A DNA stretch of 64,000 bases, taken from the NCBI GenBank assembly GCA_937934745.1, contig CALGZC010000004.1, positions 62,001 to 126,000 of the forward strand. The letters run 5' to 3'. Both the position numbers and the translations under genes were made by a program. Shown here piece by piece: positions 1 to 64,000 of this stretch; within the stretch, counting starts at the first letter, position 1, and every line of letters begins with the position of its first letter. Source of the stretch: an uncultured Blastocatellia bacterium. Its GTDB lineage: Bacteria; Acidobacteriota; Blastocatellia; Chloracidobacteriales; Chloracidobacteriaceae. The notes below the pieces were generated by a model. The model was given only the letters and a program-made list of their open reading frames with translations, did not search any database and was not told the origin of the DNA.

Positions 1-240
1 TACCTTGCGCTGCGCAGCGGAGGGGGGCCTGGCCGCCCTTCTGGGGCGGTAATTTGAAGGCGTTGTGGTGGGTACTTTGGTTGCAAAGTGCCTGTTGCCT
101 ACGTGTGAATTGGCGGTGACGCAGCCGAGCGTTTGACAGGCAGGTGATAGGCATCGTCCGACAACCGGAGATGAGTAGGCGTTGATGATTGCACCCTTGC
201 TTTGCCTGGCTGCGGAGGAACTCACCCGGCAGGGCAGGGA

Positions 241-271
241 AAAGACAAAGCGGGGAACTCACCGCCCCGCT
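241..271 (-). terminator. Rho-independent terminator after the tRNA pair
   Basis: Read on the minus strand, a 7-bp stem (AGCGGGG paired with CCCCGCT) is followed by a T-rich tract, TTTGTCTTTT. It lies about 30 bases past the 3' end of tRNA-Arg, so it probably ends the Leu-Arg tRNA transcript. I see no gene in bases 1-240. Confidence 0.65.
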
Positions 272-303
272 GTGAAGGTTGGTTAGAAAGTGGTAGAAAG
301 GTA

Positions 304-380
304 TGGTGCACCCGACAGGATTCGAACCTATGACCTTCTGATTCGTAGTCAGACGCTCTATCCAACTGAGCTACGGGTGC
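304..380 (-). tRNA. tRNA-Arg (anticodon ACG)
   Basis: The minus strand folds into a full cloverleaf of 77 nt with an encoded CCA end. The acceptor is GCACCCG paired with CGGGTGC, the anticodon loop is CTACGAA (anticodon ACG), and the T-loop is GGTTCGAATCC. The adenine at the wobble position should be deaminated to inosine by TadA, so it would read the CGN codons. It lies 5 bases downstream of tRNA-Leu on the same strand and is likely co-transcribed with it. Confidence 0.97.
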
Positions 381-385
381 TTGGG

Positions 386-472
386 TGGTGCGGATGAAAG
401 GACTTGAACCTTCAAGGGCCGAAGCCCACATGGTCCTGAGCCATGCGCGTCTGCCAATTCCGCCACATCCGC
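386..472 (-). tRNA. tRNA-Leu (anticodon CAG)
   Basis: This is an 87-nt class II tRNA on the minus strand. The acceptor GCGGATG pairs with CATCCGC, with an encoded ACCA end. The anticodon loop is CTCAGGA (CAG), and there is a long variable arm built around GGGCTTCGGCCC. It reads CUG. It is the upstream member of a two-tRNA unit with tRNA-Arg. Confidence 0.97.
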
Positions 473-575
473 ATGTACCCTGGCGGCACGATAGCTGCCA
501 AGGCAGCGATCAGTTGTAGTCGGTGTCGCCTCGCCTGTCAAGTCTGCCGTGGCACGCTCACGCTACCCGGGAAGG

Positions 576-1238
576 CTAAAAGTCTAAGCGTGGCAACCGT
601 CCTGTCGTAGATTTGAGGGTTTCCTGCCGTCCGCGTTCAACTTCGAGCATGAAGGTTTGCAACTTAATGCGGTCTTTGCGGCCCGGAGCCGACTCGACGC
701 CTTCGCGTACGTTGACGGCGTAGGGTTTCACCGTCCGAATTGCCGTTGCCACGTTTTCACTCGTCAGTCCCCCGGACAGGATAATCCGCGCATACTGTCT
801 TGCGGCTGCCGCCAATCGCCAGTCAAAAAGTCGTCCTGCTTGTCCATCGGGTGACTCACCTTCCAGAACCACCGCCGCCACAGGATAAGTTTTGACCCGC
901 ATCACATCGAAGTCGTCGCCGACGCGCAACTTCTTGACCAAGCGCCAAGCGCCAAGTTGACGGCAGTAGTCGGCGCTTTCATTGCCATCGAGCTGAATGA
1001 CGGACACCTTCGCCGCTTCGACCATCGAACGTAGCGCTTCAAAGTTATACTCGTTGTGGAAAACGCCGATAACCGGGACAAACGGTGGCAGGCGGTCGGC
1101 AATCTCACGCACAGTCGCGGGTGCAACGTGGTATTCGCTCCGTGGGTTGAGGTCAAACGCCAGTGCATCGGCTCCGGCATCCAGAGCAAGCGCTGCGTCA
1201 TGGTAGTTCATAATCCCGCTGACTTGGGTTTTGACCAT
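576..1238 (-). CDS. TrpF-like protein (phosphoribosylanthranilate isomerase homologue) with replaced catalytic residues
   Basis: The protein has 220 residues and the length and layout of TrpF, the (beta/alpha)8 isomerase of tryptophan synthesis. The C-terminal phosphate-binding segment is well kept (SGGLTSENV, then GVESAPGRKD), as are GADAL and the FDW motif. The active site is not. The general-base cysteine of the VKICGI motif (Cys7 in Thermotoga TrpF numbering) is Ser7 here (QVSGIM), and the catalytic Asp126 is Glu126 (VVLEGE). The SPRY/KRK substrate-contact region has also changed (NPRSEYHV). No trp genes lie beside it. It may be a very divergent TrpF or a phosphate-sugar-binding paralogue with another role; I am sure of the family and unsure of the activity. 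Confidence 0.8.
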   Translation of the reverse strand: MVKTQVSGIMNYHDAALALDAGADALAFDLNPRSEYHVAPATVREIADRLPPFVPVIGVFHNEYNFEALRSMVEAAKVSVIQLDGNESADYCRQLGAWRLVKKLRVGDDFDVMRVKTYPVAAVVLEGESPDGQAGRLFDWRLAAAARQYARIILSGGLTSENVATAIRTVKPYAVNVREGVESAPGRKDRIKLQTFMLEVERGRQETLKSTTGRLPRLDF

Positions 1239-1282
1239 CGCTGCCTCCCGGGTAAAGCGGCCTCAACGCGCCGTCCAAAAAC

Positions 1283-1305
1283 CGTTTTCGGGAAAACGTT
1301 TTTTT
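1283..1305. terminator. Hairpin with flanking T/A runs (bidirectional terminator-like)
   Basis: A perfect 7-bp inverted repeat (CGTTTTC, 2-base loop, GAAAACG) is followed by seven T on the plus strand and by a T tract on the minus strand. It sits in the spacer between the divergent trpF-like and murA genes, so there is no obvious upstream transcript for it to end. It could be an attenuator or a transcription block. The stem is AT-rich and therefore weak. Confidence 0.4.
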
Positions 1306-1500
1306 CGGAGTATGAACGCCACTGATTATCACCGAGACCATATCTGGCGACAAGCTGTGGCGCAGAACTCACCGTCGCCTCAGCCTATCAGGTCAGTTGC
1401 GCCCTGCTGTCAACTTGCGCCACCATCGGTGGCGGCGCTTCGCTGTGTGGCGCACCTGCACAACCTACTCTGAACCGAAAAAACACCTGTCAAAACACCT

Positions 1501-2832
1501 ATGCCAACTCGGTATGACATTGTAGGCGGACGTCCCTTACACGGTAGGCTGCGGGTCTCCGGGGCAAAAAATGCCGCCCTTAAGATGATCGTAGCGGCGC
1601 TCATCGCCGATGGTGTGACCACACTGTACAACGTCCCACGCATTACCGATGTCGAAATTACGCTCAAGCTGTGTGCGGAACTGGGTGCCGACTATGTCTG
1701 GCGGGATGAGACAACGGTTGCCATTGATGCCCGTAGGGTGAGTAATCCGGTCATTCCGCTCAAGTACAGTGGCTCGACCCGAACGCCGATTCTGTTTGTG
1801 TCGCCGTTGCTCCACCGGTTAGGGAGGGCAGAGTTGACAACAATTGGCGGTTGCTCAATCGGCCCCCGGCCGATCAACTACCACATTGCCGGACTCCAGC
1901 AGTTGGGTGTCACGGTAGAAGCACTCTCGCGGACGGCCTATCGGTTTCACGCCGATCACCTCCAGGGCAACGTCATTACGCTGGAATATCCCAGTGTTGG
2001 GGCGACAGAGAACCTGTTGATGGCGGCCGTCGGGGCGCGCGGCCGGACGGTGATCCGCAATGCTGCCATTGAACCGGAGATCTTAAATCTGGCCGGCTTG
2101 CTGCAAGCCATGGGAGCTATTGTGTACCAAGATGTTAATCGGACTTGGATTGTCGAAGGTACCTCGCGTTTCCGCGCCGTCGAATACGAAGTGATGCACG
2201 ACCGCATTGAGGCCGCTTCCTTTGCGGCCTGCGCCGTCGCCACCGGCGGCGAAGTGTTTGTGCAGGGCGCTATGCAGCGCGATATGGTGACGTTTCTCGA
2301 CTGGTTGCGCAAAGTTGGAGGTGATTTCGATATTCGCCCGGACGGCATCCGTTTCTACCGCTGCGGCCGACTGCGTCCTGTCAACCTTGAAACCGATGTC
2401 CATCCGGGCTTTATGACCGATTGGCAACCCCCCTTTGTCGTCCTGCTGACGCAAGCCGACGGAATTTCGGTGGTTCACGAGACGGTCTATGAAAGTCGTT
2501 TTGGTTACGTCGAGGCGTTGGTGTCTATGGGCGCGCGAATTCAACTGACTACCGATTGCCTCGGTAGCCGGGAGTGCCGTTTCACCAACAAGAACTATCT
2601 CCACAGCGCCCTCATTTCCGGCCCAACCCCCTTACGTGGCGGGCAGTTGCACATTCCCGATCTCCGGGCTGGCTTTGCCTATGTGATGGCGGCATTAATC
2701 GCGACCGGCGAGAGCCAGATTTATGGCACGGAGTTTGTCCAGCGCGGCTACGCCAGCTTGATCGGCAAGTTGCAGGGAATCGGCGCAGAAATCGTCGAAA
2801 CACCGGTGGAAGGCCCCGCTGAGACTGTATGA
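1501..2832 (+). CDS. murA: UDP-N-acetylglucosamine 1-carboxyvinyltransferase (MurA, variant clade)
   Basis: MurA transfers enolpyruvate from PEP to UDP-GlcNAc, the first committed step of peptidoglycan precursor synthesis in the cytoplasm. The 443-residue protein shows the SGAKNAAL motif near the N-terminus, the catalytic-cysteine loop (GGCSIGPRP, with Cys present, so fosfomycin sensitivity is expected), the PSVGATEN motif, the catalytic Asp in HPGFMTDWQPPF, and the late DLRAGFAYVMA motif. The usual TD(M/L)Q is TDWQPP and ENRF is ESRF, so it belongs to an unusual MurA branch. Whether a second, standard MurA exists elsewhere cannot be seen here. Its stop overlaps the next gene by 4 bases (ATGA), so the two are translationally coupled. 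Confidence 0.88.
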   Translation: MPTRYDIVGGRPLHGRLRVSGAKNAALKMIVAALIADGVTTLYNVPRITDVEITLKLCAELGADYVWRDETTVAIDARRVSNPVIPLKYSGSTRTPILFVSPLLHRLGRAELTTIGGCSIGPRPINYHIAGLQQLGVTVEALSRTAYRFHADHLQGNVITLEYPSVGATENLLMAAVGARGRTVIRNAAIEPEILNLAGLLQAMGAIVYQDVNRTWIVEGTSRFRAVEYEVMHDRIEAASFAACAVATGGEVFVQGAMQRDMVTFLDWLRKVGGDFDIRPDGIRFYRCGRLRPVNLETDVHPGFMTDWQPPFVVLLTQADGISVVHETVYESRFGYVEALVSMGARIQLTTDCLGSRECRFTNKNYLHSALISGPTPLRGGQLHIPDLRAGFAYVMAALIATGESQIYGTEFVQRGYASLIGKLQGIGAEIVETPVEGPAETV

Positions 2833-3617
2833 GCAAAATACTGTGGCTGCCAACGGCGTTTCAGACGTGTCGGAAACGGTGGGCGCCGGTGCGCACACTT
2901 ATAGTTGCCATTATGAGTTGGGCGTTATGGGGCGCGTCTGCAACAGATGATGGCTTTGGGCAGTCACCGTCTGTAACAACACGCGAGTTTCTGACCGACC
3001 GTCTTGTGGCCACTGTCAACGGCGATGTCATCACTGAAAGCGACCTGATTTGGCTGCTGGCCTTTGATCCGGGGGTAAACTTGGCATCCATTACGAACGG
3101 TGATCTCCAGCGTGTCCTGACAGCGAAAATAGACCTCCTCTTGTTGGCCCAGGAAGCAGCCCGCTTCCCGTTGGCGACCTTGACGACGGATGAAGTCGCC
3201 GCTGCTAAACAGCGCTTGGTCAAACAATTTCCCTCAGAAGCCGTGTTCCGCGAACGTTTAGAGTCTGTCGGATTAGATGTGGAGACCTTTGATCGCCTGA
3301 TCCGCGAGCGCTTGCAGGTCGAAAAGTACATTACCTTTCGCTTTCAAACCTTTGTACTTGTTACAGACGAGGATGTGCTGGTGTACTATGCCACCAAAGT
3401 TCGTCCGGCGTTGGCAGCTGTCGGAACGGTTGCACCGGAGATGCCCGACGATGAACAACGGGCATTGATTGTAGAGATCTTGTCGCGGGAGCGCGCAGCG
3501 CGTGAACAACAGCAGTGGTTAGCTGCGGCGCGCCAGCGCGCCGAAATTATCCCCTTGGCGCCTTATGCGAGAGGGGCGATGGGGGACGGTGCGCCGGAGC
3601 GGAGGCCGGAACCCTAG
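2829..3617 (+). CDS. SurA N-terminal-domain-like periplasmic chaperone
   Basis: The protein has 262 residues. An N-terminal basic stretch and a hydrophobic segment (about residues 20-40) look like a signal peptide. Then comes the SurA/PrsA-type start RLVATVNGDVITESDL, followed by helices typical of the SurA N-terminal chaperone domain (LTAKIDLLLLAQEA, then EEVAAAKQRL-like and RERLQVEKYI-like segments). No parvulin PPIase domain follows, so it is a chaperone module without isomerase. By family it should help outer-membrane or periplasmic proteins fold. It starts inside the murA stop codon (ATGA). Confidence 0.7.
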   Translation: MSKILWLPTAFQTCRKRWAPVRTLIVAIMSWALWGASATDDGFGQSPSVTTREFLTDRLVATVNGDVITESDLIWLLAFDPGVNLASITNGDLQRVLTAKIDLLLLAQEAARFPLATLTTDEVAAAKQRLVKQFPSEAVFRERLESVGLDVETFDRLIRERLQVEKYITFRFQTFVLVTDEDVLVYYATKVRPALAAVGTVAPEMPDDEQRALIVEILSRERAAREQQQWLAAARQRAEIIPLAPYARGAMGDGAPERRPEP

Positions 3618-3633
3618 CAGGGTGTTCTGGGGA

Positions 3634-5700
<2,067 letters not shown>

Positions 5701-5760
5701 TAGATTGGAGTGGCCGGTTTCTGCGAGGTTGGAGGGCCGTCGGGCTTTCTGACAAGCCAG

Positions 5761-5814
5761 CCTAACATGCGAATTGTTGGAAAACGCTGCCGATGTGCCA
5801 AACGCTATGTTAGG
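5761..5814. promoter_or_regulatory. Widely spaced dyad in the divergent kinase/kmo promoter
   Basis: CCTAACAT (5761-5768) and its exact reverse complement ATGTTAGG (5807-5814) flank 38 bases in the only spacer between the kinase-FGE gene and kmo, ending 6 bases before the kmo start. Between them is a direct repeat of AAACGCT. It could be an operator or an mRNA leader hairpin for kmo. No regulator is identifiable. Confidence 0.35.
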
Positions 5815-5819
5815 AATCA

Positions 5820-7181
5820 GTGGAAGCCATGGTCAATGATTTAATGGTTGCCCAAAACTTTACGATCTGTGGGGCAGGCCCGGCCGGGACCTTAGCTGCG
5901 TTGTACTTAGCCCGGCAAGGTTATCAGGTGACACTCTATGAACGGCACCCCGATCTACGGACCGCGCCTGTTCCACGCGGACGCTCCATCAACCTGGCCC
6001 TGTCAACCCGTGGACTCCGCGCCTTAGCTGCGGTCGGCCTCGATCCGGTCATCCGTCCGCTGGCCATCCCTATGCGCGGGCGCATGATCCACAGCCCGCA
6101 GGGAGAATTGACCTTCCAGCCCTATGGGCGCACGCCAGACGAAACGATTTTCTCCATTTCGCGGCATCGGTTAAATCATGCGCTTCTTGACGCGACGACC
6201 GGCTGGCCAAATCTGGACATCCATTTTTCCTCACGTTGCGTCGGGCTGGATCTGGCTTCCATGACGCTTGACATTGAGGATCCTTTGACGCGCACCGTCC
6301 GACCGGTGCGCGCGCAAACCGTCGTCGGGGCAGACGGTGCGTTTTCGGCCGTCCGGCAGGCGCTACAGCGTACTGACCGCTACGATTACGCGCAGACCTT
6401 TCTGCCCCACGGCTACAAAGAACTGACCATTCCTGCGCTCCCCGACGGCTCACACGCCCTGCCCAAAAACTACCTTCATATTTGGCCGCGGCAGGACTTC
6501 ATGCTCATTGCGCTGCCGAATCTGGACGGGTCATTTACCTGCACCCTGTTTCTCGCTTATGAAGGCGCGGAAAGCTTTGCCCAACTGACCGACGATGACG
6601 CCATCCGCCGGTTTTTTGACCGCCATTTCCCGGACGTGACACCGTTGATGCCGACGCTGCTGGAGGATTTCAAGCACAACCCAACCGGCTCAATGGTCAC
6701 GATTCGGTGTTTTCCGTGGCAATATGCCGGGCGTGTTGTCCTGATAGGTGACGCAGCCCATGCCGTCGTACCGTTTTATGGACAAGGCATGAATGCCTCA
6801 TTTGAGGATTGCTTCATTCTCGATGAGTGCTTGCGGCGGCACAACGGCGACACTCGGATGGCGTTTCGTGACTACCAGCAGCGACGTAAGGTGAACACAG
6901 ATGCACTGGCCGAACTGGCGTATGACAACTACCTTGAAATGCGCGCCAAGGTAGCATCGCCCTGGTTTTTATTCCGACGACGCCTGGAGTACCTCATGTC
7001 TGCCGTTCTGGGAGACCGTTTTTTGCCCCTCTACACCATGGTGTCATTTACGCACATTCCCTACGCCGAAGCGCGTGCGCGCGCCAGGCGGCAAGAGCAG
7101 TGGCTGGACGCAGGTTTGCTCCTCGGGGGGCTGCTCGGTTGTTTTTTCCTGCTCTGGTTACTATGGCAGTGGGTTCGATGA
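5820..7181 (+). CDS. kmo: Kynurenine 3-monooxygenase
   Basis: This FAD-dependent aromatic hydroxylase converts L-kynurenine to 3-hydroxykynurenine with NADPH and O2 (tryptophan breakdown or de novo quinolinate/NAD synthesis). The 453-residue protein has the Rossmann GAGPAGTLAALYLA motif near residue 18, the conserved RGRSINLALSTRG segment, the VVGADGAFSAVR motif, and the diagnostic GDAAHAVVPFYGQGMNASFE block. The C-terminus (about 431-453) is a strongly hydrophobic helix ending in Arg, reminiscent of the membrane anchor of mitochondrial KMO. No other kynurenine-pathway gene is adjacent. A second ATG lies 9 bases in. Function is confident; the exact start is less so. Confidence 0.92.
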   Translation: MEAMVNDLMVAQNFTICGAGPAGTLAALYLARQGYQVTLYERHPDLRTAPVPRGRSINLALSTRGLRALAAVGLDPVIRPLAIPMRGRMIHSPQGELTFQPYGRTPDETIFSISRHRLNHALLDATTGWPNLDIHFSSRCVGLDLASMTLDIEDPLTRTVRPVRAQTVVGADGAFSAVRQALQRTDRYDYAQTFLPHGYKELTIPALPDGSHALPKNYLHIWPRQDFMLIALPNLDGSFTCTLFLAYEGAESFAQLTDDDAIRRFFDRHFPDVTPLMPTLLEDFKHNPTGSMVTIRCFPWQYAGRVVLIGDAAHAVVPFYGQGMNASFEDCFILDECLRRHNGDTRMAFRDYQQRRKVNTDALAELAYDNYLEMRAKVASPWFLFRRRLEYLMSAVLGDRFLPLYTMVSFTHIPYAEARARARRQEQWLDAGLLLGGLLGCFFLLWLLWQWVR

Positions 7182-7266
7182 CACGCCACGTTCGCTTCGG
7201 TTTTCCCGACGCTTCATCGGCGCGCGAAGCCGCACGGACGTATACCGCGCAGCCCACGGCTGGGGC

Positions 7267-7290
7267 GCGCGAACGTAGGCGCGAACGTAG
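7267..7290. repeat. Two perfect 12-bp tandem copies
   Basis: The unit GCGCGAACGTAG occurs twice head to tail in the short spacer between kmo and atpZ, ending just past the atpZ stop codon. It is one of several such duplications in spacers of this window. Confidence 0.8.
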
Positions 7291-7291
7291 G

Positions 7292-7522
7292 CTAGTTCAG
7301 CCGTCGCCACAAGCGATACAGCAGCCGTCCGCTACTGACCAACGCGGAGAAGCCGAGCAGGAGCACCCACAGCGGCGCGGTGTCAAGCCATTGGTCAAGC
7401 CAATACCCGACAAGAAGCGACCCCACGAACGTCATCGGCAAGCCTAGGGCGAAACCGGCGGCCGTCAGCATTCGAGCGCGGGCAGCCGCCTCTTCAGTTT
7501 CCGAGTCCTGTGGCGACAGCAT
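7292..7522 (-). CDS. AtpZ/AtpI-family small membrane protein
   Basis: This 76-residue protein has two predicted membrane helices (about residues 20-42 and 50-68) separated by a short GYWLDQWLDT turn, the pattern of AtpZ (ATP synthase gene-1 type proteins thought to help c-ring assembly or Mg/Ca transport). No atp genes follow; the next gene downstream is kmo on the opposite strand, so it is an orphan. Its ATG is only 19 bases past the 3' end of tRNA-Ser on the same strand, so it may share that promoter. Confidence 0.65.
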   Translation of the reverse strand: MLSPQDSETEEAAARARMLTAAGFALGLPMTFVGSLLVGYWLDQWLDTAPLWVLLLGFSALVSSGRLLYRLWRRLN

Positions 7523-7541
7523 TAGGAACAGGCCTGGGAAG

Positions 7542-7627
<86 letters not shown>

Positions 7628-7764
7628 GCAATGATGGCTCAACTATAGCCTGCCGATCTGCGCCCGGCAAGGTGGCGGGAATGAAGTTGCGCTACAATGC
7701 CTGCTCAGTGTTGAGAACCCCTGTTCTAAGCAGTTTCAATCACTCGAGTTGAAGGGAAGGCGTT

Positions 7765-8070
7765 ATGGCCCAGGATGATCGAAATCGCTTTGAATATCGG
7801 ATTGGCGATGAAGTTTCCTTCGCTGCCGGGCATGGGATGCAGTATGGCGAAATCGTGCGGATTGTGACCCCCGGCCCCGAAGGTGCCGTTGAGATTCAGT
7901 GGGAGGATGGTCGGCGCGAAATTAAGAAAACCCGTGACCGCGCAATTCGTTTGCTCCGGCGCGCAACCGGCGTCAGTGAATTGGACGAACGGCGCGGTGA
8001 ACGCCGGCGCAGCTTGGACAACGAAATTGCTGAGGTGCGGCGCAGCGATGTCCGCCGCCGGCACGGATGA
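7765..8070 (+). CDS. Small basic protein with SH3/KOW-like N-terminus, unknown function
   Basis: The protein has 101 residues. The first 60 (FEYRIGDEVSF, GEIVRIV, VEIQWEDGRREI) have the alternating beta-strand look of a small SH3, KOW or Tudor-like barrel. The last 35 are highly charged (DERRGERRRSLDNEI) and probably helical. It has a TACAAT -10-like box about 70 bases upstream. Its stop overlaps the miaA start by 4 bases (ATGA), so it is translated together with miaA, which hints at an RNA-related role. I do not recognise the family. Confidence 0.75.
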   Translation: MAQDDRNRFEYRIGDEVSFAAGHGMQYGEIVRIVTPGPEGAVEIQWEDGRREIKKTRDRAIRLLRRATGVSELDERRGERRRSLDNEIAEVRRSDVRRRHG

Positions 8071-9047
8071 CGACGCGCCCGATCCCCGTCATTGTTGGCC
8101 CAACTTGCTCCGGGAAAAGCGCCCTGGGCATCGCGGTCGCCCGCGCCCTGGAGGGGGAGATTATCAATCTGGATTCCATTCAAGTCTATCGCGGACTTGA
8201 CGTTGCGACGGCAAAGGTGCCACCGGCCGTTCGCGCCGCCATTCCCCACCATCTCATTGATGTCGCCGCGCCGACCGAGCACTATACCGCCGGCCGATAT
8301 GCGCGTGAAGCCGCCGTTTGCCTGGCTGACATTGAAGCACGTGGACGGACGGCCGTTTTCGTCGGAGGGACAGGGCTCTACCTTGACGCCCTACGCGGGT
8401 GTTTGTTCACCGACGAAACCCCGACGGATTTGCGCTTGCGGACACGACTCAAAACCATCCGTGACCGGCGCGGCGCCGCGTGGCTGCACCGAATGCTGAC
8501 ACGCCTTGACCCGGTGATGGCGGCGCGTCTGTCCCCGAATGATTGGTCGCGGACCATGCGGGCGCTCGAAGTGTTGTTCCAGTCCAAGCAATCACTCTTC
8601 GAACGGCAGCGCAATGTACCGCCGCCGCCGGCCTTTGCAGCGCGGATGCGGATGATTGTTCTCTCGCCGCCGCGCGCGGCACTCTACGCCCGCATCAATG
8701 CGCGGGTGGAGACCATGGTTGCCGCCGGCTTGCTCGATGAAATCCGCCGTCTGCTGGCGGCGGGTATTCCACCGGATGCCGAAGCTTTTCAGGCGCATGG
8801 CTACCGGCGCTTTCTGGAATACTTGCGTGGCGAACGCACTTATGCATCCGCCGTCGAGCAAATGAAAACCGATACCCGCCGCTACGCCAAACGGCAGCTT
8901 TCCTGGTGGCGACGCGAACCGGCAGCCGAGTGGTTTGAAGGGTTTGGTGACGATCCGGCCGTCCAGGCGCAGGTGATTGCCGCCCTGCGCCGTCCGGTGG
9001 TGTATCCGGTGCGCACCCTTCAGGACGACCAAATCACCCTGGTATAG
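8067..9047 (+). CDS. miaA: tRNA dimethylallyltransferase MiaA
   Basis: MiaA adds a dimethylallyl group from DMAPP to A37 of tRNAs that read UNN codons, such as the tRNA-Ser (TGA) just upstream. The 326-residue length is normal. Motifs seen: P-loop GPTCSGKSALGIAVA (about 10-24), INLDSIQVYRGLDVATAK, HHLIDVAAPTEHYTAG, the FVGGTGLYLDAL motif, and the C-terminal tRNA-binding part with KRQLSWWRR. It is coupled to the small upstream gene and followed after 8 bases by a carotenoid desaturase gene, so one transcript may carry all three. Confidence 0.95.
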   Translation: MTTRPIPVIVGPTCSGKSALGIAVARALEGEIINLDSIQVYRGLDVATAKVPPAVRAAIPHHLIDVAAPTEHYTAGRYAREAAVCLADIEARGRTAVFVGGTGLYLDALRGCLFTDETPTDLRLRTRLKTIRDRRGAAWLHRMLTRLDPVMAARLSPNDWSRTMRALEVLFQSKQSLFERQRNVPPPPAFAARMRMIVLSPPRAALYARINARVETMVAAGLLDEIRRLLAAGIPPDAEAFQAHGYRRFLEYLRGERTYASAVEQMKTDTRRYAKRQLSWWRREPAAEWFEGFGDDPAVQAQVIAALRRPVVYPVRTLQDDQITLV

Positions 9048-9055
9048 TCCAGGGT

Positions 9056-10684
9056 ATGCATCCCCGTGAAGCACACAGCCCAGAATTCGATGTCGTGGTC
9101 GTCGGCGCCGGTGTGGCGGGTCTGACCGCGGCCGCTTTGCTCCAACGCGATGGCTACCGCACGTTGTTGCTTGAGGCCCATGATAAGGCAGGCGGCTGCG
9201 CGGGGTATTTTTTTCACAAGGGATACACCTTTGACGCCGGCGCAACTGTCCTGATGGGGCTGGACGCCAGCGGCTTGCACACCCAGGTGTTGGCACGCCT
9301 CGGGGCGACCGTACCGGAAAGCACGCTCATCGAGTGCGTCCCGGTCCACCTGCCCGACCGAACGGTGAACATCACCCATGACCAGGCGGTATGGACGCAT
9401 GAGCGCGTTGCACGATTCGCCCGCAACGCTGCTGAAGCCGAGCGCCTTCAGGCATTCTGGCAGTTAGTGGATCGAACGGCAGATGCCATGTGGGCGGCAA
9501 CGGCGAAGCTACCGGCGCTGCCACTCCGCCGCTGGCGCGACGTGGTCGCGAATGTACGCTTAGTTTCCCCTAGTTTCATCGGCGTTACGCCGTATTTGTT
9601 TTCAACCGTTGGGGATGTTTTGCGTCGTCACCGGTTGGAGGACAATGCACCGCTGCGGGCCTTTCTGGATGGTCTGCTGTTGATCACGGCACAGGAAACG
9701 GCGGACCGTGCACCGTTTCTGAACGGCGCTGCTGGGCTAGACATTTACCGCCATGGCATTCGCCGCGCCCGCGGCGGGATGAAAGCCTTTATCAAGGCGC
9801 ACGTTGAGGCGTTTTGTGCCCTGGGTGGCGTGTTGAAGCTGCGGCAGCGTGTGACACGCCTGACCCCGCAGCCCAGAGGCGGTTACGTTGTGGAAACCGA
9901 GCGCGGTTTGACCGTGCATGCGCCGCGTGTTGTGGTCAACCTGCCGCTGTGGAACATCCCAGGCCTGGTCGGCACGAAGCTGGCAGCGCCGCTGGCGCGT
10001 TCGCTGGCAAAGGCCGGTAAAGGCTGGGGTGCGTTTACGCTCTATCTCGGTGTCCGCGCCGACGTGATTCCTGCTAATGCGCCTCTCAACCACCAGGTTT
10101 TGCTGCGGTACGGTGAGTCGTTTGCAGACGGCAACAGCGCATTTCTGAGTCTGAGCGAGCCGGACGACCGGGCCAGTGCCCCGCCGGGGCGGCGAACACT
10201 CAACGTTTCGACGCATACCGAAGTTGACGCGTGGTGGAATGCCGATGCCGAAACCTACGCGGCGCGGCGTGCGGCCGTTGCCGAGCGCCTGTTGACCGCC
10301 GTTGCGCGTGTCTTCCCTGACATTCGCGCCGGCATCGAATGCCTGCTACCAGGGACGCCGGTGACCTTTGCGCGTTATACGGGACGCGCCCAAGGGATGG
10401 TCGGCGGTTTGCGGACGACCATCTGGAACAGCAACCTATTTGGGATCGGTGTCCGTGATGTTGGGCTCCCGAACCTCTGGATTGTCGGTGATACGGTCTT
10501 TCCCGGGCAGGGAACACCGGCCTGCGCCCTCTCCGGCATCAATGCCTGGCGGGACATCACGGGCTGCTGGACGCTTCAGGCACCCCTTGTCAAACCCCAT
10601 CCGTTGCGTGCGCCGTCCTCTGCTGCACTGACCCCTGAAACGCCGCTATCCGGACGGCGCGCTGAAGGCAAGGCAGTTGTCTAG
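9056..10684 (+). CDS. CrtD-like carotenoid C-3',4' desaturase (FAD-dependent)
   Basis: This 542-residue FAD amine-oxidase-fold enzyme belongs to the phytoene-desaturase superfamily. It has the dinucleotide motif VVGAGVAGLTAAALL (about 14-28), the GGCAGYFFHKGYTFDAGAT block typical of cyanobacterial-type CrtD/CrtH/CrtO enzymes, and a C-terminal flavin motif NLWIVGDTVFPGQGTPA. The cyanobacterial CrtD-like blocks favour a 3',4'-desaturase. Chloracidobacterium is reported to make deoxyflexixanthin-type carotenoids, which need such a step. CrtO ketolase and CrtH isomerase are the alternatives. The C-terminal 40 residues are a low-complexity tail. It follows miaA by 8 bases. Confidence 0.7.
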   Translation: MHPREAHSPEFDVVVVGAGVAGLTAAALLQRDGYRTLLLEAHDKAGGCAGYFFHKGYTFDAGATVLMGLDASGLHTQVLARLGATVPESTLIECVPVHLPDRTVNITHDQAVWTHERVARFARNAAEAERLQAFWQLVDRTADAMWAATAKLPALPLRRWRDVVANVRLVSPSFIGVTPYLFSTVGDVLRRHRLEDNAPLRAFLDGLLLITAQETADRAPFLNGAAGLDIYRHGIRRARGGMKAFIKAHVEAFCALGGVLKLRQRVTRLTPQPRGGYVVETERGLTVHAPRVVVNLPLWNIPGLVGTKLAAPLARSLAKAGKGWGAFTLYLGVRADVIPANAPLNHQVLLRYGESFADGNSAFLSLSEPDDRASAPPGRRTLNVSTHTEVDAWWNADAETYAARRAAVAERLLTAVARVFPDIRAGIECLLPGTPVTFARYTGRAQGMVGGLRTTIWNSNLFGIGVRDVGLPNLWIVGDTVFPGQGTPACALSGINAWRDITGCWTLQAPLVKPHPLRAPSSAALTPETPLSGRRAEGKAVV

Positions 10685-10782
10685 GTTGTTGTTCAAGCTT
10701 GCTGCCGGAATCCCACAGCGCCGTCGCCGGCAGCAGGTGGGCCGCAGAGGTGTGTTCTGGGTTCAGACCGGCGAGAGAAGGG

Positions 10783-11958
10783 CTAGTTCGGACGCTCCTG
10801 CAGCGTGACGTTGATCGTCAGCGATTGCCCGGCGCGAATCACCGTGACCGGCACGGTGTCACCGATCTTTTTGTCTCGCAGCGACCGGTATAAATCCTCG
10901 TTTGACCGAATAGGCGTGTCGCCAACCTGAACAATGACGTCGCCGGTCACAATTTGCCCACCGCGCTGAAGCACGCGGTCACTTGCGTACAATCCTGCCT
11001 GGGCAGCCGGCCCGCGCGGTGCGATGCCCGTCAGAATCAGACCTTCGCTGACAGGTAAGTTGAGTCGTTGCGCCAGTCGTGCGTTGAGCTGATAGGTGTT
11101 TGTAATTCCCAGCCAGGGCCGGCGAACGCGGCCGTACTCAATCAGATCGGGAATGATTTGCTTGGCGACATCCACCGGCACGGCAAAGCCGATGCCGACG
11201 CTGCCGCCGCGTGGTGAGTAAATCGCCGTGTTGATCCCGATCATTTCACCGGCCGAGTTAAGCAGTGGACCACCCGAGTTGCCGGGGTTAATGGAAGCAT
11301 CAGTTTGAATGACATTTTCAATCGTTCGCCCGTTTTCGCTGCGCAGCGGCCGCCCCAATGCACTGATGATGCCCGATGTCAGAGTTTGATTCAGGCCGAA
11401 CGGATTGCCGATGGCGAGAACCTTTTGCCCAACCCGCAGATTGCGTGACGACCCAAGTGGAACAACCCGCAGACGCTCTGCCGGAGCCTGAATGCGGATA
11501 ATGGCTAAGTCGTTGTCAGGGTCAGCGCCGACAATCGTTGCCGGGTAGGAGGTATTGTCCGACAGTGTCACGTCGAGCCGGCTAGCGCCTTCGATGACAT
11601 GGTAGTTCGTGAGGATATGGCCCTTGGTATCAATAATCGAACCCGATCCGCTCCCCTGCTGAGGGTAGGCTCCGAAGAACAGGTCCTCAACGAAGGACGT
11701 GGTGTTGATGTTGACAACGCCAGGACTCACACGTTCATAAACCGCGATGTTGTTGCGCTCATCTGCCTCGAGCTGTTGCGGCGGGGGGGCGGCCTCCGGT
11801 TTTGGTTCTGAGTTGACGGGAGAGGGCAGCGCACGCTTTGTCGTCTTCGCATCAAGCCACTTGGCCGTGAAGTAAGCCGCAACCGTAATCCCCCCGCCGC
11901 CGATGATGGAAGCAGCAATGACCAACCAGAGAACTTGGCGGATGGAAAGGCGAAGCAT
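10783..11958 (-). CDS. HtrA/DegP-type trypsin-like serine protease with PDZ domain
   Basis: The protein has 391 residues and is a membrane-anchored quality-control protease of the periplasm. An N-terminal helix (about 8-30) anchors it, followed by a Pro/Glu-rich linker. The trypsin fold carries His120 (ILTNYHVIEG), Asp150 (DPDNDLAII) and Ser228 (INPGNSGGPLL). One PDZ domain (about 285-390) closes the protein. I chose the ATG at 11958 because it places the anchor at the N-terminus; a longer frame to 12207 would run into the upstream gene and adds non-coding-like sequence. It lies 19 bases after the SDR gene on the same strand, so the two are probably one operon. Confidence 0.93.
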   Translation of the reverse strand: MLRLSIRQVLWLVIAASIIGGGGITVAAYFTAKWLDAKTTKRALPSPVNSEPKPEAAPPPQQLEADERNNIAVYERVSPGVVNINTTSFVEDLFFGAYPQQGSGSGSIIDTKGHILTNYHVIEGASRLDVTLSDNTSYPATIVGADPDNDLAIIRIQAPAERLRVVPLGSSRNLRVGQKVLAIGNPFGLNQTLTSGIISALGRPLRSENGRTIENVIQTDASINPGNSGGPLLNSAGEMIGINTAIYSPRGGSVGIGFAVPVDVAKQIIPDLIEYGRVRRPWLGITNTYQLNARLAQRLNLPVSEGLILTGIAPRGPAAQAGLYASDRVLQRGGQIVTGDVIVQVGDTPIRSNEDLYRSLRDKKIGDTVPVTVIRAGQSLTINVTLQERPN

Positions 11959-11977
11959 CGTCGGAGCGTCAGATGAA

Positions 11978-12802
11978 TCAGATGAAGAAGTCAGGGAGCA
12001 GCTCGGCCGTTGGGTCCACCGCATAAGGGGTGAAATCGGTAACGCCGGCATGGCGCAGTACGTCCTCGTCAATGAAAAAGTTGCCCGTGCAAGTGCGACT
12101 TGATTGGGTGAGGATCGCATAAGCGGCATCGGCCATGATCTCCGGCTTGCGACAACGGCGCATTGCCTCCAGTCCACCGAGGAGATTGTTGACGGCCGCC
12201 GTGGCAATGGCCGTCCGCGGCCACAAGGCGTTGACCGCCACCCCTTGGGAACGAAACTCTTCGGCCATGCCCAGGACGCACATACTCATACCGTATTTGG
12301 CCATCGTGTACGCGACGTGGGGCGCAAACCACCGCGCCTCCATGTTGAGCGGTGGTGAAATGTTGAGAATGTGTGGGTTAGCAGCTTTGAAGAGGTGCGG
12401 CAGGCAAGCTTGTGAGCAAACAAACGTCCCGCGCGTGTTGATACGGTGCATTAGATCATAGCGCTTCAGGGGCGTTTCCAACGTTGGCGTTAAGCTGATA
12501 GCACTCGCGTTATTGACTAAAATATCAATCCCGCCGAACGTCTCGACCGTGCGTGTCACCGCCTCTGCGACACGCTGTTCATCCTGGATATCCACAACGA
12601 GCGGGAGGGCCCGCCCGCCGGCCGCTTCGACTTCGGCTGCCGCCGTGTAGACCGTGCCAGGCAGTTTCGGGTGTGGTTCGGCTGTCTTGGCAGCAATTGC
12701 GATATTCGCTCCATCGCGCGCGGCCCGCAGGGCTATCGCCAGACCAATGCCACGACTGGCACCGGTGATGAAAAGCGTTTTTCCGGCTAAAGGTGCTGTC
12801 AT
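11978..12802 (-). CDS. HSDL2-like short-chain dehydrogenase
   Basis: The protein has 274 residues and the classical SDR layout: cofactor motif ITGASRGIG near residue 13, NNASA motif, and the YTMAKYG catalytic Tyr/Lys with an upstream LNISPPLN that matches the SPPLN signature of hydroxysteroid dehydrogenase-like 2 proteins. The VNALWPRTAI motif also fits that group. Bacterial relatives are often annotated as citronellol/citronellal or fatty-alcohol dehydrogenases, so a lipid or isoprenoid alcohol is a plausible substrate (inference). The usual SCP2 domain of animal HSDL2 is absent. It is first in a likely operon with the HtrA protease. Confidence 0.85.
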   Translation of the reverse strand: MTAPLAGKTLFITGASRGIGLAIALRAARDGANIAIAAKTAEPHPKLPGTVYTAAAEVEAAGGRALPLVVDIQDEQRVAEAVTRTVETFGGIDILVNNASAISLTPTLETPLKRYDLMHRINTRGTFVCSQACLPHLFKAANPHILNISPPLNMEARWFAPHVAYTMAKYGMSMCVLGMAEEFRSQGVAVNALWPRTAIATAAVNNLLGGLEAMRRCRKPEIMADAAYAILTQSSRTCTGNFFIDEDVLRHAGVTDFTPYAVDPTAELLPDFFI

Positions 12803-12991
12803 CGGCTTGTCTCCCTCAAGCTTATATGCCTTAGTGCGGCGTACCGGTCACTTTGCGGCAGCCGGCGATGGCTTGTCTTCTAGCATAACGCCCCAGAAAA
12901 AAGGCCATCTCTTACACAGAGCTGCATGTGTTAGCATGAAAACACGAATGTTCCTTACTCAGCCCGTTGAAAGCAAGGGGAGGACGCAGCT

Positions 12992-13114
12992 ATGGAAGAC
13001 ATCAGCAAGGTGGCCTGGGCTTGGTTCGGCGTATTGCTGGCGATCTGCGTTATTGGTGCATTTGGCAACTACATACCAAAGTTGTTTGTCAAAATGCTCA
13101 TGTTTTTGAACTAA
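12992..13114 (+). CDS. 40-residue single-helix membrane peptide
   Basis: The frame encodes 40 residues starting MEDISKVAWAWFGVLL and ending KMLMFLN, with one hydrophobic helix (about residues 7-26) and a short amphipathic Lys-containing tail. A strong ribosome site (AAGGGGAGG) lies about 9 bases upstream, and there is a plausible promoter region with no overlapping gene on either strand. Type I reaction centres, including the Chloracidobacterium one, carry very small one-helix subunits. Size, topology and the neighbouring phytol-kinase gene make such a role conceivable, but the sequence alone does not show it. Confidence 0.6.
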   Translation: MEDISKVAWAWFGVLLAICVIGAFGNYIPKLFVKMLMFLN

Positions 13115-13280
13115 AGCACGTCCGGTTCACATCCCGGTCTCTCCCGGCCCTGAGAGGCAACCATTGTGTCGCGCATGCGACAGAAAACGGTTTGCCAGGC
13201 AGGCGTTGGTTTCAGTAGGTTGAAGGCAGGCGGCCAGCATGTCCCCCTGCCTTTTCCTTTTTGAGTTGAGAGTGCGCAGG

Positions 13281-14639
13281 ATGGAAGTTTTTGATTATTC
13301 CTGGCGCGCGGCGCTGCCGGTCGGAGTGGTAGACAGTTCATCAGAAGCGCGGCGACGGTTGGTCCACATCGGCATGGGCCTCTTTGCACTGATCATCGCG
13401 TCGTTCTGGCAAACCCTGCTTATGGGGTTGTCGGGGCTTGCGCTGGCGTGGGTCTTGCCCAAATGGATGCCCAGTTTACTCCGCCCCCATGAACAAGTGC
13501 AGGGCTATTCAGTCGGCGTCATTGCTTATCCGGCTGCCGTCGTCGCGCTGACGCTTTTGTTTCCAAGGGATTTGTGGATTGTTGCCGGTGGGTGGGCGAT
13601 GATGGCCTATGGTGACGGCATGGCGGTCGTCTGCGGCCGGGGATTGCGCGGTCCACGTTTGTGGTGGAATCCACGGAAAAGTCTGTGGGGAACACTGGGC
13701 TTTGTGCTGTTTGGCTGGTTTGGGACGTTGGTGACGGTGCTTGTGGTCGGTGGGCATCCCTTCACACCGCTGGGCTTAGCGGCGGTTGTGCTGGCGGCGG
13801 CCGTGGTAGCCGCGCTGTTAGAGTCGCTCCCCTATGACATCTGTGACAACCCATTGGTGGCGGGAGCGGCGGCACTGGTGATGTTGTTGGCCGTGCAGAT
13901 TGACCAGAGTGCGTGGCTTGCCGCGCAAGCTGACGTTGTTGCACGGTTGCCTGTTGCCATCGGCCTTGCCGCCATCCTGGCCTTACTGGCCCGAGCGACC
14001 AAGTCGGTGGATTGGTCAGGCGCCCTGACCGGGGCTGTCTTTGCCTTCATCCTCTACACGGCATTAGGTGTGGTGGGTGTTGCCGGACTGATGGCCTTCT
14101 TCATTGTTGGGACGGTGGCTTCAAAGGTTGGCTACGAGAAAAAACGCGCCAAAAAAACGGCGCAGGCAGTTCGCACCTGGCGCAATGCGGTAGCCAACGC
14201 GGGGGTTGCGGCGCTGTGTGCGCCGTTTGTCGTCTTGACGCCACGCCCTGACCTATTCACCGTCGCCGTGCTGGGCGCGTTTGCCGCTGCTGCGTCAGAC
14301 ACCGTCGCCGGTGAAATCGGACGTGTTTATGGGGGCACACCCTATTCGATTGTCACTCTGCGCCGGGCGCAGGTTGGTGACAACGGGGCAGTCTCGGCAG
14401 TCGGTCTGCTGACGGGACTGGCGATTGCCGTCGCCTTTGGTGGCCTGGCCTACCTAGCGACAGACCCTATCCTGCATAGGGCGGTGTGGTGTATTGCCGT
14501 TGGAGGCATGGTCGGCAACCTGTGTGATAGCTTCCTCGGCGCAACGGCTGAAAATGCCGGCTATCTGGACAATGAAGCCGTCAACTTTGCCTGCACATTG
14601 AGCGGAGCCATACTTGCCGCCTCGCTGTTTGCATTATGA
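13281..14639 (+). CDS. Fused phytol kinase (VTE5-like) and phytyl-phosphate kinase (VTE6/DUF92-like)
   Basis: The 452-residue polytopic membrane protein is two enzymes in one chain. Residues 1-210 match CTP-dependent phytol/dolichol kinases: EARRRLVHIGMG, YGDGMAVVCGR (110-120), NPRKSLWGTLGF (130-141), and ESLPYDICDNPL (181-192). Residues 225-452 match DUF92/VTE6: DWSGALTGAVF, ASDTVAGEIG (338-347), NLCDSFLGA (413-421), NEAVNFACTLSGA (431-443). Together they would turn free phytol or geranylgeraniol into the diphosphate, recycling (bacterio)chlorophyll tails for new chlorophyll or quinone. A longer start at 13239 is possible. The next gene overlaps by 4 bases. Domain calls are firm; the substrate is inferred. 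Confidence 0.85.
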   Translation: MEVFDYSWRAALPVGVVDSSSEARRRLVHIGMGLFALIIASFWQTLLMGLSGLALAWVLPKWMPSLLRPHEQVQGYSVGVIAYPAAVVALTLLFPRDLWIVAGGWAMMAYGDGMAVVCGRGLRGPRLWWNPRKSLWGTLGFVLFGWFGTLVTVLVVGGHPFTPLGLAAVVLAAAVVAALLESLPYDICDNPLVAGAAALVMLLAVQIDQSAWLAAQADVVARLPVAIGLAAILALLARATKSVDWSGALTGAVFAFILYTALGVVGVAGLMAFFIVGTVASKVGYEKKRAKKTAQAVRTWRNAVANAGVAALCAPFVVLTPRPDLFTVAVLGAFAAAASDTVAGEIGRVYGGTPYSIVTLRRAQVGDNGAVSAVGLLTGLAIAVAFGGLAYLATDPILHRAVWCIAVGGMVGNLCDSFLGATAENAGYLDNEAVNFACTLSGAILAASLFAL

Positions 14640-16667
14640 AAAGGGAAACAGCTGAAAAAAACGGCGTAGCAGGTACGCTACGGCGGCGGAAGATGGCGCT
14701 TCTCAAAAACCAGGACCGGCTTCTCCAGGAGCTGGGTACAGGGGCGTTTGGTCAGACTTACCTTGCGGAGGATACCCATGCTCCGTCAGGTCGGCGCTGT
14801 GTCATCAAGCGCCTGACGTGGAACTACGATCCAGACTTAGCGCCCATCATACGTGAGCGGTTCAAGCGCGAGGCAGCGCTGCTGGAAAAGCTCGGGCGTG
14901 GCTCGCAGGGCAGCATCCTGGAAGCTGTACGCTTACTTTGTCGAAAACAATCAGTATTATTTTGTCCAGGAGTGGATTGACGGCGAAACACTGACCCAGA
15001 GGCTACGGTGCCGCAGGACGGTTGTCAGAACCGGACTTGGTTACGATCCTGCTCGGTGCTCTGCGGGTCCTCGATTACATCCACACACTCCCGACGCCCA
15101 TCATTCACCGCGACATCAAGCCGGACAACATCATGATACGCCGCACCACCAATCAGGTGGTGCTCATTGATTTCGGTGTGGTCAAGGAAGTGACGGCGGT
15201 TGATAGCAGCGTTGCGACGAAGAGTCTTGTCGTCAGCACGAGCGGCTACATCCTGGTAGAGCAGATTGCCGGCCGGCCAACCTTCGCCAGTGACCTTTAT
15301 GCGCTGGGCATGACGGCGATTACGCTGGCAACTGAGATGCACCCTCATGAACTGGTGGACCCGGTCAGCGGCGAGGTCGTCTGGCGAACGGCGGCACCGC
15401 AGATCGGTTCGGACTTGGCAACGGTCATTGATGTGGCGGTGTGCCGTGACAGCCGTGAGCGATACCAGACGGCACGCGCATTTGCCTTGGTAATCCAGGC
15501 GGCGTTGAGCAGCAGGAAAGCGTAGGGGGCAACCGGATCGGATCGGCATGCGTTGACGCCGGCGGCAACGGTCTCGGCGGTGTCGACCCCAACTTCCGCC
15601 TTGCTCCCGGCCATGACCTCAGAGCCATCGGAGCTACCACTTGCCTCGAGTAGTCTGCCACCCGGTGGTCAGTGTGACACAACCATTAGGCACGACCTTC
15701 GCTCCCAGCCGAATGGCACCCAGGGGGTGCGCCTGTTGAAGCGACTGACATTGCTCCCGGCCATGGGGCCCGCTGTTGGTGTTGCTGACAGTTGGGGGGG
15801 CGATCTGGTGGGCCCTATCCTTGACTTCCCACAAGCCGGTTGTGGCCACCAAAGACAAGTCGTTAGCTGCAGAGAAAGGTACAGCGGAAGACAAGCCGGC
15901 GAGGGTCAACATCCCAACTGTGTCAGAATCTGATGATCCACCTGTGGTTGGGGGGGCCGATGAGGTCAGCCAGGGGCCGCTGCCAGCCCCACCTGGGATG
16001 ATCTTCATTGCCGGTGGAGAATTTCTGATGGGCAATGATGACGGTGACAAATCAGAAAAACCGAGTCACTTGGTTGCCGTCCGGCCGTTTTTTTATAGAC
16101 AAGTGCGAAGTCACCAACGCGGAATACAAGGCGTTTGTCAGGGCAACGAATCGCAAGGAACTGCCACCGGATTAGGTGGACGGCACATATCCGCGCGGGA
16201 TGGACACCCACCCTGTGGCAAATGTGTCCTGGCAGGATGCCTATGACTATGCCGCTTGGGCCGGCAAACGCCTTCCGACGGAGGAAGAGTGGGAGTTTGT
16301 CGCACGGGGGGTCGAGGGACGACGGTACCCGTGGGGGAATCAGTTCGATCAACGTTACCTCAACAGCGAGGAAAGTCGGATCGGGCACACCAGCACCGTC
16401 GGCAACTTTCCAGAAGGTGCAACGCCAGAAGGCGTTCTCGACTTGGCCGGCAATGTCGCAGAGTGGACGGACTCGGATGACAAAGCCTACGCTGGCAGCG
16501 ACTACGAACCCGAGTCTGGAGCCAAGATTGTACGTGGTGGAGCCTTTTCACTCTCCAAGAAGTGTGCCAACGCCACCAAGCGCACGCAGGTGCCACCCGA
16601 CACACGCGATCCGGGCCTTGGTTTTCGTTGCGTCAAGGATGTCCCTCAAGTGGGTCGAAAATCATGA
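14636..16667 (+). pseudogene. Broken Ser/Thr kinase-transmembrane-FGE gene
   Basis: Read across frames this is one gene of the kinase-TM-FGE type. The kinase start (ELGTGAFGQTYLAEDTH) is in one frame, then shifts near 14925 to the frame of AYFVENNQYYFVQEWIDGE, then near 15010 to the frame with HRDIKPDNIM and DFGVVKE. A TAG stop at 15523 interrupts the linker, a third shift near 15755 precedes the membrane helix, a fourth lies at a run of seven T near 16090, and another TAG follows ELPPD in the FGE domain. The end ([32 protein letters not shown]) is intact. It is either a dead gene or one with several sequence errors. It overlaps the phytol-kinase stop by 4 bases. Confidence 0.85.
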
Positions 16668-17483
16668 CGGGGCAAAACCTGCCACTGCCCATTGCCAAGT
16701 GCCGCACTCTGACCATCTTCGTTTGGAAGAGATGGCGGTTGCCCTGCTACTGCGCCCTCCTGACGTTGTTGTTTGGCGAATTGCCAACGGTCGGTGCGCT
16801 GCCCCAGGGTGACAACCTGTTCAAACCCCGCCCTAACCCGCAGCCTGTGCCTTCCAGCCCGACCGGGCGGATCAAGCGGTATCGAAAAGCCCGCACGTCG
16901 CTTCGTCTATCCCCTCCCCCAGCGCCGTCAGCTTTCTCCCGGCCGTTTCTGGTGGACGCCATCAACCTGATCATGGTTTCCGTATCTGTTGACGGCAAAA
17001 CACTGTACTTTAGCCAGTACGAAGTGACTCAGGTGCAATGGGAAAAAGTTATGGGCTTCAACCCAAGTCAGGTCAGAGACCGCAATTTGCCGGTGACCAA
17101 TATCTCGCTACAGGACATCACCGTGTTTCTGAGCCGCCTCAACGGGGCAGAAAAGGACTGGCGTGTGACCTTACCGACTGCCGACTTCAAAAGAGCGGTG
17201 CTCGGGGGCAAAGGCAGGTTTCAACCGTGAGAAGCAGAGCTGGCATGCCGAGAATTCCCTGGGCAAACTGCAACCGGTGGGTGGCAAAGCCCCGAACGGA
17301 TACGGCTTGTGCGACCTGGCCGGCAACGTTTGGGAGTGGTGCGCCGATGGGGTTGTGTGTGGTGGTGCGTACAATAGTCCGGCAAGTGTCGTCACGCCGG
17401 AGACAGTGTATCCGGCTTCTGACGTGCGCAGCGACAGCATCGGCTTTCGGGTTGTGGCTGTGCCTATTTCCGCTCCTAAATAG
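16664..17483 (+). pseudogene. Frameshifted secreted FGE/SUMF1-domain protein
   Basis: It starts on an ATG overlapping the previous stop (ATGA). The first frame (to 17230) encodes a hydrophobic N-terminal segment, a Pro-rich linker, and the beginning of a formylglycine-generating-enzyme-like domain (SQYEVTQVQWEKVMG, PVTNISLQDI). A one-base shift around 17205-17220 moves the rest into another frame (NGYGLCDLAGNVWEWC, SIGFRVV, stop at 17483). The reading frame is coherent once joined, so the break is recent or a sequencing indel. It was probably an operon partner of the kinase-FGE pseudogene upstream. Confidence 0.8.
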
Positions 17484-17541
17484 CACTTCCTGCCGTGCAT
17501 CTCCTGCGCCGGCAAAAACGCGCATATAAGGAGAGGTCTGT

Positions 17542-18129
17542 ATGCTCAGTGAACGCTACGACGAGGCGTTGGTTTTCGCCCATCAACTCCATCGCCAGCA
17601 GAAGCGCAAGGGTGGAACCGTTCCCTACATCGCCCACTTGCTGGCCGTTTCGGCCCTGGTGCTGGAACACGGCGGCGATGAAGATCAGGCAATTGCAGCC
17701 CTGCTGCACGATGCGATTGAAGATCAGGGTGGCGATGCTACCCGACAGGAAATCCGACGGCGGTTCGGCCGGCGCGTCGCCGCTCTGGTTGATGATTGTA
17801 CCGATACCGATCAGATCCCAAAGCCACCCTGGCGCGCGCGGAAAGAAGCGTACTTAAACCGTTTGCAAACCCTGTCAGAAGCATCGCGGCTTGTTGTGCT
17901 GGCCGACAAAGTCCACAATGCACGCACACTGCTGCTGGATTACCGCTCTGTCGGTGAGGCGTTGTGGTCGCGTTTCGAGGGCCATCGCGAGGGGACGCTG
18001 TGGTACTACCGTGTGTTGGTCCAGGTGTTCACCGGTCTTGCCCCTTCTCCGCTTGCCAATGAACTTGAACGTACGGTTGCCGAGCTTGAACGTCTTGCAT
18101 CATGTGCTGCACCCCAAGGTGAAACCTAG
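17542..18129 (+). CDS. HD-domain protein resembling small alarmone ((p)ppGpp) hydrolases
   Basis: The 195-residue protein has the metal-binding pattern of SpoT/Mesh1-type hydrolases: an FAHQLHRQQKRKGG start, PYIAH (His), AALLHDAIED (His-Asp plus Glu-Asp), and VLADKVHNARTLL (distal Asp). There is no synthetase, TGS or ACT domain, so it is hydrolase-only, as in Mesh1-like small alarmone hydrolases. The family would remove the 3'-diphosphate of (p)ppGpp using Mn2+. The HP of the usual PYIxHP is HL here. A Shine-Dalgarno sequence (AAGGAGAG) precedes the ATG. The carotenoid oxygenase follows after about 20 bases. Confidence 0.75.
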   Translation: MLSERYDEALVFAHQLHRQQKRKGGTVPYIAHLLAVSALVLEHGGDEDQAIAALLHDAIEDQGGDATRQEIRRRFGRRVAALVDDCTDTDQIPKPPWRARKEAYLNRLQTLSEASRLVVLADKVHNARTLLLDYRSVGEALWSRFEGHREGTLWYYRVLVQVFTGLAPSPLANELERTVAELERLASCAAPQGET

Positions 18130-18149
18130 CGCTAAACCAACCTGTGCCC

Positions 18150-19607
18150 ATGGCTGCTCCTGCCCCACAACCTGCACCCCGCCGCTGGAATCGCGACGAC
18201 TGGCTGCGGGGTTACACTTCCCTGACTGAAGAACACGACGAATGGTTGTCTGCCATCTCCGGTGAGCTTCCGCCTGAGTTGCGCGGGACGCTCTACCGCA
18301 ACGGCCCCGGGCTGCTTGAACGCGGTGGCCAGCCGGTTCAACATCCCTTCGACGGCGACGGCATGGTCTGCGCCTTTGACTTTACCGGCGACGGGCGGGT
18401 TCGGTTTCGGAACCGTTATGTGCGGACCGCCGGCTTTGTTGCCGAAGAAAAGGCCGGACGCTTTCTACAACGCGGTGTCTTCGGGACACAAAAACCCGGT
18501 GGTTGGTTGGCCAATGCCTTTGATCTGCGCCCGAAAAACATTGCCAACACCAACCTGGCCTACTCACCCGGCAAGCTGTTGGCGCTGTGGGAAGGTGGAA
18601 AGCCCTATGCCCTTGATCCGCAGACGCTAGAAACGATTGGCGAGGATGACCTAGCGGGTGCCCTGGCCGGCAATGCCAACTTTGCAGCCCATCCGCGTTA
18701 TGACCGGCGTACCGGGCGGATGGTCAACTTCGGCATTCAGCCGGGGCTGTCTTCAACCATCACCCTGTATGAACTCGGAGCCGATTTCACCGTTCTGTCA
18801 CAACACCGGTGGGAGACACCGGGTTTCGCCTTCATTCACGACTTTGCACTGACAGACGACTACGCGATCTTTTTTCAAAATCCGGTAACGGTGAACCCGT
18901 TTCCCTACTGGTTTGGGTTCCGGGGGGCTGCTGAGTGCCTCATCTTTCAATCCGACCGTCCGACGAGAGTGTTGGTGCTGCCGCGCAACGGCGGCCGGAT
19001 GCGCGTCTATGAAACCGATGCCTGCTTTGTCTTCCACCATGTCAACGCACATCTGACAGGCGACCGACTGACCGTTGACGCAATTGCCTATGAAACATTC
19101 CCGGCGTTGAAGCCAGGCACCACGTACCGGAACGTCGAGATCGAAACCATTGCGGCGTCACAGCTCTTTCGTTTTACCGTGAATCTGACAACCGGAGAAA
19201 CGCACCGCGAACGCTTGATGGAGCGCGCGGTTGAGTTTCCGAGCCTTCATCCGGCACGGGTTGGTTTGCCGTACCGATGGGCCTTTATGGCGATGGCGGA
19301 TGCTCCGACAGGCAACGCTCCGCTCCAAGGCGTTCTGGCATACGACGTACAAACGGGCGCGGCACAAACCTACAGCTTTGCCCCCAAAGGCTACGTGGGT
19401 GAACCTGTGTTTGTCCCGAAACCGGGCGCAACGGAGGAAAACTCTGGATACTTGCTTCAGATGGTGTTCGATGCCGAGCGTGGTGCCAGTGACGTGGCCG
19501 TTTTTGACGCACAGCAAGTAGCGCGCGGTCCTGTCGCCCGCGTGCACTTGCCGGTGACGGTGCCATACGGTCTGCATGGCATATTCGTCCCGGCGACGAC
19601 ACCGTAG
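18150..19607 (+). CDS. Carotenoid cleavage oxygenase (RPE65/lignostilbene family)
   Basis: This 485-residue seven-bladed-propeller non-haem iron enzyme shows all four iron-ligand histidines in context: FAAHPRYD, FIHDFALT, FHHVNAHL and, near the end, YGLHGIFVP. The N-terminal ELRGTLYRNGPGLLERGG and HPFDGDGMV blocks are diagnostic. It cleaves a double bond in carotenoids or apocarotenoids with O2 to give aldehydes. The substrate cannot be read from sequence. A GTG at 18144 is an alternative start two codons upstream. It lies close behind the HD-domain gene and ends at a roughly 190-base spacer before the convergent sigma-factor gene. Confidence 0.93.
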   Translation: MAAPAPQPAPRRWNRDDWLRGYTSLTEEHDEWLSAISGELPPELRGTLYRNGPGLLERGGQPVQHPFDGDGMVCAFDFTGDGRVRFRNRYVRTAGFVAEEKAGRFLQRGVFGTQKPGGWLANAFDLRPKNIANTNLAYSPGKLLALWEGGKPYALDPQTLETIGEDDLAGALAGNANFAAHPRYDRRTGRMVNFGIQPGLSSTITLYELGADFTVLSQHRWETPGFAFIHDFALTDDYAIFFQNPVTVNPFPYWFGFRGAAECLIFQSDRPTRVLVLPRNGGRMRVYETDACFVFHHVNAHLTGDRLTVDAIAYETFPALKPGTTYRNVEIETIAASQLFRFTVNLTTGETHRERLMERAVEFPSLHPARVGLPYRWAFMAMADAPTGNAPLQGVLAYDVQTGAAQTYSFAPKGYVGEPVFVPKPGATEENSGYLLQMVFDAERGASDVAVFDAQQVARGPVARVHLPVTVPYGLHGIFVPATTP

Positions 19608-19801
19608 TCCAGCGCCAGGTGTCGCTTGCCAGCTGCCGGTCGAGGAATTCTCGTGACTGTGGGATGGCTTGCGAAATGGATGGAGAGCAAGCAGGTGCCA
19701 CAGGTTCTGTGTCCCTAGCGGGGCGATTCCAGCCGGCCATCCGGCGGGTAGCTGTGTTTGCTACGCTGTCGGGAAGACCTGTGGCGAGGGTTTGCAGTGC
19801 G

Positions 19802-21373
19802 TCACCTGTCGTCTTCTAAGAACCAGCGCAGCCTTTGGCTGCGGCCGGGTTGGCGCAGTTTGCGCAGGGCCTCGTCTTCAATGCGCCGGACGCTGTCACG
19901 CGGCAGTGCAAAAAACTGCGCAATTTCTTCCAAGGTGTAGCTCTTGCCGTCTGAACCCAACCCAAACCGCATCCGTAGGATTTTTTCTTCACGGGCATTG
20001 AGCGATTGCAGCACGGCATCGAGGCTTTCCCGCAGGCGTCCCCGCGCAGCTTCGTCCAGCGGGTTGGCGGCCTGGGCGTCGGCGATGAAGTCACCTAAGC
20101 TCGCTTCTTCCTCATCACCAACTGGCGTTTCCAAGCTCACCGGCGGTTGCGCTAACTGAAGCAACAGCTGCACCCTTTCTATGGAAAACCCCAGCGCTTG
20201 GGCGAGTTCGGCTTGTTTGGGTTCACGTTGCCGTTCAAGCCTCAGGCGGTGGACAGCTTCCAGCAGGCGCATAAGGTCAGCGCGAACAGCTGCCGGTAAG
20301 CGAATCAGGCGTGGCTGCTCACTCAGCGCCTGCACAATCGCGCGTCGAATCCACCAGGTGGCATACGAAGGGAATCTTTCCTGGCCCTGACCCACGAAGC
20401 GCTCTGCCGCACGCAGGAGTCCGAGATTGCCTTCCTGGATGAGGTCGGTCAGGCTGAGACCACGATGGAGATAATGCTTCGCCACCGAGACGACCAAACG
20501 TAGGTTGGCTTCAACTAACTGCTGTCGTGCGCGCGCCGCCCTGTCGGCCATGCGTCGTGCGCGCGTCAAGCACTGCGTCACATCGTCTAGGTCTGCTGCG
20601 GTTGTAAGCCAGGGGGCGCCGGCGCGGAGTCCAGCTTCAAGCTGTTCTAGTAATGCCTGGTAGCCGGCCCTGGACAGTGGCAGTGACCGCACGGCCTGCG
20701 CCAGGGCGAGCCGTGCGCGCAGCCGTTGCCGTCTATCCCCAGAGGACAGAACGGCATCGGTGCGAAGCCGGGCATGGGCTTCATGAACGGCTTCCAGGGC
20801 CTGGTGGACGCGGGCAACGGCGTCCGAAAATGACACTTCCCGGGTGAGCTGTGGCGCGTCATCTGACGGATGTTGGTCGTCGGCATCCGGCGTTGGTAGA
20901 GCAAACCAGTCAGATGCACCGGCGTGCCCAGCTTCCACTGCGGCTGCCTGCTGAAGGACCAGCACTGCCGCTGCTGGAATCCGCGTGAGAAGCTTCTGAA
21001 AGCGAGCGACGGTCCACTTCAGTTTGCGCACCACTGCGGCTTCCTCCTCCGGCGAGAGGACAGCGATGCGGGCCATCTCCTGCAAATACGGGCGCAGCGG
21101 GTCTTCAAAAAACAGCGTCGGCGAAGCCGGGGCAGGTGCGAGCGATGTTTGTTCCGGGCCTCCCTTGCCCGGCGCACGTGGCCGCTCATGTTCTTCTCCA
21201 ACCCGGATGCCATGCCTTTCCAGGGCTGTGAGCAACGCTTCGATGACGGCGACCTCTGTGACGTGCGGTGGTAGGAGGGCATTCAGTTCGTCAAAGGACA
21301 GAAAGGTTGTGTTGCGCGCTGCGGCCAGGACCTGCGCCACGATGTTATGCGTTGCTTGCTGTTGCGCCATCAT
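19802..21373 (-). CDS. RNA polymerase sigma-70 family factor (RpoD-like, divergent region 2)
   Basis: The protein has 523 residues. A helical N-terminus resembles region 1.1. Then region 1.2 ([16 protein letters not shown]), a long spacer, region 2 ([41 protein letters not shown]), region 3, and region 4 ([33 protein letters not shown]). It directly follows dnaG with an ATGA overlap, the position of the principal sigma factor in the macromolecular-synthesis operon. However, the usual EYRRGYKFSTYA stretch of regions 2.3/2.4 is [12 protein letters not shown] here, so it may be a group 2 factor or have altered -10 recognition. Confidence 0.88.
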
Positions 21374-23265
21374 CGTTGATACCGCTTGGAGAGCGCCATA
21401 AGCCGGGCGCGTTTGAGGCGCAGCCGCTCGTTGGCGTGATGGAGCGCCAAGGCCTCGTCGTTGGCTTCCACTGCTTTTCGGACAAGGTGGTGCAGCGCGG
21501 TGCTTTGCTGCTCAATGCGCCGCTGCTGAAGAACCAGCAACCCGTCCTCCAGAATGGCTCGATAGCGTTCAACCTGTGCGTCGTCTTCCGGCGGCTCGGC
21601 GCGCAGGAGCAACTCGGCAACATAGTTTTCCATTTCCAGATCGAGCGGCGTCGGCGCGTCGTCTGCGGCGAAGAAATCGGACTGTCCCGTTGCGTCCGAG
21701 CGCGTTTCCGCCCGCTGCCATCGGGCTACGGCCTGGGCCAGGGCCGGGTAGTCAAAGGCACGTCCGCTGAGATAGACCTCGCGGACGGCGCGGAAAAACA
21801 CGCGCCCAGGCAGCCGGTCGATCAGTTCATCATCCAGGGCTTCAAAAGCCGTCGCGCATAACGGAGGATGGGCCAGTAAGACCTGGAGAACGCTGTGTTC
21901 GGCTAACGTGAGTTTGGTGGTAACTTCTACTGTCTCGGCGGCGAGTTCGGCCCGGCGCTCGCGGGCCGCACGCTGCAATTCGCTCCGAATTGGAGCTGCG
22001 TCGAGTTGCAGCCGATCGGCCAGACGCTCGGCTGCTAGGTCGCGCTCAATGGCGTCGGCAATCTTGGCGATGTAGGGCAGGACGGCATTGACAGCCTGCG
22101 CCCGGCCGGCCGGGCGCGTGATGTCGTACTCAAAGCGGGCGACGTCAACAAGGTATTCAATCAGCGGTTGGGATTGTTTGAGTTGTTCGCGGTAATCGCC
22201 AACACCGCGCGCCCGGACAAAATCATCCGGGTCCTTACCTTCCGGCAAATGCAGGACGTTGACGCGAAAGCCATGCTCGAGCAGAAGCGCAAAACTGCGG
22301 CGGACGGCCGCCTGCCCGGCGCGGTCGTTATCGAAGTTGAGGACGACTTTAGGTGTTTCCAAATACCGGCGCAGTTGACGCACCTGGGCCTCGGTGAGCG
22401 CCGTCCCCAGTGTGGCAACTACGTTGCGGATGCCGGCCTGATAGAGCCGAACGAAGTCCATATACCCTTCAACGAGAATGGCGAACCCGGCCCGTCGAAT
22501 GCTCTCTTTAGTGAGGTGGAGACCGAACAAATGCCTGCCTTTGACATAGATCGGGGTTTCAGGCGAGTTGAGGTATTTCGGCTCACCGTGACCGAGCGTC
22601 CGTCCGCCAAAGGCAATGATGCGCCCCTGTGAATCGGCAATCGGGAACATCACACGCCCTCGAAAACGGTCGGCGTGGCTACCACCGTCTGTGACGGACA
22701 CCAACCCGCTGCGCTCAAGTTCGGCTGTGCCCACGCCGTGGTCGCGAAGAAAGTTGGTCAAACTTGACCGCTGGTCAGGTGCATAGCCAAGACCCAACGC
22801 CGCAACGGTGTCCTCACTCACGTCGCGGGCGGCCAGGTATTCCCGCGCTGCATAGTGTTCTGGGCGCGTGAGTTGTTCCTGAAAAAAACGCATGGCCAGG
22901 ACCTGGAGGCGGAGCAGACGTTCCCGCTCCTCGGTCTCACGTTCGGCTTCCGCCGTGACAGGGCGCGTTTCGGGCAACGGCAGGCCACAGGTTTCGGCAA
23001 CGATCCGGACTGCCTCGCCGAAGGCGACGCCTTCCATACGCATCACGAACGTGAAGACATTGCCGCCGACGCCACACCCAAAGCATTTGAAGACTTGTTT
23101 GCCGGGGTGGACGTTGAAACTCGGCGTCTTCTCATGGTGAAAGGGGCAGCAGGCGACATAGCTCGCACCGCGCTTGCGCAAGGCAACATAGTTGCCAATC
23201 ACGCGCACAATATCGGCTTGCGAGCGAAGGTCATCAATGCTGTGACGGTCAAACGGCATACGCAT
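21370..23265 (-). CDS. dnaG: DNA primase DnaG
   Basis: DnaG makes RNA primers at the replication fork. The 631-residue protein has the CHC2 zinc ribbon (ligands Cys40, His43, Cys61, Cys64 in [11 protein letters not shown] and [10 protein letters not shown]), the TOPRIM domain ([16 protein letters not shown], then [12 protein letters not shown] with the metal-binding DND), and a C-terminal helicase-binding region. Two Met codons lie 6 bases apart at the start; the first is used. Its 3' end overlaps the sigma-70 gene by 4 bases. Its 5' end overlaps the tail of the frameshifted kinase gene by 17 bases on the same strand. Confidence 0.95.
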
Positions 23266-25148
23266 TTCCCTGCCTTGCGACCGACATGGCTACCTTGTTG
23301 TCGTGTTTGAATGCAAGCCAGGCGGCCCCGACAGAGTCGCGACCGACCGGCATCGCGCACCGCTCTGCGTAAGCTCGTGGAGCGTCTGGGGCCGGGTTGC
23401 CCACACGGCTTTTGACCGGGCTAAGAAGGCGATGCCCAGGCGCGTTAATCCCGCAGTGTGCGTTCGGGGCCTGCTTCTCGGCCCAGCGGATGCGCTCGAT
23501 GTTGCGCTTTTCAAGCGGCGTTAGCTTATCGCCTACGTTGTCGCTGACCGGACGGTACCACGGCTGCGCCTTGAAATGCTCGGCAAGCTCCGGATCGGAG
23601 AAGCGGTAGCCGTGCCGCGCCATGATTTCATTGCGCATCAGGCGCAGGTCTTCCAGCGATAAGCCATTCAGTTCATCCTCTGTCAGATCGCGCAGCGCGG
23701 CTTCCGGGAAATCGCCCGGAACCTCATCGGGAGGCGGGGGCGCTTCCGGGGCTGGGCGCGGCGGGCCCGACCGCTTGGCGTAAGCGCTCAGGCTCTGCTC
23801 CCGGATGCGCGCCATGACGACTTGCGCGTCGGCTTCTGTGGCGTAAATGCCCAGCGTCACAATGTAGAAGCCTGGCTCGAAGTTCGCCCACTCGTCCGTC
23901 TTCACCACAAAGGCTGGAAAGCCGGCCTTGGCATAGGCGGCGCGCTTCGCTTCGGCAACCTCCTCGGTCTTGGCTGAAAAGGCGATGACATAAACGCCTT
24001 CCGAGCCAGGCGCGAGCGACTCCGGCAGGGGCGCGTCCGCTGGGGGCGGCGCGTCCGCTGCGGGCGGCGGCGCGACTGGCGCCGGCGAATTGGCGACTGG
24101 CGCGGCGGGCTGAAAAGCTCGCCCCTGAAAATAAATCAGCAGCGCCAGAAACAGGGTCGTGCCCAGCAGCAGCGTTACGGCCGCGCCGCTGGGCGGCGAC
24201 CCGGACAGCGGATGAAAAAGCGTCGGCGCGGAGGTGAAAGCCGCCGCCCGCCCATCCGTCGCCGGTCGCAGCGGCAGGGTCTCCGCGCCCTGGCCGCTGG
24301 CGGCGTCTCCCGGCGCGGCCAGCGGCAGCGGATGGATCAGCGTCCGCGTCAAGGCTTGCCGCATCGCCGTAGCTGTTGGGAATCGTCGGACAGGGTCTTT
24401 AGGCAATGCGACGGCGACGAAGCGATGGACGCCGTCGGGCAGCGTCGCGGGCAGGGGCACGGGGTCGCGGGCCACGATGGCGCCCATCAGCGCCGTCAGG
24501 TCAGCTTGCGGAAACGGCAGCCCGCCCGTGAGCAGCTGCTGAAACACGACCCCGGCCGCCCACAGGTCGCCCTGCTCGGTGCGAACGCCGTCAAAGGCCT
24601 CCGGCGGCATGTAGGCGGGCGTCCCGGCAATGGGGGCCCGCGTGCGAGGTGGTGCGCAGCACGCGCGCGATGCCGAAGTCGGCCAGGCGCGGCGTATCGC
24701 CCTGGAGCAGAACGTTGGCCGGCTTGAGGTCGCGGTGCACGATCCGGCGACTGTGGAGCTGCTCCAGACCGGCGAGGATGCCGTCGAGCATGTTGACGGC
24801 TTCCGGCAGCGCCACCCGTCCGCCGTGCCGCGCCAGCCAATCCACCAGCGAACCGTCCGGGGCGTATTCGCTCACAATGACCACGCGCCCGTCGTAGATG
24901 TCGGCCTCAATGATCGGCAGGACGTTAGGATGTCCGCTGGCCTGCGCCCAGATGGTGGCTTCCTTGCGAATGGCGGCGAGCTCGACTGCGTCGGCGAGCG
25001 GAAGCTTGAGCGCCACACGGGTGACGGCCAACGCCGTGCGCCGCTCGTCCGGCCACACTTGCCCCCAGGCGCCACGTCCCAGAAGTCGAACGAGGGTGTA
25101 CGGTCCAAGCGCAATGCCGGCTGCATAGATGTCTCCAAAAAACAACAA
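23249..25148 (-). pseudogene. Ser/Thr kinase-TM-SPOR-YARHG gene with a single frameshift
   Basis: The 5' part (25148 to about 24635) encodes a Hanks kinase: GRGAWGQVW, HRDLKPANVLL, DFGIARVL. The glycine loop and VALKLP lysine are present. At a run of five G on the plus strand (24632-24636) the frame breaks; dropping one base restores GPIAGTPAYMPPEAF and the rest of the kinase. Then follow a membrane helix (LLLGTTLFLALLIYF), a Pro/Ala linker, a SPOR-like segment (YVIAFSAKTEEVAEA, EPGFYIVTLGIY), and a YARHG domain (LRLMRNEIMARHGYRF). The last 75 residues look atypical and run into dnaG. A homopolymer indel error is as likely as real inactivation. If intact it would be a cell-envelope-sensing kinase. 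Confidence 0.8.
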
Positions 25149-25291
25149 ACGTCGCCGGCGTCAACAGGGTGTGTTTTCCTGTGTCGTCCACGTTGCAATC
25201 GGCGCGCTAAGTGCTAAAAATGACGCCGCTTTTCTGTCTTCGTCAAACGTTGTTTCATCATGCTGATTTAGATGCGAGGTCGAGCGACGCA

Positions 25292-26971
25292 ATGAAAACG
25301 CTCCATCGCTGGGCGATGTACTGGTGGGTGCTGTGGTTGGTGGCGCAAGTCCCTGCCCAGATGGCAGAGGCCGCCGACGTTGGCTCGGTGACCGTTCCTG
25401 CCGAGCTGCGGGCGGCAACGGCCCGCATCGAGCCGGCTGCGCTGCGCGCCCACACCGAGTTGCTTTCCGATCCTCTCTTTGAGGGTCGCGCCCCCGGCAC
25501 GCGCGGCGGTCTGTTGGCCGCCAAATACATCGCCGCGCAGTTTCAAGCCTACGGGCTTGAGCCGGTCAACGGCTCGTACTTCCAGAACGTCCCCATCGTC
25601 AACCTGCGGGCTGAACCGACCACAATGCTATTTCGCGCGACCGACGGTCGGCAGGTTGAACTGGCCTACGGAACGGAGTTCACGGCCCAGTCGGGTGAAT
25701 GCGCGCCGGAGGTAAAGCTGGACGCCGTGCCGGTCGTGTTTGCGGGCTATGGCATTGTTGCGCCGGAGTATGACTGGAATGACTACAAGGATGCGGATGT
25801 GCGCGGCAAAATCGTCCTGCTGCTTGTCAACGACCCGGGCCTGCGCAACCCGAGCATCTTCCAGGGGCGGACCCTGACCTATTACGGACGGTGGACGTAC
25901 AAGTTTGAGGAAGCCGCGCGGCGGGGGGCGCGCGGCGCGCTGCTGATCCACACCACCGAGAGCGCCACCTATCCGTGGCAGGTGGTGCAAAGCTCGAACA
26001 CGGGCGTTCGGTCGGAGTTGGTCCGCGACGCCAGCTCGCCGCCGGTCGTGGCGCTCAAGTCGTGGATTACCGACGATGCAGCGGTGCGCATCGCCAAGCT
26101 CGCCGGCAAGAGCCTGGCGATGCTCAGCGAGCAGGCCGAGCGGCGCGATTTTCGCCCTGTCCCGCTCGATGTCACGCTGTCACTGGACTTGAAAAGCGAA
26201 GTGTCAAGGCTGGAGTCGCCGAATGTCGTCGGCTGGCTGCCGGGCCGCGACGAGCGGCTGCGCGCCGAGTGCGTCGTGGTCACGGCGCACTACGACCACT
26301 TCGGCGTCAAGGACGACCCGGCAACCGGCCGGAGGCTGGTCTATCACGGCGCGCTGGACAACGCCTCCGGTACGGCGGCGCTGCTGGCCATGGCGGAGGC
26401 GCTGGGGAAATCCCCCTGGCGACCGCGCCGGTCGGTGTTGTTTTTGTCGGTGACGGCCGAGGAGCAGGGACTGCTCGGCGCACAATACTACTGCGAGCGC
26501 CCGCTGATTCCGCTGGAGAACACCGTCGCCAACCTCAACCTCGATGAAGTCAATGTGTTTGGTCGCACGCGCGACTTCGTCCCGCTGGGCGCGGAGCGCT
26601 CGACGCTTGGCAAAACAATTGCCGCTCTGGCCAAGCTCGAAGGGCTGGTGATGAAACCCGATCCGTTCCCGCAGAACGGCTCGTTTTTCCGCTCCGATCA
26701 CTTTTGCTTCGCCAAGGTCGGCGTCCCGTGCCTGTCGCTCAACTTCGGCGTCGAAATTGAGGGCAAGCCCGAAGGCTGGGGCAAGGAGCGGTTTGAGACC
26801 TACGTCCGACGCGACTACCACCAGCCGACGGATGTCATTCAGGACGACTGGGATTTTCGCGGCGCGGCGCAGCATGCGCAGTTCGCGCTGCTCATTGTCG
26901 GGGTCATTGCCGAGGATCCGGCGCGGCCCGACTGGCTGCCCGGCGAAGCATTTCAACGTCAGAAACCGTAA
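25292..26971 (+). CDS. Secreted M28-family zinc peptidase with PA domain
   Basis: The protein has 559 residues from the ATG at 25292, which places a signal peptide (ending near AEAADV) at the N-terminus; the longer frame from 25211 would bury it. A PA domain (about 100-270) precedes the M28 aminopeptidase core, with the two-zinc ligands in VTAHYDHFG, GALDNASGTAAL, AEEQGLLGAQ, NLDEVNVFG and the closing DYHQPTD. It releases amino acids from peptide N-termini outside the cytoplasm. An OPT peptide transporter gene follows after 37 bases, so the pair looks like a peptide-scavenging unit. Confidence 0.93.
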   Translation: MKTLHRWAMYWWVLWLVAQVPAQMAEAADVGSVTVPAELRAATARIEPAALRAHTELLSDPLFEGRAPGTRGGLLAAKYIAAQFQAYGLEPVNGSYFQNVPIVNLRAEPTTMLFRATDGRQVELAYGTEFTAQSGECAPEVKLDAVPVVFAGYGIVAPEYDWNDYKDADVRGKIVLLLVNDPGLRNPSIFQGRTLTYYGRWTYKFEEAARRGARGALLIHTTESATYPWQVVQSSNTGVRSELVRDASSPPVVALKSWITDDAAVRIAKLAGKSLAMLSEQAERRDFRPVPLDVTLSLDLKSEVSRLESPNVVGWLPGRDERLRAECVVVTAHYDHFGVKDDPATGRRLVYHGALDNASGTAALLAMAEALGKSPWRPRRSVLFLSVTAEEQGLLGAQYYCERPLIPLENTVANLNLDEVNVFGRTRDFVPLGAERSTLGKTIAALAKLEGLVMKPDPFPQNGSFFRSDHFCFAKVGVPCLSLNFGVEIEGKPEGWGKERFETYVRRDYHQPTDVIQDDWDFRGAAQHAQFALLIVGVIAEDPARPDWLPGEAFQRQKP

Positions 26972-27008
26972 AACGTTAGAAGCATGCATCTAGAGCGAGC
27001 ACGTCACT

Positions 27009-29306
27009 ATGGCTACGCGACTTGAAGCGCCGGCAGCAACGCGCTTCCACCCCTTTGTCGCCAGCGATGAAGTTCTGCCGGAGTTCACGCTGCGCAGCGT
27101 GCTGGTCGGCGTCCTGTTGGGCATTGTCTTTGGCGCCTCATCGGTGTACCTGGCGCTCAAGGTCGGGTTGACCGTCTCGGCGTCGATCCCGATTGCAGTC
27201 CTCTCGATCACCATCTTCCGGGCGCTGGGCAAAAGCTCGATTCTCGAAAACAACATGACGCAAACGGTCGGCTCGGCGGGCGAGTCGGTCGCGGCCGGGG
27301 TCGTGTTCACCGTCCCGGCGCTGTTGTTGATGGGGTATTCGCTAGACCTGTCGCGGACGACCCTGACGGCGCTCACCGGCGGCTGGCTCGGCGTCCTGCT
27401 GATGATTCCGCTGCGCCGCGCGCTGATCGTCAAGGAACACGGGAAGCTCACCTACCCGGAGGGCACAGCTTGCGCCGAAGTGCTGATCGTCGGCGAAAAA
27501 GGCGGCAGCCAAGCCAAGCTCGTCTTCGGCGGATTTGGGCTGGCGCTGGTTTATAAGTTCCTGATGTCGGGGCTACACTTGTGGAAGGAATACCCTGAAA
27601 AGGCGCTGGGCAAGGCCCTGCCGGGCGCGACGGTCAGCGCCGAGGTGTCGCCGGAACTGCTGGGCGTCGGCTACATCATCGGCCCGCGCGTCGCCGGCAT
27701 CATGCTGGCGGGCGGGGCGATGTCGTACCTTGTGCTGATCCCGACCATTGTGTTCTTCGGCAGCGGGCTGGCCGAGCCGCTGTTCCCGGCGACGAAGCTC
27801 ATTGCCGGGATGTCGCCGAGCGAGGCGCGAACCAACTTCGTGCTCTACATCGGGGCCGGCGCAGTGGCGACCGGTGGCATCATCAGCCTCGCGCGCTCAC
27901 TGCCGATGATCGTATCGGCTTTCCGGGCCGGCGTCGGCGGCTTCAAGGCAGCCGGCGAGACCGGCGTGGCGCGGACGGAAAACGACCTGCCCATGAGCTT
28001 CGTTCTGGGCGGCGCCGGGCTGCTCTGGGTCATCCTGAGCGCCGTCATTTACTTCACGGCGGCGGAGCTGGGCTTCAGCCTGCTCGCCGCCGGGATGATC
28101 ATCGCCTTTGGCTTCTTCTTCGTTACGGTCTCATCCCGGATCACGGGCGAAATCGGCTCGTCGTCGAACCCGATTTCCGGCATGACGGTGGCGACGATTT
28201 TGCTCACCTGCCTGATTTTTCTCGTCATCGGCAAGGTTGGCATTGAAGCGCGCGTCGTGGCGCTGTCGGTCGGCGCGGTGGTCTGCATTGCCGCCGCAAT
28301 TGGCGGGGCGACATCGCAGGACTTGAAGACCGGGTTTCTGGTCGGGGCTACGCCCCGCCGCCAGCAAATCGGGCTGGTCATCGGCGTCACAACTTCGGCG
28401 CTCGCCATTGGCTGGGTGCTGTCCTTTCTCAACGACAGCAACACGATTTACTTTCCCAAGGAAGCGCCGGGCTATCTTGCCCTGTCCACCGAGGGCGAGA
28501 CGGTCGTCCTGGCCGGCAAGACCTACCGCGTGCATGGCGTCACGGAGCAAACGGCCGAGCTGCTGCCCGGGCGCTACCTGGTCAACGAAGCCGGCCAGGT
28601 GCGTTTCGTGATCGATCCCGGCGTTGGCGGCGTCGAAACCAAAAAGCTTATCGAGGCGAGCGGCCCTGTCAGCGGGACGCCGGCCGGCATCCTGCGCGGT
28701 CTTGACGATCAACCCTACACGGTTGTTAGCGTCGGCGAAGGGGATGCCAGGACGGAATACCTCGTGGACGCGGCCGGGCAGGCGCATTACCGGCTCGATA
28801 AGCGCGAGCTGCCGTATTCGGCCCCGAAAGCCAGCCTGATGAAGCTCATCATTGACGGCATTCTCACGCAGAAGCTGCCGTGGGGGCTGGTGCTGTTGGG
28901 GATGTTCATTGCCATCACGATGGAGCTGTGCGGCGTTGCGGCGCTGCCGTTTGCCGTCGGACTGTACCTGCCGTTTTCCACGTCGGCGGCTATTTTTGCG
29001 GGCGGCTTCATCCGCTGGCTGGTGGACCGGCAGACCGGCGGCGCGGCTTCAGAAGCCGAGGCGGAAGCCGGGAACGGCGTCTTGTTCAGCTCCGGCCTCA
29101 TTGCCGGCGGCTCGATTGGCGGGCTGCTGTTGGCGGCGCTGACCGTGGTTGCCGGGGCGTGGCTGGCGGCGCTCGATGTGGCCAAACGCTTTCCGGCGCT
29201 CGAGCATGGGCCGTTTTCCGACTTGTGGGCGGTGGCGGTCTTTTTGCTGCTTGGCGTCGGTCTCTACCGCATTGCGCGGTCATCTCCGGTTGGAATGAAC
29301 CCATGA
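27009..29306 (+). CDS. OPT-family oligopeptide transporter with a soluble insert
   Basis: The 765-residue polytopic transporter has the OPT signatures: [76 protein letters not shown], and a late [18 protein letters not shown]. Proton-coupled uptake of small peptides or metal complexes is the family role. Residues about 477-602 form a hydrophilic insert holding two similar segments ([14 protein letters not shown] and [14 protein letters not shown]), which I would not expect in a standard bacterial OPT. It is the middle gene of a plus-strand operon: 37 bases after the M28 peptidase and overlapping the next gene by 4. Confidence 0.92.
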
Positions 29307-30487
29307 GTGTCATTGGGCTTATTTGGCGGCTGTCGGGGGCGGTCGTCTTTGGATTGGGCCTGCTGTGGCTGGGCACAAGCTTTTGGGCGGGTGACGTGTG
29401 CGCCGGTGGCGTCGTGACCCGCGATGACCTGCCGTTTAACTACGCCGAAGACCGGTTGCTGATTTACTACGATCCGGCAACCAAGCGCGAAACGGTGATT
29501 TTCGAGCCGGCAATTCGTTTTCAGGGCGAAGCCTTCGCCTGGGTGATGCCGTTTCCGGGCGACATCCAGTTGGCGGCAGCCGGGCCGCAGATTTTTCTGC
29601 GTCTGAGCGAATACCTTGCGCCGACCATCATTGAAACCAAGCCGCGGTGGAAGTTGACGTTTTGGGCCTGGGAATGGCTCAAGCCGAAGCCGGTCGTCAA
29701 GCCAAAGGGACTCCCTAAGCCGCAGCCCGGTCAGGTGGTGGTCGCCCGGCGTGTCGTCGAAGCGGGGATCGAAACCTTTCCGCGCGCTACAAAGGAAGAA
29801 TTCATCAGGGCCATTCAGAAGGCTGTGGCGCGCGACCTCGAAGAAGTCCCTTTTGATCCGACCAAGCCGCCCAAACCAGAAAAGCCGGTTCAGTTGACGG
29901 AGGCCTTTCTCGCCTGGGCCAAGCCGCATCTGGAACAGAAGGCCACCTGGGTCATCGTCACGGCGCGCACCGACGCTCCCGATATTTCGCTCGGCTATGA
30001 TGAACAGGCTTCCGTTCAGCCGTTTGTGGTGTCGTTTACAACGGACCGGCCGGTTGTCCCGCTCGTGTGTCCGCCGCCGCCGCCGGACGGGAACAGGCCC
30101 CAGCACCGCAACTTCAAGGTGTTCATCGTGAGCAATGAACGCAAAGAAGTTCACGCCGACGGTGCGGTTTTGTTCGATCCGGCGGCCGTTCCCTTTGCCG
30201 ACCGCGTCCCGGCCGCCGACTGGGCCAAGCGCATCCTGGCTCCGACCCAGCCGGAGTTTCAACCGGCGGGCGATACGTTTCTGACCGTTTATTTCCACAC
30301 CGAGCGCACTCAGCGCGTGTTCCAGACCAATCCAGTGATTGTTCCGGCGACGACGCAGGCCACAGTCCGTCCACCGGCGAATGTAGTCGTTCAAGAGCAG
30401 CCGGTCATCATTCCCGGTGAGGCGTTGTTGCTGATGCTCGGCGGCGGCCTGCTCTATTGGCGACAACGCCAACGCGAAAGGCAATAA
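29303..30487 (+). CDS. DUF2330-type membrane-anchored surface protein
   Basis: The protein has 394 residues from the ATG at 29303, which overlaps the OPT stop (ATGA); the open frame extends far upstream but only as a shadow of the OPT gene. It begins with a signal sequence (about 1-30) followed by Cys-containing DVCAGGVV, and the AEDRLLIYYDPATKRETVIFE / FAWVMPFPGDI pattern of DUF2330 proteins. The C-terminus has a hydrophobic helix (GEALLLMLGGGLLYW) before RQRQRERQ, like a PEP-CTERM-style or LPXTG-like anchor. Function unknown; the operon position suggests a link to peptide uptake at the cell envelope. Confidence 0.7.
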   Translation: MSVIGLIWRLSGAVVFGLGLLWLGTSFWAGDVCAGGVVTRDDLPFNYAEDRLLIYYDPATKRETVIFEPAIRFQGEAFAWVMPFPGDIQLAAAGPQIFLRLSEYLAPTIIETKPRWKLTFWAWEWLKPKPVVKPKGLPKPQPGQVVVARRVVEAGIETFPRATKEEFIRAIQKAVARDLEEVPFDPTKPPKPEKPVQLTEAFLAWAKPHLEQKATWVIVTARTDAPDISLGYDEQASVQPFVVSFTTDRPVVPLVCPPPPPDGNRPQHRNFKVFIVSNERKEVHADGAVLFDPAAVPFADRVPAADWAKRILAPTQPEFQPAGDTFLTVYFHTERTQRVFQTNPVIVPATTQATVRPPANVVVQEQPVIIPGEALLLMLGGGLLYWRQRQRERQ

Positions 30488-30616
30488 AACGGACGGTGCC
30501 ACCGGAGGGAGGCCGGGCGGATGCCTTTGAAACCGCAAGTGCTTTGCAGCTGTGCAGACCGTGCAGGCGAAATGGTCGGCTGCTTGCGACCGCGACGGTG
30601 AAACGAAACCGGAAGC

Positions 30617-31306
30617 CTAGGTTGGTAGCCCTTGCCGCCACAGAAAATCCGCCAGCGGCAAATCATCCGGGTGCGTGATTTTTAAGTTCCAGCGCGGCCC
30701 CGGCACAATCCGCACGGGGACACCCAAGCGCTCCACCAGCATGGCGTCGTCGGTGGCCCTGACACCCTCTGCTGCGGCGCGTGCGTGGGCTTCGCGCAAC
30801 AGGGCGGCTTCAAACGCCTGTGGTGTCTGTACGGCATAGAGCGCCAGGCGCGGAGGTGTCTCATAGGCGAGCCCGTCCCGCACAATCTTGATAGTGTCGG
30901 TTGCCGGATGTCCCACGGCAGCTGCCCGGTCGGCGCGGGCTGCCGCGATGGTCGCCGTCATGAGCGCCGTCGTTGCAAATGGGCGTACCGCGTCATGGAC
31001 AAGCACGACCGTCGCGCCTGAGGGGATGACCTCCAGTGCGAGCCGCACCGAATCCTGGCGTTCGGCGCCGCCCGTAACGGCCGTGATCGGCTTTACAACC
31101 GGGAACTGCTCCAAGAGTGCGTCAAAATCGGCGCGCGCCGTACCGGGCAATGCTACGACAATGTCGCTGATGTCAGAACAGGTGGCCAGCCGGCGCAGGG
31201 TGTGCATTATGATCGGGCAGCCGGCAAGTTCGAGGAACTGTTTGGGGCGCGCAGCGCCAAAGCGAGTCCCCGTCCCGCCGGCCGGGACAATGGCAACAGC
31301 CGTCAT
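30617..31306 (-). CDS. ispD: 2-C-methyl-D-erythritol 4-phosphate cytidylyltransferase (IspD)
   Basis: IspD couples MEP to CTP in the non-mevalonate isoprenoid pathway, which feeds carotenoids, quinones and chlorophyll tails. The 229-residue protein has the nucleotide-binding start [18 protein letters not shown] (here GTGTR where GxGxR is usual), the [10 protein letters not shown] motif, TDTIK, QTPQAF and [11 protein letters not shown]. No ispF domain is fused. Its start overlaps the stop of the P450 gene by 4 bases, so the two are co-translated, an unusual partnership. Confidence 0.95.
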
Positions 31307-32649
31307 GGGCGCGCTTCGAGCAACATCGGCATGCCGTACTTCGGCCGCAGGGTGATCAACGGCTCAGGGATAACACGTGCCTCTGGCGCCAGCCGCAACC
31401 GCCACTTCTGGGCTAGGGTCGCCAGAATCAGAACGCCCTCCATCCAGGCAAAGCCCTCGCCGATGCAGGCGCGCGGGCCACCGCCGAAGGGGAAATAGGC
31501 AAACTTCGGCCGCTTTTCCTTTTCCTCCGGCGTCCAGCGCTCCGGGATGAACCGCTCCGGTGCCGGGTAAAAATCCGAGCGCCGGTGGACGACATACGGA
31601 CTCATCAGCACCAGCGCCCGCGCCGGCAGACGGTAGTTGCCAATCGAGAACGCCTCCAGAGCGCGCCGTCCGAAGACCCAGGCCGGAGGATACAGGCGCA
31701 TGCTTTCTGCGAAGACCATTTCGGTGTACTTGAGCTTGCCGTAATCAGCTGCCGTCGGCAGCCGACCACCCAGCACGGCGTCAATTTCGGCATGCATCTG
31801 CGCCTCGGCCGCTGGGTTTTGTGACAGAAGATACCACGTCCACGTCAGGGCATTGGCCGTGGTCTCATGACCGGCCAGAAAGATGGTCATCGCCTCATCC
31901 CGGAGTTGCTCGTCGGTCATGCCGGTTCCATCACCTTCTTCGTCTTGGGCGATGAGCAGCATGGAAAGCAAGTCCCCACGATCTTCCTTCGAGCGCCGTC
32001 GCTCGGCAATGATGCGGTATACCGTCTCATCCAATCGCGCCCGCGCTGCGCGAAAGCGGTAGTTGAACGGCAGCGGCAACTTTTCGATCAGCTCGAAAAA
32101 CGGCAGCGTCATGACAGCGGAAAACAGCTCAATGGTCGTTGTCAGCGCGGCGCCGATTTCATCCATCTCGCTTTTGACTTCCGCATCAAACAGCGTTTTC
32201 GCGACAACCCGCAGTGTCAGCCGCATCATTTCCTTGGCTATGTCGTGCTGTTCGCCGGCTTGCCACTCGTCGCGCATTTCGGCAGCGTACTGCGCCATAA
32301 TGCGCGCGTAGGTTGCAATCCGTTCACGGTGAAACGCCGGTTGTGACAACCGGCGTTGCCGCTTGTGAAACTCGCCCTCGCTCGTGAGCAGCCCGTTGCC
32401 CAGGAACTTGCGCGCTCGCTGTAAGCCGCGCCCTTTGATGAAGTTCTTGTGATTGGTGACCAGAATTTCCCGAATGTAGTCGGGATGGCTCACCATATAC
32501 ACCCGCTCGCTGCCGAGATGAAACTGAACAACATCTCCGTAGCGACGATACATGCCTTGCAGCAAACGCAAGGCGTCGGTCCGAAAGCGATAGATGTTCG
32601 CACCGGGTAAGGTGCGTGCTGCGCGTGGCGCTTCAAGTTGAGCGATCAT
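31303..32649 (-). CDS. Cytochrome P450 monooxygenase
   Basis: The 448-residue soluble P450 has the oxygen-activation I-helix [20 protein letters not shown] (ExxR), PERFIPERW, and the haem loop [15 protein letters not shown] with the thiolate Cys at about 395. The pattern (FxGGGxRxCIG, [20 protein letters not shown]) is of the CYP110/CYP4-like bacterial type acting on fatty acids, terpenes or hydrocarbons. It is coupled to ispD, so an isoprenoid, carotenoid or hopanoid substrate is a reasonable guess but not shown. No ferredoxin gene is adjacent. A 12-bp duplication sits just before its start. Confidence 0.93.
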
Positions 32650-32676
32650 AGGCGACCATCCTCGACGAAAAGCCAG

Positions 32677-32700
32677 GTCAACATGGAAGTCAACATGGAA
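32677..32700. repeat. Two perfect 12-bp tandem copies upstream of the P450 gene
   Basis: The unit GTCAACATGGAA is present twice head to tail, 28 bases before the P450 start codon on the minus strand. It may affect the promoter or leader of the P450-ispD unit. Confidence 0.8.
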
Positions 32701-32790
32701 TCGGCACAGCGGTCAGCGCTGCGCCCGGTGCCGACAAGACAGTTTTACCGCTTGATGCAGGCTGCTGCAATCAGAAATATGAATAAATGT

Positions 32791-33612
32791 TCAGGTTTTA
32801 TCTGACTGAGTCTCCCACCGTTTGCCTGTCCGTCGGGCAATTAACTGCGCCAACTCGATCCCGCCGATGTAGTCGGTTGATCTGAAGGTGAGCGTGCGGT
32901 CTTTCCCGACGATGGTGTACTTGGTGCCGCGTTTGTCGGTGGCGTGCCGGTCGACCTGGAGGCACGTGACTGCTGACCAGGGCAGCGTCACTTGCCGCCA
33001 CAGACCTTGGTACTCCAAAGACAGTGGGGTGATGGTGACGTTGACGCGCGTCAAGCTCCACCCAACCAGGATCACCAACAGCCCGAGTGGTATCATAAGG
33101 ATGGCGGCGACGAGGCTCATGAGGTACAGCGGGAGAAGGAGGCACACGCCGCCGCCGATGTAGGCCAGGAAACGCCACCTGGAGCGCAGTGGAAACTCAC
33201 AGACGCCAAGGTAGTAGGTCTCACTCTGGATGTTGCCGATCCACGCTCCGTCAATGGTGTCATTGAAGGTGACACGCAGGCGCGGGCCGCCCATCCCAAG
33301 CTCAATGTCGTCACCGCTCGACAGCACTGCCCGGGCAATAGGACGGCCGTTGAGGTGCGTTCCGTTGGTACTCCCTAAGTCTTCAAGCCACAGGGCTTGT
33401 CCGTCGAATGAGAGTTGGGCATGACGGCCTGAAGCCTTGGTATCCCGAGCGTCGAGGCGAATCTCGCACCGGTGAGAACGTCCGATAACGGCGGGCAGCC
33501 GGTGCACAACCTGTTGCCGGCCGGCTAAACCACCCTGCACATGGGTCACCGTAACGGTGATCGGCGCTGTTCCCGAAGCTAACGAGGATGATTCATTCGT
33601 CGGCGTCAGCAT
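32791..33612 (-). CDS. FHA-domain protein with two membrane helices and a PH-like C-terminus
   Basis: From the ATG at 33612 the protein has 273 residues; a start at 33642 is also open. The FHA domain (about 20-120) has AVIGRSHRCEIRLD, SGRHAQLSF, LEDLGSTNGTHLNG, the phosphothreonine-binding residues. Two hydrophobic segments follow (WRFLAYIGGGVCLLLPLYL and AAILMIPLGLLVILVGW), then a PH-like domain with VTLPWSAVTCLQVD. It presumably binds phosphoproteins at the membrane and may read the output of the kinases in this region. It overlaps the end of xseB by about 20 bases. Confidence 0.8.
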   Translation of the reverse strand: MLTPTNESSSLASGTAPITVTVTHVQGGLAGRQQVVHRLPAVIGRSHRCEIRLDARDTKASGRHAQLSFDGQALWLEDLGSTNGTHLNGRPIARAVLSSGDDIELGMGGPRLRVTFNDTIDGAWIGNIQSETYYLGVCEFPLRSRWRFLAYIGGGVCLLLPLYLMSLVAAILMIPLGLLVILVGWSLTRVNVTITPLSLEYQGLWRQVTLPWSAVTCLQVDRHATDKRGTKYTIVGKDRTLTFRSTDYIGGIELAQLIARRTGKRWETQSDKT

Positions 33613-33868
33613 CGTCGGTGGGTGTGAAGGGGGCAATGACAACGTTGCCGTCGGCGCCTTTCAGGATCGTTTCAATCCGCTGCTCGGCTGCCGTGAGACG
33701 TTCTCGACACAGCCGGGCCAGCGTCATGCCGCGCTCGAAGAGATCGAGGGAAGCTTCTAATGGCAGGCTTTCGTCTTCCATTTGCTGCACAATCCGTTCA
33801 AGCTCGGCGAGCGCCGCTTCATAACTCGGTGGCTCGGTAGGTGTCTTGACGGGCATGTGAGGGGTCAA
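33593..33868 (-). CDS. xseB: Exodeoxyribonuclease VII small subunit
   Basis: The 91-residue helical-hairpin protein has the XseB core: YEAALAELERIVQQMEDESL, PLEASLDLFERGMTLARLCRE-type second helix and LTAAEQRIE. XseB pairs with XseA to degrade single-stranded DNA. xseA is not in the window. Its start overlaps the cytochrome c stop (ATGA), so it is translated with the cytochrome, a pairing without an obvious functional reason. Confidence 0.92.
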   Translation of the reverse strand: MTPHMPVKTPTEPPSYEAALAELERIVQQMEDESLPLEASLDLFERGMTLARLCRERLTAAEQRIETILKGADGNVVIAPFTPTDDADADE

Positions 33869-34212
33869 AGCGTACGCAGGTAGGCGATCAGATCGTTCAG
33901 CTCTTGGGTGTTATACTTGCTGCCGAAGGCGGGCATCCCACCTCCGCCTTTCTGAATTTGCGACTTGACGATGGCAACCGAAACCGGACGGTTTGTCGCC
34001 GGCATTTTCTTCTCTTTGAACAGTCCTTTCAAGCCGGGCCCGATGTTTGCCGTTTTACTGGTGTCGCTGTGACAGGGAGCGCAAGTTTGGGTGAACAATG
34101 CCTTGCCTTTGGCGGCGTTGCCGGTCACTTTGCCTTTTTGGCCGGCTGTGGCGGCCCAACTGACGGTCAAAAACCCGACCGGCAGAGCGGTCAGAGTCAG
34201 CAGCTTGAGCAT
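33865..34212 (-). CDS. Small soluble class I cytochrome c
   Basis: The protein has 115 residues from the ATG at 34212. A signal peptide ends near VSWAATAG. One haem site, CAPCH, lies after KGKALFTQT. The distal Met is in GGGGMPAFG, and the C-terminal helix is ELNDLIAYLRTL. It is a monohaem periplasmic electron carrier, a candidate donor to the reaction centre or a terminal oxidase (inference). It lies behind a Tat-exported ferritin-like gene (a terminator sits between) and is coupled to xseB. Confidence 0.92.
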   Translation of the reverse strand: MLKLLTLTALPVGFLTVSWAATAGQKGKVTGNAAKGKALFTQTCAPCHSDTSKTANIGPGLKGLFKEKKMPATNRPVSVAIVKSQIQKGGGGMPAFGSKYNTQELNDLIAYLRTL

Positions 34213-34230
34213 AAGGCAAGCTCCCACGGT

Positions 34231-34266
34231 AAAAAGCCCCCGTTAGCTCCGCACGGAGACAGGGGC
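34231..34266 (-). terminator. Rho-independent terminator after the ferritin-like gene
   Basis: On the minus strand a long GC hairpin (GCCCC...GGGGC with an inner CTCCG/CGGAG-type pairing) is followed by TTTTT. It lies between the ferritin-like gene and the cytochrome c gene, and would separate their transcripts at least partly. Confidence 0.7.
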
Positions 34267-34301
34267 AAAAAGGTCAAGAAAGGGTATGCGGTCAACAGGT
34301 G

Positions 34302-34919
34302 TTACTTGACGACCGGCCCGCGAAGCAGTGGCTCCTTCTGGAGTACAAAGCGCAGCAGGGCTGCGTGCTGGGCTTCCGCTGCGCCGATGCCGGCCAGCAC
34401 CGGGAGTAGCTCTTTTTCCGAAAACGAGGTCAGGACGCCGATATATGCGCCGGCGGCCTGCTCTTCCAACGTCAACGCAAATTCCAGGATGTCATTTGCC
34501 GACTTGATATTGGGCACCGCATTGGCAATAGCCTCATAGTCTTTCGGGTTGCTCTTCGGCTCGACGGGGGTACCACCGAACTTCTTGATAACATCAATCA
34601 GCGAATCACGGTGCGCTTCATGATGGCTCATAAAGAGCTTGGCTGCAGCAAGTGCCGCGCCGTCGAGCAAGCCCGTGCTCGCGCCGACACCGTAGGCAGC
34701 AATCGCCTGGTGTTCCAAGTTAAGCGCCACATTGGCAATTTTCACATCATTGCTCTTGTCGGCGCCAAACGCTGTGACCGGTGCCAGCAACGAGCTGCCG
34801 AGCATTGCGAAGGCGCTTGCACCGAAACCGACGACGCCGGCTTTGAGCGCAGCGCGGCGTCCACGTTGAATGAGTTCACCAACTTCAAGGTACTTATTGG
34901 TCAGGTCGCGTTCTTTCAT
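34302..34919 (-). CDS. Tat-exported ferritin-like domain protein
   Basis: The protein has 205 residues. Near the N-terminus RGRRAALKAGVVGFGASAFAML is a twin-arginine signal (RR followed by a hydrophobic stretch ending VTAFGA). The mature part is a four-helix ferritin-like domain with metal-binding EHQAIAAYG, HHEAHRDSL, TLEEQAAGAYIG and AAEAQHAALL. This matches the Tat-exported ferritin-like family (PF13668 type). It probably binds a di-iron centre in the periplasm, with a role in stress or metal handling. A terminator follows. Confidence 0.85.
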   Translation of the reverse strand: MKERDLTNKYLEVGELIQRGRRAALKAGVVGFGASAFAMLGSSLLAPVTAFGADKSNDVKIANVALNLEHQAIAAYGVGASTGLLDGAALAAAKLFMSHHEAHRDSLIDVIKKFGGTPVEPKSNPKDYEAIANAVPNIKSANDILEFALTLEEQAAGAYIGVLTSFSEKELLPVLAGIGAAEAQHAALLRFVLQKEPLLRGPVVK

Positions 34920-35237
34920 CAGGACCGCATCCTCCGAATATAAGAAGACTTCGTGGTGGGGATACTGAGCGCGGATATATGGCTACCTGAAAGATAATCT
35001 TTTCGTAGGTGCATCCCGCGCTCGCTATGTACGGGTAGGAGAAAGACCTTTGGAGGGATGTTTTTCTCCGGGCAGGCTTGTGTGGTTGCCAGGAGCTTGT
35101 TCATCCGGTCCGGCCCGGGAAGGTCTACTGCATCAGTTGTTGAGATGTAAAGCATTTTTAGCTCGCGGGTAACGTGATGCTCCTCCCCGCACCCTGCGTC
35201 CTTGGGAGGCAGAGGCTATGTATCATGCATCGGTTGA
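34920..35237. other. Gene-free spacer
   Basis: About 320 bases between the ferritin-like gene and the FkbM methyltransferase, both on the minus strand. The open frame on the minus strand here has no family resemblance and odd composition. I see no tRNA or clear terminator. The promoter of the ferritin-like gene must lie in its left part. Confidence 0.5.
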
Positions 35238-35987
35238 TCATCCTTGGACGCCAGGATACGGACTTGCCGACCGGACGTTCAGACGCAGCATCCGAGGATT
35301 GACAAAGAGCGCGTTGGCGAAGTTGAGCCGTCCGTCTTCATAATGATAAGGCTCGTAAAAGCCATAGAAGTTGAAGCCGTAGCTGCGCAGAAACTCATAC
35401 AGGGCAAAAAAGTTAGTGTGTCGCCCGGCGATCTCGAAGTCAATCTCGGCGTAAATGAACGTTGTCGTCGGCAAGAAATCTTTTGCCCCGGCCAGAACCT
35501 GGAGCTCATAGCCCTCGGTGTCTATCTTGAGGAAGTCTATGCGGGAAATGCCGAGTTTCCGGGCGCTGTTGGCAACCGTCTCGACTTGGACGACCTCCGC
35601 CCTCCCCTCCGAAGTCGGCTGGTTCACCGCTGGATTGAGCGAGTTGCCGCGCGCCCTGGCTTGCAGGTGCACCACCGCTTCGCCGGGTTCCGCGCCCAGC
35701 GCGACATTGAGCGCCGTGACGCGCGGCAGTCGCCCGACGTTGGCTTGAAGCTGGCTGAAGGTCGCTTGGATGGGTTCAAAGGCGATGATGCGCGCTTCTG
35801 GAAAGGCCCGGCGAAACCACCGGACGGTTTCGCCGACATTGGCCCCGACGTCAAAAATGACCTCTATCGGCGTATCAGAGGCAAGCCGTTGCATATCTAA
35901 CGTTACGTCCACCTGCTTGGGAACGTAAGCCGTTTTGAAGACGGTGTATCCGGCTTTTTTGATCAACTGGCGAAGCAAGGCTTTCAT
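35238..35987 (-). CDS. FkbM-family SAM-dependent methyltransferase
   Basis: The 249-residue protein has the FkbM signature: VIFDVGANVGETVRWF (SAM motif I), IIAFEPIQATFSQL, a mid DFLKIDTEGYELQVLAGA block, and a late YAEIDFE. The family O-methylates sugars or secondary metabolites. It stands alone, with a long gene-free stretch upstream and no glycosyltransferases nearby, so the acceptor is unknown. Confidence 0.92.
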   Translation of the reverse strand: MKALLRQLIKKAGYTVFKTAYVPKQVDVTLDMQRLASDTPIEVIFDVGANVGETVRWFRRAFPEARIIAFEPIQATFSQLQANVGRLPRVTALNVALGAEPGEAVVHLQARARGNSLNPAVNQPTSEGRAEVVQVETVANSARKLGISRIDFLKIDTEGYELQVLAGAKDFLPTTTFIYAEIDFEIAGRHTNFFALYEFLRSYGFNFYGFYEPYHYEDGRLNFANALFVNPRMLRLNVRSASPYPGVQG

Positions 35988-36841
35988 TGCTTTTGGTGGC
36001 CCTTCTCAGCATTTGTGCGTTTTGCGTGCGTGCCACAGCACCCCCGCGATCATCAAGCCCAGAGCCATTGATTGACATGTGCCGGACGTGGGCGCGGGTG
36101 TTGTCCTCCGGGCAGGGCAATCCATCCCTTACGATTGCGTCTTCCAGTTGCGTGTCCGGCAACTTTCTTGCCATCCAGAGACCTTTTCTCGGTATCGGCG
36201 GCGCGACTCCTCCTGCGCCGAAGTCTGCATCGCGCTATTATCGCGCTATTGTTGACAAGCCCGGTCTTGACTTTTGAATGTCTCACCGTCTTCTTCCGTG
36301 ATCGGCTCACCTGTTGGCCGGGCGGCGTCAACGACCTCGTCGTTGCCATTCCATGGTCATCGGATAGTGTACGCACCTCCACCATGCCGTAGGCGACAGA
36401 AGAAACACTAAGCCGTAGGCGACAGAAGAAACACTAAGACAAACAATCAACGGCAAGCCGGCCGTTCGGCTACTTGGCGGCAACAGGCATGGCTTGCAAT
36501 CCCGGTCAGTGGCTTGAGCACGCCATCACTGGGGCACGTCGGTAAGTCAATCAACGGCTTCACGGTGACTTTAGGAAAAAACCGTTCGGTGCAGTCCTCT
36601 CTGAACCGTTCCCTCTCAACAACGCGGCTTGGCTTCCGTTCCGGGGCCTGAAGTTCGTGGCTATCTGCGGCGCAGCCACTTCCTGCCGTGGGCCCGCCGG
36701 GTGTTGCATTGGGGCGCTTCAGGATTGAGTGCGTAACTGTGTCCGCGGGGGGCAGCACCGCTCACCTACCGTAGGCTGCTCGGGTTGAGCCGACGGAAAG
36801 TTTGAGTCGCTCAAGTCCCCTTGCCGACCTACTTGCTGCCC
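35988..36841. other. Gene-free stretch with short tandem duplications
   Basis: About 850 bases have no recognisable gene on either strand; the open frames are short and Ser/Pro/Arg-rich. It contains two perfect 26-bp copies head to tail (36386-36411 and 36412-36437, unit starting GCCGTAGGCGACAGAAG) and an 11-bp duplication near 36232-36253 (CGCGCTATTAT/CGCGCTATTGT). It may be a decayed gene region. The promoter for the minus-strand FkbM gene lies at its left edge. Confidence 0.55.
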
Positions 36842-38815
36842 CTACCTGCGCAGCATCTGGGCCAGCTCCGCAGCAGTTGGCCGCTCGGTCGGACGCTTGG
36901 CCAGGGCTGCATTGATGGCGTTGACCAGCGCCATCGGCGCATCCGGCCGCCAGTCCCGAATCGGCGTTGGTGTTGTGTGCAGAATAGCGTTAAGTACTTC
37001 GTAATATGACTTACCGTCGAAAGGCAGTCGGCCGGTTGTCATCTCGTAGAGCACAATCCCAAGCGAAAACACGTCGCTTGCCAGTAAGGCGTGAGTATCA
37101 TTTGCGGCTTGCTCTGGGGACATATACGTGACCGTCCCCACCAGAACCCCGGTTTCGGTAATGTCCGAAACTGCGTAGAGGTGTTCGTCTGAGGCTGACA
37201 GGGGGGCATACTCCAGGCCGGCATCCAGTTTGGCAAGCCCAAAGTCAATGATGCGAACGTTACCTGCCGTGTCGAGTTGCAAGTTGGACGGCTTAATGTC
37301 GCGGTGCACCACACCGCCGGCGTGGGCAGCCGCCAACCCTTCGGCCGCTTGCGCCCCAATGCGGCACACTTCGGCGCAGGGAAACCGTCCCCGCTCGCGT
37401 AAATACTGCGCAATCGTTTGGCCGCGAACGTATTCCATGACCAGGTAGGGCACGCCGTCAACCTCTCCAATCTCGTACAGTGTGGCGATGTTGGGGTGGT
37501 TCAGATTTGACACCATGCGCGCCTCGCGCAGAAAACGCCGGCGAGTTTCCGACTGATTGGCATAGCGGGCCTTGAGGACCTTGATGGCAACCTTGCGCCC
37601 CAGTTCGGCGTCCCGTGCCAGAAAGACATCGCCCATGCCACCGCCGCCCAGGCGCTCGATGACCTCGAAGCGCCCGAAGCGCAGCGGTACAGGTGCTGCT
37701 TCCAGGTGCAACGGGCGGGTGGATTCCTGCGAACCCGTCCGCGACGGTGCCGGAATTTCAATCGTCGGTGGAATGGCGGCCTGTTCGCTGCCGCTGCCGC
37801 TTCGGCCCGGGCGGAGCACGATCGTCAGAAAGCGCCGTGAAAACCAGCGCGGGGTTCCGTCGGCTTCGAGGAGGATATACCCGGCGCGTTTGAAATCTTC
37901 AAATACGTAGGTGTGTTCCCGCAGCAGTGGCTGACCGGACGCCAGCATCTGGCAGACAGCTCGTTCATCGGTTGAGAAATGCTCCCACAGGTAGCGAAAG
38001 TGACCGCGTACCTCATCATCAAAGGCTTCTTCAACAGCTCTGAGGTCAAGACGACCGTGTTCCTGGAGCTGTTCAAAGTAAATCGAACAGGCGATTTGCA
38101 GATAGAACGGAAAATTACCGCTCAACTGCCGAATGTCATCGGCGTAGGGTGCCAGCGGGATGCCGGCCGCTTCCGATGGCCGGACGATCAGGTCGGTCGC
38201 TTCTTCATCAGGAAACGCACGCAGATAGATGTTTGTAAAGATGTTGAAAAACGGGGAGTCGGCAATTTGATCGGCGTGGCACAACTCCTGTAGGTCGCGC
38301 CCAGACGAGGTTACGTATGCCACCTCATAGTTGTTGGCCAGCGAACGTAGGAAAGCAAAGAAGTCCGCTGAAAAAGCGCGGTTTGACGTCAGAATGTCAA
38401 ACTCGTCAAACACGGCGATGAGCTTACGGTGCGTTGTCCGTAAGGCGTCAAGCGCCGCCTGAACGCCGTCGAAGCTCCGTTTATGGCTGGGAGGCAGTGC
38501 AGCGTTGCGTTCGATTTCCGCAAGCCAAGCGTCCAGAAAGTCGTCTAGTGTAATCCGGCGCCACTGCTGCAAGTCAAAAAACACAAAGACGTACTCTTCT
38601 GGCCGCGGCAAATACTGCTCGCGGACGACCGGCGCGCACAGGTAATTCAACAGGGATGATTTACCGATGCGGCGGTCGCCGACAATGGCAATGGATTGCG
38701 GCCGTCCTGCCCCTAAGCGGGAGAAAATCCGCGCAACTTCACGGCGGCGTCCATAAAACTGCGCCGGATCGCGGATGGCAACTCGATTAAGGTACGGGTT
38801 GGTTGTTTGCGGCAT
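36842..38815 (-). CDS. AAA/STAND-type ATPase fused to a C-terminal Ser/Thr protein kinase
   Basis: The protein has 657 residues. The N-terminal half (about 20-340) is a P-loop ATPase of the ORC/STAND-like type: Walker A GDRRIGKSSLL, Walker B LIAVFDEFD, then a winged-helix-like region. Residues about 385-657 are a complete Hanks kinase: GGGGMGDVFLARD, VAIKVLK, HRDIKPSNL, DFGLAKL, GTVTYMSPEQA. The domain order is the reverse of the common kinase-then-STAND arrangement. It has no membrane helix, so it is cytoplasmic. It lies 21 bases after ldh on the same strand and is probably co-transcribed with it. Confidence 0.9.
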   Translation of the reverse strand: MPQTTNPYLNRVAIRDPAQFYGRRREVARIFSRLGAGRPQSIAIVGDRRIGKSSLLNYLCAPVVREQYLPRPEEYVFVFFDLQQWRRITLDDFLDAWLAEIERNAALPPSHKRSFDGVQAALDALRTTHRKLIAVFDEFDILTSNRAFSADFFAFLRSLANNYEVAYVTSSGRDLQELCHADQIADSPFFNIFTNIYLRAFPDEEATDLIVRPSEAAGIPLAPYADDIRQLSGNFPFYLQIACSIYFEQLQEHGRLDLRAVEEAFDDEVRGHFRYLWEHFSTDERAVCQMLASGQPLLREHTYVFEDFKRAGYILLEADGTPRWFSRRFLTIVLRPGRSGSGSEQAAIPPTIEIPAPSRTGSQESTRPLHLEAAPVPLRFGRFEVIERLGGGGMGDVFLARDAELGRKVAIKVLKARYANQSETRRRFLREARMVSNLNHPNIATLYEIGEVDGVPYLVMEYVRGQTIAQYLRERGRFPCAEVCRIGAQAAEGLAAAHAGGVVHRDIKPSNLQLDTAGNVRIIDFGLAKLDAGLEYAPLSASDEHLYAVSDITETGVLVGTVTYMSPEQAANDTHALLASDVFSLGIVLYEMTTGRLPFDGKSYYEVLNAILHTTPTPIRDWRPDAPMALVNAINAALAKRPTERPTAAELAQMLRR

Positions 38816-38836
38816 ACCTGGTCGGTCCGTGGCACG

Positions 38837-39799
38837 TCATCCTACCAATGGCGTGATGGGGAGCGCCTCCCCGATGGACTTCCGCAAGACATCTGCCGAG
38901 TGGCGCAGCGCGGCGACTTCGGCTTCGTCCAGGGCAGGAAGGATACTGGCCTCAAGCCCGGTTTGACCAACAATGCTGGGCAAGCTCAAGCAAACATCTG
39001 ACAGTCCGTATTCGCCCTGCAAGCGGACACTTACCGGCAAAACACTGCGCTGGTCATCGAGAATTGTCCGCGCCAGCCGCGCAATGACCAGTCCGATGGC
39101 CAGGTTAGTGTAGCCTTTGCGCTCAATGATGTCGTAGGCGCTGCGGCGTGTTCGCTCGAATATGGCGTCGAGCGCCGGGCGGTCGTAGGGGCGACCGTTG
39201 ATGACGCTGCCGACCAGCCGCAGTCCACCGATGCGCGCGTCGCTCCAGACCGGAAACTCGGTATCGCCATGCTCGCCAAGGATGTAAGCATGTACCGAGC
39301 GAGGGTCTACACCGTAGTATTCGCCAAGCAGGCTGCGAAAGCGCGCCGTGTCGAGCATAGTGCCCGTTCCAATAATGCGCTGCGCCGGCCGCATCGAAAG
39401 CGCCTGCGCCACATAGGTCAGCACGTCCACTGGATTCGTGGCAATGATCAACAGCGCCTGTGGCGCGTGACGATCTAGCTCTGCCAGGATCGCACGAAAC
39501 ACGGCAACGTTACGCTCCATCAGGTTCAAGCGCGTTTCACCGGGTTGTTGTCTAACCCCGGCGGCGATGACGACGACCTGCGCTTCCGCCAGGTCGGCGT
39601 AACTGCCGACACGCACCCGCGTCGGGCCGGCAAACGTTTGCCCGTGCATGAGGTCAAGGGCCTCACCCTCCGCACGGCGTTCATCTTTATCCAGTAAAAT
39701 GATGTCGCTCGCGACACGCTGCATAAAAAGCGCGTATGCCGCCGCGACGCCAACGTTCCCCGTGCCGATGAGGCCGATGACTCGCTTCTGGATGACCAT
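38837..39799 (-). CDS. ldh: L-lactate dehydrogenase (LDH/MDH family)
   Basis: The protein has 320 residues: NAD motif IGLIGTGNVGVAAAYAL, substrate loop AAGVRQQPGETRLNL, TNPVDVLTYVA, and the catalytic loop ILGEHGDTEFPVWS with His. The loop residue before PGETR is Gln, as in lactate dehydrogenases (Arg would indicate malate). It interconverts pyruvate and L-lactate. It is followed closely by the ATPase-kinase gene. Malate dehydrogenase remains a minor alternative. Confidence 0.87.
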   Translation of the reverse strand: MVIQKRVIGLIGTGNVGVAAAYALFMQRVASDIILLDKDERRAEGEALDLMHGQTFAGPTRVRVGSYADLAEAQVVVIAAGVRQQPGETRLNLMERNVAVFRAILAELDRHAPQALLIIATNPVDVLTYVAQALSMRPAQRIIGTGTMLDTARFRSLLGEYYGVDPRSVHAYILGEHGDTEFPVWSDARIGGLRLVGSVINGRPYDRPALDAIFERTRRSAYDIIERKGYTNLAIGLVIARLARTILDDQRSVLPVSVRLQGEYGLSDVCLSLPSIVGQTGLEASILPALDEAEVAALRHSADVLRKSIGEALPITPLVG

Positions 39800-40943
39800 C
39801 GCTTGACTCCTTCACTCCTGCCGTCTTGCTGTCAGCAAGCATACATTGTGCCTCGGTAAAAGCTAGGCATCCCAACAAAACCAAGGCGCTTGCTGATTGG
39901 GGCTCCCACCTGACGAGCGCGACTTCCCCCTCCTCCGCCATAGGTGGCACGTATGCTCGGACTTCTTACAGGCCTCTGCGCCAACATTTCCGCGCGCTCC
40001 TGCGTGGCAGGTTTGGAACGGCCATCACTCCGGCGCAACGGTTAGCTTGCCCACGGCCGACATCGCGCCCAAGGACCACCACGTTGCTCATGCGAAGAAC
40101 GCATGTCTGAAACCCGGTGGCGACCGCAAAATCCGGGCAGACTACTGGTAATCTTCCGTGCTATGTTCTACAGCTGTGGCATCGGCAGGCAATCGAGCCA
40201 GCGCTGACTACCGAACAACAGCGGTCTTACAACAGCAGCGCGCCCCAGGCGCCGAATGAGTACGTCGGCATTGGCTTCGAAGCTGTCGTCTCCGAGTTTC
40301 AGAAAACTGCCCTGAGCTGGAAGTCAAATGGACCTTCGGGCAGACCTACAACCTCAACCTGCGGGGCGCAGGACCGGGCAGCTTGACCTACTCTGACAGC
40401 GGCTTGGTTTTGCCGAAGGCGGCCCATGCGGCCGACTACCGGCGCAGAGTGGGCATGCGAGCGATCTTCAGGAAAAGCACCGTTCATCCAAATTGCCGCG
40501 TTTGCGCAGCCGCTCATCAAACGCCGGCTGTACCCATTGGGCAAATGATTCTCCGGCAAGCAGGACTTTGACTTTGTTCACCCCGGACGTGTCGTTTTAC
40601 CCGCCCCGGCACATGTTATTGTCATCGCTGACAAGATTCCCAATACAAGATTTCCAACTATCCGTCCGACGGCAAAAGCAGGCTGGTTTTGAACATGGCT
40701 TCTTCTTTGGTGCCAATGCCAACAGTTCTCATCGCCAGGATGACGACGATGTGTGCCGTCCATCCCCGTCTGTGCCCGAGCCGGCAGTCGGTGCACCTTG
40801 ATAACGGTGAGCTTGGATGACATTGGCTTGACAACCAGGAAGTGCTCGCCGCCGTTGTGCAGATTTGCTTTGACAGCCTGTAGGAGAACCGGTAACCTTG
40901 TGGACTTACTGTCGCGTCGTCGGCTTGGTGACGGGCGGCCTAC
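39800..40943. other. Long spacer without recognisable genes
   Basis: About 1.1 kb between ldh and tRNA-Val. All open frames are short, overlap each other and resemble no family I know. Base composition is less GC-rich than the neighbours. It may be remnants of lost genes, possibly with the ldh promoter at the left end. No inverted-repeat ends or target duplications of a mobile element are visible. Confidence 0.5.
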
Positions 40944-41018
<75 letters not shown>

Positions 41019-41122
41019 TAGTCTCCTTGTCTGCCACCCAAGCCGACGGCGCGGCTTTGTCTGTAGGCGTCCGTGTGTTGACGAAGTCAGGTCTCTGAAG
41101 GCATGTCAGTTACTTGAAAGGT

Positions 41123-43054
41123 ATGGAGTCATCAGCTGTCCAATCCGCCGCCAATGCCGGTTTGACGGCCCTGCGCGTGTTGCAGACACGCGATGCCGCT
41201 GCCGCCAAACGCGCCATTGCGGCGCGCGTCAACGGCGTGTTGTGTGATCTGAGTTGCCTGGTGTCGGAAACCGATACCGTCGAGCCGGTGCTGCCCGAAG
41301 ATGCTGACGCGCTGGAGATTTACCGTCACTCGACGGCCCACCTCCTAGCTGCCGCCGTTCTCGATCTCTTCCCAGATACGAAGTTGGGCGCCGGACCGGC
41401 GCTCAAAGACGACCCAAAGGGTGGATTTTACTACGACTTTTTGCAGGAAAAGCCCTTCACCCCGAACGATCTGGCACGCATTGAAAAACGCATGCGCGAG
41501 CTTGTCAAACGCAACGTCCCATTCCGGCGGATTGAAATGTCGCGCGACGAAGCTCTGCAAAAGTTCAGTGCCGACGAACTCAAGTGTTACTTCATTAGTG
41601 AGAAGGGCGGTGAAAACCCAAGTTTTTACACCCTTGGCGACCGGTTTATTGACTTCTGCCGCGGTCCGCACGTACCCAGTGCAGGGTGCATCAAGGCCTT
41701 TAAGCTGCTTTCGGTGGCCGGCGCTTACTGGCTGGGGGACGAAAAGCAACCTCAGATGCAGCGCATCTACGGTACATCCTTTTTCACGCAGGAAGAGCTT
41801 GACGCCTGGCTTCAGCAGCGAGAAGAAGCGGCCAAGCGCGACCACCGCAAACTCGGTAGGGAGCTTGACCTGTTCAGCTTTACCGAGGAAGTCGGCAGCG
41901 GTTTAGTATTGTTTCATCCTAAAGGGGCACTGATATTGCACCTGCTGCAAGAGTTCCTCTACGGCGAGTTGTTAGCCCGGGGCTATGACCTGGTGCGCAC
42001 GCCGCACATTGCGTCCAGTCGCTTGTGGGAAACGTCAGGACATACGGCTAAGTATCGCGGCGATATGTATCCCGCGATGCAATTTGAAGAAGAATCGGTT
42101 GAGTATCAACTCAAGCCGATGAACTGCCCGTTTCACATTCAGATTTACAAATCACAGCCGCGCAGTTACCGGGAGCTGCCGCTGCGTTATGCCGAAATGG
42201 GGACGGTGTATCGCTATGAGCGGTCAGGTGTGCAGCACGGCCTATTGCGGGTGCGTGGCTTTACACAAGACGATGCGCACCTGTTTTGCACCCCGGAAAC
42301 GCTTGAGGCAGAGATCGTCGGTTGCCTGGACTTCGCCCAGAAGGTGTATGCGACGTTTGGCTTCGACTACAAGGTTGAGCTTTCTGTCCGTGATGCGCAG
42401 GATCAAACCAAATACCTCGGCAGCGACGACGTGTGGGCGCTGGCGGAAGCTGCGCTGACCAAGGCGCTGGACAGGCTAGGTCTTGCTTACACACGCGTCG
42501 AAGGTGAGGCCGCCTTCTACGGTCCGAAGATTGATATCAAGGTCATTGACGCTATCCGGCGCACGTGGCAGTTGGCGACGATTCAGGTAGACTTCAACCT
42601 CCCGCAGCGCTTTGGGCTGGAGTACATTGGCGCAGACAACCAGCCGCACATGCCGATTATGGTTCACCGCGCCATTCTGGGATCGCTGGAGCGGTTCTTT
42701 GGGCTGCTGATTGAACATTTCGGCGGCAAGTTTCCGGTTTGGCTGTCGCCGGTGCAGGTCGCCGTCCTTCCGATTGCCGACCGGCTGAACGAGCAGGCGG
42801 CGGCTGTTGCTCGGCGCTTGCGGGCAGCCGGGCTGCGCGTGGAAGTGGACGCACGCAGCGAAACAATCGGCGCCAAGATTCGGCAAGCGCAACTGCGCAA
42901 GGTCCCCTACATGATTATTTTTGGGGACCGGGAAGCTGAAACCGGGGACGTGGCGGTTCGGACACGGAGCGAAGGTGATATCGGTACGCTACCCCTGGAT
43001 GCGTTTTTGGCGCGCATTACCCATGAGGTGCAACAGCGCCTCCCGACACCGTAA
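41123..43054 (+). CDS. thrS: Threonyl-tRNA synthetase
   Basis: The protein has 643 residues. A TGS domain (about 1-60) is followed by the editing domain ([16 protein letters not shown], then YYDF, FCRGPHV) and the class II catalytic core with zinc ligands in [10 protein letters not shown] and MVHRAILGS, plus RYEMG-type and [10 protein letters not shown] motifs. The C-terminal anticodon domain ends with [19 protein letters not shown]. The ATG at 41123 follows a GAAAGG site; an in-frame TTG at 41114 is possible. The gene heads the classical thrS-infC-rpmI-rplT order. Confidence 0.96.
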
Positions 43055-43122
43055 TCCAATCGCCGCGCGCAGTGCGTGGCGCAACCAAAACCGGCATGGT
43101 CTCATGTGGACGTTGCCCTAGC

Positions 43123-43139
43123 AAAGGAGTTGTCGTATC
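43123..43139 (+). promoter_or_regulatory. Shine-Dalgarno site that selects an ATC start for infC
   Basis: AAAGGAG (43123-43129) lies 7 bases before an in-frame ATC (43137-43139). The only standard in-frame start nearby is a GTG at 43182, which has no ribosome site. infC is the textbook gene with a non-standard start (AUU in E. coli) used for autoregulation by IF-3. Confidence 0.65.
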
Positions 43140-43679
43140 GCCGTCTCACCGAATCGAAGTGCCCGCGACCGCGGCCCACAGGTGCCCACGAACGAGCGGA
43201 TTCGCCACCGTGAAGTGCGAGTTATAGATGAAGAAGGCCGTCAACTCGGCATTATGCCGCCCCACGAAGCACTGGCGATTGCCCGGGAACGGGGTTTAGA
43301 CCTTGTGGAAGTCGCGCCCCAAGCCAACCCGCCGGTCTGCCGTATCATTGACTACGGCAAGTGGCAGTATGAACAAAAGAAGAAGCAACACGAAGCCAAG
43401 AAAAAACAGACCGTCATTTCAGTCAAGGAAATTAAGCTGCGACCAGCAATTGGAGACCACGACTATGAGTTCAAGAAAAACAATGCCATCCGGGCGCTGG
43501 AGGACGGTGATAAAGTAAAGGCTTCGGTGCGCTTCATTGGGCGCGAAATTACGCACCGGGAACTGGGCGAACGTGTGTTGGCCCGTCTCGAAAAGGACCT
43601 TGCGCACATCGCGACCGTGGAGGTTCGCCCCAAGATGGAAGGGATGACGATGTTTGTGATCTTTGCGCCGAAGAAATAG
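43137..43679 (+). CDS. infC: Translation initiation factor IF-3
   Basis: IF-3 binds the 30S subunit, keeps subunits apart and checks the start codon. From the ATC at 43137 the protein has 180 residues, giving the short pre-domain ([18 protein letters not shown]) that precedes [15 protein letters not shown] in many homologues. The N-domain has [24 protein letters not shown] Lys-rich linker ([11 protein letters not shown]) leads to the C-domain ([24 protein letters not shown]). If the GTG at 43182 were used the protein would have 165 residues. Identity is certain; the start is inferred from the ribosome site. Confidence 0.93.
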
Positions 43680-43785
43680 GCCGGCGGCCCGGTGGTGATG
43701 GCAGGTTCCCACCCCTCCTTGGACGAACGCCCTTGCTGGTAGGTATTCGACGGTAGGTTCTTATGAAGGAGTATGCACTCAGGTT

Positions 43786-43986
43786 ATGCCTAAACTGAAG
43801 ACCCACAAAGGTGCTGCCAAGCGGTTTCGCTCCACGGCAAACGGACGGTTCAAGCGCGGCCACTCACACTGCCGCCATCTGTTGACGAAAAAATCACCCA
43901 AGCGACGCCGCCGTCTTGACCTTGACACGTATGTATCACCGGCGGATGAAGCAACCGTACGGCGCATGCTGCCCTACGGAAACTAA
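43786..43986 (+). CDS. rpmI: 50S ribosomal protein L35
   Basis: The 66-residue basic protein [20 protein letters not shown] is a clear L35, ending with a [11 protein letters not shown] segment. The nearest good ribosome site (GAAGGAG) is about 14 bases upstream, longer than ideal. In some bacteria L20 represses this operon by binding structured RNA in this spacer, so the odd spacing may reflect folding. It is the third gene of the thrS-infC-rpmI-rplT run. Confidence 0.96.
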
Positions 43987-44026
43987 ATAGAGACCGAAGT
44001 TTTTGTTCAAGGAGTTTGGCTACGCT

Positions 44027-44383
44027 ATGCCCCGTGCAAAACGTGGAAATAAGCGATTACAGCGGCGTAAGAAGATTCTGAAGCTGGCCAAGGGTTACAA
44101 GATGACGAAAAGCAAACTGTACCGTTCGGCGAAGGAATCGGTCGAACGGGCGTTGAAGTTTGCCTACATTGGCCGTCGCATCAAGAAGCGCGACTATCGC
44201 GCCTTGTGGATTGTCCGCATTAATGCCGCCGCACGACGAAATGGATTGAGCTACAGCCGGTTCATGTACGGCCTCAAAAAGGCCGGCGTGGCGCTTGACC
44301 GTAAAATGTTGGCTAACCTGGCGACACTCGATGAACCAAGCTTTGCCGGCCTTGTCGCACAGGTCAAACAGGCGCTTGCGTGA
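44027..44383 (+). CDS. rplT: 50S ribosomal protein L20
   Basis: The 118-residue protein starts [20 protein letters not shown]; the ATG at 44027 follows an AAGGAG site at about 44009. It has the L20 core ([39 protein letters not shown]). It binds 23S rRNA early in 50S assembly and, by family, can repress its own operon. It is the last gene of the operon; a hairpin lies just past the stop. Confidence 0.97.
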
Positions 44384-44393
44384 AGCCGAGCAG

Positions 44394-44424
44394 GTGACCC
44401 TGCCGTTCATTCCGGTAAGGTCAC
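44394..44424 (+). other. Stable hairpin after rplT
   Basis: GTGACC-TGCCG pairs with CGGTA-GGTCAC around a 7-base loop, with one bulge on each side. There is no T-run after it, so it is not a standard intrinsic terminator. It could stabilise the 3' end of the rplT message. Confidence 0.45.
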
Positions 44425-44512
44425 GCGCATATGTCCTGCAGCAACGCAGTTCACGACGGTTGGCAGTCCGGTTGCCGTTTGCGCCGTGAGCCGGGACGCA
44501 CTGCCAATCGAA

Positions 44513-44962
44513 TCAACCGTCTTTGCGAACGCTGGCAGCCAAGCGGTTCGTAATGGCGACAAACTGCATCCGTAGTGATGACAGTGTATCTTGAAGCTGA
44601 CGTTCTTCCGCCGGCGCCAAATTGCCCTTCGTTTTCTCGACCAGCATCGCGAGAATGTCAATGTAATGTCGCCCGGCCTCAATGTCAGGGGGCATGCGTC
44701 CGTACTGTGGGTGCTCGATCATTCCAAGCATCACCATGGCGTTGGTCGCCAACTCGAGAACGAAATCGCTAAACAACGGGTCTTCCTTAGGTGTCGCCAG
44801 CTCGGTCGAAGCACGACTCGGCGGCGGTGCTGGTGCTGCATCCGGCGTTGTTGATGACCTATCTTCCAACTCGGTGCGTTCAACGTCCGTCCGCAGGGTT
44901 CCATCGGGATTAAACAATCGGCGATCACTGACTTTGAATGACGAAGGTGCTTCTTCACTCAT
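44513..44962 (-). CDS. DUF1844 domain protein
   Basis: The protein has 149 residues from the ATG at 44962. A variable acidic, Ala/Pro-rich N-terminal 65 residues lead to the conserved DUF1844 core: FSDFVLELATNAMVMLGMIEHP, then DIEAGRHYIDILAMLVEKTKGNL and ERQLQDTLSSLRMQFV. The core is all helical. The function of the family is not known; it is common in Acidobacteriota and deltaproteobacterial lineages. Confidence 0.85.
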   Translation of the reverse strand: MSEEAPSSFKVSDRRLFNPDGTLRTDVERTELEDRSSTTPDAAPAPPPSRASTELATPKEDPLFSDFVLELATNAMVMLGMIEHPQYGRMPPDIEAGRHYIDILAMLVEKTKGNLAPAEERQLQDTLSSLRMQFVAITNRLAASVRKDG

Positions 44963-45192
44963 GGGGAACAACTCTCCACGTTAGCAACAAAAACAACGCC
45001 ATCAAATCGTGCCCAGAGAGCCGCCTGGCGGCTTTGGGCTGGGATAACCGGCACCGCGGCCACAGTCAACATGGCCGGAAAACGCGGTTGAAGGCGAAGT
45101 CGGGCGAGCAGGACGTACCTGCTGATATAGCTCGGTTGGACGGTCGGAGCGCCCGGCAAGCGCCCCGACCAACCGGGGCTATGGTACGGACG

Positions 45193-45837
45193 CTACGATG
45201 CGTACTTGACACTACAACCATACGGCTTGGTCGTCGGCATGGCAACCGGCTTCCCAGCCATCGCCTGGTCAAGCGCGGCTTCGACATAGTTGACCTTAGC
45301 CTTTTCCTTGGCATCGGTGGACACTGAGTCGTCAATTGCTCCTTGGTAGATCAGGTTGCCCTGCGGATCGATGACAAACATGTGGGGCGTCGTTTTCGCA
45401 CCGTATGCTTTCCCAATCGTGCCATCGGTATCAATCAGGTACGCCGTCGGGGCAGCGTTACGCTCCTTGATTTTGGCGTTGATCTCGTCCGGTGTGAAGT
45501 AACCCTGTTTGCCGACGGCAGAAGAGTTAATCGAGAGCCAAATCACACCCTTGGCGGTGTATTTCCGCTGGAGCGCCTGCATGTTACCGCTTTTGTAGTG
45601 GCGTACAACGAAGGGGCAGTCAAAGTTGACCCACTCTAGCACAACAAACTTGCCTTTGAAGTCGCTGAGGGAATGTTTCTTACCGTTGCTATCCACGGCG
45701 GTGAAGGGTGGTGCCGGCGCTCCGATCTTCGTTTCGACCGTGGCTGTTGCCGTCTTTGCCGCAGTGCACGCCGCAACGAGGAACGCCGCAACGAGCGCAC
45801 AGAGCACCGATGCACGTTTGAATGTCAGGTTCATCAT
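45193..45837 (-). CDS. Lipoprotein redoxin (AhpC/TSA, peroxiredoxin-like)
   Basis: The protein has 214 residues. The signal ends in a lipobox (AFLVAACTAA), so Cys would carry the lipid. The thioredoxin-fold part has APPFTAVDSNGKKHSL, WVNFDCPFVVRHYKSG (one Cys in the DCPF motif), TAYLIDTDG, TTPHMFVIDPQG. This is the PRX-like subgroup found as stand-alone proteins, not a CXXC thioredoxin. It probably reduces peroxides or oxidised thiols at the cell envelope. Confidence 0.85.
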   Translation of the reverse strand: MMNLTFKRASVLCALVAAFLVAACTAAKTATATVETKIGAPAPPFTAVDSNGKKHSLSDFKGKFVVLEWVNFDCPFVVRHYKSGNMQALQRKYTAKGVIWLSINSSAVGKQGYFTPDEINAKIKERNAAPTAYLIDTDGTIGKAYGAKTTPHMFVIDPQGNLIYQGAIDDSVSTDAKEKAKVNYVEAALDQAMAGKPVAMPTTKPYGCSVKYAS

Positions 45838-46048
45838 TAGTTACCTCAAACTCAGGTTGGCCGCAGGCAAGCCAGTACACTGCTTGCCGGGGCGTCGTCC
45901 ACCTGGGGACGACCGCAAAACGTGGGCGCATTGTAGTTTGACAAAACGCATCTGACGACGTTTTTTCGCAGGCGACACCATCAGCACCGGCTTGAATCGC
46001 GACTGAAACTTCGGCAACGTAGTATCTGCGTACGGTTGTATTTGTGCC

Positions 46049-46966
46049 ATGGCCATCAATTCTCACGTCAAGCCTTCTCGACTTCATCGTGTCCCAACTG
46101 GAGTGCCGGTCAGGCTTGACTTTTTCTACCGCATTGGACTGACAGCCCGCCGCATTTTCCCGGCCATTGCCGACCTAGCCAGTAACGAGGTGTACGTTTC
46201 TGCTTCGGCAATTGCGTTCAACGCCTTGTTAGCGCTGTATCCCTTTCTGCTATTGGTTTTGCTAACCTGCCGAGAGGTCTTGCACTGGAACGCCGGTGTG
46301 GAGACGACCTTCTTCTTGCTGAAGGCGGCCTACCTGCCTGTGGCAGAAGATTTCATCGTCCGTAACTTGCGGGTCGTTCTGGACGAGCATGTCAACGGCG
46401 GTGTCGCTTTGTTTTCTATCGTGGCGCTGATTTTTGCGAGCGCGGGGATTTTCACCCCCCTAGAACTTGCGCTCAACCGCGCTTGGCGGGTCAGATGTCG
46501 CCGCAGCGGCTGGAAAAGTCAGTTGCTGGCCATGGGACTGGTACCTGTGTGCGGCGCTTGTTTTCTGGCAATTATCGCCCTGACGGCCGGTATACAGTGG
46601 TTGGCAACGCACATCTTTGGGCAAGTCGGCAGTGGGCGCATCGCGGCGCTGGCTGCCCTGGTCGGGGCCAAGGTCCTGTCACTGCCCATCACCATTGGCG
46701 TGCTCTTTGGGTTGTACATGGTGTTGCCGAGTGAGCGTCCGGTGGCCCGGCGTGTGCTGCCGATGGCGGTGTGGATCGGTTTGCTCTGGGAAGCAGCCCA
46801 TTACATCTTTGTTGCCTGCCTGCCGGTGCTGGATTTTCGGAAGACCTACGGCCCCTTCTACGTCACCGTATCGCTGGTGATGTGGGCGTTTGTGTCGTCC
46901 CTGTTGCTTTTGCTTGGGGCGAATCTGGCGGCGCTCGATGTCGCGTCTGAGAGCTCGGCCGGGTGA
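46049..46966 (+). CDS. YihY/BrkB-family integral membrane protein
   Basis: The 305-residue protein has six predicted helices and the family blocks [40 protein letters not shown] and [31 protein letters not shown]. Once thought to be ribonuclease BN; the actual role (perhaps transport) is unclear. Its stop overlaps the region just before aroC, so the two are probably co-transcribed. Confidence 0.9.
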
Positions 46967-46980
46967 GAGAGGACATGGCT

Positions 46981-48168
46981 ATGCTACGCTTTGTGACGGC
47001 CGGGGAATCCCACGGTCCAGCATTAGTGACGATTGTGGAAGGCCTCCCCGCTGGGTTGCCAATTGACTTGGCCGCCGTGAACGCTCAGCTTCACCGTCGC
47101 CAACTCGGCTATGGACGCGGCGGGCGGATGAAAATCGAACAGGATGCGGCTGAGGTGCTTGCCGGCATCCGGCACGGACGGACGCTTGGTTCTCCGGTGG
47201 CATTGCTGATTCGCAACGCCGATTTTGAAAACTGGCAAACGGTCATGGCCAGCCAGCCGACGCCGGACTGGGACGCCATTGCGGCCGACCCGAAGAAGTC
47301 CCGGCGCTTGACGCGCCCCCGGCCCGGGCATGCCGATCTGGCCGGTGGGCTAAAGTATGCGACGCACGATCTCCGGGACATCCTGGAACGCGCCAGCGCC
47401 CGCGAGACGGCCGCCCGCGTAGCCGCCGGGGCGCTCGCACGACAGCTTTTAGCCGTCTTTGGGGTTGAGATCGCCAGCCACACGGTCCGCCTCGGAGGGA
47501 TTCCAACCGACGACCGACTCCTCAACGTGTCCTGGGAACGGATTGTGGCCGTCCAGGACAGTTCTGTTTTACGGTGCACCGACCCGGCCGTTGAGGCGGA
47601 AATGGTTGCTGCTGTGAACGCCGCCCGTGAGCGCGGCGACACGCTGGGGGGGACATTTGAGGTGGTTGTGCGGGGGCTGCCGGTGGGATTAGGGACGCAT
47701 ACGCAGTGGGACCTCAGGTTGGACGGGCGGCTTGCACAGGCGTTGATGTCCATTCAGGCCGTGAAGGCCGTTGAGATTGGAGAGGGGGTGGCGGTGGCGT
47801 ACCGTTCCGGCGCGCAGTTGCATGACGCGATTGTCTACGCAGACGGCCGGTTTACACGTCCGACCAACCATGCCGGTGGCCTCGAAGGAGGCATGACAAA
47901 CGGGCAGGAACTGCGTGTGCGCGGGCATCTCAAGCCGATTTCGACGCTGCGTCGGGCATTGCAGAGCGTGGATGTCCTCACAAAGGAGGCGCAGGCAGCC
48001 GCATTTGAGCGGTCGGACACAACGGCCGTCCCGGCAGCCGGCGTCATTGCTGAGGCCATGACGGCGTTGGTGCTGGCGCAGGCGTGGTGTGAAAAATTCG
48101 GCGGCGATTCCCTCGTGGAAATGCAGCGCAACGTGGAAGGGTATTTGGCGCAGACGGCGGAGTACTAA
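46981..48168 (+). CDS. aroC: Chorismate synthase
   Basis: The protein has 395 residues from the ATG at 46981, which has GAGAGG 8 bases before it; an ATG at 46975 is the alternative. AroC uses reduced FMN to convert EPSP to chorismate, the branch point to aromatic amino acids, folate and menaquinone. Motifs: [12 protein letters not shown] at the start, [42 protein letters not shown], and the late [12 protein letters not shown]. It is just behind the YihY gene. Confidence 0.96.
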
Positions 48169-48189
48169 GGCGGAATCCGCACAGGGGTC

Positions 48190-49179
48190 TCACTGACTGA
48201 GGCTCTGAGGCTCTTCGATAACAAACGCTCCAAGACGGCAGTAGCGGGTGTAGCGCTGCTCGATGAGCTTCTCCGGCGACAGAGTGCTTAGCTCCGTGAG
48301 GTATTTGACCAAATAGGGGCGCACCGCCTCGGCGGCTGCCTTGTGGTCGGTGTGTGCACCCTCACCGGGTTCGGGAATGATGGCATCAATGATGCCGGCG
48401 GCCCGAAGAGGTTCGGGGGTAATTTTCATAGCAGCGGCGGCTTTATCGGCCTTGCTGGCATCACGCCAGAGGATGGAAGCACATCCCTCCGGCGAAATGA
48501 CAGAGTAAATCGTGTTTTCCAACATCAGCATCCGGTCACAGGCTCCAACCGCCAACGCGCCACCCGATCCACCTTCGCCGATGATGACGCCAATCGTCGG
48601 CGATGCCAGCCGCATCATTTCAATGATGTTGCGCGCAATGGCCTCCCCTTGTCCGCGCTCTTCGGCTTCGATGCCGGGATAGGCGCCGGGCGTGTCAATG
48701 AAGGAAATGATCGGGCGCCGAAACTTCGCCGCCATTTGCATGAGCCGAATCGCTTTGCGATACCCCTCCGGTTTGGGCATGCCGAAGTTGCGGTACTTGC
48801 GGTCTTCCATCTTACGCTGTTTGTAGTTGGCCTTTTGCTGTCCGACAATGAATACTGGCTCGCCCTCAAACCGCGCAAAGCCGCAGACGATGGCCGGGTC
48901 GTCGGCGAAACGGCGGTCGCCATGGAGTTCATGGAAATCCGTAAACAGTGCGTAGATGAAATCCAGTGCATAGGGGCGGTCTGGGTGGCGCGCCAGCTTA
49001 ACGCGATCCATCGGCGTCATCTCGGGCGTGTCGTTGGCCTCGCCGAGAATGGCTTGCTGCAAGCGACGAACTTGTGCCTGCAACCGCATAATTTCTTCAT
49101 CCTGTGCCGGTGTATGTGGTGCCGAAGCTAGCTGCGCGAGCTGGGCTTCGAGAAGCTTGATCTGCGTGGCTTTCTCCAT
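48190..49179 (-). CDS. accA: Acetyl-CoA carboxylase carboxyltransferase subunit alpha
   Basis: The protein has 329 residues from the ATG at 49179; a longer open frame to 49386 is not supported. AccA with AccD transfers CO2 from carboxybiotin to acetyl-CoA, the first step of fatty-acid synthesis. Motifs: a helical start (MEKATQIKLLEAQLAQLA), RVKLARHPDRPYALDFI, FMPKPEGYRKA-type segment, FIDTPGAYPGIEAEERGQGEAI, IGEGGSGGALA, and SVISPEGCASILWRD. It converges with aroC. Three 13-bp tandem copies lie just upstream. Confidence 0.96.
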   Translation of the reverse strand: MEKATQIKLLEAQLAQLASAPHTPAQDEEIMRLQAQVRRLQQAILGEANDTPEMTPMDRVKLARHPDRPYALDFIYALFTDFHELHGDRRFADDPAIVCGFARFEGEPVFIVGQQKANYKQRKMEDRKYRNFGMPKPEGYRKAIRLMQMAAKFRRPIISFIDTPGAYPGIEAEERGQGEAIARNIIEMMRLASPTIGVIIGEGGSGGALAVGACDRMLMLENTIYSVISPEGCASILWRDASKADKAAAAMKITPEPLRAAGIIDAIIPEPGEGAHTDHKAAAEAVRPYLVKYLTELSTLSPEKLIEQRYTRYCRLGAFVIEEPQSLSQ

Positions 49180-49201
49180 GGATGACCTGCCCGATCCACA
49201 A

Positions 49202-49240
49202 CAACACAAAAAGTCAACACAAAAAGTCAACACAAAAAGT
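49202..49240. repeat. Three perfect 13-bp tandem copies upstream of accA
   Basis: The unit CAACACAAAAAGT occurs three times head to tail, ending 22 bases before the accA start on the minus strand. It lies in the accA leader or promoter and, being A/T-rich within GC-rich DNA, may influence expression. Confidence 0.9.
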
Positions 49241-49432
49241 CTCACGAAGGCTGCTGACTCTAATCGCCTTCGCGCACGGCGACAAGAGCAGGTGCAGGTG
49301 CGGGGTGGCCCTGAACGCCGGTTCCTGCCGCTGCACCGACTCGCTTGCAGCCACTGTACCGACTCGTTTACGTTCGTTACTCTCACTTGCCGTGCTACTC
49401 TCGTGAGTGATGTTCAAAAGGAGGCGAATGTC

Positions 49433-49642
49433 ATGCCCCAGGGGACGTGTCCGGAGTGCCACGCCGCCGTCCACGTTGATGAAAACGCCGATAAAGGCGA
49501 CACCATTGAGTGTGACGAGTGCGGTGCCATACTGCGATTGGTGGGTCTGGACCCAATTGAACTCGACCTTGAAGCCGATTACGACGACGATGACGAGTAC
49601 GACGACGATGATGACGACGATGAGCGCGACCAGTACTACTAA
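49433..49642 (+). CDS. LysW-like zinc-ribbon peptide with an acidic tail
   Basis: The 69-residue protein starts at an ATG 9 bases after AAAAGGAGG. Residues 1-45 match LysW, the carrier protein of the alpha-aminoadipate lysine route: GTCPECHA (Cys6, Cys9), TIECDECGAIL (Cys27, Cys30), VGLDPIELD. LysW normally ends EDWGE, whose last Glu is the attachment point. Here the tail is a run of Asp ending RDQYY, so that site is missing. No lysX, lysZ or argJ-like partner is near. It may be a relative used for another purpose, or a different carrier. Confidence 0.75.
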   Translation: MPQGTCPECHAAVHVDENADKGDTIECDECGAILRLVGLDPIELDLEADYDDDDEYDDDDDDDERDQYY

Positions 49643-49711
49643 CCGGTACGTGACTGGACAGTGGCACGTCGGACGCAGCATCACAACCTACATCCTGTGA
49701 GGCAAAGCCAT

Positions 49712-50581
49712 ATGGGGACACTCGCCGTCATCGGCGCCGGGACCATGGGCAGTGGCATTGCCCAAGTTGCCGCCCGCGCCGGGTTTGAAGTGGTTTTGCG
49801 CGATATTGCGCCGGAGTGCCTCACGCGCGGACTGGCAACCATCGGTGCGAGCCTTGACCGCGATGTGAACAAAGGTCGTCTGACACCGGATGAAAAAGAG
49901 GCCATTCTGGCCCGTATTCAGGCCACGACTGACCTGGCGGCAGTCGCAACGGCGGCAGTTGTCATTGAAGCCATCGTCGAAAACTTCGACGCCAAAGCCG
50001 CTTTACTGCGTGAACTCGATGCCCTGACGCCGCCCGAAACGATCTTGGCGACAAATACATCCTCGATTTCTATTACACGACTCGCTGCCGTAACCAAACG
50101 TCCGGCGCAGGTCATCGGGATGCACTTTATGAATCCCGTTCCTGTGATGCCGTTGGTAGAAGTTATTCGCGGGTGTGCAACGAGTGATGCCACCGCCGAT
50201 GCCATTCTGGAGCTTGGTGCGAAACTCGGCAAAACCTGCCTGACGGCCAATGACTTTCCGGGCTTTGTGTCCAATCGCATTCTGATGCCGATGATCAATG
50301 AGGCCGTTTTTGCGCTCTATGAAGGCGTTGCAACCCGCGAGGCCATTGACGGTATTATGAAGCTCGGCATGAACCATCCGATGGGGCCGCTGACGCTGGC
50401 CGATTTCATCGGTTTGGATGTGTGTCTGGCCATTCTGGACGTGTTGTATGAGGGGTTTGGTGATCCAAAGTACCGCGCCTGTCCACTGCTGCGGCAGTAT
50501 GTCGCCGCCGGGTGGCTTGGGCGTAAAACTGGGCGCGGCTTCTACACCTACGAACACCACCCAAGCGCCCACCGGGGGTAG
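49712..50581 (+). CDS. 3-hydroxybutyryl-CoA dehydrogenase
   Basis: The protein has 289 residues from the ATG at 49712. It has the NAD-binding start [30 protein letters not shown], and the catalytic [17 protein letters not shown] with His, then a helical C-domain ([29 protein letters not shown]). It interconverts 3-hydroxyacyl-CoA and 3-oxoacyl-CoA. It is 69 bases after the LysW-like gene and overlaps the likely start of the DUF4129 gene. Confidence 0.93.
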
Positions 50582-51668
50582 GCAGCGCGTCATCGCCCAA
50601 CTGAGCTGGATTTTGGTGCTGTGCGTCTGGTTGTGCCGCTGTGAAGCCGGCGAAGTGCCGCTGCCGGCGGGTGAACTGTCGCTAGATGCCTACCGCATCC
50701 AGATTGCGCGTGCGCAGGAGCTGCTCCACGCAGCACAAACCGCCCTGACCACCACCGACAATAATGATACGCCTTGGCGGGTGGAGAAGGTACTGTCCCC
50801 GGCTGCGCAGGAAGAGCTGCGCCGGCTGCTGCCGGAACGAACGCCGGTCGCAATGCCGACCGGCATGGTTATTGTCAACAACCAAACGCTTCGGGCGGGA
50901 CTGGAGGCCCTGTGCGCGTCGCAAGACCCGGCGGCAATGGGTGTTCATCTCCGGTACCTCACAACTCAACTCGACATTGTGCAGGCGCATTTGTCGGCGG
51001 CGTTGAATGCCGAGCCGGCGGACATTCAGGCCATCCTGGCGCGCGAGGCCTTTCAGCCCCTCAAAAACACCAAGACGCCACTTCAGTACCTCCAGGAGTG
51101 GCTCATCAAGTTGATTGACAAGATCTTTGACAAACTCCGCCTGCGTCGTCCCAGTTTGAGTGATCCCACAGCTAATCCTTGGGCGCAGTGGTGGGTGCAG
51201 TTTGGATTGTGGTTTGTGCTGGCACTGCTGTTCGGTTGGGTCAGCGTGGAGGTTGTGCGGCGCGTGCGTCGCCGCCCGGCAGTAGAAGCGGATGGCGTGC
51301 GCATCATGTTCAGTGAACCGGTGACGCCCGACCTCGATGCTGCCACGCTACTGGCACAGGCGCAGGCGGCGGCGGCAGCGAACGACTGGCGGCAAGCGGT
51401 TCGCAAGGTGTACCTTGCCTTGCTCCTGGATCTCGACAAGCGTAACACGGTGTCCCTCAACCCGGCCTGGACAAACCGTGAGTATCTGGAAGCCGTGCGC
51501 ACGCAGCCCGCTCTCTACTCGGCCATGCGCGAGCTGACCAACTGCTTTGACGTGCTGTGGTACGGTCAACACCCCGGCGACCGCGAGTCCTACGAACAAT
51601 GTCTATCTTATTACCACGCGGCTCAGGCGGTCGTATCTCAGGCCATCGTATCCCCAGCGGACACCTAA
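50499..51668 (+). CDS. DUF4129 membrane protein
   Basis: The C-terminal 130 residues match DUF4129: one membrane helix ([19 protein letters not shown]), then [40 protein letters not shown] and [20 protein letters not shown] signal-like stretch ([11 protein letters not shown]) lies after about residue 35 of the frame chosen here, so the true start may be a TTG or GTG near 50611 rather than the ATG at 50499, which lies inside the previous gene. DUF4129 proteins usually sit with MoxR ATPase and DUF58 genes; here only DUF4350 follows. Confidence 0.75.
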
Positions 51669-51769
51669 ACCTACCGAGCTGTGACGCCATCGGTGTCTGC
51701 TGCCTGTGAACGTCCGAGCCAGAGGCCAGAACCTGCGACCTCTGCTTAGAAGCTGCCGATGACCGGACG

Positions 51770-53041
51770 ATGAACCGCCAGATTCTCAAAAACAGCCTCC
51801 TGGTGGCCGTGGTTCTCGTGCTGTTGCTGGGGCTGAACCTGCTGCTATATGTCAAACCCGAGCCGCTGGAGGAGTCAGATTGGTTCGCCGACCGTTCGAC
51901 CCACTCCGGCCGTCCCTATGGCACGCTGGCGGCGTACCTCCTGTTGCAGGAGTCGGGCCTGCGGGTCGGGCGATGGGAGCAGGATTACCGTGCTCTGGAG
52001 CGGACTCAGGATGTTCGCGCCGTTGTGTTTGTCGAGCCAAATGATAAGCCTGACGCCCGGCAGCTTCAGGCCCTGCGGCGGTGGATTGCTAACGGTGGCA
52101 CGTTTCTCATGTTCGAGCGAAGTTGGTCGCTGGCCGTTGGTGACCACATCCTGACCCCCGGCGGCCAGTTACCGACTGCCGGTGCCGAATCCGTCTTCGG
52201 CAAAGCACCGTCACGGCACATCGTCCCCTGGCAGCCGGGCGGTATCTTTGAAGGGGTTAGGGCGCTGTCCTGTTCGGAAAAGGCCGTATCGGCCGGTCTC
52301 CGTCCTCTGCGCAAGGAGGACCTGGAACGGTCAAAACATTCCGAGGAAGCCCCGCCACTGAGCGGCCATCTCCCGTTAGCCGGGGTCAACGATGTGCCTG
52401 TCGTTTTGGAAATCCGCTGCGGTGCCGGGCGCATTGTCTTTGTCGGCGATCCGTTCGTGATCGCCAACGGTGGCATCGGCGAAGCCGACAATGCCCGTTT
52501 TATCCTTAACTTGGCACACATGGCCGTTGGCAATGGCAACGGCCGCATTGTGTTTGACGATTACCACCACGGCTACCGGGTGACCAACGGCGGGTTACTC
52601 GGTTTTCTGGGGTACTTCCGGGGGACGCCGATTCCGTGGCTGTTCTGGCAGGCGGTAGCGTTTGGCCTGCTCGTTGCTTACACGCTGGGGCGGCGCTTTG
52701 GACGACCCCTGCACCTACCGGTCAAACCTCGCACCAATCCGCTGGAGTTTGTCGCCGCCATGGCTCAGATCCAGAAAGCGGCCGCAAGTCGTGATTTGGC
52801 CGTGGAAAACCTGTATCGGCGATTCCACCGGCGGCTATGCCGCTATGCAGGATTGCCACCCACTGTCCCACTCGCCGAGTTGTGTGCCGTGGTGGGCGAA
52901 CATTCCGGGCGGCCGGCGGGTGAATGGCAGGCTCTGACGGAGCGCTGCCAGGCAATTATTGATGGTGCTCCGACGACAGACGCCGAGCTGCTCCACCTGG
53001 CACAGCAACTGCGCACCTTGGAACGGCTACTCCCGGCGTAG
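51770..53041 (+). CDS. DUF4350 membrane protein
   Basis: The protein has 423 residues. An N-terminal helix (SLLVAVVLVLLLGLNLLL) precedes a Rossmann-like GATase/DUF4350 part (SGRPYGTLAAYLLLQESGLRV, VVFVEPNDKP, NGGTFLMFERSW, IVFVGDPFVIANGG, DNARFILNLA). A second membrane segment (PWLFWQAVAFGLLVAYTLG) and a helical C-domain complete it. DUF4350 and DUF4129 genes are usual partners in the MoxR cluster, thought to handle envelope or secreted-protein maturation. No MoxR or DUF58 gene is present in the window. Confidence 0.85.
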   Translation: MNRQILKNSLLVAVVLVLLLGLNLLLYVKPEPLEESDWFADRSTHSGRPYGTLAAYLLLQESGLRVGRWEQDYRALERTQDVRAVVFVEPNDKPDARQLQALRRWIANGGTFLMFERSWSLAVGDHILTPGGQLPTAGAESVFGKAPSRHIVPWQPGGIFEGVRALSCSEKAVSAGLRPLRKEDLERSKHSEEAPPLSGHLPLAGVNDVPVVLEIRCGAGRIVFVGDPFVIANGGIGEADNARFILNLAHMAVGNGNGRIVFDDYHHGYRVTNGGLLGFLGYFRGTPIPWLFWQAVAFGLLVAYTLGRRFGRPLHLPVKPRTNPLEFVAAMAQIQKAAASRDLAVENLYRRFHRRLCRYAGLPPTVPLAELCAVVGEHSGRPAGEWQALTERCQAIIDGAPTTDAELLHLAQQLRTLERLLPA

Positions 53042-53155
53042 CCTTGTTCCTAGCGTTTCTGCTCCGGGCGCACGAGAGAGACTGAGCGCGTGCCGTCCAT
53101 TGCCGTCTGACCCGCCGCCTGGTGGTGGCCCAGGTCAGACGGGGCGCGGTCCGCG

Positions 53156-54937
53156 TCAAACTTGCGCGGCGGACTCGCTGCCAAGGCGGCTGTGCCGAAG
53201 GCCATAGCTGAAATAAATCACCAGCCCAACGATCAACCAGCCCAGAAACCGCAGCCAGTTGATAATACCCAACTCCGTCATCAGATAACCGCACAGCAAC
53301 AAGCCCAAGACCGGGATCAGGGAAAGGTTTTTCAGGAAACACAGAGCAGCCACGACGAGCGTCCCCAGGGCGAAAACGGCCAGTGGAATTTTGTGAATTA
53401 CTGCGCCCCACCAGCTTTCACCGGCCGCTGGTGTGACGGCGAGGAAGTCGCGCGCCAGCGCCGTCGCCGGTGGATACAGCACGAAGAGCAGCACCGCCGC
53501 AACCACGCCGGTCGGAACGATGTACTTGGCATTGATGTAGGGAACGCGGAACTTGCGCTCGGCCGTCGGTGCCGTTTGCTCCAGCACAAGAACGCCGCCG
53601 CAGACGAGGACGAAAGCAAATAACGTTCCAATACTGGTCAGGTCGGTCACTTCGGTCAAGTTCATAAAAAGCGACGGGATCGCGACCACAAAACCGGTGA
53701 TAATTGTGGCGAAGCTGGGTGTCTTAAAGCGCGGATGAATGCGGGCAAAGGCTTTCGGGAGTAGTCCATCGCGCGACATCGCCATCCAGATCCGCGGCTG
53801 GCCGATCTGAAAGACCAGGAGAACGGTTGTGGTGGCGATGACGGCACTGATGGCAACAAGGCGTTCAACCAGCGGCAGATTTGCTCCCTCCCGACCAAAG
53901 ACGAAGGCCATCGGGTCGGCGACTTGCAGCTTGGTATAGGGCACCATACCGGTCAGTACGAGAGAAACCAACACGTATAGTGCCGTACAGATGATGAGCG
54001 AGTAGATGATGCCGCGCGGGAGGTCGCGTTGGGCGTTGCGACACTCTTCGGCCGTTGTCGAAATGGCGTCAAATCCAATGTAGGCAAAAAAGACGGCCGC
54101 CACGCCGTTGAGGACGCCGGCAACGCCGTTCGGCGCAAATGGTGTCCAGTTTTCGGTTTTGATGTAAAACGCGCCGACGACAATCACAAACAGCACAACG
54201 CCGACTTTGAAAATGACCATGGCGTTGGACACCCGCTTAGATTCGCGGATGCCGACGTAAACCAGCAGTGTGATCAGCGCCACAATGCCCAGCGCCGGTA
54301 AGTTACACACGACTGGTAATGTTCCCAGCCGTGGCGCCGTGCGCCAGGCTTCATAGCCCGCGACATGGACGGCAAACTCGTCCAGCGCCCAGATCTGTTC
54401 GATAGATTGTCCCTGCTGAAGCAGTGCCGTAATGGTGTCAAAACTACGCTTGGCGGTCAGGAAGTCCATCCGAAAGTAGTTGGGAATCGGGAAGCCCCAA
54501 CCGGCAAGGAGGTTTGAAAAGTATTCGCTCCACGAAATGGCAACGGCAATGTTTCCGATGGCGTACTCAAGAATCAGGTCCCAGCCGATAATCCACGCCA
54601 TGAGTTCACCAAAGCTGGCGTAAGCATAGGTGTACGCCGAGCCGGCAACGGGAATCATCGAAGCAAATTCTGCGTAGCACAACGCGGCGAAGCCGCAGGC
54701 GACAGCCGTGAAGATGAACAGCAATGACACGGCCGGGCCACCGCTGTAGGCGGCGTTGCCGACCGTCGAAAAAATCCCGGCGCCGATGACGGCAGCAATG
54801 CCAAGCGCCGTCAGATCAAAGGTGGTGAGTTCTTTGGCCAGTGTGCCAGGGGCAGCGTGTTCACCCAGACCGGTTGCGACATCGGCCTGAATCTGGGCAA
54901 CCGACTTGGTACGGAACAGACAGGACAGCAGGGACAT
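53156..54937 (-). CDS. APC-family amino acid permease (cationic-amino-acid-transporter type)
   Basis: The 593-residue protein has 12-14 membrane helices. The start LTTFDLTALGIAAVIGAGIFSTVG holds the substrate-binding GAGIF motif, followed by CYAEFASMIPVAGSAYTYAY, FFAYIGFDAISTTAEECRNAQRDLPRGI and RIWMAMSRDGLLP. This is the YfnA/CAT subgroup. It likely imports amino acids; substrate not readable. The nearby spacer at 54938-55065 holds its promoter, divergent from the DJ-1 gene. Confidence 0.92.
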   Translation of the reverse strand: MSLLSCLFRTKSVAQIQADVATGLGEHAAPGTLAKELTTFDLTALGIAAVIGAGIFSTVGNAAYSGGPAVSLLFIFTAVACGFAALCYAEFASMIPVAGSAYTYAYASFGELMAWIIGWDLILEYAIGNIAVAISWSEYFSNLLAGWGFPIPNYFRMDFLTAKRSFDTITALLQQGQSIEQIWALDEFAVHVAGYEAWRTAPRLGTLPVVCNLPALGIVALITLLVYVGIRESKRVSNAMVIFKVGVVLFVIVVGAFYIKTENWTPFAPNGVAGVLNGVAAVFFAYIGFDAISTTAEECRNAQRDLPRGIIYSLIICTALYVLVSLVLTGMVPYTKLQVADPMAFVFGREGANLPLVERLVAISAVIATTTVLLVFQIGQPRIWMAMSRDGLLPKAFARIHPRFKTPSFATIITGFVVAIPSLFMNLTEVTDLTSIGTLFAFVLVCGGVLVLEQTAPTAERKFRVPYINAKYIVPTGVVAAVLLFVLYPPATALARDFLAVTPAAGESWWGAVIHKIPLAVFALGTLVVAALCFLKNLSLIPVLGLLLCGYLMTELGIINWLRFLGWLIVGLVIYFSYGLRHSRLGSESAAQV

Positions 54938-55065
54938 GTTCTAAAAGGCGTGCATCAACAATGTTTTAGATCGCTGTTCGATGCTATGGTTGTCACCGAC
55001 GGCTGTCAAACGCAGCTTTGGTCGCTACACGCCAAACGCCACAGGCCGAAAAGGAACATCCCCTC

Positions 55066-55727
55066 ATGCCGGTGCCTACCTCTGAACTATCACGTGAGAT
55101 TGTGGTTTATCTCTACCCCGGCTTAACCGCACTTGACGCGATTGGACCATATGAGATGTTGCGCGGGCTGCCCGGCGCCGTTGTCCACTTTGTTGCCCAG
55201 CAGCAGGGATTGGTGACTGTGGATTCGGGCTTCCTGAAATTGCAGGCCGACCGGAGTTGCGCCGATGTTACTCGAGCGGACATCTTGCTTGTCCCCGGCG
55301 GCAATGCGCCGGCGCAGATGGGCGATGGTGCTGCGTTGGACTGGCTGCGGCGCATCCATGCGATAACCCGCTGGACGCTCAGCGTGTGCACCGGAGCATT
55401 GATCCTGGCGGCGGCCGGGGTGTTAACGAGCGGTGAGGCGGCCACACATTGGTCGGCGCGGAAGCGCTGCGCCAATTTGGCGTGACTCCCAGTTGTGCGC
55501 GCGTAACCCGTCAGGGAAAACTCATTACAGCGGCGGGTGTTTCGGCTGGCATTGACGCAGCGCTGATGCTGGTCGCCCTTGAATGTGATCGGGCGACGGC
55601 CGAACTGATGCAGCTCTTCATTGAGTACGCCCCTGCACCACCGTTTACGGCCGGCACGCCGGAAACGGCCACGCCGGCCATTGTGGCGCGGGCGCGCGCG
55701 TTTCCCCGGCAGCGTTCAGTAACGTAA
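55066..55727 (+). pseudogene. DJ-1/PfpI-family protein (isonitrile-hydratase-like) with one frameshift
   Basis: From the ATG at 55066 (AAAAGGAA ribosome site) the frame encodes a DJ-1 fold: YLYPGLTALDAIGPYEML, DILLVPGGNAPAQ, and the nucleophile elbow SVCTGALIL with Cys108. After GEAATHW the frame is lost near 55460 and continues in another frame (EALRQFGVTPSCARV, TAAGVSAGIDAALMLVALE). One missing base restores a full 220-residue protein. No AraC domain follows. Either a recent inactivation or a sequence error. Confidence 0.82.
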
Positions 55728-55761
55728 GTCTTTTGGTATCGTCTTGATAAGGCCTGGGCTG

Positions 55762-56499
55762 TCAGCAGCCGTCCGCCATCCTGGGCTTCTGACCGGTGTG
55801 AAGCGCGACAATGCCGCCGGACAGATTGCGCCAGCGCACGTCACAGAAGCCAGCCGCCGTCAGGTGGTTCGCCAGCGTCGCCTGGTCTGGAAAGAATTGC
55901 ACCGAGGCCGGCAGGTAAGTGTACGCATAACCTGACCGGGATACTGCGTTGCCAATCCAGGGCAGAATCTGTGTGAAGTAGAGTCCAAACAACCATTTAA
56001 GACCAGGGATAACCGGGTGCGAAAACTCTAGGATCGCAGCCTTGCCGCCCGGTTTAAGGACGCGGTGCATTTCCGCCAGCGCCCGGTCGAGGTCGACCAC
56101 ATTGCGGATGCCAAAGGCCACCGTCACGACATCGAAGGCTGCGTCGGGAAAGGGCAGCGCCAGTGCATCCCCCGCCAGGAGGCAAACAGGTAGCCCGTTT
56201 CGGTGGACTTTCGCCAGACCACGCACGAGCATCGGCTGACAGAAATCCACGCCGATAGTCGGCGCAAGGCGCCCGAGCTCAAGTGTGAGATCGGCCGTAC
56301 CGCAGCACACATCGAGTGCCATCGCGCCGGAACGGCGCAACATCTCCGCTACTTCCTGGACGGCAGCGCGTCGCCAGTACTGATCGATGTTGAGTGATAA
56401 CCAGCGGTTGAGTTGATCGTAAGTCGGCGCGATGCCGGCAAACATCGCCTGAATGCGCCGCGCTTTTTCCGCACCCTGAAAGGCAAGGGGATTTTCCAT
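55762..56499 (-). CDS. ubiE: Demethylmenaquinone/ubiquinone methyltransferase UbiE/MenG
   Basis: The protein has 245 residues: the start FAGIAPTYDQLNRWLSLNID and the SAM motifs LDVCCGTADLTLELG, GDALALPFPDAAFDVVTVAFG, IRNVVDLDRALAEMHRVLKPGG (conserved NVxD...REMxRVLKPGG pattern). It does the final C-methylation of menaquinone, the electron carrier expected in Acidobacteriota. Its neighbour on the opposite strand is the E2-like gene; no men genes are adjacent. Confidence 0.95.
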   Translation of the reverse strand: MENPLAFQGAEKARRIQAMFAGIAPTYDQLNRWLSLNIDQYWRRAAVQEVAEMLRRSGAMALDVCCGTADLTLELGRLAPTIGVDFCQPMLVRGLAKVHRNGLPVCLLAGDALALPFPDAAFDVVTVAFGIRNVVDLDRALAEMHRVLKPGGKAAILEFSHPVIPGLKWLFGLYFTQILPWIGNAVSRSGYAYTYLPASVQFFPDQATLANHLTAAGFCDVRWRNLSGGIVALHTGQKPRMADGC

Positions 56500-56609
56500 A
56501 TAAGGCTGATGACTACACCGCTGGGGGGAACGATGCCGTTTTTCGATAGCCGGGATTCGGGCTACAATGGGCGTACTTTACCGGCAAAGCGATTCTGGGG
56601 AAATGGAGG

Positions 56610-57179
56610 ATGACGGCTCTTATGGCGACGCCGGACGATGTTCGCCGCGCGCGGCTTGCAGCCGATTACGAAGAAATGCGCACCATCCGGGGCGACTACA
56701 TCCACTGGTACAACAACGACTTTCCGGCCACGGACTACGTTGTGACACTGCGGGTGCGCAGCTACATCAGCCCACAGATGACCCGCGACGAACATCAGAT
56801 TCGGATCCTGTTGTCGCCGAATCATCCCTTTGAGAAGCCGACCGTGATGATGCATGGCATGACGCCCATCTTCCACCCGCACGTGTGGCCCGACGGAAAG
56901 ATCTGCATCGGACACTGGGATTTTCGCGAAGGTTTGGCCTCGTTTGTCATCAAGCTGGCACGGCTGTTTCAGTTCGATCCCCAGCTTATCGATCCGTACA
57001 GTATTGCCAACTACAAAGCAGCCGACTGGTTTTACGCCAACCCATCCCTGTTTCCCTGCGACCAGTCGCAACTGCCAATTCCTGGGGAAAAGATGACCCA
57101 CACCTTTGTGGTCAAGCGGGTGACGCCGCCGCGCGCGCCTGACCGTGGTGCCGGTGGGCGTTTTCAGATTCGCCCGTAA
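56610..57179 (+). CDS. E2 ubiquitin-conjugating-enzyme-like protein (bacterial UBC fold)
   Basis: The 189-residue protein reads like an E2. An N-terminal helix (RRARLAADYEEMRTIRGDY) is followed by beta strands, then HPFEKPTVMMHG (the YPFxxP element), then IFHPHVWPDGKICIGHWD, where HPH stands for HPN and Cys99 is at the place of the E2 active-site cysteine. A C-terminal helical part (ASFVIKLARLFQF, IDPYSIANYKAADWF) follows. No E1, ubiquitin-like protein, deubiquitinase or nuclease gene is near, so it is not a visible CBASS/Bil-type cassette. A start at 56622 is equally good. A 13-bp triplication begins inside its 3' end. Confidence 0.75.
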   Translation: MTALMATPDDVRRARLAADYEEMRTIRGDYIHWYNNDFPATDYVVTLRVRSYISPQMTRDEHQIRILLSPNHPFEKPTVMMHGMTPIFHPHVWPDGKICIGHWDFREGLASFVIKLARLFQFDPQLIDPYSIANYKAADWFYANPSLFPCDQSQLPIPGEKMTHTFVVKRVTPPRAPDRGAGGRFQIRP

Positions 57180-57209
57180 AGTGCGCCCGTAAAGTGCGCC
57201 CGTAAAGTC
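57171..57209. repeat. Three 13-bp tandem copies spanning the E2-like stop codon
   Basis: The unit CGCCCGTAAAGTG is repeated head to tail (the third copy ends in C). The first copy supplies the last codons and the TAA of the E2-like gene. Confidence 0.88.
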
Positions 57210-57355
57210 GAGGGCAGGAAGCCTTGTCGAGATTCACCGGACGGTTGAGCCTTCCCAGGCCGTGCGGAGCGGTTGTGTGGGTTGTATGCTAGGAACATGA
57301 ACCGCCCTTGGGAACGGCGGATTGGTTCAGCGTCGCTTGGGCGCAAAGGATGGCG

Positions 57356-58549
57356 ATGACGCTTCAGGTTGCAATTGTCGGGGCCGGCCCGGCTGGGTCG
57401 GCGGTGGCAGGCGCGCTGGCGGCGGCGGGCGCGCGAGTTCGCTTGTATGACCTTCAGAAAGGCGCCTGGGAAAAGCCCTGCGGCGGCGGCATCACGGCGA
57501 AGGCGCTCCGCCGGTTTGATTTTCTGCTCGATAAGGCCGAGCGTTTCCCGCGCCAGGACATCCGCGAAATCGAGCTGATTTCATCCGGCGGGCGGAGCGT
57601 CGTGTTTCCGCTGGGCGACGCGCCATTTCGGATTTTTTCGCGCCGCAATCTGAACGGCCTGCTACTGGAGCGCGCCAGCGAAGCGGGCGCGGATTTTATC
57701 CCCCGGCGTGTGACCGGCTTAGTCCGCGAGGCCCATCGCTGGTACGTGGTCGCTGACCGCGACCGCTGGACGGCGGATGTCGTCGTGGGGGCGGACGGCT
57801 GTACGAGCTTTGTCCGGCGGACGCTCGGAAAGCGGTTGCCGGACGCCGACCAGGCAATGTGCTGTGGGTACTACATCCCGGCGGATGGCACGGCGCGCGC
57901 TGTGGTGGCGTTTCCGAAGCGGTTTACAGGTTACGTCTGGGCCTTCCCCCGTCCGGATCACATCTCCTACGGCATTATTAATCAGTGCGGTGAATATCCG
58001 GCGGCAAAGCTCTGGGAAGAGCTGGACGCCTTCGTTCGGTGGCATCGGCAGGGCGATCTGCCGCGCGACCGAGTCAAGTATGCCGCGCGGGTGCCGATGT
58101 TACGGCGCACGGCCTGGAAAGTGAATCGGGTCGTCGGGGACGGCTGGGCGCTGGTCGGGGATGCTGCCGGCTTTGTCGATCCAATCACCGGCGAGGGGAT
58201 TTTTTATGCGCTGCACTCGGCTGAGCTGCTGGCGCAGGCATTGATAGCCGGAGATATTCGGGCCTACGACCGCGCCTGGCGGGCTTCGTTTGAGGCGGAC
58301 TTGACCGAGGCCTCGCGGCGCCTGCCGAAGTTTTACCGGGGGGCGATGCTGGGCGCGTCGGTCATTGACCGGGTGCTTCAGCTTGCGACCGTTCACGGGG
58401 GCGTCGTGAACATCATGCGGCAGGCGCTGGCGGGCGATGTGGACTATGTGACCCTCAAGGGGCGCGTGCTGCGCAGTTTCATCGCGCCGGCGGCCTGGCG
58501 CGCCCCAAAGCTCACAATGCAGTTGGTGGATTATCCACAGGCGGCGTAG
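57356..58549 (+). CDS. Geranylgeranyl-reductase-family FAD oxidoreductase
   Basis: The protein has 397 residues from the ATG at 57356, which has AAGGA 5 bases upstream; an ATG at 57350 is the alternative. Motifs: VAIVGAGPAGSAVAGALAAAG, EKPCGGGITAKALRRF (the CGG motif of the family), VVGADGCTSFVRR, and ALVGDAAGFVDPITGEGIFYAL. Family members reduce the geranylgeranyl tail of chlorophyll (BchP/ChlP), quinones or archaeal lipids. BchP proper usually has a CGGAIP motif, so this is related but maybe not BchP. It stands alone on the plus strand, 180 bases after the E2-like gene. Confidence 0.78.
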   Translation: MTLQVAIVGAGPAGSAVAGALAAAGARVRLYDLQKGAWEKPCGGGITAKALRRFDFLLDKAERFPRQDIREIELISSGGRSVVFPLGDAPFRIFSRRNLNGLLLERASEAGADFIPRRVTGLVREAHRWYVVADRDRWTADVVVGADGCTSFVRRTLGKRLPDADQAMCCGYYIPADGTARAVVAFPKRFTGYVWAFPRPDHISYGIINQCGEYPAAKLWEELDAFVRWHRQGDLPRDRVKYAARVPMLRRTAWKVNRVVGDGWALVGDAAGFVDPITGEGIFYALHSAELLAQALIAGDIRAYDRAWRASFEADLTEASRRLPKFYRGAMLGASVIDRVLQLATVHGGVVNIMRQALAGDVDYVTLKGRVLRSFIAPAAWRAPKLTMQLVDYPQAA

Positions 58550-58581
58550 CGCCGGACATGGCGGGCGGGGCAGGGCACGCC

Positions 58582-58610
58582 AAAAAACGGGGATGGCCTG
58601 AGTCATCCCC
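58582..58610 (-). terminator. Rho-independent terminator for the minus-strand Oar-like gene
   Basis: On the minus strand GGGGATG...CATCCCC (8-base loop) is followed by GTTTTTT. It lies 27 bases past the end of the Oar-like frame and just after the convergent reductase gene. Confidence 0.8.
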
Positions 58611-58636
58611 AAAAAGGCTGCTCGCCGTCTGATGGC

Positions 58637-61600
58637 TTAGAACCGGAAGCGACCGCTAAGGGTCAGCGTGCGGCGTCCCCAGCCGTTGAGATTGCGACCG
58701 AAGTCCGGGCTGTTCATGTTGTTGATCGGGATGCCGTAGAAGTCCTGGTTGAACACATTGAAGTAGTCGGCCCGCAGTTCGAACGTGTAGCGCTCCATCA
58801 ACTTGATGCGCTTGAGCAAGCTGAGGTTGGTGTTGTTGAAATCCGTCCCGCGCAGCGAGTTGCGCGGCGCCGTGCCGTTGCCGACCGTATTGATGAGCGG
58901 GAAGCCAGTCGCGCCGACGACCGGCACGAAGTACTGACCCGTCGTGCGCGGATTGCTAAAGGTGCGCATATTGCGCGTGACCGGGTCGAGCGTGAATGCG
59001 CCGTTCGGATTGAAGTTCGGGCGGTCGCCGCCGGCGCCGTTGCCGTTGGTATCCACGCCGGTCACGATGGTGAAGGGCTGCCCGGACTGACGCTCGACCA
59101 CGCCGGACAATTGCCAGCCGCCAAAGAGGCTCTCCGTCCACTTCGGCGCACTCTTGAACCAGGGGATTTCATAGACGAAGTTGACCGCGATGCGGTGCGG
59201 GCGGTCAAACGCCGACACCGAGCGCTCGCCGCGCCGAATGTTGGTGAAGTCCTGCGGCACCTGCGGGCTGGGGCCGGCAATCGCCGCCACGCCCAGCGAC
59301 TCGTCGTTGTCGCTGATGAGCTTGCTGAAGGTGTAGGCCAGCCCAAACTGCAAGCCGTGGTTGAAACGCTTGCGCAGGTCGATGTAGCCGGCGTTGTAGC
59401 TGGAGCGCGCCGTGGTGGCGATCAGCACCCGCGAGCCCCAGGCCGGGTTAAGCCGGCGCGCCTGGACGCCCGGCACCGAGCGGCCCGCTCGCGCGTCGGC
59501 GATCTGCTGCGGCGTCAACGTGGCGAAGTTGGCCTGAAGCTGGTTGATGCCGTTGAACGACCGGCTGCCGGTGTAGCCGACCTCGAGCACGAAGTCGCGG
59601 AAGAACTGGCGCTGGAAGTTGAAGCTGTAGTACTCCGTGCGCGGATTCTGGGCATCCTCCGGCGTGTTCACATAGGTTGCCAACGGGTTGAAGACCGGCT
59701 GTCCCGTCACCGGCAGCAGCCGCGGGTACTGGTCAAAGACATTGTTCTGCTGCCCGACGACAACGCGCGGGAAGTTGCTCGCGTTGACCGTTAGGATGTT
59801 GTAAAACAGCACATCGTATGAAATCCCATAGCCGCCGCGGAAGACCGTCCGGTCGTTGCCGAGCATGGTGGCGATGAAGCCATCGCCCTCGACGCGCGGG
59901 TTCCAGGCGAAGCCGAGACGCGGCGCGACGTTGTTGTTGTCGCGGCGCGTTGGCCCTGGCACGCCGACCGAGAGGCTTTGCGCGTCGCGCGCGCCAAAGA
60001 AGCCGAACGGCACATCGTTGGTTTCATAGCGGATGCCCAAGTTGAGCGTGAGGGTGGGCGTCACGCGCCAGTCGTCCTGGAAAAAGTAAAACTGCGACAC
60101 TTGGCGGGCGTCGAAGCTGGCGGTCTGGAGCGCCTGCCTGAACTCGAAGACGCTGTTGTTCAGAAAGTCAGCCAAATTGTTGAAGACAAACGTGCCTTTC
60201 GAGTCAAAGGCGGCCGTGTTGTCCAGCTGGATGTAGCGAATGTCAAACCCGGCTTTCAGCGTGTGGTTGCCCAGCTGCTTGGTGAGCAGGTTCTGAAACT
60301 GATAGCTGTTCTGCACCCGTCCCTGCGGAAAGTTTGACGCGCCGCCAATCGTGAATGCGCCGCCAATGGTCGTCGTCGGCGTGGTCGGGTCGTTTTCTGG
60401 AAACGCGAGGTTGCGCCGGATGAAGCCAAAGCGAAACTCGTTGAGGAGCGTCGGCGAAAACGTGTGAATGTCGCTGACAATGACATTCTGGTCGCGGATG
60501 GACTGCGCGCCAGCGAACCGCGAGCTGAACTGCAAGTTGCTGACCACGTTCGGCTGTTCGCTATCCGTGAGGATGTAGCGCCCGGTGAGCCGGTTGGATG
60601 CGCTGAACTGGTGGTCGGCCGCGAATGACGAAGTTATACGCGTCGGCTGGCTGGGTAATCGGCAACTGCACGATGCCGGTTTGAATCGGCACGCCGTTGA
60701 TGTTGATGGTCGAGAGATTCGTGAAGCGCGGATTGCGCGCGTAAACATCCTGCAGAAACCGAATCGAGTCAAGAACCGCCTGGCGGCTGGCCGCAGTCTG
60801 CGCCGGAGCTTTGCCGTCGCGGCGCGTAGCAGTACCGTGCTCGGCGCGGCAAAGCCGGATTGGGTCGGGATGCGCGTCTGCGGCCCGAGCAACTGCTCCG
60901 TGCGGGTTGGGTTCGCCTGGAAGAAGCCGTAGGAAAAAGGTCTTGTCACGAATGATGCGCCCGCCGAAATCGCCCCCGACTTGGTTGGTGTTGAAGCGCG
61001 CCTGACCGGTCAAGCCGCGTTGCTTTTCTAGGTTGTTCGGCGTGTTGAGACCGCTGCCAAGGTAGTAGATGAAGGCCTGACCAAAACTCGTGCGTGCCGG
61101 ACTTCGTGATGACATTGGTTTGCCCGCCGCTGTTGCGTCCGAACTCGGCGTGGTCCGGGGTGGTTTGAATCTGGAACTCCTGAACCGCTTCCGGAGCCAA
61201 GCCGATGGTTGGAATCGTGACAGAAATATCGTTGTTATCCGCGCCGTCAATGCTGAAGTTATTGTTACGGGCGCGCTGGCCCCGTTGACGCTGATGCCGC
61301 TCGAGCCGGGCGCCCGGAAAGCGTTGGGCGACAGGACTGCCAGGTTGTTGATGTCGCGTCCGGCCGAGGGCGGCCGCTCGACGGCGCGGCGTGCTTCAAA
61401 CGTGGCCCCGATGGTCGGCGAGTTGCAGTTGAGCGCCACGGCGCTCTCGGTGCTGGCCGTCACCGCATCCGACTGCTCGCCGACCTCAAGCGTGACGTTG
61501 AGTCCGGTGTCAACCGCGGAGGATACCCGGAGGTCCGTGTATTCGGTGGTTTTGAAGCCGTCTTTCTCGCCAACGATACGGTAGATGCCGGGGTCAAGCG

Positions 61601-61830
61601 CCGGTATGCGGTAAGCGCCGGAGTCATTGGTTGTCGTTTCCCGCGCTTAGTTGGTCGCTTGATTGATCACAGCCACATGCGCGCCGATGACGGCCCCGCC
61701 GGTCGGATCGGTAATCGTTCCGGTGAGAGCGCTGCGGGTGAACTGTCCCCAGCCCAGCGCCGTCAAGCTGAGCGCCTAGAGCAAGCCAAGGCTCAGCGCC
61801 TAACCTGCGCGGCCGCAGCAGCTCATCTGT
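58637..61830 (-). pseudogene. Oar-like TonB-dependent receptor, intact C-terminal two thirds, broken N-terminal third
   Basis: The frame from about 60600 down to 58637 encodes a clean Oar-type outer-membrane barrel ending TLTLSGRFRF (terminal Phe). Upstream the protein continues in a relay of frames: a carboxypeptidase-regulatory-like fold (LTGTITDPTGGAVIGAHV, AYRIPALDPG), the plug (SGISVNGASAP, then APEAVQEFQIQTTPDHAEFGRNSGG, then LTGQARFNTNQVGGDFGG) and so on. I count at least five shifts and one TAA (after NQATN near 61645) between 60560 and 61750. The joined protein is coherent, so the damage is recent or the sequence here is poor. A terminator follows at 58582. Confidence 0.85.
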
Positions 61831-62422
61831 AAAAATGGATTCGGCAGACGACCATCTACCTCAAACAACATCGAGCTTTACCATCACGGCCTTGCAAGCT
61901 TGCACGGCTGTGGGACAGTCTGCTTCGGGTACGCTGTATGCCGGGACAGCTTCACTGAGTGCCCGTCAGGTCCAGTCGCCGCTTTTTTAGCCAGGCGCTT
62001 TGGCGCGAGAGCGCCCACGGCTGCCAGCGGTGTATCGAGATGCCGAGCAAAGCAGATAGTGTGCAAAAAAGGCTATGATGTGGGGTCAGCCGGCCTGACA
62101 AGTCACCCCACAAGGTTGTAGTGAGCGACCTGCCGTGGCCGCAGGCACGGCTCCTGCAAGTCAAAGGACTCCAATTTTCTGGAAAAGTTTTGTTTTTCGT
62201 ATGGTGTGCCGCCCCCCGGCGCTGAGCCTGCGCCCAAGCGGATGCCCTGATCGCGGGAATTGCTCGCGCACGGAAACTCCATTCGAGCCTTAGCTTCGAG
62301 CCTTAGCGCGGAGATTGACCGTTTCCCAGGCATGTTCCAATACGTGGAACAGAGTTTGCCTGGAGGAAAGCCTACCTAAAGGACTGACGCAACTCTTACA
62401 ACTTAAGGAGGGATTCAACGTG
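61831..62422. other. Spacer between two divergent Oar-like receptor genes
   Basis: About 590 bases with no recognisable gene. It must hold the promoters of both receptors. Bases 62282-62307 are two perfect copies of the 13-bp unit TTCGAGCCTTAGC. AAGGAGGG at 62405 is the ribosome site of the plus-strand receptor. Confidence 0.6.
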
Positions 62423-64000
62423 ATGGATCCAAATAGCAGGCAGTTCAAGCTACAGCTTGTCCGCCTGGCAGCGCTGTTTGTGGCGCTGGGGGCGCTGAGC
62501 TGGTCAACTGTCGCCCAGACCATTTACGGCAACCTCTCCGGACGGGTGACCGATCAGACGGGCGCGGCGATAGCCGGCGCGCGCGTCGAAGTGCGGAACA
62601 TGGATACCGGAGAAACCCGCGAAACAACCACCGGCAGCGACGGCGTCTATGTCTTCCGCGCCCTGCCCGGCGGACGTTATTCAGTCAAAATCTCGGCCGA
62701 TACCTTTGAAACGCTCGTGCGCGAGCCAATTGCCGTCACGGTCGCCCGCGACGCCACGGTGGATGCCGAGCTGAAGCCTGGCAGCGCCCAGGAAGTCGTG
62801 ACGGTGGAAGGCGACGCGGCGCTCATCGAGACGAGCCGCAGCCAAATCAGCAAGCAGGTTGACGCCCGGCGCATTCTGGAGCTGCCGGGGCGCAACACGC
62901 TCAACGGCTTGGCGCTGCTCCAGCCGGGCGTCGTCAACAACCAGAACGGTCGCCCCGGATCGGGCTTCGCCGTCAACGGCGCCCGAACCCGTTCCAACAA
63001 CTTCTTGATTGACGGGACGCAAAACAATGACCCGTCGCTGTCCATTCCGACCCAGAACCTCCCGCCGGAGGCGCTGGCCGAATTTCAGATCATCACCAAC
63101 AACTTTTCGGCGGAATACGGGCGCAACGGCGGCGCGATTGTCCAGCAGATCACCCGCTCGGGAACGAATGAATTCCGCGGGATTGCCCACTACACCTGGT
63201 CCGGCAACGGCTTGGATGCGCTGACGACCGGCCAGCAGCGGACGTTTGCCGCGGCGCGCGCCGCCGGCTTCAGCGAGCGCGAGTCGCTGCGGCGGGCGCG
63301 GAGCGTCACGGTGGACAACACCTGGGGCGTCACCTTCGGCGGCCCGATCAAGAAAGACAAAATCTTCTTCTTCACGAGCTTTGATCGGAACACGTTCCGC
63401 ACTACCGTGTCGGGGACAAATACGCTGGCGCTGGCGCCGGCAGCCGTGACGCAGCTACAAAACTACGCCAACACGGTCACTTCTGGCCCCGACGCCTTTG
63501 CGCCGGGCGCGTTGCAGTTCCTGCTCAACACGTTCCCGGTGGCAAACGACCCGACGCCGCGCGGCACGCTGACCATTCGGCGCCCGTCGGACAACGCCAT
63601 CATCCTTACCCTGCCGGTGCAGCAGTTCAACCGGGCGCTGCAGGGCGCGCCCTTGCCGTTTGGCACGACGTTCTGGCGCATTCTGGCGCGCGGCGACATT
63701 CAACTGACGAGCAATGACCGCTTTATGTTGCGCTACCTCCAGGATCGGTCGCGCGATCCAGGTTCGCCATCCCCTATTCCGGGGAATGAAATCGGCACGA
63801 ACGTGGACAACTACAACGGCGCGGTCAACTACATCCGCACGTTTAGCCCTCGCGCCATCAATGAGTTCCGCTTCAGCTACGTGGACCGCGCTCTGAACTT
63901 CCCGGAAAACCTGCCGCCGGCCTTTGCCATCAGCGGCTTCAACAGTGTTGGCAATGCGAACTTCCCGCAGTTCCGCAACAGCAAAGTCATCGAGTTCACG
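62423..64000 (+). CDS. Oar-like TonB-dependent receptor (cut by window end)
   Basis: At least 526 residues, running off the right edge. A signal peptide (to about residue 33, SWSTVAQ) precedes a carboxypeptidase-regulatory-like domain (GNLSGRVTDQTGAAIAGARV, GVYVFRALPGGRYSVKI) and then the plug (ELPGRNTLNGLALLQPGV, NNFLIDGTQNNDPSLS, FQIITNNFSAEYGRNGGAIV, TWGVTFGGPIKKDKIFFF) and the start of the barrel. Family role: uptake of large substrates across the outer membrane, driven by TonB. ATG at 62423 follows AAGGAGGG; GTG at 62420 is possible. It is divergent from a damaged paralogue. Confidence 0.92.
   Translation, partial: MDPNSRQFKLQLVRLAALFVALGALSWSTVAQTIYGNLSGRVTDQTGAAIAGARVEVRNMDTGETRETTTGSDGVYVFRALPGGRYSVKISADTFETLVREPIAVTVARDATVDAELKPGSAQEVVTVEGDAALIETSRSQISKQVDARRILELPGRNTLNGLALLQPGVVNNQNGRPGSGFAVNGARTRSNNFLIDGTQNNDPSLSIPTQNLPPEALAEFQIITNNFSAEYGRNGGAIVQQITRSGTNEFRGIAHYTWSGNGLDALTTGQQRTFAAARAAGFSERESLRRARSVTVDNTWGVTFGGPIKKDKIFFFTSFDRNTFRTTVSGTNTLALAPAAVTQLQNYANTVTSGPDAFAPGALQFLLNTFPVANDPTPRGTLTIRRPSDNAIILTLPVQQFNRALQGAPLPFGTTFWRILARGDIQLTSNDRFMLRYLQDRSRDPGSPSPIPGNEIGTNVDNYNGAVNYIRTFSPRAINEFRFSYVDRALNFPENLPPAFAISGFNSVGNANFPQFRNSKVIEFT

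Follow-up and report, generated by a model that had tools for sequence, protein, structure and literature searches.

Whether very short open reading frames encode genuine proteins, and to which complex these proteins belong, is a question raised by a 40-codon frame with ATG start and TAA stop in the window, a 64-kb stretch of DNA from a Chloracidobacterium genome (G000). Its product is MEDISKVAWAWFGVLLAICVIGAFGNYIPKLFVKMLMFLN. The initial annotation regarded the frame as a real gene and guessed from size and setting that its product belongs to the type I reaction center of Chloracidobacterium as a mini-subunit. Our comparative analysis indicates that it very probably encodes PscW (designated PscG in the PDB), a small component of the homodimeric type I reaction center with a single helix that would seal the edge of the complex or serve as a docking helix and would be transcribed on its own. 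The locations of the relevant features are given in Table 1.

Table 1. Location of pscW and of neighboring signals in the window, with the evidence for each.
Feature	Position	Strand	Evidence
pscW, 40-aa single-helix type I reaction center subunit	12992..13114 (stop codon included)	+	PDB identity, conservation, pN/pS
Ribosome-binding site GGAGG	12979..12983	+	8-nt spacer to ATG; identical motif and spacing in 7/7 genomes
Candidate extended -10 element, TGTGnTAGCAT type	12927..12937	+	Conservation only: 8 invariant columns in the 7-genome alignment
Hairpin with T-rich run, candidate pscW terminator or leader of the next gene	13222..13254	+	Stem invariant in 7/7 genomes

The comparison with the small chains of published structures, which the initial annotation had proposed, gave a direct answer. 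A phmmer search of the 40-aa peptide against the PDB retrieved two chains, 7vzr_G with 45 residues (matched over residues 1-40 of the peptide at E 8.6e-23) and 7vzg_G with 38 (matched over residues 3-40 at E 2.2e-21), and no other chain matched at E up to 10. Both entries, 7VZR and 7VZG, represent CabRC, the reaction center of Chloracidobacterium thermophilum, as solved by cryo-EM (PMC9751088). The window peptide shares 38 of its 40 residues with chain G of either entry, the C. thermophilum protein having L and V in place of V20 and I28, and both are single helices. Chain G bears the name PscG in the searched PDB copy. In a table of a review (PMC10968294), 35 residues are listed for PscU, 45 for PscW and 36 for PscV, and the function of each is given as unknown. 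Since the 45-residue length matches that of PscW, chain G is probably the PscW of the literature (45 residues versus 35 and 36). The genome that harbors pscW also encodes PscA and FMO, and its PscA matches 7vzr_A across all 865 residues. The guess of a reaction center mini-subunit is thus supported by the 38/40 identity. The subunit itself is already known from C. thermophilum, and the gene in the window is its ortholog in another Chloracidobacterium genome; among the matches listed in the openly licensed literature there is no gene-level study of pscW.

In the genomes searched, the detected copies of pscW follow the genus boundary. A protein search detected the gene in seven of the ten family genomes searched, i.e., in all seven of these that represent Chloracidobacterium (G000 to G006), with orthologs that are 93-98% identical to the window peptide and 36 of 40 invariant columns; G001 and G005 share identical pscW DNA, so that the seven genomes represent six distinct sequences. 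When 162 genomes of the class were searched with a profile, the same seven were recovered at E below 1e-29, and the remaining 155 gave no significant match. At E up to 10 some match was obtained in 92 of the 162 genomes, the best outside the genus (E 0.035) lying within a 303-codon frame, and the matches in the 85 genomes beyond Chloracidobacterium are taken as chance. A scan of 84,980 species with two peptide patterns, a procedure that reaches close relatives and may leave out records near the genome of the window, matched 70 stretches, of which two loci were confirmed. Over all genome pairs the mean pN of pscW is 0.031 and the mean pS 0.59 (ratio 0.052), and the variable columns are distributed over the three codon positions as 6, 1 and 25 (25/32 in the third position). 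This comparison of nucleotide sequences shows the gene to be under purifying selection. Sequence variation in PscW is roughly as low as in PscA (95-98% identity within the genus) and mostly lower than in the proteins encoded by the flanking genes, namely, a kinase-like fusion (77-86%), an SDR (88-92%) and a protease (88-92%). The conservation in related genomes on which the initial annotation had made its reading depend was found in the genomes of the genus (7/7).

These observations bear on two competing explanations of the locus. Small frames are frequent in the window, with 1984 candidates of 25-75 aa if nested starts are counted, which by itself would make a chance open reading frame conceivable. 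However, a product identical in 38 of 40 residues to a solved protein chain, a pN/pS of 0.05 and a ribosome-binding site retained with its spacing in all seven genomes rule this out, and we consider a fortuitous frame vanishingly improbable. Any match to a ribosome-binding site combined with a transmembrane-like stretch occurs in eight of the 1984 small frames, and the combination of a strong site with such a stretch in pscW alone. Under a stricter cut-off (hydropathy >= 2.0), simulating the window 40 times with a first-order Markov model yielded a mean of 0.025 such frames (one in a single simulation, none in 39) versus the one observed. The peptide might also belong to some other membrane complex unrelated to the reaction center, for example, to an oxidase as one of its small subunits, since size and a single helix would suit many such peptides. 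Against this stand the PDB matches, which at E up to 10 come exclusively from the two CabRC entries, and the failure of the product to match any Pfam or NCBIfam family at E up to 0.01. The affiliation to an unrelated complex, which would have contradicted the initial annotation, is hence rejected as very improbable, and we retain the assignment to PscW.

The properties that had been ascribed to the gene stood up to a different extent. The ORF, the strong ribosome-binding site, the occurrence in 7/7 genomes and purifying selection bear out a real gene of 40 residues. The assertion that no other gene overlaps it holds in part: three open reading frames do so mechanically (12654-13109 and 12967-13218 on the plus strand, 12955-13068 on the minus strand), but the substitution pattern between the genomes agrees with the 40-aa frame. 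It was overstated that the gene is too short for most gene callers. The default minimum gene length of Prodigal is 90 nt, which is below the length of pscW.

The match to the deposited chain raises the question of the correct start codon. In the 45-residue sequence of 7VZR the residues EGVA precede MEDISK at the positions shown, and the same order is obtained if the genes of G001 and G005 are translated from an ATG five codons upstream. This upstream ATG overlaps the GGAGG ribosome-binding site. An in-frame start at the position of the PDB sequence is present in three of the seven genomes (ATG in G001 and G005, TTG in G006), and other upstream in-frame starts are scattered (in G003 a GTG at a distance of two codons, in G005 a TTG at eight, in G002 an ATG at 18) or absent (G000, G004). 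In the window, the ATG of pscW is the earliest possible start past the preceding in-frame stop, without any upstream in-frame ATG, GTG or TTG. Since the inner start is preceded by GGAGG with an 8-nt spacer in all seven genomes and the outer one exists in three, the start of the 45-residue PDB sequence is probably placed five codons too early, and the true product would have 40 residues. The five additional N-terminal residues of the C. thermophilum chain are thus probably untranslated. A longer N-terminus was rejected, because the window lacks an upstream in-frame start and the ATG of the PDB sequence is confined to G001 and G005, where it overlaps with the ribosome-binding site. In 7VZG, the first residue of the 38-residue chain corresponds to D3 of the inner form, which is compatible with either start.

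The gene neighborhood is conserved. Longer stretches compared in six genomes (G000, G001, G002, G003, G004, G006) show one gene order, namely, SDR, pscW (transcribed divergently from it), kinase-like fusion and a protein-kinase-like frame, and pscW of G005 is likewise located between SDR and fusion. The protease gene adjoins the SDR gene in five of the six; the contig of G002 stops at the latter. The initial annotation had drawn on this setting, and while the link to the reaction center stood, the setting proved to be weak evidence for it, because the pscA-fmo cluster resides elsewhere: in G000, pscW is found on contig C4 and pscA and fmo on C40, and where both are on one contig they are separated by about 158 kb (G001), 48 kb (G003), 157 kb (G005) and 121 kb (G006). 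The kinase-like fusion (13281-14639) has a near full-length match in the eight genomes with PscA (G000 to G007), whereas the match in two relatives without PscA is confined to the C-terminal DUF92 half. This distribution would agree with a function in phytol salvage. The Pfam match covers the DUF92 half only, and the "kinase" label of the N-terminal part stems from the initial annotation.

Two further observations concern phototrophy genes of these genomes. The window contains a CrtD-like carotenoid desaturase gene at 9056-10684, whose best NCBIfam match, TIGR02733, reaches 310 bits and thus remains below the cut-off of 549.7. The PscA matches in G003, G006, G002, G001 and G004 (L030, L031, L032, L033, L035) show one or two internal stops, perhaps because the query includes residues that precede the true start; the first residue of 7vzr_A falls at residue 16 of the PscA query.

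The DNA around pscW provides candidate transcription signals. A consensus scan of 12780-13320 revealed no sigma-70 site with two hexamers, and in Rfam nothing matched 12700-13320 at E up to 1. The downstream hairpin has a folding energy of -17.0 kcal/mol (z -2.1; 6 of 200 shuffles at least as good), a longer stretch a z of -1.6 (13 of 200 shuffles as good), and the hairpin is unlisted by a simple terminator scan. The candidate -10 element upstream and the hairpin downstream suggest that pscW, which lies apart from the pscA-fmo cluster, would be transcribed as a separate unit.

The region between pscW and the kinase-like fusion (13190-13262) represents conserved non-coding DNA that comprises the invariant GTAGGTTGAAGGCAGG and the hairpin in all seven Chloracidobacterium genomes. 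Among the reported hits at up to two mismatches it is present in a single copy per genome, plus one control hit in G001, and no copy was found in G007, a member of a second genus. It could be the terminator of pscW or, alternatively, promoter and leader of the following gene. A palindrome of the type CTTGTAGCACAAG is located upstream of pscW in four of the seven genomes (G001, G002, G004, G005; L003 1388-1400), and the copy in the window (12877-12889) is degenerate. At up to two mismatches the window contains one match, which is not upstream of pscW, versus 0.95 expected by chance.

The single hydrophobic helix recognized by the initial annotation is corroborated by a hydropathy maximum of 2.18 over 19 residues and by the AlphaFold2 model, which consists of one helix (residues 2-39; mean pLDDT 81.7). 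PscW would span the membrane with a single helix, and its C-terminus would be cytoplasmic according to the positive-inside rule (K30, K34). The structural study (PMC9751088) describes the C. thermophilum protein as a single-transmembrane subunit of which each complex contains two, located in regions I and IV at the PscA dimer edge. There it adjoins helix 7 of one PscA and, on the other PscA, helices 1, 2, 10 and 11. PscV occupies the same regions, and the antenna pigments are assigned to PscA (PMC9751088). The peptide lacks histidine. Based on placement, the pigments of PscA, the missing histidine and the modeled helix, we infer that PscW is a peripheral structural helix that would seal or stabilize the PscA dimer edge or else offer a surface on which other membrane proteins could dock, and that most likely binds no chlorophyll. 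With a view to PscU, PscV and the polypeptide that is left unidentified in the structure, small open reading frames with a hydrophobic stretch were listed in the window and at seven loci; the comparison with the PDB covered pscW only.

Alternatively, PscW might act mainly as a docking or energy-coupling surface, with FMO, the carotenoid-binding protein or further membrane proteins as partners, instead of stabilizing the PscA dimer. The consulted parts of the literature regard it as equally likely that the peripheral subunits interface with other membrane proteins (PMC9751088) and report that FMO and the carotenoid-binding protein are absent from the structure (PMC10968294). However, these excerpts name no partner of PscW outside the reaction center, and no feature of its sequence points to one. 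We therefore regard a predominant docking function as possible but rather unlikely, and a structural helix at the dimer edge remains our preferred reading.

Small subunits with one helix are found at the edge of other homodimeric type I reaction centers, namely, PscE and PscF in green sulfur bacteria and PshX in heliobacteria. PscW resembles them in size, helix number and position, but none of them matched it in the PDB search at E up to 10; sequences so short can lose detectable similarity. With respect to placement, PscU, PscV and PscW are closer to the low-mass proteins of photosystem II than to those of HbRC, GsbRC or PSI, as stated in the structural study (PMC9751088).

The relatives of Chloracidobacterium provide an evolutionary perspective. 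In G007, PscA was found as two pieces on separate contigs, with 84% and 87% identity, and FMO is present as well, so that a phototrophic organism with a reaction center of this kind is to be expected. Its kinase-like fusion is 66% identical and is preceded by different genes. No pscW was found in this fragmented assembly (1090 contigs, 90% complete) at E up to 10 with either single-sequence or profile search. In two further family members, G008 and G009, neither PscA nor FMO gave a match at E up to 0.001, and pscW none beyond chance (two weak profile matches in G008, best E 1.85). Because pscW is undetected in G007 despite the presence of PscA, the subunit may not be essential for this kind of center. 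A tentative and rather doubtful extension, to judge from the gene distribution, is that PscW is an invention of Chloracidobacterium, that G007 builds the same kind of center without it, and that small subunits joined an older core late and one at a time.

A reaction center chain that had been derived from density is now tied to a conserved gene, a start codon and a neighborhood in seven genomes, and at least this one small subunit is encoded apart from the pscA-fmo cluster. The probable correction of the start, the conserved neighborhood, the candidate transcription signals and the question of an absence in a second genus are new here. The possible lack of pscW in G007 bears on how type I reaction centers gained their peripheral subunits.

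Follow-up and report, generated by a model that had tools for sequence, protein, structure and literature searches.

The window, a stretch of 64,000 nucleotides from a genome that its named relatives (88-90% protein identity) place in the genus Chloracidobacterium, carries a gene for a protein resembling the ubiquitin-conjugating (UBC-type) E2 enzymes. The open reading frame described in the original prediction, with its elements HPFEKP (residues 72-77 in the 189-aa numbering) and HPHVWPDGKIC (residues 89-99), is present exactly as stated, and so are the flanking genes, ubiE on one side and a geranylgeranyl-reductase-like gene on the other. The gene for ubiE also adjoins E2 in other genera of the family (loci L021, L022 and L028). 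A GGAGG sequence directly abuts the first ATG of the reading frame, and a second ATG sits 12 nt further on. The E2 homologues start at M(A/G)TP. Because of these homologue starts and the spacing from GGAGG, translation probably begins at the second ATG, which makes the catalytic residue Cys95 of a 185-aa protein. The coordinates of all features are given in Table 1.

Table 1. Features of the E2 locus in the window and of the partner genes elsewhere in the same genome
Feature	Position	Strand	Description
E2 (UBC-like) conjugating-enzyme gene	56622..57179	+	185 aa; probable start ATG 56622; basis: open reading frame, homologue starts, Pfam UQ_con, PDB E2 matches, pN/pS
Longer E2 reading frame of the original prediction	56610-57179	+	189 aa
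GGAGG, probable ribosome-binding site for ATG 56622	56605..56609	+	read from the sequence
Active-site stretch HPHVWPDGKIC	56874..56906	+	HPH 56874-56882; catalytic Cys codon TGC 56904-56906; aligned to the UBE2W active site
E2 C-terminal tail	57087..57176	+	30 aa; two F-x-[IVL]-[KR] copies with variable linker: FVVK 57105-57116, FQIR 57162-57173
ubiE/menG methyltransferase	55762..56499	-	neighbour outside the system; Pfam
E1	contig 17:17148-18356		419 aa, ThiF-type
Small membrane protein with zinc-type motif	contig 17:18487-18807		between E1 and Ubl
Ubl	contig 17:18847-19092		81 aa
JAB (JAMM peptidase)	contig 38:97955-98719		

Each of the 14 genomes examined from the order has a homologue of E2, with 61-92% identity. 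H89, P90, H91 and C99 are invariant in every one of them, the catalytic Cys always lying 8 residues past the HPx motif, and a check for orthologues that lack Cys99 found none. The pN/pS ratio within the genus is approximately 0.1 and the gene is under strong purifying selection. The original prediction had allowed that E2 may have lost its conjugation activity; the invariant HPH and Cys and the strength of this selection speak against that.

The Pfam family UQ_con matches E2 with an E value of 7.4e-5, which is under Pfam's own cut-off of 27 bits, and matches nothing else in the genome. The best matches in the PDB are E2s, with UBE2W first (E 8e-4; 3e-4 in a profile search), and the likeness to UBE2W extends over no more than approximately 42 residues surrounding the active site. 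These matches and the conserved Cys agree with the assignment to UBC-type E2s made originally. Structure prediction gave a divided answer. The model has the element order of UBC, a helix, four strands and a helix, and the best 50 Foldseek matches listed were all E2 entries or complexes containing an E2; however, the confidence of the model was low (pLDDT 48.7, from a shallow alignment), the TM-scores were approximately 0.25, and VIA-align gave a Z of 3.6 at most, with none reaching 5 and with E2s mixed among unrelated proteins. The fold comparison is weak because the shallow alignment gave a poor model. Taken together, the data suggest a likeness to UBC that is weak but consistent and beyond chance, and a putative UBC fold that is supported mainly by sequence.

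Partner genes across the order

The original prediction noted that no partner genes lie near E2 and proposed that it could act with a distant E1. Whole-genome searches for E1, JAB and ubiquitin-like (Ubl) genes found all three, with E1 and Ubl on contig 17 and JAB on contig 38, while the E2 of the window is on contig 4. The lack of neighbouring partners is therefore correct and a distant E1 exists, but E2 is not functionally solitary, and a genome without E1, JAB or Ubl is rejected.

E2, Ubl and JAB are each present in every one of the 14 genomes, and E1 is found in 13. The genome in which E1 was not found is a draft, and its Ubl contig (3.1 kb) ends 240 bases upstream of Ubl. In the sister family, E1, a small membrane protein with a zinc-type motif, Ubl, E2 and JAB form one co-directional cassette (L024 and L025); at L026 a further gene separates E2 from JAB, and at L023 JAB has moved away from the cassette. 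In G007, G008 and G009, which belong to the family of the window but not to its genus, the E1-zinc protein-Ubl genes are at one site and E2-JAB at another, E1 not being seen in G008; the E2 of the E2-JAB pair adjoins ubiE in G007 and G009. In Chloracidobacterium, finally, E1-zinc protein-Ubl, E2 and JAB are at three separate places. The components that are not encoded together in the genome of the window are thus encoded together in the sister family, in agreement with the proposal of a distant E1 partner. The cassette has been broken up stepwise, from one piece in the sister family to two in the intermediate genera and three in Chloracidobacterium. The parts co-occur within a single clade, so that their co-occurrence does not count as independent evidence across the tree; the cassette that they share carries more weight.

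Ubl is a single 81-aa domain in all 14 genomes, and the domain always ends in IFLNTRGG. Three of the proteins stop exactly at GG and 11 carry 1-21 extra residues, so that processing is implied. The single lysine, K15, is invariant (14/14). Ubl is far better conserved than E1 or JAB, and its pN/pS within the genus is 0.02-0.15. In Pfam the SUMO-like family Rad60-SLD scores above the cut-off and ubiquitin below it, and an AF2 model (pLDDT 70) resembles ubiquitin, NEDD8, SUMO and the Caldiarchaeum ubiquitin, with TM-scores of 0.7-0.8. E1 matches ThiF (E 1e-48) and carries an invariant RYDSCE, which may be the site of the catalytic Cys. JAB is above the Pfam cut-offs for both Prok-JAB and JAB and retains the JAMM motif GWYHTHPGFGVFMSGTD. 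There was no convincing match to Ubl in 44 other genomes of the class (one weak match, E 0.07), and a Ubl profile run over 396 genomes of the phylum found members of the order only, plus one weak match.

Other gene clusters with some of the same component classes were seen in passing. L112 (G219:C1:540001-560000, positions 8264-10727), from another acidobacterial genome, is a compact E1-Ubl-E2-JAB cassette whose E2 has HPHVWPNGTVC and whose Ubl ends in LEGGLR; genes that by eye resemble type VI secretion genes follow shortly after, from 11698 on. L088 (G017) and L089 (G041), from other families of the class, are distantly related operons of E1, double-Ubl (236 and 197 aa), E2 and JAB. At L027 (G015, 6600-11603) a Ubl-UBC fusion of 301 aa is clustered with genes for an E1 and a JAB-like protein and with a TIR-like gene, in a different arrangement that is probably of the defence type. 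L113 (G274, 9865-15391) holds genes for Ubl, E1 and JAB together with those for a UBC protein of the HPN type and a membrane protein with a RING-like zinc finger, and resembles the RING operons credited to Burroughs 2011.

The zinc-motif protein and a recurring short motif

The small membrane protein whose gene lies between those for E1 and Ubl occurs in every one of the 14 genomes; in G008 the gene is found at the edge of a contig. The protein carries a hydrophobic segment towards its N-terminus and the motif R-C-E-[IV]-C-H-Q-x-D...C-x-R-C (CxxCH...CxRC) towards its C-terminus. Unexpectedly, a profile of this protein showed that numerous further proteins encoded by these genomes carry its motif; the 36-aa domain, unnamed until now, has the pattern F-x-I-K...RCE[IV]CHQxDxF...TGxCxRC. 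Each Chloracidobacterium has two zinc-motif proteins and G010 has five, and the larger genomes range from 13 up to 46 or more; with the 36-aa profile no more than 19 candidates per genome were scored, which makes its counts lower bounds. The carriers mostly have hydrophobic segments, and outside the domain they consist of ankyrin, thioredoxin-like or unassigned parts. The motif was absent from the 44 other genomes of the class in a profile search, and the 36-aa profile had matches in 8 of 8 members of the order and in none of the 388 other genomes sampled from the phylum, a co-distribution that concerns one clade and is not by itself independent evidence. Against Pfam, no family matched the domain above its cut-off. 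The Cys/His pattern of the motif suggests putative metal binding. A cytochrome was considered for the small membrane protein on account of CxxCH (Cytochrome_C7, E 0.02, not significant) and rejected, the second motif being mostly CxRC without a following His; a zinc knuckle is the preferred assignment. Homology ties the domain family to the Ubl operon and suggests a putative role for it there.

In G007 and G009, three to four genes for zinc-domain membrane proteins lie in tandem (L131, L133, L134 and L135), as if expanding by local duplication. The second zinc-domain protein of the window's genome (L129, 4573-5241, G000:C24) is directly followed, with a 1-base overlap, by an HD-domain-like gene, and the same order is found at L130 (G004).

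The 30-aa C-terminal tail of E2 was absent from the original description. The motif F-x-[IVL]-[KR] was seen first and tested afterwards, so that its figures are descriptive: it occurs twice in the tail of 13 of the 14 homologues, with linkers of differing length, and once in the remaining one; two copies arise in 0-0.2% of shuffled tails; JAB begins with M-[TK]-F-x-I-K in 10 of 10 (one called start lies earlier); 5 of 10 E1s have the motif near the N-terminus; and the background is 10 of 211 proteins within the first 9 aa and 6 of 211 within the last 30. F166, K169 and F185 of the tail are invariant among the 14 homologues, and a strand resembling the motif opens the zinc domain. We propose that F-x-[IVL]-[KR] is a putative common docking site, most simply for Ubl.

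A predicted conjugation pathway and its relation to known systems

On these data E2 very probably belongs to a complete pathway of ubiquitin-like conjugation, core to the order, the cassette of which came apart in Chloracidobacterium. Conjugation itself is predicted from the presence of the parts, their motifs and co-conservation, the break-up of the cassette and purifying selection. The JAMM peptidase would trim the extended Ubl to ...LNTRGG. The 419-aa ThiF-type E1, to judge from its family and the motifs present, would then adenylate Gly81 and hand Ubl on as a thioester to Cys95 of E2 (Cys99 in the 189-aa numbering). With its UBE2W-like HPH in place of HPN, E2 could perhaps move Ubl to an amino group, and by analogy N-terminal tagging of proteins by an E2 of the HPH type is possible. 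The operon position of the small membrane protein, together with its related family, suggests that it might bring E2~Ubl to the membrane or pick targets, and JAB may finally take the tag off. None of the known types of E3 was recognized and no 20S proteasome alpha/beta pair was evident; on length and score only, the matches to the proteasome family appear to be HslV and a relative of approximately 250 aa.

The same component classes (E1, E2, JAB and Ubl) make up anti-phage defence systems such as Bil, Bub or CBASS, and there are weak PADLOC matches to the E2, E1-E2, BilD and JAB models. However, the system is single-copy and found throughout the order without gaps, its genes are dispersed over the chromosome and E2 is without any match on plasmids or phages, three observations that rule out a defence island as the best account. 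Ubl is also far more conserved than E1 or JAB, and a single Ubl domain with a single-ThiF E1 is unlike the description of Bil (PMC11354881). We consider a defence role improbable. Still less probable is that Ubl and E1 are a sulfur-carrier pair of the ThiS/ThiF or MoaD/MoeB type, with the E2-like protein in some other, non-conjugating role. E1 is of the ThiF/MoeB type and JAB proteins do go with some sulfur-carrier operons (PMC1779556), but every genome also retains an E2 whose HPH and Cys are invariant, Ubl is like SUMO and ubiquitin in Pfam and ends in RGG, and the genome has a second, separate ThiF-family gene on contig 56. The break-up of the cassette in three stages could also be the mark of a degenerate relic, dispersed and decaying, with an inactive E2. 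This is very unlikely, as pN/pS is low for both E2 and Ubl, the catalytic residues and RGG are invariant and all parts are kept in every genome examined, bar the one at a contig end.

Returning to a working conjugation pathway, a more specific form of it is tentative and in our judgement rather doubtful: an order-wide, housekeeping, eukaryote-like ubiquitin/SUMO pathway with a family of membrane adaptors, in which the zinc domain would be an E3 or a receptor/substrate module and F-x-[IVL]-[KR] a SIM-like docking site for Ubl. In bacteria, conjugation of the ubiquitin-like type is elsewhere reported from sporadic operons or from phage defence; a system that is vertically inherited, order-wide, dispersed and equipped with a near-frozen Ubl ending in RGG would be evidence for tagging of the ubiquitin type as ordinary cell biology in a bacterium. 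The zinc-domain family, restricted to the same order, is a source of candidate E3s or targets. Chloracidobacterium has been cultivated, so that GG-remnant mass spectrometry could give direct access to the modified proteome.

In prokaryotes, E1-E2-Ubl-JAB(-RING) operons (Iyer 2006, Burroughs 2011) are reported from Acidobacteria, Planctomycetes, Actinobacteria and the archaeal Caldiarchaeum. They have the four component classes in common with the present system, and the cassette of the sister family has the order E1-Ubl-E2-JAB. In contrast with them, the system described here is order-wide and dispersed and includes a membrane zinc-motif protein with its multi-protein domain family. By eye no RING was seen in the cassettes of the order, where the small CxxCH...CxRC membrane protein holds that position; a RING-like gene is found in the distant cassette L113. 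Sets of E1, E2, Ubl and JAB are already known in bacteria (PMC1779556, PMC4197634), and the prokaryotic operons are described as scattered in their distribution, close relatives often being without them (PMC4197634).

Bil likewise has Ubl, E2, JAB and E1. Its BilA has two Ubl domains, its BilB a CEHH motif and its BilD two adenylation domains (PMC11354881), whereas here Ubl is single-domain and E1 single-ThiF; no tandem Ubl, CEHH or double adenylation domain was found, the single-domain Ubl and the lack of CEHH being the departures from Bil that were put to a test. The CEHH spacing (C, E+6, H+8, H+13) is absent from the E2 of the window, which has F, E and F at +6, +8 and +13 from Cys99. UBE2W is the only human E2 with a His in the HPH position and has N-terminal specificity (PMC9527308, PMC4630614). 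It shares with the bacterial E2 HPH in place of HPN and the spacing to the Cys, and UBE2W, too, has a flexible C-terminus; the bacterial E2, in contrast, has tail motifs of its own, and the likeness is possibly convergence. A parallel with SUMO and SIM lies in the SUMO-like best Pfam score of Ubl and in the short hydrophobic-basic strand motif of E2, JAB and the zinc proteins; F-x-[IVL]-[KR] differs from the classical SIM, and its binding to Ubl is putative. We found no account of the system in Chloracidobacterium in the papers searched; an orthologue may have been listed earlier, for example in Burroughs 2011. In summary, in comparison with the known systems, the order-wide conservation, the break-up of the cassette, and the membrane zinc-motif partner with its family appear to be new.
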